Source of the DNA: Prosopocoilus inquinatus
Lineage: Eukaryota; Arthropoda; Insecta; Coleoptera; Lucanidae
Direction: 5' to 3'
Assembly (NCBI GenBank): GCA_036172665.1
Contig: CM069877.1
Span: 19,493,001-19,557,000 of the forward strand
Length of the DNA: 64,000 nt
Shown here: positions 1 through 64,000 of the stretch, in pieces
Numbering within the stretch: position 1 is the stretch's first letter
Layout: every line of letters begins with the position of its first letter
Translations under genes and position numbers: made by a program
Notes under the pieces: generated by a model
What the model was told of the DNA's origin: nothing
Databases searched by the model: none
What the model saw: the letters and a program-made list of their open reading frames with translations, nothing else

Positions 1-1270
1 TCTTTGAGAAAATACGTTTGTTTATTTTACCCAGGGAAAAGTGTTAGGCTGTTTTCAATTCGCTTTATGGGCTTTCACGCGGCGTCGGCTTGACGCGTTT
101 TTTTTTGTTCCCTATATTTTTTTTTTGCTTAGTCAGTTATAATTTCGATTTCATTCTATGTCGCAATTTCTACCGCCGTGTGAAACGAACTTTGACATTC
201 GAATTGATTGGCTGAGGTTTAGTCAGACACTTATTGGGATTGGTTCATTGGTATGATTCTGGAATGTTCTCCCCCCGTTCTCCCCGTTTTAACTCGTTAC
301 CACGAACCAAGTTCTGGATTCATTCCCAAATTAATTCCCGCAGTGATCGCATGTATTTTGTGTGAGTGATTTTCATTTGGTGTTGTGCGTGAATTCGTCC
401 TCTGCGTGGACAAATTCTCCTTCGGCTTTGACCGGATCCTGTGCGATTGCTGCAGCAATAAACGCTTGTTTTGCGTTTTCCTCAGAAAGCCTGCTTGTTA
501 GGGCAGGTGAGTTAATAAGTGTGGGAAATTGGTTGATTCGTGTGTAACGGGGGCATATTTGTTTCTTTCTTCAGGCTTTTTCTTCCCCCCCCCTTTTTTG
601 CGTTTGGGATATCGAAATTTCTGCGAGAAGTGTAGAAATTACCTTCCGCCGACGGACTCGACCCGAGACTCGTCGATTTGCCCTCTCCGTGGCTGACGTG
701 TTGCGGCCCGAGGAAAATTTGGGACCGCCTAACTGACCAACGGACAAGGTCGGACCTTTTAATTTTGTTTTTAATTGATTATTGTTGCGAACAACGAACG
801 CTTGTTTTACCTCGAACGTCACATTACGAGTAGAGGACCCCTTACGAGGGATTTGAATCAATCCTTTGTTTTTCTGTTTGTAACGCAAGTTTGTTGCGTA
901 ATCACTTAATTTGTTTTTTTTTGTTTGTGGCCTGTACGCGCCACTTTAATGAACACTTAAATTTTGTTGTGTCGCATTTATCTTTTATTTTGTTTGGTGT
1001 ACTGCGTGATTTATTTTGTAAACTGATTAATTTTTTTTTACTGTACTGTTTTCTTTGTGTGTAAATAAAACAATTTGTTTAACAAGGACGTACCGCGTTT
1101 TTCTTAATTTCCCGCGGAAAGTAAATTAAATTGAGTGGCGCCTTTTGTTAGTTTTTTTTGTTGTTTGGGTCATTGTTGTTGGTTTGAGATTACTCCCACG
1201 CCTGTCACGACTGTTAGCTGCCGGATGCGTCGAAACTGACGTCACGATGCAACATCTGATTATCTTCCTG
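1..1270. other. T-rich region without a supported gene; possible LTR-like end
   Basis: No coding region here resembles a known family; the 105-residue minus-strand frame at 571-888 has no recognisable motif. The plus strand is T-rich with a more GC-rich patch at about 640-760. An AATAAA lies at 1064-1069 and a TGGCGCC, the start of a common retroelement primer-binding site, at 1136-1142. This could be the right end of an LTR, but no partner LTR is visible. Low confidence. Confidence 0.25.
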
Positions 1271-1748
1271 GAAAGGTAAGGTAGCAATATATATGGACTG
1301 CACAAATACAGTTATTTTAGATTTTCTAATTAATCCATTATCGTGGGTAATATGATATGGGATACGCTTGGGACAAAAATATATTAATAAAGTTGAGCCG
1401 TAACTTTTCCCTTATTCACTGAAGCTTTTTAGAAATTGGCTATCTTTGGCGGTAATTATTTTTAAATGTTATTTCAGCTTACACATTCGTTTAAGAAGTA
1501 CTACAAAAATTAAGTGCATAAACCTGCATTTTTACTAAAAGAATTACATTTTCAGCTGCAGTACAGAAAACCTATGGAAACTTTATTATGTGTGGCGTGC
1601 TAATATAATCATTCGAAAAAAGAATCTTCTGTTTTGCCTTCTGCAAAAATGTAATTAACAGAAATTAACAGATCATCAAATTCTATCAATAACGGCAAAA
1701 TTTAGATTTTTTGTAATACTTTGAAGGAAAAATGGCTGTCATGTCACA

Positions 1749-1928
1749 GGGCTCGTTTTTTTACTCTTCAACTTTTAAAACGCTGCATCTTAAAATTTCA
1801 ACGCTGAACTTTGATGACGTCACGCTTTAAGCTTTAAAGCGACCATACCAATCGCTACATCCGTAAAAAAACGCTTTTGGTTTAATCGCTGCAACGGATG
1901 ATCTAATCCTGTGTAAAAAAACGAGCCC
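1749..1928. repeat. Small foldback MITE, 180 bp
   Basis: The ends are inverted copies: GGGCTCGTTTTTTTAC on the left and its complement ending in GAGCCC on the right. ACA sits on both outer sides and may be a short target duplication. There is no coding capacity. The superfamily is not determined. Confidence 0.6.
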
Positions 1929-2066
1929 ACAGAGTGCATAAACAAGTACATAAACAATTTCTAAGTATAATAAAGATTGGCTAACTAAAACGCTTGTAAT
2001 ATACCTGTTACCTGCACACGCAAAGACAAGAAACTGCGTGTTTAGCAAAAAAATTATTTTAATATT

Positions 2067-2545
2067 CCAAATTTTTCTAAAAACTTTCATTTTGCTTTGA
2101 CAGCAAGCATGGCCGCCTTGCATGGGGAACTTATTAGGAGCAAATCCCGCTTCAATTTGTCTATCCTACTGCAATGTCAGGTCAAAAAGCGATCGTAAGA
2201 TGTCGCTATTTTATCTGTTCATCACTCTTACATTGCAATTGCGAATAAATTGGGCAAGTCGTTTTTATTTGCAGTGGGAATGTCGAGCTACGTCTCTGCT
2301 GAAGAAGCCCCAAGCAGGGCTGAAACAGCTGTCCAGAGGCTGCTCGAGGTTTTCACTGTAATCAAAAACGATTTGCACAAAATTTTTCTAAAACCTTTCA
2401 TTTTGCTTTGACAGCAAGCATGGCCGCTGCCTTGCATGGGGGACTTATTAGGAGCAAATCCCGCTTCAATTTGTCTATCCTACTGCAATGTCAGGTCAAA
2501 AAGCGATCGTAAGATTCCAGAGTCGCTATTTTATCTGTTCAAATT
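2067..2545 (+). repeat. Hammerhead-bearing repeat, about 1.5 units
   Basis: This is a copy of the dispersed repeat also seen at 10248-10896, 16760-17215 and 49738-50525. Its landmarks in order are the hairpin-prone GCAAGCATGGCCGCCTTGC, the segment GCGATCGTAAGATGTCGC, a hammerhead ribozyme core, and the closing AAAACGATTTGCACAAAATT. A second partial unit starts near 2395 and breaks off before its ribozyme. No protein is encoded; the short open frames across it are incidental. It could be a retrozyme-like nonautonomous element or a Penelope-like element remnant. Confidence 0.8.
2285..2345 (+). ncRNA. Type-I hammerhead ribozyme
   Basis: The core is complete: CUGAAGA (2299-2305), a 5-bp stem II (AGCCC/GGGCU) with loop CAAGCA, GAAA, a tiny stem III (CAGCUG, loop GC), then U-C with predicted cleavage after C2333. 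The 5' flank GUCUCUG pairs with the 3' flank CAGAGGC, and an outer GAGC/GCUC helix closes stem I beyond a small internal loop. Compared with the other copies, one stem-I base differs but pairing is kept (U to C opposite G). The very short stem III is typical of hammerheads in animal retroelements. Activity is inferred. Confidence 0.8.
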
Positions 2546-2590
2546 TTTATGATTGATGTTGATTCTTGTCCGATGGAAATTATAGGTACA

Positions 2591-2775
2591 AACCTTTTTT
2601 TGATTTTGAACCGGACAGAAATATGATGGGCACACACTCAACGTTTCGCTATAGATTTATAGCTTCGTCAGGAGTGAAAAAAGTAAATAAACCCACTCCT
2701 GACGAGTATAAATCTATAGCGAAACGTTGAGTGTGTTCCCATCATATTTTTGTCCGGTTCAAGATTAAAAAAACT
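2591..2775. repeat. Palindrome with Penelope-LTR-like hairpin motif
   Basis: Two inverted arms (2591-2677 and 2694-2775) read outward from a 16-base spacer. Each contains CTGACGA, a CTATAAATCTATAG hairpin and CGAAACGTTGAGTGTG. The CTGANGA-hairpin-GAAAC order recalls the repeats of Penelope-like elements, but an unpaired A after CTGACGA and the absence of a stem III with a cleavage site argue against a working hammerhead. A related single arm lies at 26062-26150. Confidence 0.55.
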
Positions 2776-2785
2776 TTTCCTAAAT

Positions 2786-4317
2786 TTTTATAATAAGTTT
2801 ATTTATTTGTGATTTCAGACATTTTGATTTTTCTTAGTTAATTTGTAAAAAATATTAAAGAATCATATTTCAAGTTGTTTCTAGATATGTAGCTTCAAAA
2901 TGATTTGTAAATAAGTAAATCCTTCTCATTTGTTTTCATAGGTAATTGGAATTATTTAACAAAATTTAAAACAATGATAAAAATATTTTACAGCGCGTTT
3001 CTGTACGTTGATTATAGAGAAGTGATTATAACTCACAAGTTATCAATCTTAAGATACTAAAATATAGTATGATTGGAAAGCTCGCAGAAAAGGCTATACA
3101 TATAGGCTATAATTAAGGATACGATTTAAATAAGTACACGACATCGTTGCAGTAGCGCCGTAAAAATGTATCGAACAGGCACATTGTGTAATGGGACGGT
3201 GAATATTATTTACGCCATTCTTACTATCTGATGCAATGTGGCCGAGGTCGAGGTACAGTTGGTCGACTAATTACTCTGAAAACCTTTACACATTTAAACA
3301 AGAAGACTTGATTGTATAACTGTAATTTTTTATTGCGGCAATATTGCTCTGTTTTTTGTTATTCTGAGTAACACCATTGCTGTAGCGGCGTTAATTGTCT
3401 CCGCAGTCCTCGCGTTTGTTTATATATTACGGTCTAATATTTTATATTGCCCGCTTCACTAGAATTTGAACCGCGCACAATATATTTCCCCGACCCATAG
3501 CTATAATATACGGGCTGTCCCATTTGAAAAAAATTAATAATTTTACAATATACAAATTAAATTGTGGCGTTTGTTAATAACCGCTAGATTTTTAAAATGT
3601 TGAATACATAAAATAAAAGTAGAGAGGTTTAGAAATATGTTGGTCTAAGGCTGATTGTCGCATCATTAAAACTGATAATTTCGCAGCGGATCAAATATAA
3701 CCCATTTTGTGCATAAAATTAAAAATAACTCGGTAAATACCAAAAATAAGTTAATATAATTTATATCATTTTTTATTGTTTCTTCAAGAGCTAACCGAAA
3801 CTGTAATAAAATGTATAGTATTTCATTTAAAAAATAATTTGTTAGATTCGGTAAATGGACAACCTGTATATTTGATAATAATTTTAAATTAGGCGGAATG
3901 AAAACTTCTTGATAAAATGAATTTAAAGTGGCGTTTTCGCACTTTTTCAAAGGTTTGGGACCTCTGTATATTTCTTTTTGTTAGAATAAGATATTTCATT
4001 ATTTTTAAGTGTATTTCATATGTTGAGAATGGTTTTATGTATTAAATTTTATTTGAGTGTATATTTCTCATGTTGATAATTTTGGCCGCTGATTCGGTCT
4101 ACCACTGTGCAGTGCAAGTGGAACTCGCTATGAGGTATTTTGTTAGAACAACTACGGAATCTAGATTGAAACTATTTGAAACCAGATTCAAACTTTTAAG
4201 CAAAAGAAAGCAGCTTATATCTCTGATTCCAATGAATCTCGAAGAAAGCAGCTTGGGATTTTGGACATGCAGGATTGGTATGGTAATAGTGCCAACAGGT
4301 GACAACGCTGCGGATTG
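2786..4317. other. AT-rich stretch upstream of BTBD9, nothing recognised
   Basis: No open frame here has recognisable motifs, and no clear terminal inverted repeat or RNA gene was seen. The frames at 3666-3950 (minus) and 4070-4318 (plus) are short and low in complexity. Distal regulatory sequence for the downstream gene would fit the position but is not shown. Confidence 0.4.
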
Positions 4318-4319
4318 AC

Positions 4320-4445
4320 AGTTGCTAGCTGTCAATGTTAGAAATATGGAGTGTTTTGATTTTGTCAAAATTCGTAGAGAAAGTTTGCTTAGAATATGTT
4401 CATGTTGATTGAATTTTAATATTAGAACACTTATAAGATAATACA
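4320..4445 (+). promoter_or_regulatory. BTBD9: Probable BTBD9 first (5' UTR) exon and promoter region
   Basis: A strong donor, GTAAGTACT, starts at 4446, and a polypyrimidine-AG acceptor ends at 4547, directly before the ATG. The implied 102-bp intron fits the tiny introns elsewhere in the gene. The 5' boundary is a guess: a self-complementary TGACAG/CTGTCA sequence sits at about 4316-4336, and no TATA box is clear. Transcript data would settle both the exon and the start site. Confidence 0.4.
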
Positions 4446-4547
4446 GTAAGTACTAAGTAGGTACATCACATGTCAGATCACGTGAATTAATTGCACAGAT
4501 CTTGCCTGAGGCGACATGTAAATTGGAGGCACACTTTTTTTTTTTAG

Positions 4548-5247
4548 ATGAGCAGCAGCAGCAGCAGCAGTAATCAGTATTTACAATCGTCTAATTCAGG
4601 AAATGTAACAAGGCTCGGTGACATTGAGCATTTATCCCAACTATCAGAGAATCTTTCAAGTCTCTGCATGAATCAAGATTATTCTGATGTGACACTGATT
4701 GTAGAAGGTCAGCGGTTGCATGCTCACAAGGTTCATTGCTTTTCAATTTGAATTGGTTTATTTATGACTCAATATGTCATGTATTTTTTTTAAGGTTATA
4801 TTAGCCGCTCGCAGTGAGTATTTTAGGGCACTCCTGTATGGTGGAATGAGAGAATCAAGTCAAGCAGAAATTGAATTACCTGATGCTCCCGTTAAAGCCT
4901 TTAAGACGTTACTGAAATATATTTATACAGGTTTGTTTAGAATCAATCAAGAATGTTTGTTAGTTTATATTGAATTATCTTGTTTTCTAGGGCACATGTT
5001 TATGATGACTCTTAGGGAAGATGTGATACTAGACACTCTAGGACTGGCACACCAGTACGGATTTCAAGATTTAGAGACTGCCATATCTAATATACTTACT
5101 CAGTTGCTTGCTTTAAAAAATGTTTGTGCTATTTTGGATGCAGCACATTTATATAGGTTGGATCAGTTGGTGAAAGTATGCCATTCATTCCTTGACGAGC
5201 GTGCAACAGAAATATTAGTGCACGAATCGTTTCTGCAGTTGTCACAG
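4548..5247 (+). CDS. BTBD9: BTBD9 exons 1-3 (BTB domain and start of BACK)
   Basis: Exon 1 (4548-4730) ends in AHK and exon 2 resumes with VILAARSEYFRALLYGG, the BTB core helix. Intron 1 is 64 bp. Intron 2 (4931-4990) is 60 bp and has no stop, so the frame reads straight through it. It is recognised as an intron because removing it restores the YTG-HM junction of the family and because it has GT-AG ends. Exon 3 ends at LSQ (5247) before GTAAAA. A (AGC)n run encodes seven serines right after the Met. Confidence 0.93.
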
Positions 5248-8200
5248 GTAAAATAAAAAACACACTAGTTTACGTATGTTCCTACATATTTATGGATTAT
5301 ACCAGTGGCAGCTTTTCAGGGTAGTTAAGGTAGGCGTCACCTACCCTGGCATTTTATAAAGGAATAAATATTATATTTAATAATTGAAATTAATTTCCGC
5401 TGACAATCATTTTATGTCTGTAGATACGTATTTCGGCAGCTAAGCTTCAGTACGGTAACTTAAAAGCACTAAAAACAACCTAATCATCCTAATAAAATCA
5501 TAAAAAACTAACAATAATCTAATCATTCTAAACAAAAAATATATATGTCTAAATGTAAGTAAATATAAATTAATATAATTGAAAATTAATCTCCGCCCAC
5601 AATAATTTTATATCCGTAGATATGTATATCGGCAGAAAAACCTTACAAATAAGAGCTACCCAAACAACACGGAAATACGAAAATAAATAGTCCAAAAACC
5701 CAAAAAAAGTTCTTATTTAAACGAATAAATAAGTATAAATTCCCTGTTAGTTTGATATCTAAAAATCCTAAAAATAAAATAAAATGTATAAGTTATGTAT
5801 AAATTAAAAAAATTAATAAGTAAACATCTAAAATTAAGCGTCAGAAAAACCTTACAAATAAGAGCTAACCGAACAACACCGAAATACGGAAATAAATAGT
5901 CCAAAGACCTGAAAAACTTCTTATTCTAACGAATAAATAAGTATACAGGGTGTAATCAAATTAGTTTCACATATTAATACCACAAGTTCCTCATCATGTA
6001 AGAGAATTAATGCTGCAACTACCAAAAGTCTAGCTCAAAAATAAAAAAAATTACCTAGTGGAGGAGTATTGACTCTTTTGTTTGAGAACTTCTGGTCGGC
6101 CGTGCACAAAAACAACGTTATAAAACAAAATTCCAGCTAAATTCAAGGTCAATTGTTTGATCGCATTTTAAAAGCTTTATGGGAACACAATAAAATAGAA
6201 TCACCGACCCATTAAAGACGAGCATTCAAATTCACAACCTCTTGGTAGTGGCCCGTGTGTGCATTATGGTTAAAGGAGAACAATTTAAATCTACTGGCAT
6301 TGATCAGAATTAAATCTGTTTCATTAGATAATCGACAATAATTAAATCTTGACTTCCGGGTCTTTGTAAACCAATAGTTCACATGATTTACAGTGCTAAT
6401 TTCGCGTATTGAAATGATTAAAAAAAAAATTATTCGCTTTGATTGATTGTCGCTTTGTTAATTATTTCCACCAACGAATACGTTTCTTCGTAGTTCGAGT
6501 TCGATGACGCTTTATTGTTTTGGTTCCACAAAATAATAAAAGCGATTACTGCATTCAATAACGATTTTCCGAAATGCAGAAAGAAAAAACATTCTTAAAC
6601 ATTTTGCGAAATAAAGAAATAACAATGCAGTAAACGACCAGTAAATAAAGTACACGATGAATACGTATGAATTAGTAAAATAATTTTGGAAAGTGGAATT
6701 TCTAATTTTTATTTATTTTTACAGTTTTATGAGCAGAAAACTTAACAATTACGTGAAAATTGATTAATTTAATAAACAACGCGATGGATATTTATAATTC
6801 TATTCCGTTATGGAATTACATAAGCGAAGATTTTAACGCTTTGTTGTTTTACGACGTTTTATGATGCGGCTTTAGAAACTGGTACACGGCCAGTCAGAGG
6901 TTTTCAAACAAAAAGTCTCCGGGCTCTGGGGGGGGCTTTAATTTCTTTAATTTTTCACCAATAAAATTCATATTTACAGTAATCACTTTCTTAAGTGATA
7001 AAGAACTTACAGTTTTAATATGTGAAACTTATTTGATTACACGCTGTATAATTCCCTGTTATTTGATACCTAGAAATCCTGAAAAGGTATCAAATGCCTA
7101 AAAATCCTGAAAAGGTATCAAATAACTGGAAATTATATACTTATTTATTCGTTAGAATAAGAAGTTTTTTTGGGTCTTTGGACTTTTTATTTCTGTATTT
7201 CCGTTTTCTGTCTTATTTGTAAGGATTTTCTGACGGTTAATTTTAGGTGTTTATATATTAATTTTTTTTTTTCGATTTAACATAACATATATATTTTAGT
7301 TTATTTTCAGGAATTTTAGGTGGCAAATAACAGAGAATGTATACTTATTTATTCGTTTGAATTTCGGGTCTTTGGACTATTTATTTTTCCGTGTTATTTG
7401 GTTAGCTCTTATTTGTAAGGTTTTTCTGACGGTTAATTTTAGATATTTACATATTAATTTATATTTACTTACATTTAGACATATATATTTTTTAGGATGA
7501 TTAGATTGTTGTTAGTTTTTACATTCTTATGATTTTATTGATTATTATTTTGATTTTAGATCTTTTTAAGTGCTTTTAAGTTGGTAGCGTACTGAAGAAT
7601 ACGAAATACGTATCTACGGATTTAAAATTATTGTCAGCGGAGATTAATTTCAGTTATTTCTTAAACCACAATCTCCTTTACTATTTTAGATCATATTTAA
7701 TATTAATTATAAATATACTATGGTTATTTTTATGTTGATAATAACAGATAATAGAGTTATACAGGTTGTTCTTTCACTGTGTGCGCAAATAAAAAAAAAC
7801 CTTAGTATAAGTACATGAAATGCTACCTTCTGTGTGTATTTTTCGGTGGTTACCGTACTATGGCCAAAAAATTTTGGAGGTTCCACTTGTTTGGAACCGT
7901 TAATATGTGCGAGGGAGAAATATTTGCAAGGTCGCAACGCCTTCCTACACACCGAAACCGCGCTGAGTTCCGCATTCAAACCCATTTTGTAGCGTTTTGT
8001 AATAATAATCACCGATAATGTTTATTAATTATTTTATTTAAAATTTTAATTCACTGAGCGAAGTAATACGTTTTACGATATCAACTATCGACGAATAAGT
8101 TTAAAATGTATGCACCAATTAGGGAAGCGCGTTAAAAATGTTCTTCCTTCACCCTTTTACGTAAATAAACTTTTACTGTAATCTCCCTGCTAGCTGTGGA

Positions 8201-11200
8201 AGTATTACTACTTACGGTCCTTGGAAAAAGTCCATAAGTCTATTAAAAATAATATGGAATGAGAAATTACAATTTGTCTGCACCTCGCTTTTAATTTGTT
8301 CGGCAATTACGAACCGCAGCTTCTTGAATTGCACTAGATTTTAATTAAAAAAATACTTAAACTTGTAATTGCTTGCAGTGAAGTTAATTTAAATTGTAAA
8401 CGTTTTGACCGATCAGCTGATCGGAGCGGCTGATTTACGTCGTTCGTGCTCAGAATCAAGTAACGCACTGACCCTGGCTTACTTCGGCTGCGGGTCTTAA
8501 TTAAAGCGGGGGCCGCGTTCCACTTTTAGCTATGCCAGCAGTTCTCAAACGGTTTAGTGAAAATCTGCCACTGCATTTTTCTTGAAAATATTAAATTTGT
8601 GTTCAGAACATATAAGTTCAATCGTTGCCATTTATGGTGATATATTACAGATTTAAATATTTGCACACAGTAAAAGAACGGATTCTACGTTGCATATTGT
8701 GTCATTTTAAATTTCGTATTTATAAGTACATATAACAGTGGTCATTCCGTGGTCATTCCATAATAAATTTGAATTAATTTGAACGTTGTAGGTATTATTA
8801 TCATATTATCGCTATGGATGTTCCGCATATTATATGTAAGTAATTAGAAATGTCATTCTCATGACGAAATGCATATTACATATTTTAATTAACGATAAAA
8901 CGTAAGGTTCGTTATTTCATTCTTCGTTTAACTTGGTATGAAATGACAATCATTCATGGTTGTGTGGCAGCCATTTTAAAAATGCACAAAACGTTCGGGT
9001 ATGTCATGTTAACGTTGATTTAAAAAAATTGTCTACAATGGCTAGCATGAAAACATGAATGTCTAAAAAACTGTTTAATTTTAAAACGTATTGAGAAGAA
9101 TAATTTATTAATTATAATAAAACGTTAACTGTTAAATTAAATATACAGGCTGGTTTATTATAGCTTACCGACAAGTTTTGCCGTATGAAAGTTTATGGAA
9201 TTAAAAAAAAATCGTCTGGACATATGTTCCGAATATCAAAATCACTTAAATATTTAAGAATTATATAAGTATACACCTAACTATTTCTTCCTCACTGTGT
9301 CGCCTACCCTGGATCGTTAGCCACGACCAGCCACTGGATTATACTGCTGAAATCATTTAAAAGGCGCTCTGTTCAAAATAGGGTTTCTGTCCCGGGAATT
9401 CCCGGGAACGATTTCCTGGGAAATTTGCCGTTTTAGCCATTCCCGATCCAGGAAAATAGCAGTCGGGAATTCCCAACTTGGGGAGAATGAAAGCTTGGGA
9501 TGCGGCGTAGTTTGTTAAGCGTAGCATATTATTATGAGATGCTAGTATGCTAGTATGAGAGAACATACGATAGGGTATTCAAAGGGAAGGAACCTGAAGT
9601 TGAAGGAGGGCGGAATTGTTGTTCTATCGGGTTCTGCCGAAAGGAGCTTTTATTTAATTAATACTAATAAAAAATAAGAAAATAGTTTTAAAAACTTAAA
9701 AATTATCTTACTGCGTTATGTACAGGTGTCCCATTTTCGATAGTATTCTATAGGCATCTTCGTTAATAATGGAAAAATAAAAAAAAAGCACGCAATATTG
9801 AGTCAACTTTTTACGCCAATTTCAGTGGTTAAATCAAGAATTTGCTCTTTCTTACTGCTTTCGTGGTACTGTCGAAAAACAAAAAATTCAGCAAATCTTC
9901 AAATGCAAATAACTTTTTTATTTTTAAAGATATTAAAAAATGATAATTACACTTTTTATTCGACTTTTAACGTAGATTATGATTTCTTAATTAAATCACA
10001 TGAGAAGTTCATAATAGTCGAGATACGAACCCAACTTTTGGAAATGGAATGGAAATCATAGTTGTTATTTGTAACTTTTATGCTAAATATGGTAGGCCTT
10101 GACTCATGTGAAACAATAAAATATTCATTAATCTGTAATCTTTTAATAAATGATAAATTAGTCCACCGACAGATTTAGTATTCTGTTACTGAGGAGATAG
10201 GAACAATTTTAAATAGTAATATACGTATAAACATAAGCAATTTTAAACATAAATTATACAAAAATTTTGTGCAAATCGTTTTTGATTGCAGTGAGAACCT
10301 CGAGCAGCCTCTGGACAGCTGTTTCAGCCCTGCTTGGGGCTTCTTCAGCTGAAACGTAGCTCGACATTCCCACTGCAGACCAAAAACGATTTGCCCAATT
10401 TATTCGCAATTGCGATGTAAGAATGATGAACATATAAAACAGCGACATCTTACTATCGCTTTTTGACCTAACATTGCAGTAGGATAGACTATCCTACTGC
10501 AATGTTAGGTCAAAAGGATAGACTATCCTACTGCAATGTTAGGTCAAAAAGCGATAGTAAGATGTCGCTATTTTATATGTTCATCATTCTTACATCGCAA
10601 TTGCGAATAAATTGGGCAAATCGTTTTTGGTCTGCAGTGGGAATGTCGAGCTACGTTTCTGCTGAAGAAGCCCCAAGCAGGGCTGAAACAGCTGTCCAGA
10701 GGCTGCTCGAGGTTCTCACTGCAATCAAAAACGATTTGCACAAAATTTTTCTAAAATCTTTCATTATGCTTTGACAGCAAGCATGGCCGCCTTGCATGGG
10801 TGACTCATTAGGAGCAAATCCCGCTTCAATTTGTCTATCCTACTGCAATGTTAGGTCAAAAAGCGATAGTAAGATGTCGCTATTTTATATGTTCATAAAT
10901 TATACAGTATGGAAGAAAATTAAGGAACTAATTAATTCGATAGTTTCGAAAATACTCTGTTCTCGGAAAAACGCTCGGATAGATCGATTTTGAATGGACA
11001 CATTTTAGCCGCAATTATTTTTTTTTACAGTGACACCATCGATTGTTTTTTCAAATGTAAACCTACTGTTTTGATTGCGGTATTCGAGAGATAATACTTT
11101 TCTACGTTTTATAAAAGAGGCTTTAGTTGACAATTCATGGCCATCTCAAATTTTGCCTACTTAATTAACTAAGCAAGTACACTAAATAAGAAAAAAATCT

Positions 11201-14200
11201 CCTCATTTAGGCAGCTGTAAAAGAATATTGATAGAGTTCTTGTGCAAGTAAGTCATTCACAGGGGTAGATCAGAGTTTTTGGTCATCTGGGTATCAATGA
11301 AAAATATTTCTCATAAAAAGTACCTTGCATCAAAAATGTAAAAATTTGGTAAAAATATTACTTTTCGCTAAATAATTTAATATCCAAAGGGGTTACTAAT
11401 CTTCTTTATTATTTTTTTCAATTATAAATATTTGAGGTTTCCGTCCCAAAAAAAAAACTGTAACTCTGAAATTAAGTTTAAGTACGTGAAATTTTGAGAA
11501 TATTCTAAAAATAGAAAACTTCAATTTTTCGGGAAATTACAATTTTACGATTTGGATCATTTCGAAAAACTTTATTCTTTAACTAAGTAAAATTCACTCA
11601 ATATATCTGATAGGGGCTCAATAGGTTTCCAGACAAGCAGAAATTACTGGCGTAAAAAGTTTTTTCGAAAAATCAAAAATAAAGATTTTTCTCATTTGAT
11701 GCCGACTTTTTGGCGGTCACTATATAATTCATATTTCTGCGTAGTATTTTAATATTTATTCTCTATGATTTTTTTGTTTTTGTTTTGTTCAGAATTTATG
11801 TCCGTAATCCGATCAAATAATTTTGTAGGCATCGTTGGTAGAACTGCTGCAAAGAAATTCATTTTTCGCTCCAGAAGTTGAGATTTTTAAAGGTGTTTGT
11901 CTTTGGTGCAAAGCCAACGAAGATGTCGACGGTTTAGTCATGAATTGTGTTCGATTACCATTGATGTGCGTTACTGACTTATTATCAGTTGTTAGACCCG
12001 CAGGACTTGTAAAACCGGATACATTGTTGGATGCTATTGCAGAACGGACGAATTCTCGTCACAGTAGTTTACCTCATCGAGGTCAATTACGTAAGTCCGA
12101 AAACATTTACAAACGGCTTTTGAAATTATAAGTTTGTGTTTGTAGTGCCTGATGTAAATGTGGCGAGTCCAAAATTGGGATCCAAAGTGATTACTGGCGA
12201 GTTGATGGAAGCATTGTTAGATGGAGATTCAAATAATTACGATATGGAGAGGGGTTATACAAGACATGCAATAAATGGAGCTGGTGATCAGGGTATCATC
12301 GTTAAAATTGGAACCCCATCTATAATTAATCATATACGTATGCTTTTATGGGACAGGGATCTTAGGTAGAAAATTAATTTTGTCGCTTTTTGTTACATTC
12401 ATTTAACTTGAACAAAATCTTAACAATTTTTATTATTGTTATGCTATAAGACTGCTATAAGTTTTAAATATTATAAAAAGTTAAAAAACAAGGAAGTCAA
12501 ATTAAGAGGTGTCTGTACTAAAGGGTTGATGTGCCAATTTCATGATGTTGAAATGTGTCGAAAAAAAACATTAAAGACTGAGTAAATGAAGAATTCTCAA
12601 TCTGCACAGAGATTCATCTTGAAGAGTACTTTAAAAAACCTCAATGGAATTTTGCTGTAAAATAATTTCAGAACTCAATATTCGATCACCTTTAAATTAC
12701 TTAGGATTTCCTATGTTGCGTTCATCAATGCAGCACCCTGAATATAAAAGTCTAACTAAGAAAATTGGCGCAAATTACTATATTTCTCATATAACGAAAA
12801 TACAATTGAAAAAGTTGTTAAACTTTTGATGCACAAAATAAATGCTTTTTGAAAATGAATTATGAGTTAGCCAGTGTAAACTTTTTTTGTGATTTTCTTC
12901 AGGTCATATTCATATTACATAGAAGTATCAATGGAGCAAAAAGACTGGATCCGAGTTGTAGATTATAGCCACTACTCCTGCCGTTCGTGGCAGGATTTGT
13001 ATTTCGAGAACCGCGTCGTTCAATTTATCAAAATCGTGGGCACACACAATACTGTAAATAAAGTAATTTGCCTTGGCAATTATGCTTATTGTGTTTTTTA
13101 CATCTTTATTTCCGTAGGTATTTCACTTGGTGGCGTTTGAAGCAATGTATAAAGTAAGATTACCTAGGATGCTTAACGACCTTATCATGCCAAAATATAA
13201 TGTCGCTACGTTAGAAAAAAGTGCCATTGTCATTGAAGGAGTTAGGTGAGTTTTCATGAGATTTTAAGATTTTGCCTTTATTATTATAATACATATACAT
13301 ATACAGAGTGCCCCATAAAGTACGAAAATGGCATTTTATGTTCATTTCATTAAAAAAATGTTGCCAACGAAAGTTGTGCTGGCTCCTATTCCATATAACA
13401 TAAATTTATTTTCAACTATACAGGGTGTCTCTTTATTAGGTTAATCACCAAACTTATGTTTTATTTTATTTTTTATGGAATCCGACATGTCTTATTATAC
13501 AGGGTGATCGAATTTCGCAGGGACAAAATCAGTAACTTTTGTATTTAAAGAGATAGAGAGATGGTTAAATTAGCAAACAAACAAAAAAGTTACGGCAAAT
13601 AAAAGAAATTGGGAGATTTTTGTTTCTTTTTTATTTTAACCAAGTTGACCATGACAAGTAAAATTTGACACAAAAATAAAGGAAGGTCATTTCAAGAATT
13701 GTAAAAGTATAGGGTTTTCCAATTAGCGCGTCAGAACTTTCAAATGAGACACTCTGATAACTACAAGTCACTGAACGCATTCTGAAGGCCCAATTTGCGA
13801 CTATTCTTTCACACATATGGGGTGGTATATTTGTAATGCTGCACACAGGCGGAATTTCGAGAAATCTTGGTCAAAACCTAATAATTCTGTAAAATAATTG
13901 AAAACACGTCATGACATAAAATGGACTTATAATTGAGATTTCAGGTTTAATTAATAATTAATTTTTTTTATATATTTATTACAAAGGTTGGATAAAAAGT
14001 CTGCAGTTCCTTAAATACTTTCTAAAACATTTTCTTTCTACAAAAACATTTTTCATTTTGAGTATAAGTGAGTATATTTTGGAGTGGTTCATTTATTTGT
14101 ACAGTGCGTACCGTTGGAGTAGAAATATAATTTTAATTTTTTAATGAAAACATATTTTTTGTTACGTTCCAAAAGGATTGTTCTACATATATTTGCACAA

Positions 14201-17200
14201 AAGTGTTATAGAGAGTCACATAAGAATTTTTTATGTAAATGCAGTTAAAAAAAAATGAAAAAATGCGTCTAAAAGAAACCAAACAGATGTTTAGGAAGCT
14301 TAAAGAAAAAGTATTGAAATAATGAAAATGATGTACTTATACGCCGTCTCTATCTAGTGAAATAATAACAGGTACAGTGTCTAAATGCTATGTTATCAGC
14401 TTTTTTTCCATAAAACATCATGTACAGTATGCCTCAGAAAAGGTGTTTATCCTTTATAAGCTAACATTATTAGTGCCTTTAAAGTGTCAAATCGTTTTCT
14501 AAAAACTGTTACAAGAACTGCCATATTTGCCAGATATCTTTTAAACTAGAAAATATCCATTATTTTTCCAAAATTTGTGCTAAAAAATATTTAAATGATA
14601 TTTAGAAAAAAATATATAAATAAAGAATCTGCACACGTAATTTCATATGCTTGTAACTTGAAAAGTAACCATATTATGGAAAAGTTTGTTTGCGATTTTA
14701 GAGTCGGATTGTATGTGATATATGACGTAAAGGATGGACAATATTTTAGAGACATCCTGTATTTTTGATGTAGTTGGATAAAGAATTCAATGAAGTATTC
14801 GATTAAAAAAAAAATTGGAGGTTGTTATTTAAAAAAAGTTGATTACTTGGGAAACAAATGACTGTCAAGAATTGATTTTTATAAAGAGATATGTACCTAC
14901 TTTTTAAAAACAAATCTGGATTTTTTTTGAATTGTCAAGAAAGAGAAATGAATTTATTTTGAGCTCATTTATAATTTACAGACTGATATAGTTTTACTAT
15001 TAAACCCTCACTCTGTACATTAGCACGTATTAGCAACTTTAACCTTTTTCAATATTTAGTACACACTTATACCTTTATAAAAAAAAGGTGCATAAAGCTA
15101 TCTGATTGGGATGAATTCTGAACTTTTAAGTAGGACAAAACATAACTTATTGTAAAAACACGTAATTTTGTAACATAAATATCTATGATCTACCAAAACG
15201 ACCTTATTAAAAAGAAACAAAATTATTTATATCAAAAATAAATAGCTCCATACCTTCAGTTTTTGAATTCATTTCGAAAATAGCAACGAATTTACACAAC
15301 AAAATAAACCTTTACGTTTTTCGTAAGAGCCATAATATTCATTTAAGAAAAAAATGACGGGAACGGATTTAAGTGATTTTAATTTTTGGGGTTTTGGCCA
15401 GGATTTTATGTAATTCCGACTGTGTAATAATTATGCTTGTTTACAAACCCGTTGAGCTAGAACTGTACTTAATCGGAAAATACTATCTTTTTTGAAAAAA
15501 ATGGATCGACCCTCAACTGCTCAAGACCATTTGGCTTCAAATCTTTGAGTGATTTGATATTTATAAGCCTTCAAATGGAGATCTCTATGAAAACTTCCTT
15601 GTCCATATTATCTTGACACAATGTACTGAACTCATTTGTATCAAGATTTGCCATTTACATTCCAAATCAATCTTGTTTTTGAAATCAAAGTTCTGACGCA
15701 CTTATTGGAAAACCCTTTACTTAATTATTTTAAATAGTATTACACGAATGGATAGTGTTCAAGCAGAGGTTTGAATTCGGATCATTTATTTCTTACAGAA
15801 AGTACGAAATAACTCGAAAAACTACTGAAAATAAGTTTATATGTTATATAATTTTCATTAGCTCTTCAGGTGCTATCCAAATATGTAATAAAATATGTCA
15901 GGTTCCATTAAAAAAAATATGTTTGAAGTGTAACTAAAGGCTAGTCTGATCCACCTAAAAAGAGTTTTTCCTTTTTTTTCGGTATTAAACTGAACTTTTT
16001 GTTAATGTGTAATATGTCAAAATACGCGCCTTTTAAATCTCTAGGGGGCTTAACTAATTTCATTAGCGAAAAAAATTATACCCAGCTGTAATTTTGAAAA
16101 ACACCATTTTTTAATTTCTTTTTTCCTATTTTCGATGTCTAAATAAACAGCAAATTAAAAGAAATTTATCGCAGTAGTAAAGTATGTAATTTTAGAGGGG
16201 CCAAACTAATATTAATGTATATAAAATATAAATTATTTAAATGTCGTTGTTAATGTTAATACACGTTTATTTCGAAATTTAACAATTATTAGACCAAGAA
16301 AATACCCCCACTTAGACGACATAGGGGCGGATTCTGTAATATATTAACGGGCTGTTAAAATTTAGAGGTCCTTTAAAATTTAAAATACAGTTCCATGATT
16401 GGTTGTGCCCGTAGCAACAAAATTTAACACCCCTTTAAATTTAGCGTTTTGATATAGAATAGACCCCTTAATGTATTTAAAATAGTATACTAATAAGCAA
16501 TATTAAAAATCATTTCATTTTGATCATTTTTATTAATTTATATATTTGCATTGCTCTAAATTGCCATTTAGTTCATGAGAGTTGCCGCTAGAGGCGCAAG
16601 TTCTGAAAAGATCGTTGCTAGTGAGCATATTAGGTACAAATTTCTAAGTGCAGACAGGGTTCGACTAGCCTTAATAAAATTCGACTAGCCTTAATAAAAA
16701 ATATCCTGTTTAGTTGAAAATAATGTAATATTATACCATTAATTTTTTCTTAATAGTCTAAACAGCGACATTTTTCGATCGCTTTTTGACCTAACATTGT
16801 AGTAGGATTAACAAATTAAAGTCAGTTTAAAAAAAATTGTTGCAAATCGTTTCTGATTGCAGTGAATCCCTTGAACAGCTTCTGTACAGCTGTTTCAGCC
16901 CTATTTGGGGCTTCATCAGCAGACGCGTAACTCAAGAGTTCCACTGCCAACCAAAACGATTCCGACCGCCTTAGCCGAATCGTTTTGAAGCCCCAAAAAG
17001 GACGGAAACAGCTGTACAGAGGCTACTCAAGGAATTCACTGCAATCAAAAACGATTTGCAACAATTTTTTTTTAAAACTGACTTCAATTTGTTTTGGTTT
17101 CAGTGGAACTTGTGAGCTACGCGTCTGCTGATAAAGCCCCAAATAGGGCTGAAACAGCTGTGTAGCTCAAGGGATTCACTGCAATCAAAAACAATTTGCA

Positions 17201-20200
17201 ACAAAGTTTTTCACAAAATTTTTGATAGAACATACCGGGTGTCCCGCGCCATGTGCTCACCTTTCTAGAATCTTTATTTATTAATCAATTAACCTGAATT
17301 TTAGAGACGATAAACTAAACAAAAAATGGAATTTTTCGACATACTGATAGTCGTCATAGGACTTCCGGTTTCGCCGGAAGTGATATCAACTTTCTATTTT
17401 ATATGGAACACCCTATATATTTTTACATATTTAAAATCTACGGAGCATTACGAGTCCGAGTACATATCAATTGTTAATTTTGGTTTCCATGACAACGAAA
17501 AAAAAACTTTTTTATTTTTCAATCTAAAAAGCTACGAATCGCATTTTTTCGATCTAATGCGATCAAGTGTTTCGAAAAAATCACTCCTTTGATGGTATTT
17601 TGATTTTAAACATTTTTACAGTATTTGAAATTTTCATTAGCTCTTAACTCATTTTTTTCCATAGAACCTCATATGTTTATTAGCTTAGTTCAACTGAACA
17701 TTTTTTTCTAAGTACGCTGATACCAAATACGTCATAGTTTCTTTGAAAGTCATTTGAAATAAAGGGAGTGTAAAATTTCAATAAAACATGTTCTGTTTTA
17801 AATTATTTTCAAAGAAAATATGACGTATTTGGTATCGGCGTATTCAGAAAAAAATGTTCAGTTGAACTAAGCTAAGAAACATATGAGGTTCTATCGAAAA
17901 AAATGAGTTAAGAGCTAATGAAAATTTCAAATACTGTAAAAATGTTTAAAATCAAAATACCATCAAAGGAGAGATTTTTTCGAAATACTTGATCGGATTA
18001 GATCGAAGAAATGCGATTCATAGCTTTCTAGATTGAAAAATAAAAAAGTTTTTTTTTCATTGTCTTGGAAACCAAAATTAACAATTGATACGTATTCGGA
18101 CTCGTAATGCTCCATAGATTTTGAATATGTAAAAATATATAGGGTGTTCCATTTAAAATAAGAAAGTTGACATCACTTCCGGCGAAACCGGAAGTCCTAT
18201 GACGACTATCAGTATGTAGAAAAATTCCATTTTTTGTTTAGTTTATCGTCTCCAAAATTCAGGTTAATCGATTAATAAATAAAGATTCTAGAAAGGTGAG
18301 CACATGGCGCGGGACACCCGGTATACAAGAGATTCACACAACCCATTCATTAAAAGTTTACGGACTTCTCCTTTGAATTTCTGTTTCCTATTTTGCAGTT
18401 ATAAGTTACCGATAATGATGTATCAAAATATAATATTTCCAATTTTCGGACACTTCCGCTTATACCGGAAGTTGCTGTCAACTTTCTTCTTTTAAATGGA
18501 ATACCCCATTTTTGAAATCTTCATGAAATTCTAAAAATATATTGTGCAACATGTGATACAAGAAAAATTAAACGTTTCCGAGGTATTTTCATTTTTTAAA
18601 AAAGCTCAGATTTGCAGTACCTTGTAAAGTCCCTAGATCTATCAAAGAATCGCAAACTTGCCGCCATATTGATTCCCTGTTTCGTGGCAACGTCAAAACA
18701 TTGATGACAGCTGAAAGATTCCTGCAGTCATTTACTAAATTGGTCTTAAAAAAAAACAATTTAATCGCTACGAAGAACCAAAAAATGAATATTCAAGCAT
18801 AGACGTTAAATGTATTTGATGATAAAATAATCAACAACTGAAGAAGTTAATAAAAAAATTCTAGGTAAATGTGTTATTACTTAGACATAAGAGAAAGTTA
18901 TTACTAACAAATAATAGCAGAGAACAACTTAGGCCCGATCTTACCACCTCCAGATAAACATAACCGTTGGTTAATATCCTTGGAAACCTTTGCGCTGATA
19001 ATAGTTTCCTAGGATATTAACCGACGGTTAAATTTATCAGGAGGTGGTAAAATCGGGCCTTAGAGGCAATATTATAACCAACAAATTGTATATTATTTTT
19101 AATATTTTTGATTTATTCATTAGTTTTCATAAATTTTTGTTATGTAAGGGCCGATCTTTTCATCTCTCATTACCTTTAATCGTTGAGTTATTCGCGTAGT
19201 TACAATTATGAAAACAATTATTTCTACGGGAATTAATCAACGGTTAAAGTTAATTAGAGATGAAAAGACCGGGCCTAAGTGTAAATTTCTCTTTGTAAAT
19301 GTGTAAAAAGTCATACCAACAATTCTAATACATGCGGTATACGTAAATGAAAAATACAGATGATGGATATGTATCTAAATATAAATAACAGTCAGAAATT
19401 AATTTAAGAAACCTCAGTTTTTTACATTTTTATACCACATTATTCACGAATAATACGAAAAGTGAAATAATTGATGTGTCAAAGAGAAAATCACAAATAG
19501 AAAGAGAAAGGTAAGAGATGAGTATAGGGAATGCTAATACAGTTCGAAATAACATTTAATTCTGATTCTTACGGTATATAAATATACTGGGTGTTCTATT
19601 CAAAAAAACATGATTTTTCTACAGTTGAAAAAAAAATTGTCCATGCAAGGGGAAAGATATTAGTTTCTTAAAATATTAATTTAAAATATCCAGTATAAAT
19701 AAAGAAACATAATTTACATAACTAACAAGTAACCTTATCTATTAATATCGCGTTGGTTAATGTGAATTACAGATGTGGTTTTAGCAGGGTTGGAAAGTTT
19801 AAAACAAACTGTTTAAAACAGAGTGTTTAAAACACCAAATTAAAAACATACCATCTGTTTTAAACAAAATGTTTTAAAGATGTTTTTTTTGATAATGTTT
19901 TAAATTCATTTTTTGTAATTTTAAGCTAAAAAAAGAACTCTTTTGATATAAGTGCTTTATTTTTAAGTTTTAAACATGTTTTTTTTTTTGTTAATGTTTT
20001 AAATTCATTTTTTTTTTTAGTTTTAAGCTAAAAAAGACCACTTTTGATATATGTGTTTTATTTTTGTAACGTAATACTGTGTAACCAGAAGTTAATTGTT
20101 TAGGGTCTGTATTTCACGGACAGATTGACTTTAAACTTTACTTTGTTCTCATATCAATTGTTTAATAATTGTAGACAATGCGTGGCTGAGCTGATGAGGT

Positions 20201-23200
20201 GATGATTACACTGTAGCTCTGATTTGAACTAAATTTAAATTGCATTAGATTGATTATAATCAATTCATTAATTATTACTGATCACTAGAATAATACTAAT
20301 ATTGTAAAATTTTAAAATACCTTTTCAATATTTAACCTTTTATTATTACGTTAAGTTTTGAAACATACGGGGTCCTCCGCTTCCCTGTTCATACTATGGG
20401 CTACGGGATGAGTTATTATGTAGCAAACTGGCTCGAAGTTTTCAATGATAATGCAATGTTAGATCAAAAAATGATCGTAGGATGTCGCTGTTTAAACTAT
20501 TTATAACGTTATCCTTTCATTTGTCTTTATTGAATTTTTACTGTGTGTCCCAAGCCCGTATATTTGCCCTTATAGAATTTTAAGGTTTGTTTAAAATTTG
20601 AAAACGATGAATTAAACAAAAATTTAATTTGAAATATCAAACATATACCTACTGGACTTTTGGTTTCGCCGGAAGTAATATCAACTTTGTTATTTTAAAT
20701 GGAACATCCTACATGTTTTTACATATTTGAAATTTTTGTTTTTCAGTATTGAAAGCCACGAGTCATGTAATTTTAGTTCTGATGCGATTAAGTAATTTGA
20801 AAAAATATTTCTTTGGATTGTATTTGATTTTAGTTTTTATTGGGATTGTTTTTCTCAGTATGTTGATACCAAATACTTCATACTTTCTTTGAAAATCATT
20901 TAAAACACTCCAACCGTAGATTCTAAATAAAACAAGCTCTGCATTAAATAATTTAAATTATTATCAAAGTACATACATTATTTTTAAATGGGGACATAAT
21001 CTAACATTCAAACTTTTCATCTTTCTTTTAATTAGAGGTCGAATTTGAATAAATTCTTCTTTTTACACAAATATCAAATAATAATAATAATATATATATT
21101 TTCTGTGTAAGCTGTAAGGGCAATTTAAACATTTAAAAGTTGTTTTAAACAGCTGTTCTTTTTTTGTTTAAAACATGTTTAATTTAAGGTCAGTTTTAAA
21201 CATGTTTTAAACAAAAAAAAAACTTTAAAACAAAAAAACAGAGGTTTTTTTCTTTTTTTTTTAAAAAAGTTTCTTTTTTCCAACCCTGGGTTTTAGACTC
21301 TTAAACCCGGTGTTAAGTGCATGTAAACGGTTAATACGCTTTAATGTGAATCTGAAGATAATTTACCCGACGTGCCAACTTAAAGAAACGTAGTTAGAGC
21401 AAAGCATCTAAACCAATAATTGGCGTTTGATTTAATATTTAATAATTAATATGAATTTGGAGATAATTTACCCGACGTGCCAACTTAAAGAAAGTAGAGG
21501 GAGCCAAGCATCTGAATAAGTAACTCGCGTTTGTTTTAATTCGTATTACCAGATGCACATTAGCAAAACCCGGTGTCAGTCGGTGCAAGTAAACGTAGTA
21601 TACGTATACATTTCACGTAAACAGGGAATTCACCGAACGATATGATGTCAGCCTTCGAACAACAGAGCTTCTCGTCCGTTCAAGAGACATTTGTACTTCC
21701 TACAAATGGTGAAGTATGGTATTCCATAATAAACAAAAACTGAAGGGCACGCTCATTTCAATCAAAGAGGATTTAACCAAACAGAGGCTGCAGCTGCTAA
21801 ACGCAGTTACGCAACGTTTCGGTTACAAGAAGGTGTGGACACGGGACGGGAATATTTATACTACTATTAATAATAGTCCAAAACATATTAAAGCTTTTTC
21901 TGACATTCCATTGTCTATTTAAATTAATATCTTAAAATTAGTACGAATTCTTTTCTTCTTTTCTTTTTTTTCCCTATGTATTCAAGTCATTAAATTGTTT
22001 ATATACATTTTGTTTTCTGTTTACTGACATTGTCGGGGCATTAATTAATTAACTTTTGTTGGATAATTTTATTTCCGCTGATTGAATTTATTATACATAA
22101 TAATTGTTTTTTTTTTTTAATTTCGGTTTATTTCCCCTTTCATTTTGAACTGTATGTCTTACCTAACTGTTGCGCACATTAATATTCGTTCCCTGGTACC
22201 TAAAATTACTAACTTTAAAAATATTGTCTCCTTGGGTAACTACGATATTGTTGGTGTGTGCGAAACATGGCTAAATAATAACATATCAGATGATAGCATT
22301 CTATTGAATGGTTATGACATTATCAGGTGCGATAGAATTTCGAGAGGTGGTGGCGTTGTACTTTTTATAAAATCTCATTTCAAGTATCAAAAAATAAAAT
22401 CAATCTCCAAATCCAACTGTCCAACGGAACAATTATGGATTGAATTACAAGTATGTGGAAAAAAGTTGGCAATCTGCGAATTATACCGACCACCTGATAC
22501 TAATTTAGACGAATTCTTTAGTAATTTTGAAGATTAGCTATCATATCTCTTACCTACAGTAGATTACATCCTGTGTATTGGCGATTTCAATATAAATTTA
22601 CTGAATCTTTACGAAACTAATACTATTAAATTTATATCACTTTGTGAGTCATATGGTATGTCACAGTTGTTACATGAACCCACCAGAGTAAGTGGTTCCT
22701 CTAGTAGTTTGATTGACCTAATAATAATATCTGATGAATCAATCGTAAATGATTCAGAAGTTAACACCGCACACCTTTTATCTGATCACCTTCTAATACA
22801 GTGCACATTGAATCTTGTAGTAGAAAGGCCAAAACCTGGTGTTAAAACTTACAGATCTTTCTGCAATTTTAATTTTGAAAATTTTATTAATGACTTGAGA
22901 CAAGTGCCCTTTGAATATATATATTTGAATAAGTAATGTTGACGAAAAGGTTGAAATTTAAATACAAATATCTTACATATATTCAATTCACATGCTCCAA
23001 TAATCACCTCTCGGTTTACAAAAAGGAAATGACCTTGGTTGACAGACAATTTAAAATTAATGATGTCTTTAAGGGACAAGGCTCAGAAAAAATTTCTATC
23101 TACTAATAAAGTTCAGGATTGGGAATATTACAAATCCCTTAGAAATGTTACTACAACTGCTTTTCGAAATGAACGAAAAGCTTATGTAGAATATCGATTA

Positions 23201-25741
23201 CGTTCCAATAATTACAAAAGCCTGTGGAAAGATTTAAGTGACATGGATATTTATCATAAATCAAAGTCATCTCGTGTCCCTTCGCATTTGAATAATCCAA
23301 GTGACTTGAACAACTATTTCATTAACTCAATACCTAAACCTAATATTAATGCCGATGTGTTGGAGTTTTATAAACGTAATATCAAACAAGATGTGCTAGG
23401 AAAGTTCAAATTTACATTAATTACAGGGAATGACATTAGCAGAATCCTGACATCACTCAAATCTACTGCTGTCGGTGTTGATGGTATTAGCCTAAAGATG
23501 GTTATTCTCAGTAGTTCTGTAATAATACCTTTTGTAACGCATATAGTAAATTATTGTCTAGAAAACAGTGTCGTTCCGAATGCCTGGAAAGTCGCTAGGG
23601 TAACACCTATAGCTAAAGTAAGTAAACCATCTGAAATGAAGGATCTTAGACCAGTGAGCATACTTCCAATTTTGTCGAAAGTACTCGAAAAAGCGGTTGA
23701 AGTACAAATGCAAACTTTTTTGAATACATATAACATTCTTCCAGTTTGTCAATCCGGATTTCGAAAAAATCATGGATGTGCCACAGCTTTGTTACATATC
23801 ACCAATGACATTCTCAGGGCAACTGACAGCGGAAATTATACAGCTTTAGTATTATTAGATTATTTGAAGGCATTTGATACCATTAACCATGAGATTCTGG
23901 TATCGATCCTACATTATATTAATTTTAGCACGGCTGCCATAGATTTTATTTGAGAATACCTTCGACACCGAAAGCAATGTGTGAGCATTGACGGTGAAAC
24001 CTCCGACTTATCTTTAATTGAACGTGGTGTACCACAAAGTTCTATTTTGGGCCCGCTTCTATTTAGCATTTACATTTCGACTATGTCGCAATATGTAAAT
24101 AAATGTTCCATCCACAACTACGCGGATGACACACCTCTATTTATCATTTTCAATTTCTGAATTGCAGATTGCTAAAGAGTTTATAAACACAGATTTACAG
24201 TCATTGAAAATATTTTCAGCTAATCACTCATTGATAATCAATCCATCAAAATCATCTGTTGTTATATTCGGCCCTAAGAAAAATAGAAATGAAGTTGCTG
24301 GCGAGATGTTAATTCACATTGATGGTGAGAGGATACCTATATATAACGTAAAGAACAATTTAGGTTTATATATGGATAGCGATTTGCGATTCAATATTCA
24401 TATAGACCAATGTATCAAAAAATGTTATTTTAAATTGAAATTGCTTTATGTTAATAGACATATTTTAACAAGAAAAGCAAAGGTGATACTTTCAAATGCT
24501 TTCATTTTGTCACAGTTTAATTTTTGTGATGTAGTGTATGGTCCTTGTTTAACTAAAGAAACATCAAATAGAATTCAACGAGTACAAAATAGTTGTTTAC
24601 GCCTGATATTTGGTATAAATAGAAGATCGCATATATCTCATAAATTAGCAGACATACATCGGTTAAACATGACAAATAGGCGGCACCTTCATAGCATAAC
24701 TTTATTTCACAAAATAATTACAAATAAATGTCCAAAATATTTATATCAAAAGATTAGATTTAGAACTGATGTGCACACAATTAACATTCGATTCAAAGGC
24801 CTTATCACTCCACCTATTCATAGAACTGCTACATTCGAACAATGTTTTACATATTGCATCAGTAAATTTTATAATTGTATACCAGATAATATTAAGACTA
24901 CGTCAAGTCAAGTTTTTAAAAAATGGGCACAAAACAACTTGCAGGCCAAACAGTGACTGTTTCTGTTTTTCCTTTTGTGTTTTTTTTTTCTTTCTCATTC
25001 TTTCATGTTTCGCATAAAACCAATCATGTCGTAGTAAAATAATAATAATCATAAAATAAAATAAAGAAGGGGAAAGTAAAATAAATGAGGAGGTAAGGAA
25101 CAGGGAAAAGTATTATGAGCAGAGGAGTAAAGTGAAGTGAGTTTTATTTATGTAGAGAGTATATATTCTTTAGTAATTTTCACAGAGTTAAGTGGAAGAG
25201 CAGAACGCCTGTTTGACAGGTTATTCTGAACTTCGCTCTGAGGTTATCTGTTTATTGTAATATTCTGTATTTTTGCATATTATTTTTGTATACCTCTTAA
25301 ACAGATAATAAAGACGCTTTATTATTATTATTATTATTATTATTATTTTAATTCAAAACAGGAGAGAAAATATTGTCCGCGATCGTTTAAGAGAGCGTCC
25401 GTTCGAAAGGAGTTCAATTATAATAAAATCAGTATAGTTTAAATCGGTATCCCAAAAAATGTCCGTTGAAAGGAGTTGTCCATTCATTAGAGATGTCTGT
25501 TAAGGGGACTTTCACTTTATCTCTAAAACGGCTAATTTTTCTTGTATCACATGTTGCACAAAATATTTTTAGAATTTCATGGAGATTGCAAAAATGTAAT
25601 AAAAAATGGTGTATTCCATTTAAAATAAGAAAGTTGACAGCAACTTCCGGTACAAGTGAAAGTGCCCGAAAGTTAGAAATATTATATTTTAATAGATCAT
25701 TATCGCTAACTTATAACTGCAAAATAGAATAAAATAAAGTC

Positions 25742-25816
<75 letters not shown>

Positions 25817-28800
25817 ATTCAAAGGGGAAGTCCGTAAACTTTTAAATGAGTTGCCTGAATCTCCCTGTACAAAATGGCAATTTGTACTTCCTCGAGCTGG
25901 GACTTTTCTGCGGAGGCTCGAAAAAATTGAGAATTTTTTTTTTTAATTTAGTTCTTGTTGTTTTTACCTTTATTCCGGACAACTCGTATTTTAGTTTAAA
26001 ATCATGTTACCTTTTTGTTTCTCTTGACGACTTATTCCTCTTGACAACTTGTTTATCTACTTTTTTTCACTCCTGAAGAAGCTATTAATCAACGTTGAGT
26101 GTTTTTCCCTTCATAATTCTGTCCAGTTCAAGATTAAAAAAAAAACTTTTTAACTTACAATTTTCATCGAACAAGAATCAGTTTCATTTATCAATATCTT
26201 ACAAACTCTTAAATAAAACTTCCGAAATTTTTGCTTATTGCTTATTCGTTACGCGTGCTTTCGAAATACGCAAATAATAAAAATAAAACTGAGTCGACTC
26301 ACGTACACTTTAACTCGTTTGAATTTCTTTTCAATCTTGTAGGGGCTGTCTCTAAATTCCGTGGACATGGCTTAACCACAGATTCCTGAGATCAAAATAA
26401 GACAATTTAACCAAACCTATCTATACCCATAATGGTCTCATTAAGCCGGTATTCTTCATTAAAGTTCTTGAAGAGAAAGTTAATTTTTCTTATAACAAAG
26501 GAACGCCCGAACCGATGTGGATGAAATTTGGTTTGTGGTTCCACAAAAAGGTAAATCACATTTACAGGTGGTACTAGTTACTTGCAGTTAACCGCTAGTG
26601 TCAGAAACAGGGTTTCTGCAACACATATCTTGCACTCGATAGGAGAGTTTTTCGTGTCTTTGTAATTTTTTATATTTTTTTGCGGTTTAGTCACAAAATT
26701 AGAAAATCTAAATTTATTTTCGGAAAGAGTTATTCATTATTAACCTTATGTGTATATTTGGCAACTTTGCTGTCTCTCACGGTTTTGTCAAAAAAAAAAA
26801 ATCTAAAATACTAAAATGTCTTATTTTTAAAAATTCAGAATTTCAAGTTAGCAGCACACACACACACAGTACACAGAAAAACAAATGTCTAATATAGTTT
26901 ACTAATTAATGACTTTTTCTCAAAATAAATAAATTAAGCAGTTGGGCAGTAAATAATACCTGTTTTCAAAAAAAAATGCTGCAGTAACTTACATTTTTTT
27001 GTTTTGTGACTAAACCGTAAGAAGTTACAAAAGTTACAAAGACACGAAAAAGTTTCCTATCGAATGCTTCTTTTTAAAAGTTTATTAACTACAGTTATCT
27101 TCCTAACCTCAAAAAAGTTATAGTAAGACATGTGTTGTGGGAACCCTGTTTATTACACTAGAAGTTCACTGCGAGTAATTAAAACGACCAGTAAATGTGG
27201 CTTACCTTCTTGTGGAACCCCATACCAAATTTGATCTAAGTTCGTTCAGGCGTTCCTTTGTTGTAAGAAAAATTAACTTATTCTTCTTTTTCTTCAAGAA
27301 CTTTGAAGAAGAATATCGGCTTAAGCAAACCATTAAGGATATAGGTAAGTTTGGTTAAATGTCTTATTTTGAGCCTAGGAATCTGTGGTTAAGCCTTGTC
27401 CACGGAACTTAGAGACACCCAATATACTTTAGCTTTCGACGGTAGAAAATACCGCGGCACTCGGTAGACAGCCTGCAAAATTATGTATTATCCTGTAGAA
27501 TAATCCATTTCTCTTGTTTAGTTTCCCTTGATGACTTGTTTAATAATCTTGACAAATTATTTTTTGGTTTTCGTTGAAAACACGTTTCTTTTTTCTAACT
27601 TTCCTTGACAACTTTTTTACTTATAATTTTCCTGAAAAACTGTCAAACACACAGCGAAATATCGTCATTTCTCAATTTTTCCAAGTGTCCGCACAAAGGT
27701 AATTAATTACACCTGGGTATATTTTATAATAATTTTCATTGGATAAGATAGTGCTTCAATGGCTTATTATTGAAACGTTGAAGCCGAGTTTATTTTTAGG
27801 CATTTTGCGTTGGCGTTAAAATTCTACACGATTCTGTTAGCTCAATTTAAATGTGGGTAGAAAGCCCCGGAAACTTTTGGATTCAAAAAGAATTCTTGCA
27901 AATTTAGAGTTGTGTCGTTCTCGAACGAATCGTTCATTTTGTTAAAACGAACGACTTAAAAGATTCGTTCTTAAAAAAACACTCCCGAACGAACGAATCG
28001 GTGAACTACATGAACGAGTTGAACAAAAGAATGGATCGGACCGCTCGTTGTACCTATTATATCTATTCTAAACAACAACTTGCTTACATTGACGTATTTT
28101 AAATATTTTTCGTTAAAATGCAAGAGATCAAAAATGCACGTGACGAATAAAACTGAAAGCTAGTGTGAGGATTCGTTCATTTCGTTCATCTAAATCAAAT
28201 GAATCTAAATTGTTCTGAATAATTTATATAATATAATAATAATAATTAGTTCGAAAAGATTCGTTTGCTCGCGAACGACTTTGTAACGAATAAAATGTGT
28301 GAATCTTTTATTTTTATTGTTTTATATTTATATTAGAACTTGTCCAAAAATGAAAGAATTTGACAAACCGCACTTAAACCTATACAGTGTGTCTCCGGAT
28401 TAAGTTCGCGATACGTGTAATGGACCAAAAAAATTTGAATTCAGGTTTGATGTTTTGCAGTTCAGGTCTGCATGGTGCGAAATAAGTTTGGGCCAAATTT
28501 GAGTCGAAGGTCTGAAGGTGGCGGAAAAATCTGTGCAAACAAAGCGTCTTTTGAATTTAGAAGAAAATTTTAGTGAGACAAAATGATTGTCATTTGAAGT
28601 TAGGCAGATATACCTAATTCCAACATCCTAGAAAAAAAAATGATTGATTGAAAATTAATATTTCAGTAGAGTTGTAAGACGTTAACGCCATCAGGTGGTA
28701 ATATAGGTGGAGTATTATTTGAATAATAATATTTTATGTGTATTTTGGTCAATAAATGTGCGATTTCGTGAACATTTTACAACTTAATTGAAATAATATT

Positions 28801-31566
28801 TATATTAATTAGTAATTTTCAGTAATTCATTTTTTCTTTCTAGGATGTTGAAATTTGATATATCTCCGTAACTTCGAGCGCGAAACATTTTATCTTATTA
28901 AAATTTTTTCCTCAATTCAAAAGAAAGGTCGCTTTACCTACACAGATTTTAATTCTTTTTGTGCTAATTCCGCCATCTTGAAAAATTTCAACGTCATATC
29001 CATTTCGAGTCGAGCAGATCTGAACTGGAAACATGAAGTCTTAAATAGAAAAATTTTTGGTCTATTATACGTAACGAAAGGTCAATCCGGGGGCACACTG
29101 CATACACAATCTGAAGACAATTGATAACTTCAACGCGAATAGGAATTGACTTAGGCGGAAAAAAAATCCGTTTTCAACGCCGCAGCAAATCTAGCAATTA
29201 ACCCGGCCTAACTCTTGATAACAGAGTTTTTTTTCTCTATTTAGTCGTGCACGCAATGCGTTATTAAATGGTGACACCAAACACTATGATTGGGATCATG
29301 GTTATACATGTCATCAGCTAGGATCAGGAGCAATATTAATTCAGTTAGGTAATGTATACTTTCATTTTCTTTCACGATTGTTTTTCATAAATATTGTCAT
29401 TGTATTAAGCATTCACTCTTTTATCTCGTCAGAGTAGGCGAGTTAGGGTGAAATTTTTGTTGGCATCACAATGAAATATAGACGTCAGATGAAATGATTG
29501 TGTTTATTTTGAATTTCAATTTTATGATTTTAGTACATTGACACCACTTGCACTGCAGTACCGGGTAGGTACCCTTATATATGCCAGGGTACCTTTTCGT
29601 ATATGTCAGTATAGTCAAATTATTGGTATGGAATTGTCACAATATTTTTCTTGTCAGATTCTGGCGTCTATCAAAATTCATGTAAAAAACCTAAGGTAAC
29701 CAGAATACGGCCTGCTCTGACGAGAAAAAAGAGTGAATCCTTACTATAATACTATAATAATTCACTCGATTTATCTGATAGGAGCTAAATAGGTTTTCAG
29801 ACAAGCAGAAATTATTTCCGTAAAAAGTTTTTCGAAAAATCAAAAATAAAGATTTTTCCCATTTGATGCCGACTTTTTGGCGATCACTGTTTATTCACCA
29901 GTAAATAGCGTTTACACGGACACATAAAGCCGGTGTTAATAACTCCGTTTTGAACGTCCTGTTTATGCGAGAAGTTTGACAGACATGGGGTCAAATAATT
30001 AAAACGAAGCAAATGCTTTCATTTAATTTTTTTAAATGCCAAATATAGGGTTACAACTAATCAAAGGGCCACCATGGGGATCCCGTAAGCTATAAGAGAT
30101 ATAAACACAGTTAAATTACAAAAAAGTTGGGCTATTTTGGAGCCTATCAAAATATTTAAAAACATCTTTTCTACCTTCATTCGTTTCTGAAATATCTTCA
30201 AAAAACTGAAAGTTCTAATTTTCGAAAATCTCAAATATCTTATTTATTAAAATAGAATCATGAAATTCGATATTTTAATGTTAAATTCTATAAACAATCT
30301 AATAGAGTCCAAAGAAATAGGTTAGAATTAACGGTTTCGCAGATACGACTGTCAACTGTTTTTTTTTCTTATGGACGCTATCTCGGGTATTCATATCACA
30401 TGATACAAAAACAAAATCCGACCATACGACACACTTATGCCTTTGTTTTAGAACAAGATACTACAAAAGATTAAAAAAAAAAATCTAGTAGGCAAATGCA
30501 TGTAAACATTCAGAACTAAAATTATTATTAAATTCATAAATCTTATTCAATTATGGTACTTATTTACATAAAAAAATACTTTTTAACAAAAATTCTTAGT
30601 AATCCAGTATTTTGTTTTAAAACAAAAGCATAAATGTTCATATGGTCGTATCGAAAAATTATTTCTGCATCACATGCTATGAATATCTAAGGTAGCGTCC
30701 ATAAGAAAAGAAACAGTTGACAGTCGTATCTACGAAACTCTCAAACCTAACCTACTTCTTCGAACAGCATTAGGTTGTCCATCGAATTTAATATAAAACC
30801 TAACCCAACCTAAAATTTTATGATTCTATCTTAAGAAATAAAGAAGATATTCTTTTCAACTTTTCTGTAATTTAACTATCCTTGTATCTCTTATAGTTTA
30901 CGAGATCTCCATAGTGGCCCTTTAATTAATTGTAACCCTGTATATGGATAAAGTTGAACTTCTAAATTATTGCTTCTCGAACAGTAATAAGTTTTTTACC
31001 TCTTGCGTAAGAAAATACTAATATATAATAAAAGTACCTACAAAAGGGAATATGGATATTACTTAGTTTTGCACAGCATTTAATGATTAAAAAAATTATA
31101 GGACAGCCTTACATTATATCAAGTTTAAGACTTCTTTTATGGGATTGTGATGATCGCAGCTACAGCTACTACATAGAATCATCTGTTAACATCTGGGATT
31201 GGGAAGTGTTAGTGGATCGCACAAGAGAGAGCTGTAAGTCTTGGCAAGTCATACGCTTTGCTCCAAGGCCCGTTGTCTTCATCAGAATAGTCGGAACCCA
31301 TAACACCGCAAACGAGGTGAACGCACATTCAGTTAAAACCATTCATATAACATGTACATATAATACTTCAGGTGTTCCATTGCGTACATTTTGAATGCCC
31401 TTCTCTAGACAAGGAGGATATTGGAAAGTGGCCTTCTTCAACATCAAGCAAGGTCAATGCTCAACCATGTGAAGAACAAAACCCTGCTGCAGAGTCAGTA
31501 CAGCCAACAGAAACCGCAACCGAAGCAGAAGAATTGACGCTCGATATAGAGGAAAATTTAAATTAG
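4548..31566 (+). CDS. BTBD9: BTB/POZ domain-containing protein 9, ten exons, 619 aa
   Basis: The exons 4548-4730, 4795-4930, 4991-5247, 11829-12090, 12146-12365, 12903-13062, 13118-13245, 29245-29348, 31102-31316 and 31372-31566 sum to 1860 nt, that is 619 codons plus TAG, with GT-AG introns throughout. Domains in order are a Ser-rich start, BTB (about 36-140), BACK (about 145-250) and two F5/8 type C (discoidin-like) domains (about 295-425 and 450-565). Each of these last two carries the paired signatures LLWD-D-RSYSYY and IVGTHNT. The length and order match metazoan BTBD9 (about 612 aa in human), a Cul3-type adaptor linked in flies and mammals to sleep and dopamine phenotypes. The start is supported by the adjacent acceptor and by homology beginning soon after. 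No lesion is visible. Introns are 64, 60, 6581, 55, 537, 55, 15999, 1753 and 55 bp. Confidence 0.95.
5370..7660. repeat. Long inverted repeat with roughly 205-bp subunits inside the hAT-like element
   Basis: The left arm (5370-5943) carries two copies of a roughly 205-bp unit marked by CAGAAAAACCTTACAAATAAG (positions near 5641 and 5845). The right arm (7049-7660) carries the same landmarks inverted, including CTTATTTGTAAGG and the segment around TCTACGGATTTAAAATTATTG. The arms are diverged, so this is not a recent palindrome. They flank the younger insertion at 5944-7048. Confidence 0.65.
5944..7048. mobile_element. Tc1/mariner-type nonautonomous element, 1.1 kb
   Basis: The terminal inverted repeats are TACAGGGTGTAATCAAATTA and, at the right, the inverse of TACAGCGTGTAATCAAATAA. 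They are flanked by TA (5942-5943 and 7049-7050). The uninterrupted host repeat near 5735 shows the empty site, which confirms the TA target. It has no transposase. A half copy lies at 45065-45311. Confidence 0.75.
7760..8679. mobile_element. Inverted-repeat element, about 0.92 kb
   Basis: The left end ACAGGTTGTTCTTTCACTG and the right end CACACAGTAAAAGAAC are inverted copies. The interior has no convincing gene. A second copy in the opposite orientation starts at 63501 and runs off the window, which shows that the unit is dispersed. The right terminus of this copy appears shortened by a few bases compared with 63501. Confidence 0.65.
9345..10247 (+). other. BTBD9 intron 3, no element recognised
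   Basis: AT-rich sequence with one GC-rich patch at about 9390-9480, where nested CCCGGGAATTCCCGGG-like palindromes and TTCCTGG repeats occur. The open frames at 9357-9566 (minus) and 9798-10061 (plus) show no motif. Confidence 0.4.
10302..10362 (-). ncRNA. Hammerhead ribozyme (minus strand, one stem-I mismatch)
   Basis: On the minus strand the core CUGAAGA (10348-10342), stem II AGCCC/GGGCU, GAAA and short stem III CAGCUG-UC are all present, with predicted cleavage between plus-strand positions 10313 and 10314. The base two positions before the core is A where other copies have U, giving one A-A mismatch in stem I. Activity is probably reduced but not excluded. Confidence 0.7.
10648..10708 (+). 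ncRNA. Type-I hammerhead ribozyme
   Basis: All invariant residues are present: CUGAAGA at 10662-10668, stem II AGCCC/GGGCU, GAAA, stem III CAGCUG, and U-C with cleavage predicted after C10696. Stem I pairs GUUUCUG with CAGAGGC (two G-U pairs), plus an outer GAGC/GCUC helix. Confidence 0.8.
11588..11735. repeat. Dispersed repeat, also at 29757-29890
   Basis: The two copies share ATTCACTC, CTGATAGG, CAGACAAGCAGAAATTA, AAATCAAAAATAAAGATTTT and TTTGATGCCGACTTTTTGGC in the same order and orientation. Both copies lie in introns of BTBD9. No inverted termini are clear; the family is unknown. Confidence 0.65.
11829..13245 (+). CDS. BTBD9: BTBD9 exons 4-7 (BACK domain and first F5/8C domain)
   Basis: Exon 4 (11829-12090) carries the rest of BACK, including VRLPLM and VVRPAGL. 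Exon 5 (12146-12365) begins inside a Leu codon and enters the first discoidin-like domain (GTPSIINHIRMLLWDRD). Exon 6 (12903-13062) has SYSYYIEVS and IVGTHNTVNK. Exon 7 (13118-13245) has VFHLVAFEAMY and ends inside a Ser codon at GTGAGT. Two of the introns between them are exactly 55 bp. The 537-bp intron (12366-12902) holds no recognised element. Confidence 0.94.
13706..15718. mobile_element. Candidate 2-kb inverted-repeat DNA element in BTBD9 intron 7
   Basis: The left end TAGGGTTTTCCAATTAGCGC continues into GTCAGAACTTTCAAA. The right end is its diverged inverse (CTTATTGGAAAACCCTTTA). A TA precedes the left end. The interior is AT-rich and has no transposase. The assignment to Tc1/mariner rests only on terminal form; a chance pairing of two separate insertions is possible. 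Confidence 0.5.
16324..16468. repeat. Small foldback element, about 145 bp
   Basis: The left end GGGGCGGATTCTGTAATAT and the right end GATATAGAATAGACCCC are imperfect inverses, and internal AAATTTAGAGG/CCTTTAAATTT blocks pair as well. There is no coding capacity. Confidence 0.5.
16760..17215. repeat. Diverged subfamily of the hammerhead repeat, three partial units
   Basis: A minus-strand unit (16760-16950) is followed by a truncated and a fuller plus-strand unit (about 16980-17060 and 17075-17215). The landmarks are those of the main family (AATCAAAAACGATTTGCAACA, CTGAAACAGCTGTACAGA), but with many substitutions. This indicates an older burst or a separate lineage. Confidence 0.7.
16868..16939 (-). 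ncRNA. Diverged hammerhead ribozyme (CUGAUGA core)
   Basis: The minus strand carries the canonical CUGAUGA (16919-16913), stem II AGCCC/GGGCU with loop CAAAUA, GAAA, stem III CAGCUG and U-A at the cleavage site (H17 is A, which the motif tolerates). Stem I pairs GCGUCUG with CAGAAGC, with one mismatch. The plus-strand unit at 17111-17175 has CUGAUAA and G at the cleavage position, so it should be dead. Confidence 0.65.
17233..18324. mobile_element. Long foldback element, 1.09 kb, with arms of about 510 bp
   Basis: The ends are CCGGGTGTCCCGCGCCATGT and its inverse, flanked by TA on both sides. The arms run from 17233 to about 17745 and from about 17808 to 18324, and they pair almost along their whole length around a short spacer. 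Internal landmarks are CTTCCGGTTTCGCCGGAAG and GACTACTATCAG-like blocks. The apparent 88- and 63-residue frames within it are by-products. The TA flanks suggest mobilisation by a Tc1/mariner transposase. Partial relatives lie at 18330-18620, 20575-20965, 25450-25730 and 50890-50990. Confidence 0.8.
18330..18620 (+). repeat. Partial relative of the CCGGAAGT foldback family
   Basis: It contains TTACGGACTTCTCCTTTGAA, CGCTTATACCGGAAGTTGC and TTTTAAATGGAATACCCC. The same blocks appear inverted at 25450-25840, across the LINE, so the two halves may once have been one element or an inverted pair. Confidence 0.55.
18932..19059. repeat. Harbinger-type MITE, 128 bp, near-perfect hairpin
   Basis: The termini are GGCCCGATCTTACCACCTCC and the inverse on the right, flanked by TTA on both sides (18929-18931 and 19060-19062). 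A 3-bp TWA duplication is the signature of PIF/Harbinger elements. The arms pair to the middle through GTTAATATCC. Confidence 0.7.
19148..19275. repeat. Second Harbinger-type MITE, also 128 bp
   Basis: The termini are GGGCCGATCTTTTCATCTCT and its inverse, flanked by TAA on both sides (19145-19147 and 19276-19278). It has the same length as its neighbour at 18932-19059 and shares its GGSCCGATCTT start and CGGTTAA inner block, but it is otherwise diverged. Confidence 0.7.
19785..21288. mobile_element. Nonautonomous hAT element, 1.5 kb
   Basis: The termini are CAGGGTTGG and CCAACCCTG, with a perfect 8-bp duplication GGTTTTAG (19777-19784 and 21289-21296). Both ends are filled with GTTTTAAAC-like short repeats, as expected for subterminal transposase-binding clusters. 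No transposase is encoded. The interior has captured a fragment of the hammerhead repeat (about 20450-20510) and a CCGGAAGT foldback relative (20575-20965). Confidence 0.85.
20575..20965 (+). repeat. Fragment of the CCGGAAGT foldback family inside the hAT
   Basis: The blocks TTGGTTTCGCCGGAAGTAAT, TTTTAAATGGAACATCCTAC and TTGATACCAAATACTTCATA follow the order of the left arm of the 17233-18324 element, with clear divergence. Only one arm is present. Confidence 0.6.
21338..21545 (+). repeat. Direct duplication, two units of roughly 110 bp
   Basis: Both units contain AGATAATTTACCCGACGTGC and CAACTTAAAGAAA, then a variable GAGC-AAGCATCT stretch. The units start near 21345 and 21456. Its role is unknown; it lies just upstream of the LINE remnant. 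Confidence 0.65.
22145..24956 (+). pseudogene. LINE ORF2: endonuclease and reverse transcriptase, broken
   Basis: The endonuclease part (22145-22936) shows HINIRSL, GVCETWLN, GGGVVLFIK, then GDFN near 22579 and SDH near 22780, but it is cut by TAG at 22535-22537. The reverse transcriptase (23039-24956) has a GVDGI region, RPVSILP, SGFRKNHGC, LLDYLKAFD and the catalytic YADD at 24119-24130. A TGA ends the frame after 23953, and another frameshift lies just after YADD, near 24145. A further shift lies at 22936-23039. The C-terminal part (24126-24956) keeps the typical LINE thumb and tail region. The family's usual ORF2 is about 900-1000 residues, which fits the combined span. Confidence 0.85.
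25318..25348 (+). repeat. (TTA)n tail of the LINE
   Basis: An uninterrupted ATT/TTA microsatellite directly follows the AATAAAGACG terminal segment of the LINE, as expected for a 3' tail generated at integration. Confidence 0.7.
25450..25840 (-). repeat. Inverted relative of 18330-18620, split by a microsatellite
   Basis: On the minus strand this follows 18330-18620: the GGACTTCCCCTTTGAA block, the TGCAGTTATAAGTTA block, ACTTCCGG-like and TTTTAAATGGAATACACC. A pure (TTA)n of about 75 bp (25743-25815) interrupts it; this array probably grew from a second LINE-like tail (AATAAAGTCA precedes it). Confidence 0.6.
26341..27422. mobile_element. Long foldback element, about 1.08 kb
   Basis: The left end GGGGCTGTCTCTAAATTCCG pairs with the right end (CGGAACTTAGAGACACCC). 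Inner blocks pair in order: GGCTTAACCACAGATTCC, CAAAGGAACGCC, and AGGAGAGTTTTTCGTGTCTT with its inverse at about 27035-27065. The arms are some 320-400 bp each. TA lies just outside each end. There is no transposase. Confidence 0.7.
27911..28290. repeat. hAT-like nonautonomous element with CGAACGA clusters
   Basis: The left GTTGTGTCGTTCTCGAACGA and the right (CGCGAACGACTTTGTAAC) are imperfect inverses. Between them the hexamer-like CGAACGA/TCGTTC recurs more than a dozen times on both strands, in the manner of clustered hAT transposase-binding sites. The target duplication is not clear. Confidence 0.5.
28382..29102. mobile_element. Foldback element, about 720 bp
   Basis: The left TACAGTGTGTCTCCGGATTA and the right (AATCCGGGGGCACACTGCAT) are inverse. 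Inner pairs include TTTTGAATT/AATTCAAAAG and CCAACATCCTAG with CTAGGATGTTG around the loop. TA is adjacent at both ends. It ends about 140 bp upstream of BTBD9 exon 8. Confidence 0.65.
29245..29348 (+). CDS. BTBD9: BTBD9 exon 8 (start of second F5/8C domain)
   Basis: This 104-bp exon is isolated by 16 kb of intron on the left and 1.75 kb on the right. It encodes RARNALLNGDTKHYDWDHGY, then TCHQLGSGAILIQL. It follows a pyrimidine tract and TTTAG, and it is followed by GTAATG. Phase matches both neighbours: it completes a Ser codon from exon 7 and leaves one base for the Gly codon shared with exon 9. Confidence 0.92.
29411..29738. repeat. MITE, about 328 bp (intact copy of the split one at 57248-60638)
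   Basis: The termini ATTCACTCTTTTATCTCGTC and its inverse are imperfect but clear, and both continue into CAGAGYAGGC. TTAAG precedes the left end. The comparison copy ends GAATGC-TTAA, so a TTAA target (piggyBac-like) is possible. It lies 62 bp after BTBD9 exon 8. Confidence 0.65.
29757..29890. repeat. Second copy of the 11588-11735 repeat
   Basis: It carries the same ordered blocks as the copy in intron 3 (CTGATAGG, CAGACAAGCAGAAATTA, GATGCCGACTTTTTGGCG), with scattered differences. Confidence 0.65.
30046..30942. mobile_element. Foldback element, about 0.9 kb
   Basis: The ends TAGGGTTACAACTAATCAAA and the inverse at 30920-30942 pair. So do TATAAGAGATA/TATCTCTTATA, GTCAACTGTTTTTTTTTCTT/AAGAAAAGAAACAGTTGAC, ATGGACGC/GCGTCCAT and TTTTGTTTTA-rich blocks near the centre. 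The arms therefore span almost the whole element, and TA flanks it. It lies in BTBD9 intron 8. Confidence 0.7.
31102..31566 (+). CDS. BTBD9: BTBD9 exons 9-10 (second F5/8C domain and C-terminus)
   Basis: Exon 9 (31102-31316) encodes QPYIISSLRLLLWDCDDRSY and the IVGTHNTANE motif. After a 55-bp intron, exon 10 (31372-31566) adds VFHCVHFECP and an acidic, Glu/Thr-rich tail that ends at TAG. The tail is poorly conserved in the family, so its exact end is supported by the open frame alone. The nearest downstream AATAAA is about 200 bp away, near 31776. Confidence 0.92.
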
Positions 31567-32550
31567 GATTTTTTTTTAATTTCAACTTAATTCGTAAGCT
31601 TTCAACTGAGATGAATTTATTCGACATCATAGTTTGTGTATTTACCAAAACTTGCATATAGACCTATTACAATTTGTTTTAACTACTTAAATGAAGATCT
31701 CACCGACATAATAGTTGTTCGAGAAAACGTATTTTCTTTACTTTAAAAATTCAATTCAGCAGTAATTCACTAATGAAATAAAATCTGGTAAAGCAAAACA
31801 GATTTTTTATACAATGAAAAAATCTGTGAATGGATTGAAAAGATATATTTTCAGTCCCATTGTTTACAAAAAGAATTGTAGAAATTGGTATTGTTGTACT
31901 CAAAATGATTCACCAATATCATCGAGAGAAAGACATAAACTGGCATGTTAATAACACAGTAAAACACCAAAAAAACAACTCAAATGTCAAAACAATCAAA
32001 TTAGAGAAGTTACTCAAAATACTTACTGTTTTACAAGAACAACAATTGTAATTTCTCAACACAAAATTTATGCAAGCAAGGACGCCGAAAATATACCTCT
32101 TTTGACCCACATTTTATGTCTTGCACGTACGTAATATTTGAAATAATTGCAAATTCTGCATACATGTAATAATATTACGTACAATAGTAACCATTTTTAC
32201 CTCATTTGCATAATTTTTCTTGTCGCTCCATCTAAAAAAAAAAAATTACATTCAGAGCATAAACATCAGTCACTTGTTACATCGTACTTTAATCTACTTA
32301 AATCTTTCAGTAGAAATATGTGCCGATTCGAAAAGCACGTTTCTGCTTCTTGAAGTATGTATCTTTATGTATAATTTTTATTTATATTTTTATTGTTATA
32401 AATTGTTGTATTTTTCTTAATAAACAAAGTAGAAAGTCAAGTATGGTTAAAATTAATAATAAATATTTGAGTCATCAGAGCCCAAGAAAATAAACAAGAG
32501 TTAGTTATTTCAAATTGTTATTATACAGATTGTATATGATTTGCTTGGTC
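31567..32550 (+). other. BTBD9: BTBD9 3' UTR and downstream sequence
   Basis: AT-rich sequence with candidate poly(A) signals at about 31776 (AATAAA) and near 32421 (AATAAA). The short frames at 31860-32051, 32147-32353 and 32220-32420 lack motifs. The exact transcript end cannot be read from sequence. Confidence 0.4.
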
Positions 32551-33318
32551 ACACTTTATGGATCTACTCGATTCACTTCACGTGTCAGTGCGTAACTTGA
32601 AGGTTAAGTACTGGAAGAGCAAAGAGCGGGCAGCAAACAAGCCGATTTTCGGACGAGCGCTCTCCTCTCTTGTATGGCAAAACTGAAGAGCATGAGAGAA
32701 CACAACGTGTGTGTGACAAAGTGCGCGATACTCCACATTCCGTTTGTTTTCCCATACAAAAGGCTCGCAGACGGATCTGTTTTTAGTAATACACATTATA
32801 CGGCATGACGTCCTCTGGGGTATAACTCGATGATGGGTAACGAGTAAGTAAGTCATTTTTAATCACAGCGAAGTTTCACTTTCATTAAAGTTAGCTTCCT
32901 TCCAAGTCAACTTGTGTAATTCATTTCCAAGTGGAATTTGATGAATTGTTAATAAATACGATTCAGGCAGTTTTACTTGCTATACCACGGAAACGTAGAT
33001 CTATTTTTAGTAGTCATACCATCTTGCGTCACAGAACATGACCGAAGCTTCTCGATGGTTCCAGCAAGGACGAGTAAAGTCGAGAAGACAGAGATCTACT
33101 ATAAAAGTCCGCACACGCGCGCCAGTTAGACAGTTAGAAATTGGCAAGCGAAGGGTTCGTACTTCGAATAAATAAAAAGTAAATTTTGTAAAAGTATCAT
33201 TTGATAGACAAGTTTTGCAGCTCATTACTATTGTGCTTTTAATTGTGTAAAGCGACAATTTGTAATCAAAGTATTTTGAAAATTATCGACTATAATTTGT
33301 GAACCCCCAAACAAATTT

Positions 33319-34804
33319 GTGTCAAAAGTGGAAATTTCCAACAATGAGGCTGTACGAGTTAAAAGTGTATTTGAAATTGAAGACGCAGCAGCTCTACTGA
33401 AAGAAGTGAAAGAAAAAATGGAAAAAGTTAACGAAAATATGAAATTAGAAATGCAACAAGTAAGAAAACAAATGGAAAGTATTGTGGCGAGCCAGTCAGC
33501 ACTACGTCACACTGACGGCGTCAAGAAGTCGGTTCGCTATTATGCGTCATCGGCCATCACGCCACCGGGGCCTACATCGGACAGACTAGACTTTTCCAGA
33601 GTTATAAAATTCGAGAGGGCAGCAAAGGAAAAGAAAATCGCCCGGGGTTTACTCAGGAGTCAGTCGAATTCTAACAGCGATCGTCGAAGTTAGATTTTAG
33701 TGTGAAAATAAATTGTTACAAATAAATTAGTTCGTAAGCAGTATTAAATTACGGTTAAGTTTTTACCGAGTGTTTTATTCGTTTAAATAAATAAATTTAA
33801 ACCCTAGAAACGTAACAGTATGGAAATGAAAATGAAAAGTTTAAAAACATCTAAATATAGAAAATATGAAGTTGCAAATTGATGAAAAGTTCGAAGGTCT
33901 TAAAAACAAATGTGACGGGAAAATTGAGGAAAAAATTGATGGTGTCCGAAATCAATTTGATAGTGCAATTAAGGATTTGAAATTTGAATTCGACGATAAA
34001 CTTGACGAGAAATTTGGTGGAATGAAAATTCAGTTCCAGGATAAACTAGAAGACTTAGCTAAACACCTGCATAAAGTGGAACTTGGGAGCACTATTACAC
34101 CATCATCTGGATCGTCAAGTCAGAAATTGAAACCTCCAAAATTTGACGGCAACTTGCCATGGTCTACTTTCATACGACAATTTAAAATTGCTGCCGATGT
34201 AAATGGTTGGAATGACTGCGATAAAGCTGCAGCACTAGTTTTGGCCCTGCGGGGTTCAGCGTTGAGTGCGCTACAGTCAATTCCTCATTTTGACCAATTA
34301 GTAGAAAATTTGGACATGCGTTTTGGTGAAGCACACATGAAGCAACTCCTCACTATCCAACTGAAAACTCGTACCCAGAAGAATGGTGAGTCACTTCAAG
34401 AGTTTGAACTCGACATTGAGAGATGGGTGCGCATGGCATATGGAGATTTCTTGCCTGAATCAATTTTTAATCGTTTGGCCATCTAAGCATTCATCGACGG
34501 CATTAAAGATCAAGAAATGCAGCAAGTATTGCGATTGGGTAACTTCTCCAAATGCACAGATGTACTGGCCCGTGCACTGGAGTTCGAGGCGACCAAGCAA
34601 GCTTCTAAAAGCCTAGTACGAGTGCGAGGGGTGCAAGCAGTCGATGGCAACAATCTTGAGAAAAGGCTGAAACAGCTGGAAGAGAAGATGGCTAGTCCTA
34701 GGCGAATCATAACTTGTTGGAACTGTGGCAAACCAGTACATGTAAGTTTCAACTGTAGGCGCAAACGAGCGCGCCAAGACGATGACAGTGAGTCTTTAAA
34801 CTAA
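33319..34804 (+). pseudogene. Gag of gypsy family 2, split and stopped
   Basis: The first piece (33319-33482) encodes a Lys/Glu-rich helical start (LLKEVKEKMEKVNENMKLEM). After the inserted solo LTR, 33866-34804 gives a coiled-coil stretch, the retrotransposon gag core (PPKFDGNLPWSTFIRQFKIA, ALVLALRGSA, GESLQEFELDIERW), an in-frame TAA at 34484-34486, and a zinc knuckle CWNCGKPVHVSFNC near 34718. The core is clearly related to the gag of the element at 38237-44770, but the two differ at most positions, so they are separate families. It is non-functional. Confidence 0.8.
33483..33815 (+). repeat. Solo LTR of the macrodomain gypsy family, 333 bp
   Basis: It starts TGTGGCGAGCC and ends CCCTAGAAACGTAA, aligning along its whole length with the 342-bp LTRs at 38237 and 44429 (shared TCATCGGCCATCACGCCACC and TAACAGCG-TCGAAGTTAG). 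AAGTAT on the left and CAGTAT on the right are a 6-bp duplication with one change. A solo LTR implies that a full element once inserted here and recombined out. Confidence 0.85.
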
Positions 34805-34869
34805 AACCAGTCAGCAAGAAGGGGCGCAAACTGACTGATTCTCCGGATAGCCCCAAGATTGTCTCCATT

Positions 34870-35985
34870 TCCAGGATAAGGAACTTTGAATTCTTAAAGC
34901 CCATTTTCCAAAGCGTCCAGTTGGCGGTTTTACAGAAAGTAACCATCTTAGTGGTTGATGATCCGTAGGAATGGTAACTTCAGCTCCTCTGAAGTAAATT
35001 CGAAACTTTTCAACTGCCTAAACCATACAAAGTGCTTCTCGTTCTGTAGTCGAAAAGTTTCTTTCAGAAGATGTTAATAAGCGACTTGCGTATTCTATTG
35101 GTCGTTCGTTGTGGCCCTCCCCCTGGAGTAAGACTGCTCCCAGTGCGTAAGAACTTGCATCTGTACGCAAAATGTAAGGCTGTGACTGATCAGCTTGGAC
35201 CAAAATTGGGAATGTCGTCAGCTTTTCTTTCAAAGTTTCGAACGAACATAGTTCTTCTTCACCAAACCGAAACATTAATTTTTTTTAAGCAGGTTTGTTA
35301 ATGGTCTGGATATCTTTGCAAATTCAGGTATGAACTTACGATACCATGAACACATTTGAACAAAACTGTGAACATGTTTCAGGCTACTTGGTGGTTGTAA
35401 GTCTTTTATCGCGGCTACTTTTTTAGGGTCAGCTTCTATACCGTTTGGAGTAATCACGTGGCCAAGGTATGTAAAACTGTTTCATACAAACACACATTTT
35501 TCGCGTCGCGCACCTAAATTGAACAGTTTAAGTCTCTCGAACTCTGCTTTTACGTCGTGTAAATGTTTTTCAAATGTTTCGGATAATATTAAAATATCAT
35601 CCAGATAGGCGAAGACGGCTCTATCACCTAAACCTGCATGGAATCTGTCCATAAGCCTCACGAACGTTACCGGTGAATTTTTCAACCCAAAAGGCATGCG
35701 GTTAAAGCGGAATTTTCCAAAAGGTGTGACAAAACATGCTTTATCTTTGTCTTCTTCAGCTATTGGAACAAAATCCAGACTGTAAATCGATCGTTGACAT
35801 GAAAGGCGTACGTTTAGCGATGTGAAGCAAATCTTCGATTCTAGGCATTCGAAAACATAATACATAAACGAAGTTTTCCGTCTTTCTTCGGCACGAGGAC
35901 GACCGGACTAGCCCACGGGGATTCGCATTCTTCAATAATTCCAGAAGCTAGTAACTTCTCGAGTTCGCTCTGCTTCAAACAGCGA
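34870..35985 (-). pseudogene. Gypsy pol fragment (reverse transcriptase and RNase H), broken
   Basis: Reading right to left on the minus strand: the RT entry region ([20 protein letters not shown], about 35985-35880), FGKFRFNRMPFGLKNSP, the catalytic YLDD near 35605, the thumb (WYRKFIPEFAKISRPLTNLL), RNase H start (FGEEELCSFETLKEKL, RTDASSYALGAVLLQGE) and TDHQPLRWLL near 34950. Protein frames change near 35870, 35460 and 35275, and stops interrupt it. No protease or integrase remains. It abuts the plus-strand gag remnant head to head, and it may or may not be the same family. Confidence 0.85.
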
Positions 35986-38236
35986 CTCGTTGTTTCATAA
36001 CCGAAACTCGAGTCTCTCGACTCGTATCATGACTCAGGATTCGATTCTTTTATAAAAGTATTCGATTTGACTCGATTCTTAAAAACTCGGACTGGTTGCA
36101 TCACTAATTTCATACCATAGCAACGCACAATTATTGGGGGGGCGTCTATGGCCGACCGATTCCTTCGCGGAGTTGCTAGAGGTGTTCGGGATGCAGTGGT
36201 TCCGAAGAGATACCTGCATGTCATTGAACGTTCCAAGGGGTACGCGAAGAGTGCGGAATAATTCCTAACATATCTAGGGCGGATAGAGTGACAACAGGCA
36301 TTTACAACAATCGGAGCGCTCCACACCGCTACGTATTGAGAGCGTTCGATAATAAAAGCTGCGTTCGGTTTATTTACTTTAATATACAGTGAAACGCAGT
36401 CGCTCTCCCTCACACTTTTGATTCGAGGGTAAATTGAGTGTGTTGCCGAATTCAGCAACAAATACAAGTGCTGAACTGCGTTCGTTAATTGTCCGATACC
36501 TGTATCGGATACACAATTTTGCGGTAAATGTGCAATTTAACCTCAAATATCGCAAAGTAATGGTATGATCCTAGGGCTGTGTTCGTAAAGTCGTTTTGGA
36601 TAACACCATGTCGCCTCCCTCTCGTTCGTCAACCCAAAACGAAAGTTTGGTGTGTTTGATCCGCTCTGGAGAAGTGAGAGGGCCTGCGCCAATTCCTTAC
36701 TTCGGCCCAGAAGTCAAGTCGGTCGTTATTTCGAAAACGAGATGGAAAATCAGAGTTGCGTAACGGTGCTCACTCAGTGGAGACGGCGAGGGATATCTCT
36801 AGAGATGTTACGGAAAAGGGCGCCACCCAGCGATGGTTACGCAACGTAAAAGTGTCAGAAACACACGGCCGGGAAGGTGCGTTCTTAGCCATTCTGGTCA
36901 AGGGCCAGGGACCCGTTTCGTCGACAGACTACCCCAAAAGGTGATGAACCTCCCTCCCCAAGAGTAAACCAACCTAAAATTGTTGGGAAGATGCCCAATA
37001 AATGAACAAAGTTCGTTACGCTCAAAAAGCAACTTTTTCAAACAGGCAAACGTCAGGTACGATGTACACCCGGAAGAGGTGTTCGGCCGATTTCTTATTT
37101 AACAAGTAGTAAAAAGAACAATGCCCAAGATAGGGCAACCCTTGCTTCTGCGAGAGTACTCTGGCACACAAAAGCGTAACACAAAATAAACGGTAAGGGA
37201 ATTTTAACATCAACAGTGAGGTTGCCGTCGCAAAAGAATAAATCTGGATTCACAGGCCGCGCCGCTTGAGTCAACCCAACGCTCCGCGCAACTCCGAGCC
37301 AGGAGTTGACCAGCGAGAGGAAAGAAAGAAAAAAAATTGGAACATAAACAAAGATTCCACTCGATCCGAATGTATCCCGCGGGCGATGTTCTCACGTCGG
37401 CCGTAATCGAGTTTTTCTCTTAGGCGTTGACTGCGTTGACGTCACAGGAGCAAAAACAAGAAGAAAGCCAAAAAGGTTGATCTACAGCGTCAGATTCATC
37501 AGCTACAGCTACAGCGGCCCCTAAAGCAAATGGGGAAAACTTCCTCGAAGCGACAGAACCCCCCCCCCCCCAAAAAAAAAAGAAAAGAACAGGGTCTACT
37601 TAAACGTCTTCCACGGCAACACAAAGTCGAGCATTCACCTGAAGTTGACGTGCAAAAATCAGGTGACGGTCAAGCAAGAGTCCGTCGCGCGCACAATCAG
37701 CACAACGCAGCCCTGCCTTAAAACGGAATGTCATCGCGATCTCACGGCAAAAAGCCGAAATCGCATCACTCCTTCATCACAAAAAAAAAAAAACGTAATA
37801 ACCACTATTCCCCTGTACTTTTGTAAAATCAAGGGAATGGGGTAAGCAACTTTACGAACGTGTCGGAGAATTATCTGGAGTTACTTTTGCTCGCGCAGTT
37901 AGCAGTGCGGGAACGTGGGGAAGATTGGCGAAAGTTGTTAGAATTCTCGTAACCTGTTTGTGTACTGTAATTGTAAAGAAGTAAATACGTTTGCAAATGT
38001 GAAAAAATGTTAGCGATGGAATACAACTACATGTACGCATGAAGTGTTGAGAAACGAATGGATATATAAAATCAAGAAGATAATTTTCAAAACTTAAAGA
38101 TCCTGCCGTCACTATAATTATTTTTTTAGAATTCTGTGATGTTTCTTTTTACGGAAATATTCTCCAACTTTTAAACAAGTTAAAACACGTAGCAGGTCAG
38201 CTAAGATGAAGAGCCTCAAGCTGAAGTTAAAACTAT
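35986..38236. other. 2.2 kb with no supported gene; possible inverted-repeat element at 36577-37862
   Basis: CTGTGTTCGTAAAGTCGTT (36577) and AAGCAACTTTACGAACGTGT (about 37846) are imperfect inverses. A related end, CAACTTTACGAACGCACTCTG, occurs at about 45010. This suggests a DNA element of about 1.3 kb, but no transposase and no clear duplication are seen. The stretch 35990-36105 is rich in ACTCG and ends GCATCACTA, like a hAT end. The open frames at 36027-36467, 37210-37395 and 37530-37845 show no motif. Confidence 0.3.
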
Positions 38237-38578
38237 TGTGGCGAGCCGCTCAGTGCTGCGTCACGCTGAGGGCGTCAGGAGGTCGGTTCGCTGTTGTGCG
38301 TCATCGGCCATCACGCCACCGGGGCCTACACCGGGGTCACATCGAACAGATTGGAATCTTCCCGCATAGAGAGTTCCAGACGGCGGCGAATGATATAAAA
38401 TCGCCCCGGTTTGACTCACCAGTCAGTCGAATTCTAACAGCGAACGTCGAAGTTAGATTTTAGTGTGAAAATAAATTGTAACAAATAAATTAGTTTTTAA
38501 GCTTTATTAAATTACGGTTAAGTTTTTATCGAGTGTTTTATTCGTTTAAATAAATAAACAAAAACCCTAGAAACGCAA
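38237..38578 (+). repeat. 5' LTR of the macrodomain gypsy element
   Basis: It begins TGTGGCGAGCC and ends AAACGCAA. A TATAAAA at 38394-38400 lies 31 bp before a TCAGT initiator (38423-38427), and an AGTTAG resembling a downstream promoter element sits at about +27. U3 is therefore roughly 38237-38424. AATAAA motifs follow in R/U5. Just outside, GTGGTGTCGGTGTGCGGG (from 38581) is the candidate primer-binding site; I could not assign the tRNA. Confidence 0.9.
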
Positions 38579-38679
38579 CAGTGGTGTCGGTGTGCGGGTT
38601 TGTGCAAATAAATAAACAATTTAAAGTAAATTAAATTTAATCAGATTATTAAATAAGTACAGTATAGGAAAAAAAAATA

Positions 38680-40188
38680 ATGGCTACGAGAAAAGTGTTG
38701 TTGAAAGACTTAAAAGTGGCCGAATTAAAAACCGAATTGGAAGAACGAGAGTTAGAAACCTGTGGTTTGAAAGGCGCACTTCAACAGCGTCTCCGATCCG
38801 ATTTGTTGACAGCTGGTGAAAATCCAGAGACGTTCCTTTTCGAAATTTCGTGTGGTCCCGCCGATTTTAATAAAATCTTGAAGGATGAATTTCGAGAACA
38901 ATCCAGAAATTTCAAGGACGAACTTCAAGAACAATCCAGAAATTTGGACGCGAAGTTTCTAGAACAATCTGGAAATTTAGAGAAAAAACTTCTAGAACAA
39001 TCTGGAAATTTCAAGGACGAGCTTCGAGAACAATCTGTAAACTTCAAAGACGAGTTGCGAACTAAATTAATGGAACAATCCAGAAATTTAGAGGAGAAGC
39101 TTCTAGAACAAGCTGGAAATTTCGACAAATTACAGAATAAATTGTTGGAACAATCTAGAGACTTAGACGAGAAATTTCGAGAGCAATCCAGAAATTTCGA
39201 CGAGAAATTTCTAGAACAAACAAAAGGACTTGAAGATCAACTAGTGGTAAAAATATCGGAAGAAACAAGGAACTTGCAAGAAAATGTGGAAGAAATAATA
39301 TTCCAGCAGGATAATAAAATCAAAAATCTGGAACAAATCATGGCGGGGTTGCGAGTGTTCGGGGATCAGCCACTAGTAGAAACACTAGAAAATAATGAAA
39401 CCCGAATTGTGGAAGGACCAACAGAAAATTCGAAATTGAAAGTAAAACCACCAACGTTCGATGGAAAGTCTTCTTGGCCCAACTACTTCAAACAGTTCGA
39501 AGCAGAAGCAAAGGCGAACAGATGGACGGCCAGCGAAAAAGCCACTTCGTTAATTGTGGCCTTGAGAGGGGACGCTATCGATGTGCTACAGACGATGCCG
39601 CAAGAGGAACAAGAAGACTTCGACAAGCTTGTGAATAGGATGGAAATGCGTTACGGACAGGCCCATCTGACCGAGGTATACCATGCGCAGTTGAGGAATC
39701 GCTGTCAGAAATCCGGAGAAAGTCTTCAGGAATTCGAAGCGGACGTAGCGCGGCTGGCCCAGTTGGCATATCCCACAGCTCCTGTTGAATTCCTCAAATG
39801 TTTGACGGTGCAGACCTTCATAGATGGAATCCGTGACCCAGACAACCAGCAGGCATTGAGAATGACCCATCCGAAGACGTCCAAGAACGCATTGGCTTAT
39901 GCCTTGGAATTTGAAGCGGCGAGACGAGTTTCAAGAGGGCATGTCAAGGTGCGAGCGGCTATGGACTTCCAAGAGGAGGAAGAAGAAGGGTCCGCCAACG
40001 CCAAGGTGGGATCTGCTAATAAGGGGCAGTCCAAGGAATATGCCACCGCCGAGGATGTTCGCCGCATTGTGGAACAGGTCCTCAAACAGAAGAAGCCGCT
40101 GGTGTGTTGGAATTGCCAGGAGGAAGGACATGTTCGTAGGCGATGTCCAAAACCCAGACAGGATCCAAGGAAGCCACAGTTAAACTAA
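38680..40188 (+). CDS. gag: Gag: SAP-like motif, 11-residue repeat coiled coil, gag core, CCHC knuckle (502 aa)
   Basis: This is the structural protein of the retrotransposon particle. Residues about 9-43 (LKVAELKTELEERELETCGL, then KGALQQRL) fit a SAP motif, a DNA/chromatin-binding helix pair found in SAF-A/B and PIAS proteins. Residues about 60-215 are a run of 11-residue units of the type EQSRNF-KDELR, which predicts a long hendecad coiled coil; the DNA shows matching 33-bp repeats. The gag core (about 245-375; PPTFDGKSSWPNYFKQFEAE, ALRGDAIDVLQ, GESLQEFEADVARLA) and the zinc knuckle CWNCQEEGHVRRRC (476-489) follow. The ATG at 38680 is the first after the leader. The 3' end overlaps pol by 46 nt in the -1 frame; no textbook slippery heptamer was found. 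The frame is intact. Confidence 0.93.
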   Translation: MATRKVLLKDLKVAELKTELEERELETCGLKGALQQRLRSDLLTAGENPETFLFEISCGPADFNKILKDEFREQSRNFKDELQEQSRNLDAKFLEQSGNLEKKLLEQSGNFKDELREQSVNFKDELRTKLMEQSRNLEEKLLEQAGNFDKLQNKLLEQSRDLDEKFREQSRNFDEKFLEQTKGLEDQLVVKISEETRNLQENVEEIIFQQDNKIKNLEQIMAGLRVFGDQPLVETLENNETRIVEGPTENSKLKVKPPTFDGKSSWPNYFKQFEAEAKANRWTASEKATSLIVALRGDAIDVLQTMPQEEQEDFDKLVNRMEMRYGQAHLTEVYHAQLRNRCQKSGESLQEFEADVARLAQLAYPTAPVEFLKCLTVQTFIDGIRDPDNQQALRMTHPKTSKNALAYALEFEAARRVSRGHVKVRAAMDFQEEEEEGSANAKVGSANKGQSKEYATAEDVRRIVEQVLKQKKPLVCWNCQEEGHVRRRCPKPRQDPRKPQLN

Positions 40189-42458
40189 GCCGGGTCGGTG
40201 CAGAGGGGCAAACGTCGACCCGTATTCAAAGGCCCCCAAAGACGAAAGCCAACCAAGTAATATCCCTACGGCAGTTAACCAGCAGTGTCTTCGTGGATGT
40301 CACCATTGATGACATTCCTCACACCATGTTATTGGATACGGGTGCGACGAAGACCATCCTAAGGCCCGACGTCATTAAGTCATCTGGACGCACCGAGCCG
40401 ACCAAGTGGAAACTGAAAACTGCAACTGGAACATCAGCAACTGTCCACGGTGAAGTAGAGGTTATCATCACCATTGGTTCAACTCCAATAAAACACCGTG
40501 CACTGGTGGCAGATATAGAGGACGAGGCAATTTTGGGCATGGACGTCATGTGTGCCCACGGGTTCCAATTGGACTTAAAGCGTGGCGTGATGGCGGTCAA
40601 TAATGAGGAGTTGGTTCTACATCAACGAGGGGACGTGGCCGCTCGAGTAGACCTCGCTGAAGACGTTGTATTACCCAGCAGGACTGACGTTATCGTCGAC
40701 GCAAAACTGGACGGTGTTTTTCAAGATGGGCAAGTCATTATGGTTGAACCTAATACTGATGATCAAAGGATTGGAAGAGGAGTCCACGTTGGGAAAATGT
40801 TGTTGACGGCGAAGAAGGAAGTACCTGTCCGCCTGATGAACGTCAATTGTTTCTCTGTCAATATCAAGAAAGGAACAATCTTGGGAAGCTGCACCATGGT
40901 GTCCTCCATCTCCCGGCAACTTGAAACAAACGTGCCAGAAGCGAAAGTCCCAAAGAAATTATGGGAAATGGTTATGTCAACAGCCCAGGAATTGACTCCA
41001 GACCAGAAGACAAAAGCAAAGAATCTGATCGGCTGCTATCAAGATGTATTTGAGGTAGAAAATGGATCCAAGGGAAGACCTGATGTCGTGAAACACAAAA
41101 TAGAGACTGGAGAAGAAAGACCTATCCGTCAAGCTCCAAGGCGATTACCGTTGGCGAAGCGTGAGGAAGCGGAACGCATTATTCGCGAGATGGAAAAGGA
41201 TAATGTAATAGAACCATCAAGCAGCCCGTGGGCGTCACTAGTAGTGCTTGTGAAGAAGAAGAAGGATGGGTCCACCAGGTTCTGTGTAGACTACCGGTTA
41301 CTCAATAATGTCACCAAGAAGGACAGCTATCCTTTGCCCCGGATTGATGATACCCTGGACACCCTGGCCGGCTCAAAGATCTTCTCAACTTTGGACTTAA
41401 AGAGTGGATATTGGCAAGTGGAGCTGGCGCCCGAAGATCGAGAAAAGACGGCGTTTTCCATTGGTATGGGTCTGTGGCAGTTCACAGTGATGCCATTCGG
41501 ATTATGTAATGCCCCAGCGACATTCGAGAGGTTAATGGAGACGGTTCTGAAAGGTCTGTCCTGGACAACGTGCATGGTGTACCTTGATGACATAATTGTC
41601 GTGGGAAAGACGTTCGACGACCACCTAAGGAACCTGGAAGGAGTGTTCCAGCGGCTTCGCGGAGCTGGCCTAAAGCTTAGCCTCAAGAAGTGTCACCTAT
41701 TCCAGAAGGAAGTGAATTACCTGGGGCACATTGTTAATGGAAATGGAATCGCCGTGGACCCTGTGAAGATTCAGGTGGTGAAAGACTGGCCAACTCCCAG
41801 AAATAAACACCAAATAAGGAGTTTCCTTGGCCTGTGCACTTACTATCGGCGCTACGTTCCTGGATTTGCAGACATTGCTAAGCCGTTAACAAAACTCACT
41901 GAAGAAGGTCGTCCATTTGAATGGGACCAACAGTGTCAAATTGGCTTTGAACAACTAAAGCAGTACTTGATTAGTGCTCCTATTCTGAGTTATCCTCTCC
42001 CGGAAGGAAAATTCGTCGTGGACACAGATGCTAGCAACGTTGGGATTGGTGGCGTACTCTCCCAGATACAAGAGGAGCAAGAGAAGGTGATCGGCTACTT
42101 CAGTAAAGTCCTATCAAAGCCGGAACGAAACTATTGCGTCACAAGAAGGGAATTGCTAGCCGTCGTAAAAACGATAGAACACTTCTACAAGTACTTGTAT
42201 GGTAGACGCTTCCTGCTGAGGACCGACCACGCCGCTCTAAAATGGCTTCTCCGTTTCAAGAACCCAGAAGGGCAAGTTGCACGATGGATCGAACGACTTC
42301 AGGAGTACGATTTTGAAATTCAGCATCGGGCAGGAACTAGCCATCGAAATGCCGATGCTCTGTCGAGAAGACCCTGTGCCGAAGACTGTAAGCACTGTAG
42401 TCGTTTGGACGAGAAAATAGCCACGACTGCGAGGACAGCCATTGTTGATGACAAATGA
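40143..42458 (+). CDS. pol: Pol part 1: protease, reverse transcriptase, RNase H (771 aa)
   Basis: The aspartic protease active site is LLDTGATKTIL (Asp65). The reverse transcriptase shows FCVDYRLLNNVTKKDSYPLP, STLDLKSGYWQV, TVMPFGLCNAPATFERLM and the catalytic YLDD (480-483; 41580-41591), then the thumb LGLCTYYRRYVPGFADIAKP. RNase H has VVDTDASNVGIGGVLSQ, RRELLAVV and TDHAALKWLL, ending with AGTSHRNADALSRRP. It is probably made as a Gag-Pol fusion by -1 frameshifting, since pol lies in the -1 frame and overlaps gag. An in-frame TGA at 42456-42458 closes this frame just after the RNase H C-terminal CxxC-type segment. The integrase continues in the same frame beyond it. Confidence 0.93.
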   Translation: MSKTQTGSKEATVKLSRVGAEGQTSTRIQRPPKTKANQVISLRQLTSSVFVDVTIDDIPHTMLLDTGATKTILRPDVIKSSGRTEPTKWKLKTATGTSATVHGEVEVIITIGSTPIKHRALVADIEDEAILGMDVMCAHGFQLDLKRGVMAVNNEELVLHQRGDVAARVDLAEDVVLPSRTDVIVDAKLDGVFQDGQVIMVEPNTDDQRIGRGVHVGKMLLTAKKEVPVRLMNVNCFSVNIKKGTILGSCTMVSSISRQLETNVPEAKVPKKLWEMVMSTAQELTPDQKTKAKNLIGCYQDVFEVENGSKGRPDVVKHKIETGEERPIRQAPRRLPLAKREEAERIIREMEKDNVIEPSSSPWASLVVLVKKKKDGSTRFCVDYRLLNNVTKKDSYPLPRIDDTLDTLAGSKIFSTLDLKSGYWQVELAPEDREKTAFSIGMGLWQFTVMPFGLCNAPATFERLMETVLKGLSWTTCMVYLDDIIVVGKTFDDHLRNLEGVFQRLRGAGLKLSLKKCHLFQKEVNYLGHIVNGNGIAVDPVKIQVVKDWPTPRNKHQIRSFLGLCTYYRRYVPGFADIAKPLTKLTEEGRPFEWDQQCQIGFEQLKQYLISAPILSYPLPEGKFVVDTDASNVGIGGVLSQIQEEQEKVIGYFSKVLSKPERNYCVTRRELLAVVKTIEHFYKYLYGRRFLLRTDHAALKWLLRFKNPEGQVARWIERLQEYDFEIQHRAGTSHRNADALSRRPCAEDCKHCSRLDEKIATTARTAIVDDK

Positions 42459-43003
42459 CAAGGCGAAGAACTGCGAAGAGACCAGGAGAACGACCCGGAT
42501 TTGAAATTAGTGCTAGAATGGAAAAGCAGGGACGCGAGGCCTACCTGGGAAGAGGTAGCACCATGTGCACCGTCCGTAAAATCATACTGGGCGCAGTGGG
42601 ACTCCATAGTGTTGGATCGCGGTCTTCTGAGACGAAGCATAGAGAATCAGGAAGGCATGGAACAGAAGACACAGTTACTGATCCCCAAGAATAGGGTGCC
42701 AGAAGTTCTGAGGGAACTTCACGATGGAACTTCCGGAGGGCATCTGGGAGTTAAGAAGACTATGGAGAAGGTGCGCGAAAGATTTTACTGGGTGAACTGC
42801 AAGGAAGACGTGAAGGATTGGTGCAGAAAGTGTACAGTCTGCGCAGCCAGTAACGGTCCCCACAGGCGGGGTAAGGCTCCCATGAGACAGTACAACGTTG
42901 GAAGCCCTTTTGAGAGAGTTGCCATCGATGTAGCCGGCCCGTTTCCAGAAACGAATGGTGGAAACAAGTACATCGTCGTGGTAATGGACTACTTTAGCAA
43001 AGT
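42459..43003 (+). pseudogene. pol: Pol part 2: integrase N-terminal half, cut off by stop and frameshift
   Basis: In the same frame as the upstream pol, after the TGA, this segment encodes the integrase zinc-binding region (LHDGTSGGHLGVKKTM, then CRKCTVCAASNGPHRRGKAP; HHCC) and the first catalytic Asp of the DDE triad in IDVAGPFPE (codon 42927-42929). The frame is lost near 43001, immediately after DYFSK. Most gypsy integrases have a Trp-Pro dipeptide there, and the reading resumes in another frame with a few residues missing. A small deletion is the simplest reading. Confidence 0.8.
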
Positions 43004-44461
43004 GAAGCTTACGCCCTACCTAACCAAGAGGCAGTCACTATTGCGGAAGTCCTTGTCAGGGAATGGATCAGTCGGTATGGTGCACCTATGGAACTGCATT
43101 CAGACCAAGGAAGGAACTTTGAATCGGCCTTGTTCGAGAACGTGTGTACTCTGCTCGGCGTACGAAAAACTAGAACAACTGCACTCCACCCACAGTCGGA
43201 CGGAATGGTGGAAAGGTTCAACAGAACCATCAACCGACATTTGTCCAAGGTCGTTTCCAATCATCAGAGGGACTGGGACACGTGCATCCCCCTGTTTCTA
43301 ATGGCATACCGCTCATCTGTTCATGAGACAACAGGGGAGACTCCCGCGAAAGTGGTATTCGGGCGAGAGCCGAGACTGCCCTGCTACCTGAAGTTTGGTG
43401 TGAAGCCTGGCGAAGTCTCTGCCGACGAAGATTACGTGAGCAAATTACGCAGGAAAATGGATGATATCCACAACCAAGTGCGTCACAATATACAGACGGC
43501 CAGCGATCGGATGAAGGAGCACTATGACATCAACGCTCAACACGGGGGATACCAACCTGGAGCACTGGTCTGGCTTTATAACCCCCAAAGACGTCGAGGC
43601 CTCTCCCCAAAATTACAGACCTCTTGGGAAGGTCCTTACAAAGTGGTGAAACGGATCAACGACGTCGTTTACCGCATCAAGAAGGTCCCCCATGGCAAAC
43701 CCAAAGTAATCCACTTCAACCGGATGGCCCCTTACCATGGAGAAGCAGATGAAGGGACAGTACAAAGGGCGCAAGTTTCCGAAGTGAACTTCGAAACCTT
43801 CATGTCTCATCACGCCGAAGGAAGCAAGGCACGGTTTGGAGTGACCACGGAGAAGCAACAAGATCTCTTTAAAGTGCCACTGGAGTACAGTCTGGCTCAC
43901 TGCGTAGCAGAAGACCTGAAAATGTCCAAAGGAATCGCTCAGGTGTTTAGGAAGAAATTTGGCCAAATCGAGGAGCTACGAAGACAGCATCCCATGGTAG
44001 GCAAGAGCTTGCAGATCATTGATTCGACGGCAGATCGGAGGCGCCACGTGCATTATTTAGTCACTAAGAAGACATCAAGCGGTAAACCTGACTATCAAAG
44101 TATGTGGAGAGCCCTATATAGCCTGAGGAGACAGCTAATAGAGAACCATCAGATGAAGTTGGCCATCCCCAAATTGGGCTGCGGATTGGACGGACTAGAC
44201 TGGAGAGTAATACGAAGCATGCTGGAAGTCATCTTTCACAGAACGGGAATTGAAGTCCTAGTCTGCAGCCATCACCCACAGGCAACAGTCAGCAACAGCA
44301 AAACCGTAGACTGCTACTTCTTCCAGACGGGAAATTGCAAGAATGGGCCAGCTTGTAGATTCCGACATCCTCCTTCAAGACTATCACCAGGAACATTTCG
44401 AGACGAAACGTTTTTAAGAAGGGGGCAGTGTGGCGAGCCGCTCAGTGCTGCGTCACGCTGA
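43004..44461 (+). CDS. pol: Integrase C-terminal half fused to TARG1-like macrodomain and CCCH zinc finger
   Basis: Numbered from the Met at 43088 (457 codons to the stop), the frame holds the second catalytic Asp in LHSDQGRNF (Asp6), the Glu in GMVERFNRTI (Glu42), the gypsy C-terminal block SWEGPYKVVKRINDVVYRI (about 179-197), a linker, a macrodomain (about 245-397) and a CCCH finger (409-427). There is no chromodomain. The frame stays open from integrase through to a TGA at 44459-44461, 31 bp inside the 3' LTR. The extra 200 or so residues lie where envelope genes occur in some gypsy elements, but they have no signal peptide or membrane segment. Separate production of the extension is not excluded, since an internal promoter or protease cleavage could release it. 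Confidence 0.9.
   Translation, partial: EAYALPNQEAVTIAEVLVREWISRYGAPMELHSDQGRNFESALFENVCTLLGVRKTRTTALHPQSDGMVERFNRTINRHLSKVVSNHQRDWDTCIPLFLMAYRSSVHETTGETPAKVVFGREPRLPCYLKFGVKPGEVSADEDYVSKLRRKMDDIHNQVRHNIQTASDRMKEHYDINAQHGGYQPGALVWLYNPQRRRGLSPKLQTSWEGPYKVVKRINDVVYRIKKVPHGKPKVIHFNRMAPYHGEADEGTVQRAQVSEVNFETFMSHHAEGSKARFGVTTEKQQDLFKVPLEYSLAHCVAEDLKMSKGIAQVFRKKFGQIEELRRQHPMVGKSLQIIDSTADRRRHVHYLVTKKTSSGKPDYQSMWRALYSLRRQLIENHQMKLAIPKLGCGLDGLDWRVIRSMLEVIFHRTGIEVLVCSHHPQATVSNSKTVDCYFFQTGNCKNGPACRFRHPPSRLSPGTFRDETFLRRGQCGEPLSAASR
43820..44278 (+). other. Macrodomain of TARG1/OARD1 type within the retrotransposon polyprotein
   Basis: The segment contains YSLAHCVAEDLKMSKGIAQV, FRKKFG, VHYLVTKK (Lys327, codon 44066) and AIPKLGCGLDGLDW (Asp368, codon 44189). 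In human TARG1/OARD1 the equivalent SLAHC-SEDC-MGAGIA, LITKK and IGCGLD motifs carry catalytic Lys84 and Asp125, used to remove ADP-ribose from glutamate/aspartate and O-acyl-ADP-ribose. Both residues are kept here. The start DLF and the length of about 150 residues also match. The assignment to the TARG1 branch rather than MacroD or viral macrodomains rests on these motifs. Enzymatic activity is inferred. Confidence 0.88.
44312..44368 (+). other. CCCH zinc finger at the end of the polyprotein
   Basis: Residues 409-427 read CYFFQTGNCKNGPACRFRH, spacing C-X7-C-X5-C-X3-H, the standard RNA-binding CCCH finger. A single finger at the extreme C-terminus could tether the adjoining macrodomain to RNA or provide packaging contacts. 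It is intact in this copy. Confidence 0.88.
44416..44428 (+). promoter_or_regulatory. Polypurine tract before the 3' LTR
   Basis: AAGAAGGGGGCAG directly precedes the TGTGGCG start of the 3' LTR, the expected position for priming plus-strand DNA synthesis. It also codes for part of the polyprotein tail (RRGQ). Confidence 0.75.
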
Positions 44462-44770
44462 GGGCGTCAGGAGGTCGGTTCGCTGTTGTGCGTCATCGGC
44501 CATCACGCCACCGGGGCCTACACCGGGGTCACATCGAACAGATTGGAATCTTCCCGCATAGAGAGTTCCAGACGGCGGCGAATGATATAAAATCGCCCCG
44601 GTTTGACTCACCAGTCAGTCAAATTCTAACAGCGAACGTCGAAGTTAGATTTTAGTGTGAAAATAAATTGTAACAAATAAATTAGTTTTTAAGCTTTATT
44701 AAATTACGGTTAAGTTTTTATCGAGTGTTTTATTCGTTTAAATAAATAAACAAAAACCCTAGAAACGCAA
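44429..44770 (+). repeat. 3' LTR of the macrodomain gypsy element
   Basis: It matches the 5' LTR over 342 bp, with one visible difference in the segment CAGTCRAATTC (G on the left copy, A here). The first 33 bp also supply the last codons and the stop of the upstream polyprotein frame. Confidence 0.93.
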
Positions 44771-44841
44771 AACTATTAAAATGTATGTATTAAGAGTTGG
44801 TGTGATTGGTGACAGCGACAAACTAACAACAAAAAGAGTAT

Positions 44842-44945
44842 ATTAGAAAAATTTTGTGCAAATCAACATCTTACTATCGCTTTTTTTACTGCAATGTCAG
44901 GTCAAAAAGCGATAGTAAGATGTCGCTATTTTATTTGTTTAAAAA
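44842..44945. repeat. Inverted fragment of the hammerhead repeat
   Basis: AAATTTTGTGCAAATC, then CATCTTACTATCGCTTTTTT, then the inverse AAAAAGCGATAGTAAGATGTCG: a short inverted junction of two units, with the ribozyme parts missing. It lies just outside the gypsy element. Confidence 0.65.
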
Positions 44946-45064
44946 AAGTATAGTTTTCTATTTGTTTCCCTTTAAGCATTCTTTACCGCGTGTTTTGCCC
45001 ACCTATTCACCCAACTTTACGAACGCACTCTGGATGTTCATATGACATGTAACGATCGGAAAAC

Positions 45065-45311
45065 TCTAATAAAGGTAAAGCTTTTAAAATGCGATCAAGC
45101 AATTGACCTTGAATTTTGTTGGAATTTTGTTTTATAACGTTGTGTTTGTCCACGGCCGACCAAAAGTTCTCAAACAAAAGAGTCAATACTCCTCCACTAG
45201 GTCATTTTTTATTTTTGAGCTAGACTTTTGGTAGTTGCAGCATTAATTATCTTACATGATGAGGAACTTACGGTATTAATATTTGAAACTAATTTGATTA
45301 CACCCTGTATA
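45065..45311. repeat. Half copy of the 5944-7048 element, inverted
   Basis: Its complement follows the left 240 bp of the 5944-7048 element: TTTGATTACACCCTGTA end, GGTAGTTGCAGCATTAAT, ACAAAAGAGTCAATACTCCT and TTGACCTTGAATTTTGTT. The other terminus is missing. Confidence 0.7.
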
Positions 45312-45506
45312 AACCGGTTACATATGCCTACGAAATATAGTTGTGTCACGTGTCGTACATATCTTGCATTTTACACGAAGCTCATTATTAAGCTGTTTGT
45401 AGGTGCTTTTTTCACTTAAAAATTTGAATCGTGTTTCGAATAGAGTTTGGACCTGAATTTCGTAGTTGTTGCAACAAAACACTTGACTTGAATTTTTGAT
45501 TGACAG

Positions 45507-45791
45507 TTGATTTGTGAAAAAACCATAATTCAATCCAAACAAGTTTTAAAAATAGAGAGATTCAAAGGAAAGAATGTGTTTTTGAATCAAAACACGTTTA
45601 GATCACGATTTTGTGAGCGAAAGAAAGCACCTTATAATGAAGGTATCGAAACGAAAAATCGCCGGCGGTGTGATTATTCTGAGGATAGCAGGAAAAAAAA
45701 GGAAAAACGTTCCGTGTGGGTTCGAGGATGGATTTTAAGACACGATAAACTAGGTGCCTATAATCAAGTAATGACTAAACCTATTAATTAG
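45507..45791 (+). pseudogene. N-terminal fragment of a Harbinger-type transposase
   Basis: The last third of the frame reads KKKEKRSVWVRGWILRHDKL then GAYNQVMTK. This W-V-R-x-W-L-L-x-R-x-x-x-G-A-Y-N pattern is the conserved start of PIF/Harbinger (HARBI1/ALP1-like) nucleases in insects. The catalytic domain is absent: the frame ends at 45791, and I see no continuation in other frames or a good splice donor. The first 30 or so residues look like untranslated leader. Harbinger-type MITEs (TTA/TAA targets) occur at 18.9-19.3 kb. Confidence 0.55.
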
Positions 45792-46776
45792 TTCGTCAAT
45801 TTCGACTTTTAACCATTATTTTTTATTACCTATCTTCAATCACATAAAACGCGACAGTGTCACAAAAGTAGACGTGCAGGCAACTCTTGCAATTTCTCCC
45901 CGGCGAGTATAAATTTCAAACTAATCAGTGTTTACATCTATTCGTACAGATGTGTCGATACATGTTGCTAGAACTTGAAAGATATATCTCCTACAGAAAT
46001 TCTTCACTGTTTACATTGGTTACAATTTCTTTCCGACATAAATATCATGCAATAAATCTCAGATGTAAACGTACCTTTATAGATTAATAAAAACTTACAT
46101 CGGACAAGAGTCAACTGCTATTTTAAATAAATAGTAGTAGAGAGCGTATTTCTAAGGAAAGCGCAAAAATTAAAACTGCATTTTGTATAATGCATATTAT
46201 GGTCAACTCAATTTCAAATGAGCTAAAGTAACACGCCTTCAAAGGAAAAGGAATACGTCGATTCACAGTCACCCAGTACATGCTTAAATACCAAAATGTA
46301 ACTTTCTTATGTGGTAATTATTATTAAGTATTCCGTTAACTACTTACATAAAACAATACGTTCAGAACCTTTGTTCGTGTGAGATAAATATTTTTTAATG
46401 TGCAGACAGAGCATCTGTGGTATTCTCCGTCTGGAGGTAAAGGAATTTAGCATTCGTACAAGAATATTTGGGGCATGATATCACTTCGCAGAAAGACCAG
46501 CGTAAATGGAAAGTCGATGATTCACGCAGACGAGATGATGTTTTTTTAACATTGTAATTTTTATTACAAGTGGGCACGGTTGATGCAACCATTACGCAAT
46601 TGGGTAATCCAAGTGGGTGCTTTCAGTTTGATACGGGCTACAAGGCACTCTCACCCTAGTGCTCATTGCATCAGAAGCAACTGTTTAACAAAATTACCTT
46701 TATAGTTTCTTTCAAATTAATAATTATGAAAACATTATAATTCTTTAATGTAACTTTTAAAAAGACTGGCGTAATA
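45792..46776. other. No feature recognised
   Basis: AT-rich sequence with only short frames (45887-46087 and 46395-46592, minus) that show no motif. No terminal repeats or RNA genes were seen. Confidence 0.4.
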
Positions 46777-47176
46777 TACTGGGTGTACCTACGGAGGAGA
46801 TTAAAGGGGTAGCTAGGGGAGATCGAATTAAAGATTTTTTCTTAATAAATTTTTGGGAAAAAAAAACTGTTTTAAAAAATGTAGTCACGTTAAAGTAACG
46901 GCTATTTCATTTTTTCTTTTAATGCCCAAAAACGGGTTTTCATGTTGTTGTGAACCGCCTACTAATTAAAAACAAAACAGAAACAGATTAACATAGACAT
47001 TTTATGAATGGTGGTTTTGATAAATTTAGAGTTTATTTAATAATAAAGTTGCATTTTGTGAAATAATTTTATTTTATTATTCGGTTTTGGTCTAAAGCGA
47101 ATTAAGAAGAAAGCTTTATTTTGATGTCCTACAGCTGCCCTTTCAATCTCCTCCGTACGTTGTGAGACACCCAGTA
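46777..47176. repeat. MITE, 400 bp, TA target
   Basis: The left TACTGGGTGTACCTACGGAG continues as GAGATTAAAGGGG. The right end (CAATCTCCTCCGTACG, then ACACCCAGTA) is the inverse. TA is present at both borders. The interior is AT-rich and non-coding. Confidence 0.75.
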
Positions 47177-48166
47177 TTTAATTCATATCAATTATAGCGC
47201 GGTCACTGCAAAAAGAATGCGAGTTCATTTGCGAATGATTCGGTTATGTAAACAAGTTTCTATATCCAGTCGACCAGAACTGTAGTGGTTACTATAGACT
47301 TCTCGGGCTTCGACTGGTTTATTGTTTGGTTTTTACAGGGCAGACGCGTTAGAGATTTGAACTTTTTCCGAATATGATCGCTTCAGAATATTAGAAATTC
47401 CTCGTATATTTAACGAGATCTTCCGCCTAAAATGCGCTTAGTTCTGCTTATTATGTTATATACATATAACCTGTTCCAATGCCCATAATAACAGAGGCGA
47501 TAACATAGAAATATTACATTAGGACAGAGAGGGTATGCCTTACGCCGTATCTAACGCATGAGCGACCGCTGTTACCAGAAAAGACCAAATCAAGGATACT
47601 TCGCATTGCACAAACGCGTGACTTTCGGTGTCTTTGTTATAATATTGAATAAAACAAGATACTGATAGTTTATAGAAACAATGTGCAATGTATAGCAAAG
47701 CCGGCCGGAGAAAAAAAAAGCCTGGAATATATTTCACATGTAAAAGGAATTTTCTTTGATTTGGACCCTTTTAGTATCAGATGTGACACGCTTGTTTGTC
47801 ATCCCTCTCTTACCTAATCTAAGATAGAAATAATAATCGTACAGAATACGCACTGCCGTCTACGCCTGTTGACATCGTAAAATAGACAACTTCCATTGCA
47901 TCTAAGGGCAAGAGTGCAGTAAAATACATTTATCCGATTGTTTTGTAAAGTAGGATTTCTCACAACGCATTTTTCTATAGAAATTAACACTTGTCCTTAG
48001 GTGTCGTGTTGATTTCCTAACTTACGTTGAAAATACAGTTGTAATTCGCATACGGACAAGTGCTCCATATACTGTCTATACTCTAAGGGTGATCACGACC
48101 TATTAGATTTCACAAGACTCTCTTATCCGGCCTGCGCAATTTGTTTATTTAGTGCGAATTTTCTCC
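47177..48166. other. No feature recognised
   Basis: Mixed AT-rich sequence. The minus-strand frame 47540-47737 has no motif, and there are no clear inverted or tandem repeats. Confidence 0.4.
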
Positions 48167-48174
48167 GTTTTAGC

Positions 48175-48554
48175 CAGTGCTGCCAAATGGGAGGGATAAT
48201 CCGTCTTTGGAGGGTTTTTTGGCATCTGGCGCGATGAAAGATTTTTTTAATAAATGAAGGGATTTATGATTTTTATTTGAAGCATTGCAAAATTTAACTT
48301 GAATATTAAAATAAACATCGGTAAAAAATATTTACCCTAGTTTCTTTGATTATTTTTTAAATTTTATAAATTACTATAGCAAATTTAAGCCTTTTTATAA
48401 ATAAAATTATTACCCTATGAATATTCTCTTATTTCTAATGGATAAAATTTAATAGTTTTGAGGTGGATAGTGGCGGTGGAGGGAACTTTAAGTCCGTGGA
48501 GGAATTTCTACCGATCTGAAGAAGGAGAAACCGCGGACTCATCTCGCAGCACTA
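48175..48554. repeat. Short nonautonomous hAT element, 380 bp
   Basis: It begins CAGTGCTGCC and ends GCAGCACTA. The flanking 8-mers GTTTTAGC (48167-48174) and GTTTTGGC (48555-48562) match at seven of eight positions. The CAGTGCTG end is shared with the hAT at 57376. Confidence 0.7.
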
Positions 48555-48562
48555 GTTTTGGC

Positions 48563-49737
48563 GCTAGTTACCCAAATTGAAGTTTTCTGACGCAAACGTC
48601 AAATGTGCATATTTATGACAGTGCGAATTAATTAAAACCACCTTGCTATAATTTTTATTGAAAAGACTAATGTAATTAAGCACGAAATTACATTATAAAG
48701 CTTCGCAAACCAGGATTAGAAAAAGAAACGTATGGTTTGAAGAGCCTTACTTGGCTTGCATTTGAGCAATATTTTATCAACAGGATATAGGTAAGTTTTT
48801 AAAGAATTGCTGAGTTGCATTACATACAACATCCTCTTTGTGATGCAGCAAACAAAGAACAAAGAAAACTAAAGAAGCAATTGGAGTAAGGAACGTTAAG
48901 AAATCGTTTTTTTTTTTAATTTTGTACCTACACCAGTGTAGGTACTTTCAAACTACTTTCTTCGTAAATTAAAATTCGGCCTCTTGAAATTTTACCGGTA
49001 ACTTTCTACTTTTTTACAGGTAATTCGGTAAATTACTTAAAGCAATCTGGTGATTATAAGTAATAGGTACTTACGTGTTTTCTACTTGCGTTTTAATTTC
49101 TTGAAAACCATTAGAGATAAACATAACACTAATCAAAATCCAAAGAAAATTACATTTTGCATTGGATGGCATAGAAAAGTCAGTCGTTGCTTTTAAAAAT
49201 AATCTACTTAGTAGAGCGTCAGTTTCCTAAGTAGCGGTACCGTAAAGTGGCGGCCCTGAGTTGACGGCGAATGACGTTACATAAAACATACCAAGGACAC
49301 TAATGCCCGGTTTCTGAAACGTTAAATAACTTTATGTAAAGATAACTTTTTATTGACAGATAACTTTATGAAAAGAATAAACTGTTTCCGTTGCTACATA
49401 CAATGTTTTTTTTTAACTGTGTCCATAAGGATTTATATGGGGGATATAAACTTTTGTTTTGCCAAATTCTGTTCTGCGAATTTCAGTTTTTAATAATCGA
49501 TTAAACAATTTATTACAAAATACACACTAGCAGAATAACAGGTTAATTTAATTATTTTACGATTAAAAGTAGATATTATTAAAGACCAAATCAATCGAGT
49601 AGGTCAACGCTAAAAATTAATTTATCATTGTGCTGTCCACATCATGACATCAGAAGACAAATGTATCACAAATGTCCGTTTACACCGTTGAAGAAGGAGT
49701 CGAAATTATTTCGTTTCCGTTAATTTTCGAACTATGT
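48563..49737. other. No feature recognised
   Basis: No gene, RNA or element can be supported. GCCCGGTTTCTGAAACGTTA at about 49304 looks like the end of an insect MITE, but no partner was found. Confidence 0.35.
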
Positions 49738-49787
49738 TATTTAAGAAAAATTTTGTGCAAATCGTTTTTGATTGCAGTGAGAACCTC

Positions 49788-49848
49788 GAGCAGCCTCTGG
49801 ACAGCTGTTTCAGCCCTGCTTGGGGCTTCTTCAGCAGAAACGTAGCTC
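49788..49848 (-). ncRNA. Type-I hammerhead ribozyme (minus strand)
   Basis: The complement has CUGAAGA (49834-49828), stem II AGCCC/GGGCU, GAAA, stem III CAGCUG and UC. Cleavage is predicted between plus-strand positions 49799 and 49800. Stem I GUUUCUG/CAGAGGC is intact. Confidence 0.8.
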
Positions 49849-50103
49849 GACATTCCCACTGCAGACCAAAAACGACTTGCCCAATTTATTCGCAAATGCG
49901 ATGTAAGAATGATGAACATATAAAATAGCGACATCTTACTATCGCTTTTTGACCTAACATTGCAGTAGGATAGACAAATTGAAGCGGGATTTGCTCCTAA
50001 TGATAAGCGATAGTAAGATGTCGCTATTTTATATGTTCATCATTCTTACATCGCATTTGCGAATAAATTGGGCAAGTCGTTTTTGGTCTGCAGTGGGAAT
50101 GTC

Positions 50104-50164
50104 GAGCTACGTTTCTGCTGAAGAAGCCCCAAGCAGGGCTGAAACAGCTGTCCAGAGGCTGCTC
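50104..50164 (+). ncRNA. Type-I hammerhead ribozyme, first tandem unit
   Basis: CUGAAGA 50118-50124, stem II AGCCC/GGGCU with loop CAAGCA, GAAA 50141-50144, stem III CAGCUG, U50151-C50152 with cleavage after C50152. Stem I has 7 bp inside an internal loop and 4 bp outside (GAGC/GCUC). Confidence 0.83.
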
Positions 50165-50415
50165 GAGGTTCTCATTGCAATCAAAAACGATTTGCACAAA
50201 ATTTTTCTAAAATCTTTCATTATGCTTTGACAGCAAGCATGGCCGCCTTGCATGGGGGACTCATTAGGAGCAAATCCCGCTTCAATTTGTCTATCCTACT
50301 GCAATGTTAGGTCAAAAAGCGATAGTAAGATGTCGCTATTTTATATGTTCATCATTCTTACATCGCATTTGCGAATAAATTGGGCAAGTCGTTTTTGGTC
50401 TGCAGTGGGAATGTC

Positions 50416-50476
50416 GAGCTACGTTTCTGCTGAAGAAGCCCCAAGCAGGGCTGAAACAGCTGTCCAGAGGCTGCTC
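50416..50476 (+). ncRNA. Type-I hammerhead ribozyme, second tandem unit
   Basis: Identical in core and stems to the unit 312 bp upstream; CUGAAGA 50430-50436, cleavage after C50464. Two such sites would release a unit-length 312-nt RNA from a transcript of the array. Confidence 0.83.
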
Positions 50477-50525
50477 GAGGTTCTCACTGCAATCAAAAAC
50501 GATTTGCACAAAATTTTTCTAATAT

Positions 50526-51180
50526 ATTAGTAACGTCAAATCGAGATGGAGATGGACCATTATGAAATGTAATTATGTAACCTCGCTTTTTCTTGCTTAC
50601 GTCAATGTACTGTGGCTTGCAAAAAAACGCGTACACCTGTTTTTCGTTGTATTAAGTGAGCTTGAGATTTAATTTGTCAGTCACAAACAATTAAAATTCA
50701 GACTCACAGAAAACGAGCGTTTTTCGCTGACTGCACCAACTGCACTGAGTGTTTCTCTATCTCGTTTTATTATATAAAGCTGAACCGAGATGGAGATACA
50801 CTCAGTGCGCAATGAGTTGAGTTGTTCTCGGGGAAAGGGACAAACAAATATTCTGAAAATCAACACACTGCCCTCAGGGGAAGTGATCTTTCAGATTAAA
50901 ATATTTTCACTTTCATACCACTTCTGGTTATACCGGAAGTCGCCATTAATCATCTTTTTTTAAATGGAATGTTATACTTTTTATTACAAATTCTGATTCT
51001 ACTTGTTATTCCAAGTAAAAGTTGTTGACTTCTCTGTACTTAAATGTAACGGTTTTTGAGATATCTTCAAATTTCTGAAAAAAATTATTTCGGTGGCCTT
51101 TCATTTATGACAATGTATTTACGGCACTTTCAAATTTCAAGATTCAAGTTGCCTGTCGTTTGAAAGAATAATGTTCGGCC
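50526..51180. repeat. Mostly unannotated; CCGGAAGT-family fragment at 50890-50990
   Basis: TTATACCGGAAGTCGCCATT followed by TTTTTTAAATGGAATG matches the 18330-18620 and 25450-25730 fragments. The rest (50526-50890 and 50990-51180) shows no recognised feature. Confidence 0.45.
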
Positions 51181-51182
51181 TT

Positions 51183-52464
51183 TCAAATCATATCCTAGTT
51201 ATCATTGAAAAATTCACAGGGTGGTCAAAATATGATGTCGAACTTTGTTCTGTTCAACTGCCCAAAACTCAGTTTTATTTTGCATCATGAAATGCAGAAT
51301 CAAATTCTACAGCGATTAGTAGTAGCATTCCCTATAGCTATTTTCATTAGTTTTCTTGTTATTAATAATTGTTTATTTTATTTGTTAATTAATAGCAGTA
51401 ATACAATTATTCGTATTTAACTTTGAAAAAAAGAAGAAGCAGATATTGAATTTCTATTTTTTTTCAGAAATAAATAATTGTTAACCATAACATTATTTTG
51501 TCGTACATCTTGGAATAAAGCTATAGGTAAATACCTATCGTAATACTTACTTTTTTCATAAACAAGGGTCTTCAAAAAATAAGTATACATACTTTCAAAA
51601 ACAATTTTCTTTGTCAGGCTAATATTTTTGTTAAAAAAAGCAAAAGCAAAAGCAAAACTTGCGATTGGTAAAGTGATAAAAATAATTAAACAGTTTTATT
51701 TATAATTCTAGAGCCCGTATGACACGGTCGTAAACACCTGAACGGTCCAGTGGTAAGGGACCGGCCTTGCTATCGTAAGGTCGTGGGTTCGCACCCGCTC
51801 GAGATATTTCTCGAGGGTCGTTACTCCCTTCAGGTACCCTTTAGTGTTGGGGAGAAAATTCAACACTGCTTCACCTTCAACGGCGAGGAGATTTGGAAGT
51901 AACAAAGCCTTGGAACACTTTACACACACAAAAATACACTCCCGCTCCTGAGGTCCTGACAAGTCTATGACTTATGACTTAGGAGCCCGTTGGGCAAATA
52001 CCACGGATAAAAAAAAAATACTGTATAAAATTTGCCAATAACTGAGAAAGAGTCAAACCAAACTAATGAATATTTACATGGTAACCTATCACTCTCCCTT
52101 TGTAGAAATTTTGTACAAGAAATATCATCCTGTCGTAGTCCTTGACGATTAAACATTAAGGTTCCTTTTTATTTGTTTTGTTAATTTTGTCAATTTCTTT
52201 GTTTTTTATTTAATTTTATTTATTTAATACAGCTTGTAACTCAATAAATATTTTTGCTTTGTCGACACTTACTGCGAAAAATTACCATAATTTTACCAAA
52301 ATATTCCATTATAAGAAACAATAATTGATAACAAGAAAACTAATGGAAATAGGTATAGGGAGTGCTAGTACTCTAAGTTCTGGGCAGTTGAACAGACATC
52401 ACATTTTGACCACCCTGTGCATTTTTCAATGATAACTAGGCTATGATTTAAAACATGCAGTTTA
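51183..52464. repeat. Inverted repeat (arms of about 160-190 bp) around a 0.9-kb loop
   Basis: The left arm (51183-51376) and right arm (52306-52464) pair through AATCATATCCTAGTTATCAT, CACAGGGTGGTCAAAAT, GTTCAACTGCCCA and TTAGTTTTCTTGTTAT. The CACAGGGTGGTC block resembles a DNA-element end, but pairing continues outside it, so the element borders are uncertain. A SINE lies in the loop. Confidence 0.65.
51713..52020 (+). repeat. tRNA-derived SINE
   Basis: The head has an A-box-like GGTCCAGTGGTAAGG (51744-51758) and a B box GGTTCGCACCC (51786-51796) at tRNA-like spacing, with arms GTCGTGGGTTCGCACCCGC forming a T-arm-like hairpin. A non-tRNA body follows, and the unit ends in an A-run (ATAAAAAAAAAATA, about 52007-52020). 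The 84-residue minus frame across it is incidental. It is not a functional tRNA: no acceptor stem closes around it. Confidence 0.65.
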
Positions 52465-52469
52465 ATTAC

Positions 52470-53160
52470 ATAGACTGAATCCGAATAAGAATAAATTACT
52501 TTTAACAAATATAGTTTTGAAATATCACAAAAAAAAACATGATCCTAATAGTTTTTCTAATACTGTACGCTGTCTTCTTTCTAATGAAATGTGTCTTAGT
52601 CTTGTCTAGTTTCCAGATAAAATTATTTACACTTTTTTTCTTCACTTCTTGATGCTTTTAATCAAAAAGACAAGAAACACAAATAAGACCTAATATCTTA
52701 TTAAATCATTTCAATAAAATTTCTTTACGTCTTTCTTATTTTTTTTAATGAACATAATTATTAAAAATGCTTGCATGAGCAAAATAAAGTTAAAACACAC
52801 AAATACATGCTAATATTACTCAAATTTATCATTCATAATATGTATGATTCTTTTGAATTACTGTGCAGGTATCAAGAAATCAAGTAAAATTCAAGGAATT
52901 ATTCGTACAAAGCAATTTTTAAGGAATATATCATTCATCGTAATCAGATAGGTACTTATGACATTTATATTTAGCAACGGTGAATTAAATCAATATTAAT
53001 TGTAAAGTATGCACGTCGTAAAATATTGTTGATAACAAATTGAAAGCGTTAATTAAATAATCATGATTTCCACTTGGATCGCATAGATAAAAGTCATAAA
53101 TCGACATCAATATTTTTTAATAGGAATCAAATGTTTATTTTACTTTTGAAACAAACTATT
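52470..53160. other. No feature recognised
   Basis: AT-rich, low-complexity sequence without frames, repeats or motifs that I can support. Confidence 0.4.
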
Positions 53161-53162
53161 AC

Positions 53163-53455
53163 ACAGGATGTCCGAGCACTCCGAGGAAGTACGAAAATGG
53201 CATTTTATATACTTTTTATCAAAAGACGTTCTCAAAAGTAATGTAACGTAATATGGTAGTAGGTAATGAAATATGTAGGGTTCCAGTATAAAAACTATAA
53301 ATTTGATGTATAACTTAATAAACAAACACACTATATAGTTGAAAATAATTTTGCAGTTCAATATTCTGCACAATTTTCGTTAACAAAATTTGTTGATAAA
53401 ATGCACATAAAATGTCATTTTCCTATTTTCTCGGAGTGTTGGGGCCCCTGTATAC
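53163..53455. repeat. MITE, about 293 bp
   Basis: CACTCCGAGGAAGTACGAAA and ATGGCATTTTAT on the left pair with ATAAAATGTCATTTTCCTAT and CTCGGAGTG on the right. The outer ends are ACACAGGATGTCC and GGGGCCCCTGTA. TA borders both. A fragment with the same AAGTACGAAAATGGCATTTT block lies at about 13316-13345. Confidence 0.65.
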
Positions 53456-55523
53456 AGGCTGTTTCATAATGAGTGTCCGATGCGTTAGGGGTGTATTACG
53501 TGTCAGTTACGTAAAAGGCAATTAATGTACTGTGGTAATACAACTCATTTAAAAGAACTCGAGCAGTCGATACGTAGTTTCGTTTGCTCGTTTCACTGTT
53601 CGAAAGAACGAAACGCTGTCAATTTTCTTAATACTACTAATACTTACCTACTAGTATTAGTATTACTAATTTTCGTAAAACTAATCGATTATCTGGAGAT
53701 ATTTTAATAATCGACTAATTCTATTATAGCATGTCGATAATTCCCATCACTCCTAAGATCACGCATGTTTTTAAAATCAGGTTGACAAACTGTTTGAAAA
53801 ACTGGGTCACTGTGCACTGTGTTAACAAAAAATAAATGTTATGTGATGTAACTTACGGTTTTTGTAACAGATATTCTGTGACCTTGTTATGCACCTATTA
53901 ACTTATTATTAAATTTATTAAAACTTTAGTTACTTCTGGATGCACGTTTCGACTCGCATACTTGGATCGCAAGATTTTTCTTCTTCTTTGCAAGAACAAG
54001 TCTGCATGCCAAGTGTGCTACTACTCAAGAGGGATCGAAAGTTCTGTGAGAATGTCGGCCTAATGAATCACGTACGCCGGACAGTGATTTCGATTTGCAT
54101 TGTTTTCATTTCTTTTGCTCCAGCAAAAACGAAATTTCCTTAACCGTGTTAATGGAGTCTTCATAAACTGCATTTTTCGTTTGTAATGCTTGATTAAACA
54201 TAAGGTTCGCTTCGCGATTAATTATCTCGCACATGAAGCAAATTCGTAAAACACTGTCGTCAATTAAAAAAATCTTGAAGGGCCGCTGTTAGCATTAAGT
54301 AAGGTTACCGGATTTTTAAAATGCTAAAATAGAATGAACATTTTGGGGTGAATAATTCTATTTTAGGAATCTATAAAAAGTATCAAATTTAAAAGCTAAT
54401 AAACCCAAAAAATTATTCACTTGTAAAAATATGGGAATAAGTTATGTACTGCTTTAGTTAAACTACACTTAAAATACTCGTATGTGAAGTAATACTTATT
54501 ATAGTTATTAGCATTTAATTAAATATTAACAATAAATATTACTTCATATGCGAGTATTTTTCATTTGAATAAATTTTTTGTTAATATTTCATTATCACGT
54601 AGTTAGCATATCAGAAAACTCCTTGCAAGTGTAGTTTAAGTTTATCCTGATTGCTGCTCCTGCTGTTAAAGTTTCGATATTTAATTTTGATTTTTCACAG
54701 CTCCAAAAATTCGGGTAGAGCATAAATTATGGCGTAAGTATGCCAAACTGTACGATGAAAGTTATTTCGCAAATGGTCGAGAAAAATCAGGCTATCGAAT
54801 ATGCGTACGTATTTATTTTTCAAAAGCAGTACAATGAAATACAATACACGGAAAACAGTACCAAAGTAGTACGTAAAAAATGAACAGTGCAAATTATCTC
54901 AATACAAAACTGTACTGCTAAAAGCAGTACGCCTGGTCACCTTACATTAGATGTAATTGGAGCGGTATATACCGGTTAATCTATTCTCTCGCTCTTACTT
55001 GCATTAAACGCATTCGTTCTATCTTACTTTTCTGCCCTGATCCATGTACCACTCCAATTATCGTAAACGCCTATTAAGAGTATATTACTCATTGCTGTAT
55101 TCCGCCATGACAAGTAATCTTAAAATGCACGAATTTCACTAAATTTCTGTGGATTGATACGCACGTTGATACGAACACGATTCCATTGACAAAGTAATTA
55201 TTGTATCCCTACTTACATCATAAAAAATCAAGTTCATTGTTCGCATTATGCAATCTTTCCTCAGAGAATCGTAAACATAAATATTTCGCGGTTTGAGTAT
55301 CGCGTATTGTGTTCTTTTTCTCGAAAGTCTATTGTCGTTGTGTCGCATTCAGTTATTCCAGTGACCACCAATAAGTTTACATGTGAATTTCCAATCCATT
55401 TTACCTCAAAAAGTACACAAGTTAGACTCCCTTATACACGTATCTCCAGTTATTTACTTTGTTTCTTTCGAGAACTATCAGTGGTTAACGGGTCGGACAC
55501 TTATTCTGAATCACCCTGTACAC
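53453..55523. mobile_element. Candidate 2-kb element with TACAGG ends
   Basis: TACAGGCTGTTTCATAATGA then GTGTCCGA at the left matches the inverse of the right end (TCGGACACTTATTC, CACCCTGTACA). No transposase is present between them. A 28-bp-arm hairpin (54472-54561; ACTCGTATGTGAAGTAAT and inverse) and an outer pair near 54300 and 54945 (TAAGGTTACC/GGTCACCTTA) indicate a smaller element nested inside. Confidence 0.45.
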
Positions 55524-55524
55524 C

Positions 55525-56400
55525 GTCCTTTTATTTTAACATAAAACAATTGCCTTCTCATCTCATGGTTAAAGTCGTCTCTAACTAAAGCCGTGATTAG
55601 AATAAACATAAACGATTTATGCGAATTTCGGTGTCTTTCGGTTTGGCGGCAATCAGTAACCATTTGAAAGTTTACTTATGTTCCGAAATGCTATTTTAAT
55701 TGTTTAACCGATCAAATATATTTTATCTATATGTCCACTCTAATGGCAAGAAAGAAACACGATTACGTATACGCATTTTGCGTTTTATTTCAGAAAGATA
55801 CATACAATGCACATCTTTCAATAATTCGTTCTCGTATATTTACTGTGAATTTATTTTAAGTTTTATAGTGCTGCTCATATGCACTTTGTATTAATTTAGC
55901 TATCTCGACGTTCTCTATAATTTTAAAATTTTCCTTTTTTCACTCTCTGTCATATAACCTACATTAATTCGCGCGTTTACCCCTCCACAAATTTACAAAT
56001 TCGTTTCAAACCGAGCTCCTAGCGCAGTTCAAACCAGCCTCAAATATTTTGAACCAGTTGCGTGTGTGACGTCACCGTTATAGCACTAAATGAATAATTT
56101 GGAACATTTGTCAGGCGAAAAAGCAATTAAAAAAACTTATTACTATGTTTGTTTGTATTAAAGAATTTCTGCTTCCCTTTTGTTTTAAGTTTAGTTATAT
56201 ACAACAAGAATATAACGTTTTTTAGCTCGTTTTTAAAAAAGCTTTTTATTTGTTTCATATCTTCTGCAATTGTAACAAGCAAGAACTATCTAATTTTTTT
56301 TTTAAATATATCCTCGTGGTTGGCTCAGAATTTGAATTGTTAGTTATGAACCAGCGTTGCTTCCGCTCAGCATGTCCACAAGCTCTACGATACATCATGA
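55525..56400. other. No feature recognised
   Basis: Only short frames without motifs (55700-55894, 56149-56343). No repeats could be supported. Confidence 0.4.
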
Positions 56401-56408
56401 ATCATGAC

Positions 56409-56641
56409 AATAGGCGTGTTCTTTTTGCCACAAATCTCATCTCAGTTCAGATAAAAGACATTTCCATTGGCATGAACAAGTAAGTTTGAACTATGATTTC
56501 GATCTCTCACCTTGTCACTCGTGCACTCCTATTAGTTGCCAGGTTGAAATACATATTTAAACTTACTTGTTCGCGCGAACCTATATGACGTTTATCTGAG
56601 CTAAAGTGAGTTTTGCGATAAAAAGAACACACCTATTACCT
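56409..56641. repeat. Foldback MITE, about 230 bp
   Basis: AATAGGCGTGTTCTTTTTGC on the left pairs with AAAAAGAACACACCTATT on the right. Inner pairs are CTCAGTTCAGATAAA with TTTATCTGAGCTAAAG and GAACAAGTAAGTTTGAA with its near-inverse around the loop. Confidence 0.7.
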
Positions 56642-57524
56642 GTTAATTATTGACTAGAAAAGTTGTGCGTTTTTAAAAACGACAACTGTCTGGAAACATT
56701 AAAAAAAAATTATCCGCCTCAACAACAGGGGTAAAAATTGCTATGGTTTTTCAAAAGAAGGTCAAGTGCAAACATCAAACGACTCGTTTGCTCAAAAATA
56801 TGTATAAAAAAAATTATGAAAAAATTGACGATGTTTTAAAAATGCCATAAAATGAAATTGTTCAGTTCAGTGAGTTTTTCTATGGTTTAACATTATCACA
56901 TGTATTTCTTATGCATCCAGTATATTTTTAATCAAAGGTCGATAGATTACGACTGTATATATTTTAACTAATACTTCAGTCAAGTAAGTTGAATGGTATT
57001 TATGTAAATAATACTGTATTTTGCACTGTCACGGTATTTAAAAATATAAATTTATTTAAAATGCTATGACTAACACGAGTATCTGTATGAATAAGTGTCA
57101 CTTTGCAAAAGAAATTTGTTGTTACTTTTAATGATAAAAAACTTGCTCTTATAAAGGTTCATTCGCTCTCTTATCGGTTTTAAATTGAAATCTACTTTTA
57201 TCTGTCGTTCTTGAGGTGGACACAATATGGGAATTATTAGCCGTTCACCCTTTTTTCTCGTCAGAGTAGGCGAGTTAGGGTGAAATTTTTGTTGGTATCA
57301 CAATGAAATGTAGACGTCAGATGAAACGGTTATGTTTATTTTCAATTTCAAGTTTATGATTTTAGTGCCTTGACACAGTGCTGTAAAAGTAACGAAAAAG
57401 TTTGTACTCGCATGTATTCGTTACTTTAGATTTCGGTATTCGTTACAAAATATTCGTTACTCGTTACTTTCGTTAATATAGTACAATTAAATAATAACTC
57501 GTTAAGTTCGTTACTATATATATA

Positions 57525-59884
57525 CCGGCTGTCTTACGAAAAACGCACCACGCTATAACTCTGTTATTAACACTCCGATTTTAGTAATTCAAAAACTACG
57601 TAAGACTAGTTTATAAATACTACAAAACAGTAAAATTTTAATATTTTTTTAATTTGTAATTTTTCCCAAGCGATAGTCAACTATTTTTTTTTAAATAGCA
57701 CTACATATTTTTTTTTATTCAGTTCGATAGAGAATCTTTTTCTGAATTCAACAATCTATTCAATTTGATTTTTTAGTATCCTATAGCGAAATAATTTCGT
57801 TGTTATAATAAAAATGAAGTGTTCGTTGAAATCCTATAAAAGCGCACGTTACACCTATCTGTGTTCGCCTAACCTCGACTTTTGCTTAAGGAGCTATGTT
57901 CCTACTTAAATCGGCCTAAGTTAAAATGTTCTTCATTTATCATGATTGATTTGAAATTAGTTTCTACGCCCTAAAATTCAATTAATTGCTGCTTTCTCAA
58001 TTTTTTTTACTATATTTTTTTCTGAATTCAACGATGTATTCAACTTGATTTTCTGTAGTACTACAGAGAAATAGTTTCGCTTCTTAAATAAAAATGAAGT
58101 GTTCGTTGGAACATAAAACAATGCAAAATTTTATTACATACTAAAACAGTATAACAAAATACAAATAATTAGTGAATTATAAATATTGTTCAAAATGTCC
58201 TCCATTTTGCTGAATACATAGCTGACACCTCTTAGTTACCCCATGCACTGCATTTAATATTAAATTGGGGGGTATCTCGTGACAAGTGCGAAGAATTCTC
58301 TCCCTTAAAACTTGCTCGTTTTCTGGCGGTGTTAAGTAGACGCGGTCTTGAATATAACTCCATAACCAAAAATCTGGCGGTGTCATATCAGGAGAACGCG
58401 CAGGCCACCTAACTGGTCCCGATCCATTTTTGGCCAAATTTTTCATTCAACCAGTTAACATTTTGCCTGGCATGTGGAGTAGCGCCATCCTGTTGAAAAT
58501 ACAGTCTATTTAATTCTGCGAGAGGTAATTCATCCAAAAAGTTGTCCAAATTGTTAGTTAGCAGCTGGTGATATTTATTCTGATCTAGGGTGCCATTGAT
58601 GAAAAAGGGCCCAATCAATCTATCACCTGAAATACCACACCATACATTTAGAGAGAATCTATGTTGTCGATTAGTTTCAACTATAACTCTTGGGTTATGT
58701 TGACTCCAGTAACGTTGATTATTTCTGTTGAAAATGCCATTATTACTAAAAGTGCTTTCATCCGACCAAATAATATTTCTGTAAAAAAGTCCATTTTGGC
58801 GTAACATATTTAAATAAAAAATACAAAATTGTTGGCGGCGATTTGGGTCATTTTCATACAACGCTTGTACTTTCTGTGGGATATAAGGCGTAAATTTATT
58901 TTTTTTTAAGATCTTATGGACAGTATCCTTTGATAAATGGTTGTTGTGTGCGATTTCTCTTGTTGAAGTTCTTGGATTTTCTTGAACATTAAACAAGACA
59001 TCTAATTCTACATTTTCACGAAACTGGCGGTCAGGAACTTCTCTAATAGGAAAACGAATTGCGTACAGATGCTCTGCTTGACCAGAATTTTTATGGCACT
59101 CAAAATACACTTGCAGCATATCTTAGCTGATTGTTATCCATAATAAAATAACAGTATAATACAATACTAACATAATAAAAGACAACAAATAACAATAAAT
59201 AAAATAACAATAAATAAAGTAACAATAAGAAAAAACGATGTGGCAAGTTAAATACTTAAGTGTTCAACGACATTTAGTGTTTTGTGCGCTGTCATAGGAT
59301 TCCATGGCTTGTTTCATTTTTATTAAAAAAAGTAATTATTTTGCTATAATATTTTTAAAAGTCAGGTTAAAATAGATCGTAGAATTCATGAAAATACCTA
59401 TATTCTCAGTCAAACTGAAAGACAAAAAATACGTGTTTCACTTGAAAAAAATAAATCATATTAAAAAAATCATAAATGAAGAACATTTTAACTTAGGGCA
59501 AGTTGAGTAGGAACATAGCTCCATAACCAAAAGTCGAGGTCAGGCGAACACGGATAGCTGCAAGTGCGCTTTTATAGGATTTCAACGCACACTTCATTCT
59601 TATTTTAACAACGAAATTATTTCGCTGTAGGATACTAAAAAATCAAGTTGAGTACATTGTTGAATTCAAAAAAGATTCTCTATCGAACTGAATAAAAAAA
59701 AATGTGTAGTGCTATTTAAAAAAAAATAGTTGACTATCGCTTGGGAAAAATTACAAATTAAAAAAATATTGAAATGTTACTGTTTTGTAGTATTTATAAA
59801 ATGGTCTTACGTAGTTTTGAATTATTAAAATCCGATTATTAATAACAGAGCTATAGAGTGGTGCGTTTTTCGTAAGACAGCCGG
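57525..59884 (-). mobile_element. Tc1/mariner-superfamily transposon with terminal inverted repeats of about 430 bp
   Basis: The ends CCGGCTGTCTTACGAAAAAC and its inverse start inverted repeats that pair for some 430 bp (about 57525-57950 and 59465-59884). TA flanks each end. The single transposase frame is on the minus strand between them. Such long inverted repeats are unusual for mariner but are known in some Tc1-like lineages. A second copy of the ATTCAACGATGTATTCAACT subterminal block lies at about 58026, just inside the left repeat. Confidence 0.88.
58177..59119 (-). pseudogene. Tc1/mariner (IS630-type) transposase with one frameshift
   Basis: The frame from 59119 carries a helix-turn-helix region (TSTREIAHNNHLSKDTVHKI) and the catalytic blocks IIWSDESTF (first Asp) and YFQQDGATPHA (second Asp). 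It shifts frame near 58415-58410, after GQKWIG. The second frame (58446-58177) supplies WPARSPDMTPPDFWLW with the third Asp about 36 residues after the second, and it ends in NGGHFEQYL, the usual C-terminus of this insect lineage. The N-terminus looks short, as the first DNA-binding domain is incomplete. Because of the frameshift the copy is probably inactive. Confidence 0.9.
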
Positions 59885-60291
59885 TATATATAATTAAATA
59901 ATCAAATAACATGCGTGAATATAATTTTTAACTTAAAATCGTAATACTTAATAAGATTACTTTTATTATAATTTGGTTTATTACAAAAAAAAAACACATT
60001 TACTACTTACTAAAACTGCATACATAAGCCGTGGACGGTGCGTACAAACAATGTACTTACAAGTATAAATATTGATAAACAATCTATTAAAAACTTAAGC
60101 AACTTATAACTGAAGTTACTAAATTACCAACTGATCGGGAGCTCGCACTCTTTCGTATCGAAACGTGAGCGAAATTGTACGCTATGGTCATACGAGTAAC
60201 GAAATGTTTTGGCAAGTAACGAATCGGTACTTTGAGTCTCATGTTATACCCATTACTCAATAACGAATACATACGGTTTGCTATAGCACTA

Positions 60292-60420
60292 AGCCCAGTT
60301 TTACAAAGACGGTTTAACTTTGAGCCGAAGCTTAAATCCTTCACAACAATTGTTGGAGTAATCGTTGCTAAGGGTTTAAAGCTCAGTTCAAAGTTGAGCT
60401 GCAATTGTAAAACTGGACCA
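60292..60420. repeat. Small foldback element, about 128 bp
   Basis: CCCAGTTTTACAAAGACGGT and TTGTAAAACTGG are inverted ends. Inside, TTTAACTTTGAGC pairs with GTTCAAAGTTGAGC-type sequence and GCTTAAATCC with GGGTTTAAAGC. It separates the hAT right end from its target duplication. Confidence 0.6.
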
Positions 60421-60639
60421 AATTGACACCACTTCGACTGCAGTACTAGGTACCTTATTTACGCCAGAGTCGGTCGCAGATGGATGCTTCTTCGTATTTG
60501 GCAGTATAGTAAGATTACTAATGGAATTGTCAAAATATTTTTCATGTCAGATTCTGGCATCTATCAAATTTCATGTAAGCAAGCGAAGGAAACTAGAATT
60601 CGGCCTACTCTGACGAGACAGAAGAGTGAATGCTTAATA

Positions 60640-61390
60640 TACTACATTTGGAGTTCAAATGATCAGTTCCAATTTTAGTCCAAGACTTTTTTCTGACTGT
60701 TTTAGTCTTGCTAGAATTTCGGTAAATGAAAATAAATAAATCAATAAATTGTTTCGGTAAACAACCGTCATTGTTTCGAAGCGCTTGTACACGCCTGCAT
60801 TTTATTTGAAAATGAGATGAAAGTGCTCCTAGAGGCGCTTTCTTTTCGCTGTTGTAGTTTAGTTAGAAATTTGGTAAATATCTCGTCATAGTCATTTTGA
60901 AGCGCTTGCACACGTCTCTAAAGACTTCTATAAGTTGTTCAAGAACTACACTCAGCAAATTTTACAAACGGGTGTTGGTGTAATAAATTAAGGCAAAGTT
61001 ATTGTCCTTTTCTTTTTCGAACATTTGTTGTTTTTATACCTCGTAGTCATTAGTTTCACAAAACAAATAACTTCTGAGAAGCTGCAGATTACGTTTTACA
61101 ATTTTATAATACTGAATTTTTATTTTGTGATACTAATGAGAGGTCTTATTTTGTTCATAATTAATAAATTATCTACATATCATTTCAATTTTCATTGCAT
61201 TTTAAAATACAATTTTCAAGGGCATTAATTTTGTCATCAACCTCCCACCATTACTTACAGCAACGAGTATGCAAAACACATGATGACAAACTTGGTGCAA
61301 AGAAAAATAAACGTTTTTTTTTTCGCTAAACCACCAGTACGCATGTCAATTTCTGGACCATGCTGATACATCCAGAATAGAAACAAGATT
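60640..61390. other. No feature recognised
   Basis: AT-rich sequence. The plus frame 61025-61228 is rich in Phe/Ile/Leu but has no homology that I can name. Two TGAAGCGCTTG-like or CGAAGCGCTTGTACACG blocks (about 60776 and 60898) repeat once. Confidence 0.35.
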
Positions 61391-61493
61391 AGTACTGAGG
61401 AAATTAACTTATCTGCAGCTTCAGTTCGTGACGACCGTGGGGATTTGTACTGAGGAAATTAACTTACCAGCAGCTTCAGTCGTGACGAACGTG
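61391..61493 (+). repeat. Direct duplication, two units of about 53 bp
   Basis: AGTACTGAGGAAATTAACTTA, then GCAGCTTCAGT-CGTGACGA, occurs twice in succession with few differences. Confidence 0.75.
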
Positions 61494-61504
61494 AGTGTTA
61501 CTTA

Positions 61505-62685
61505 GGCCGATTTCCACTAGGCGCTCAAGTCACAGTACGCTCACGGTCAAGATTTCTGGGCAGTATTCACACTATACAGCCAAGTGATTGTCATTTTTGT
61601 GTAGTACACGAAGTTGTATAGAGTGATTACTTGAAATGTTTAAACATTTTTCGAATATGAATTAGCTGCCGTTGCATTATGTTTGTACGAAAAAGAGTAT
61701 CAAAGTAAAAAAAAAAAAACATAAAATATGGGTCCATATTTTATTCTTATAATGTGTATCAAAATAAAGCTTATGTCCTTGGTTATACAACTATTGATCA
61801 TTATTGTAATTCCTCTATCATTTGTTCATCCATTTGGTACTTTTTAAAGACACACTATACTGGAAGGATAGGAAGGAAAGGACACACGAAGTGCAGAATT
61901 TGATCGTCATCTGATCGCATTATATTCACACTAGCCGACAGTTATCCGACAGTCCGTTCTCGGTACGTTCAAAATATTGTTGGGGTGCGTTCATAAATGA
62001 CGCCCGAACTTGTGAGAGTTATACCGGGATGCAACTAGACGCATCTCGCTCTTGATATGTTCTGAAATCGCAAGGGTGTAGCGCTCGGTATGTGCTCCCA
62101 ACTCTCCGGTCGGGAGCGAGGTGAAATTCACCCGATATGCGCAATATGTAAAATAATAGGTGCATGATAGATGTGAGGCGAAACAAATTGAATACCTTAT
62201 AAAATAAAATATATTTATTCTCCCTACTGAATGTAATTATTTTTTTTAAGGATTTTGATATGATTTGTTTTTGCAACCAATAAAATTAAATATGGAACAA
62301 GGGTTGATATCATTAAGATTTAAATATTAAACGATGTCTGTATCTGAAATACTAAGATTCATGTCGTAATAGTAACAAAAGTAGTAATAAAAAATTGCGC
62401 CACTCGGAGGACTTCTGTAATCGTTTAGAATTTTACCACGCATTCGCAATGCTCTGGGCGAATCAGCCGTCATTACCTTCATTACTCTGGGGGTAACGCT
62501 TTATCCTACACTCTCCATTTTTTAACGCACTCTTGCGGAGAAATCCCGCGGTCAAAGAGCGTGAGCGTACCCTGAGCGGATCGTAAAGTGTGGATGCTCC
62601 CATTTAAGTACATGAAACAATACCTTCACCGTCTTTGAGTGGAGCGTGACCGAACCGTGACCTGAACTACAGTGAAACTCGGCCT
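61505..62685. repeat. TTAA-type MITE, copy 1, interrupted
   Basis: The left part (61505-61976) and right part (62548-62685) follow copy 2 (62690-63285) closely. Between them, 61977-62547 is foreign sequence that begins near GGGGTGCGTTCATAAATGAC and has no recognised gene. The termini are GGCCGATTTCCACTA and its inverse. Confidence 0.7.
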
Positions 62686-62689
62686 TTAA

Positions 62690-63285
62690 AGGTCTATTTC
62701 CATTAGGCACTCAAGTCAGAGTACGCTCACGGTCCGCCCAAGGTCAAGATTTTTAGACAGTATTCACACTATACGGCCAATCAACCATCATTCTTGTGTA
62801 GGTCGCGAAGTTGTATACCTACAGAGATTGATTATGTGAGATGTTTGAAAATTTTTCGAATATTGGACTATCCGCCGTTGCAATATGTTTGGATGAAGAA
62901 ACAAAAAAAAAGAAACGGAAAATATACGTCCATATTTTATTTTTATGATCTGTATCAAAATAAAGCTTATGCCCTTGATTACATAACTCTTCATAGCTAC
63001 GCACTTCCTCTATCATTTGTTTATCCATTTGGTACTTTTTAAAGACACACTATACTATAAGGAACGGAAGGAAAGTACACACGCAGAGCAGAATTTGACT
63101 GTTACCTGTTGCGCTACATTTACATTAGCCGACAGTCGCCTGACAGTCTGCTCTCGGTACGTTCAAAATGCGATCCTGCGATCAAAGAGCGTGAGCGGAT
63201 CGTCAAGTGTGGATGGAATAAAACTTTCACCGTCTTTGACTGGAGCGTGAGCGAACCATAACCTGAATTATAGTGGAAATCGGCC
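62690..63285. repeat. TTAA-type MITE, copy 2, 596 bp
   Basis: It is flanked by TTAA on both sides (62686-62689 and 63286-63289), the target of piggyBac-type elements. The ends AGGTCTATTTCCATTAGGCA and the right end (TGGAAATCGGCC) are inverse. Repeated GAGCGTGAGCG and ACGCTCACGGTC blocks sit near both ends. The two copies are tandem and share the TTAA between them. Confidence 0.72.
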
Positions 63286-63500
63286 TTAAACGCGAAAATA
63301 AATGAGCGCTACCTAATCTCGTCTAAAACGATAGACAATGAATTTCATGTCTATCGTTTTAAGCTCACAAAACGCTCAATTTTGCTTGAAATTTAAAAAC
63401 TGTGCAGGAAAAATGTAACGTAAAATGCTTCGTGTGTGGCACCCTTAAGTCGTGTTCAATTTACGAGGCCTCACACTCACAATTAACTAAGCATGGAGTT

Positions 63501-64000
63501 ACACAGGTTGTTCTTTTACTGTGTGCAAATATTTAAACCTGCAATATATCACTATGAATGGCAACAATTGAACTCATATGTTCTTAACATAAAAAATGCA
63601 GAGGTAGATTTTCACTAAACCGTTTGAGAACTGCTGGCATAGCTAAAAGTGGAACGCGGTCGCCTCTTGAATTACTACCCGAAGCCGAAATCGGTCAGTG
63701 CCTTATCGGAACACGAGGAGGAACTACGTAACTCTCGCCGCTGCGATCAGCTGGTCCGTCAATGCGTTTACAATTTAAATTAACTTCACTGCAAGTAATT
63801 ACAAGTTTGAGTATTAAATTAAAATCTAGTGCAATAAAAGGGTGAAGAAAGAACATTTTGAACACGCTTGCCTAAATGGTGCATAAATTTTCAAATTTAT
63901 TCGTCGATAGTTGATATCGTAAAACATATTACTTCACTTAGTGAATTAAAATTTTAAACAAAATAATTAATAAACGATATCAGTGATTGTTATTACGAAA
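63501..64000 (-). mobile_element. Second copy of the 7760-8679 element, cut by the window end
   Basis: The complement of this stretch follows 8679 down to about 8000: ACTGTGTGCAAATATTTAAA, CTGCTGGCATAGCTAAAAGT, GGAACGCGG, AATTAACTTCACTGCAAG and GTCGATAGTTGATATCGTAA. It shows that the unit is dispersed and outlines its interior. The other terminus lies beyond 64000. Confidence 0.75.

Follow-up and report, generated by a model that had tools for sequence, protein, structure and literature searches.

A beetle-borne Ty3/gypsy retrotransposon lineage with a TARG1-type macrodomain and a CCCH finger behind its integrase

Chromodomains located at the C-terminus of the integrase in some gypsy elements steer integration to modified histones. 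Two other systems come close to the one presented here: orchid Ty3/gypsy elements are reported to carry an AlkB-type m6A RNA demethylase that is active in vitro (PMC9289625), and macro-domain ORFs have been noted in fish epsilon-like endogenous retroviruses (PMC4977317, citing Basta et al. 2009). The cellular enzyme TARG1 is described as removing ADP-ribose from Glu/Asp residues (PMC11102865), from thymine in single-stranded DNA, for which its catalytic lysine, Lys84 (K84), is required (PMC8501950), and from uracil in RNA; the last of these activities is common to two of the three Drosophila paralogues (PMC13036486). Binding of RNA by TARG1 has also been reported (PMC5928194), and PARP1 and TARG1 are said to determine the ADP-ribosylation of single-stranded telomeric DNA, unremoved marks impeding replication (PMC11102865).

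The element studied here lies on the plus strand of a 64,000-nucleotide stretch of the Prosopocoilus inquinatus genome (Coleoptera, Lucanidae; the window) and is a Ty3/gypsy LTR retrotransposon. Its 5' LTR (38237..38578) is identical to its 3' LTR (44429..44770) at 341 of 342 positions, so the insertion is probably recent, and self-comparison of the window at the nucleotide level disclosed AACTAT on the outer side of each LTR, a candidate target-site duplication. The Pfam search recovered the expected Ty3/gypsy features (CCHC, aspartyl protease, RVT_1, RNase H, H2C2, rve and p58 C-domain) in the order PR-RT-RH-IN. The gag frame (38668..40188) carries a CCHC knuckle (zf-CCHC, 1.1e-05), and no capsid profile was listed for it by Pfam. 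It starts with a SAP domain (PF02037, 2.7e-06; within 38668-39220), which is also annotated in several relatives from the longhorn beetle Aromia moschata, and continues with a repetitive EQSRNF-type segment whose self-matches fall in many registers. The first part of pol (40140..42458) encodes protease, reverse transcriptase and RNase H. It is in the -1 frame with respect to gag, which it overlaps, and a TGA at 42456-42458 closes it. The N-terminal part of the integrase (42459..43007, end approximate), comprising the H2C2 zinc domain and the start of the core, follows in the same frame until, near 43000, the frame changes within the core. Elsewhere in the window, an LTR-like stretch at 33483-33819, 83.6% identical to the LTR of the element and followed by a gag-like fragment (33845-34486), represents an older relative of the same family, and a minus-strand ORF (35482-35907) resembles by eye the reverse transcriptase of a different element. 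Nucleotide self-comparison matched the 3' part of the element to no further place in the window but the LTRs, so that a second macrodomain was rejected.

The 3' part of pol is an open frame of 487 residues (42998-44461) that runs through the integrase core (HSDQG, VERFNRT), the integrase C-terminal domain, a macrodomain, a CCCH finger and the polypurine tract, and stops 33 bases into the 3' LTR. The rest of the core and the SH3-like C-terminal domain occupy 42998..43732; in this cut frame the core matched PF00665 (rve) at 0.0002, below its cut-off, and the C-terminal domain matched PF22938 at 2.1e-12. They are followed by a linker delimited by the alignment of relatives (43733..43849), by the macrodomain (43850..44269) and by the finger (44300..44368), which scored above the PF00642 cut-off (8.1e-06; 26.1 bits against 20.5) and matched the CPSF4 finger among solved structures (2e-08). 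About 220 residues thus separate the integrase C-domain from the polypurine tract (44416..44428), a role assigned to it by its position. In frame, the tract (AAGAAGGGGGCAG) encodes RRGQ of the C-terminal LRRGQC motif and, with the first LTR bases, RRGQC, which would explain the steadiness of this C-terminus among relatives. A preliminary description of this DNA, made from the letters of the sequence, had proposed a single uninterrupted frame reaching into the 3' LTR. This holds from 42998 (43004 being inside the frame) to 44461 and fails upstream, where the TGA and the frame change leave the window copy without an open frame that joins reverse transcriptase to the macrodomain. The broken pol is a defect of the window copy and not of the lineage; other gypsy copies with both domains in one element, for which the preliminary description had advised a search, do exist, since P0113, P0117 and P0119, from metagenomes, run from reverse transcriptase through macrodomain in one frame.

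Human OARD1/TARG1 was the best match of the tail among solved structures (2.1e-29, tail residues 10-146), and TARG1 filled the first six entries in one fold search and the first eight chains in another. The NCBIfam DarG model matched at 1.6e-11, scoring 44.1 bits where the equivalog cut-off is 250. The generic Pfam Macro profile (PF01661) gave no match in the window frame at 1e-3; the same label is precomputed for the element relative P0050 and for some non-element proteins (e.g. P0062, P0075). The earlier proposal of a TARG1-like macrodomain and a CCCH finger after the integrase was therefore borne out by sequence and fold, even though the generic Macro profile missed the domain. In the structure-search alignment (offset 6), the Lys codon at 44066-44068 (TKK) and the Asp codon at 44189-44191 (GCGLD) align with TARG1 K84 and with the Asp that we take to be D125. 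They are the same Lys327 and Asp368 (counted from 43088) that the preliminary description had held to be the retained catalytic pair. On these alignments, the window macrodomain is of TARG1 type, with a predicted ADP-ribosyl hydrolase activity.

We searched for relatives with the tail and obtained 65 proteins, 47 of them from A. moschata (46 element proteins plus the host gene P0053) and the remainder elements of Exocentrus, Harmonia and Diabrotica together with host genes of several insects. A second search, with the whole-tailed relative P0002 as query and 7985 candidates scored, contributed the best 120 of 1979 matches. By a profile built for this analysis, 126 of the 228 collected proteins bear the domain: 73 belong to elements (47 from Aromia, eight of these assigned by hand, and 26 from elsewhere, the window among them) and 53 do not. 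The named sources of the 26 non-Aromia element proteins are Exocentrus, Molorchus, Harmonia, Diabrotica, Callosobruchus and an Erysiphe pulchra assembly, the rest being metagenome contigs; according to a taxonomy look-up, Aromia, Harmonia and Callosobruchus represent three families of Cucujiformia. The macrodomain-CCCH protein from the mildew (P0121), whose frame continues past the finger into a weak Ty3_capsid match, is probably beetle contamination of that assembly. These related sequences were already public, for the most part as hypothetical or uncharacterized proteins. Among other contigs, L001 (in viral contigs; 35%, query residues 280-433) covers the macrodomain region only, and so does a TARG1-like domain 40% identical to that of the window on a Clostridia MAG contig (L002, 3317-3724; query residues 283-421). 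The metagenome protein P0061, with no Pfam match, shows a TARG1-like domain with the MSKGIA loop typical of the elements behind an N-terminal Cys/His-rich stretch, and may represent another family, either mobile or of host genes.

The ends of these proteins differ with the presence of the domain. Relatives without it end soon after V-x-H-x-x-R-L in the integrase C-domain, and RDEQ closes many of them, while those bearing it show LAPYxG before the macrodomain and, in several cases, RDE..LRRGQC after the finger. The CCCH motif was found in 17 of the 26 non-Aromia element proteins; the nine misses include P0116, P0118 and P0125, which end before the finger, and P0041, which ends inside it. P0050, P0095, P0119 and P0120 have no finger, and their tails end in VLGQNSLKEG rather than LRRGQC; this ending may reflect the same polypurine tract read in different codons. 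Three elements with reverse transcriptase through integrase (P0123, P0124 and P0126) lack the macrodomain and nest within the clade of the bearers; P0123 keeps a scrap of the tail, whereas P0124 and P0126 extend from protease to integrase and end cleanly. This nesting indicates that the macrodomain is an accessory part.

To place the domain, a macrodomain tree was built with 75 of the 126 bearers, including 26 element sequences (22 non-Aromia and 4 Aromia), after exclusion of damaged sequences and near-copies. The element macrodomains formed one clade on a long stem (100/100, in a bootstrap not fully settled), and the rest of the tree consisted of insect TARG1s and other TARG1-like proteins; all came from TARG1-like searches, so that other macrodomain classes were hardly represented. 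Most simply, this would be read as a single capture from an insect-type TARG1, and two separate captures are unneeded because the element macrodomains form one clade. None of the candidate donors was rejected (beetle, p-AU 0.0667; cockroach/grasshopper, p-AU 0.118; aphid in the best tree, 22/96). A second tree, of RNase H plus integrase, comprised 70 sequences from the matches of one search. Its 19 domain-bearing sequences all belong to a 23-member clade (100/100) whose other members are P0123, P0124, P0126 and P0188, a short Gonioctena gene model, and constraining the bearers to group together was rejected (p-AU 0.000126, or 0.00547 without P0123 and P0188). One gain followed by a few losses, or by replacement of the tail through recombination, seems to fit best, although the same tail may have been gained several times by recombination. 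The preliminary description had suggested that the element captured a host TARG1. The capture of a TARG1-type domain is supported, and the domain, far from being a private insertion in one copy, forms one clade present in many copies and several beetle genera; what has to be amended is that the domain is accessory, being absent from P0123, P0124 and P0126. The finger may likewise come from a host gene and bind RNA, and the enzyme may act on proteins or RNA of the element itself, as the same description had supposed.

Conservation of the tail was examined in 18 element sequences, dropping pairs with less than 60% overlap or fewer than eight columns. Median pairwise identity was 0.71 for the integrase (120 pairs), 0.51 for the macrodomain (153), 0.52 for the finger (120) and 0.37 for the linker (153), against 0.12 (136) and 0.11 (54) for the spacers that flank the finger; in the window these span just 10 and 15 residues, and they are hard to align. 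Judged against such short, hard-to-align spacers, and at the level of the protein rather than of dN/dS, the macrodomain is under constraint. Among the readable proteins, the Lys/Asp pair was intact in 20 of 24 from non-Aromia elements, 42 of 44 from Aromia elements and 48 of 49 non-element ones (out of totals of 26, 47 and 53, respectively). The changes among non-Aromia elements were R/E in P0038 (Diabrotica), K/S in P0049, R/D in P0114 and K/N in P0117; elsewhere, the damaged Aromia proteins P0060 and P0066 read S/D and the non-element protein P0094 E/D. An overall decay of the pair, which the preliminary description had named as an argument against its proposal, is thus not seen, but one or both residues have changed in those four of 24. 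Among 150 columns, K84 ranked 26th and D125 36th in conservation, both above the median, with Gly43, one Pro and one Trp at the top. The pocket residue Gly43 was present in all 26 non-Aromia element proteins and the pocket-side G121 in 14 of 24. In the loop, TARG1 G41 was replaced by S/T in 20 of these 26 and A42 by R/K in 23 of 26, compared with 9 of 53 non-element proteins.

The comparison shows a beetle-borne gypsy lineage which, as its sequences are best read, captured an insect-type TARG1 and carries it, followed by a CCCH finger, between the integrase C-domain and the polypurine tract. Retroelements produce genomic RNA, single-stranded cDNA and nicked and gapped integration sites. Since they would thereby offer the substrates of TARG1, we favor, with a probability of roughly 0.6, that the captured domain acts as an ADP-ribosyl hydrolase in the integrase/reverse-transcription complex, removing ADP-ribose added by host PARPs. 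The macrodomain would travel with this complex, host PARPs would put ADP-ribose on, and the enzyme of the element would strip it off. Its nucleic-acid targets could be uracil in element RNA, thymine in single-stranded cDNA, and ends and gaps at integration, or else the targets might be acidic residues of proteins in the complex and the adjoining chromatin; the CCCH finger would hold the enzyme on RNA. A more specific version, which we offer as tentative and rather doubtful, is that insects ADP-ribosylate transposon RNA or single-stranded cDNA as a defence and that the lineage carries a nucleic-acid eraser on its integrase complex, with the finger holding RNA and Arg/Lys42 gripping the substrate backbone. 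In parp-1 null Drosophila, mobile elements were reported to be mostly up, gypsy types included; nine of ten elements in a second panel were of gypsy type but with FDR >15% or p >0.05, and an indirect effect was allowed by the authors (PMC7712786), so that we count this result as weak support. Against an eraser stand the changed pair in P0038, P0049, P0114 and P0117, the absence of the domain from P0124 and P0126, the G41/A42 loop change, the retention of G121 in only 14 of 24 and the four proteins without a finger.

Some of the same observations would suit a domain that reads ADP-ribose instead of erasing it, binding ADP-ribosylated chromatin or PARP1-marked breaks and steering integration there as chromodomains do. 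Its position behind the integrase C-domain, the invariant pocket Gly43 of the 26 non-Aromia proteins, and P0038 and P0114, which changed the pair yet kept the macrodomain, would all fit, and because TARG1 mutants G43E, I44E and G123E are reported to lose ADP-ribose binding (PMC5928194), conservation of the pocket also fits binding. We nevertheless hold this to be unlikely, since Lys/Asp is found in 62 of 68 readable element proteins, beyond what binding alone should need. That the domain is near-neutral, simply hitch-hiked with a successful element and is now being lost would agree with the nested elements without it, the changed catalytic residues in four of 24 readable non-Aromia proteins and a window copy broken upstream; an identity of 51%, compared with about 12% in the short spacers of the same frame, and the pair, pocket Gly and Trp standing well above the median column make this very improbable.

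Macrodomains of animal RNA viruses counter host PARP-type defence. By analogy, the eraser might be aimed at a PARP-type restriction of element proteins, a reading that shares its chemistry with the one we favor and differs in purpose and target. The best viral fold matches included VP8 of Kadipiro virus (40% identity) and proteins of thrips-associated flavi- and virga-like viruses (BFVD A0A8E0KJF2 and A0A7G9IR66 being Kadipiro virus VP8 and the flavi-like virus, the latter with 32% identity). Insect-linked RNA viruses thus seem to have taken TARG1-type domains too, and these predicted folds suggest repeated capture. A further analogy comes from ZAP/PARP13, which is reported to restrict LINE-1 in human cells with its CCCH fingers being sufficient; its own PARP-like domain, however, is described there as devoid of a catalytic residue (PMC4441479), and we consider counter-defence of this kind quite unlikely.

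The capture suggests that the element gains by erasing a mark that the cell places on proteins, RNA or DNA. Uptake of TARG1, its fusion to the integrase and an active site mostly kept across beetle families suggest that, in insects, ADP-ribosylation exerts a pressure on either reverse transcription or integration. The lineage therefore bears on what TARG1 erases in living animals and on whether ADP-ribose on RNA or DNA bases serves defence, and its active-looking, pair-changed and domain-lacking elements constitute a natural set for testing.

With regard to known systems, the animal ADP-ribosyl hydrolase TARG1/OARD1 (C6orf130) differs from the present case, in which the domain is part of a pol polyprotein and precedes a CCCH finger. 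TARG1-like non-element proteins keep Gly41 in 45 of 53, whereas the loop before Gly43 reads S/T-R/K in the elements, and in none of the 53 did the 75 residues that follow the domain contain a CCCH match. Ty3/gypsy elements of the "transposon 412" type share the LTRs, the CCHC knuckle, the PR-RT-RH-IN order, H2C2, core and p58-like C-domain, but those compared stop soon after the integrase C-domain, unlike the window element with its tail of about 220 residues. Chromodomain-bearing gypsy elements likewise have an extra domain at the integrase C-terminus, although this is a reader of histone marks and not an ADP-ribose enzyme fold. As far as the published account goes, the orchid AlkB elements resemble the present ones as a gypsy lineage that acquired an eraser of a nucleic-acid mark, and differ in being from plants and in encoding, in a separate additional ORF, a demethylase rather than an ADP-ribose enzyme. 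The fish epsilon-like viruses, as described, also combine a retroelement with a macro domain protein, but they are vertebrate retroviruses and the protein is an additional ORF. Among the papers listed by searches of the open PMC literature, none describes a gypsy integrase-TARG1-CCCH lineage, and Repbase or Dfam may catalogue it. A captured eraser in gypsy and a macro domain in retroelements were hence already known; the integrase-TARG1-CCCH combination appears to be new, and the mechanism proposed for it is plausible.
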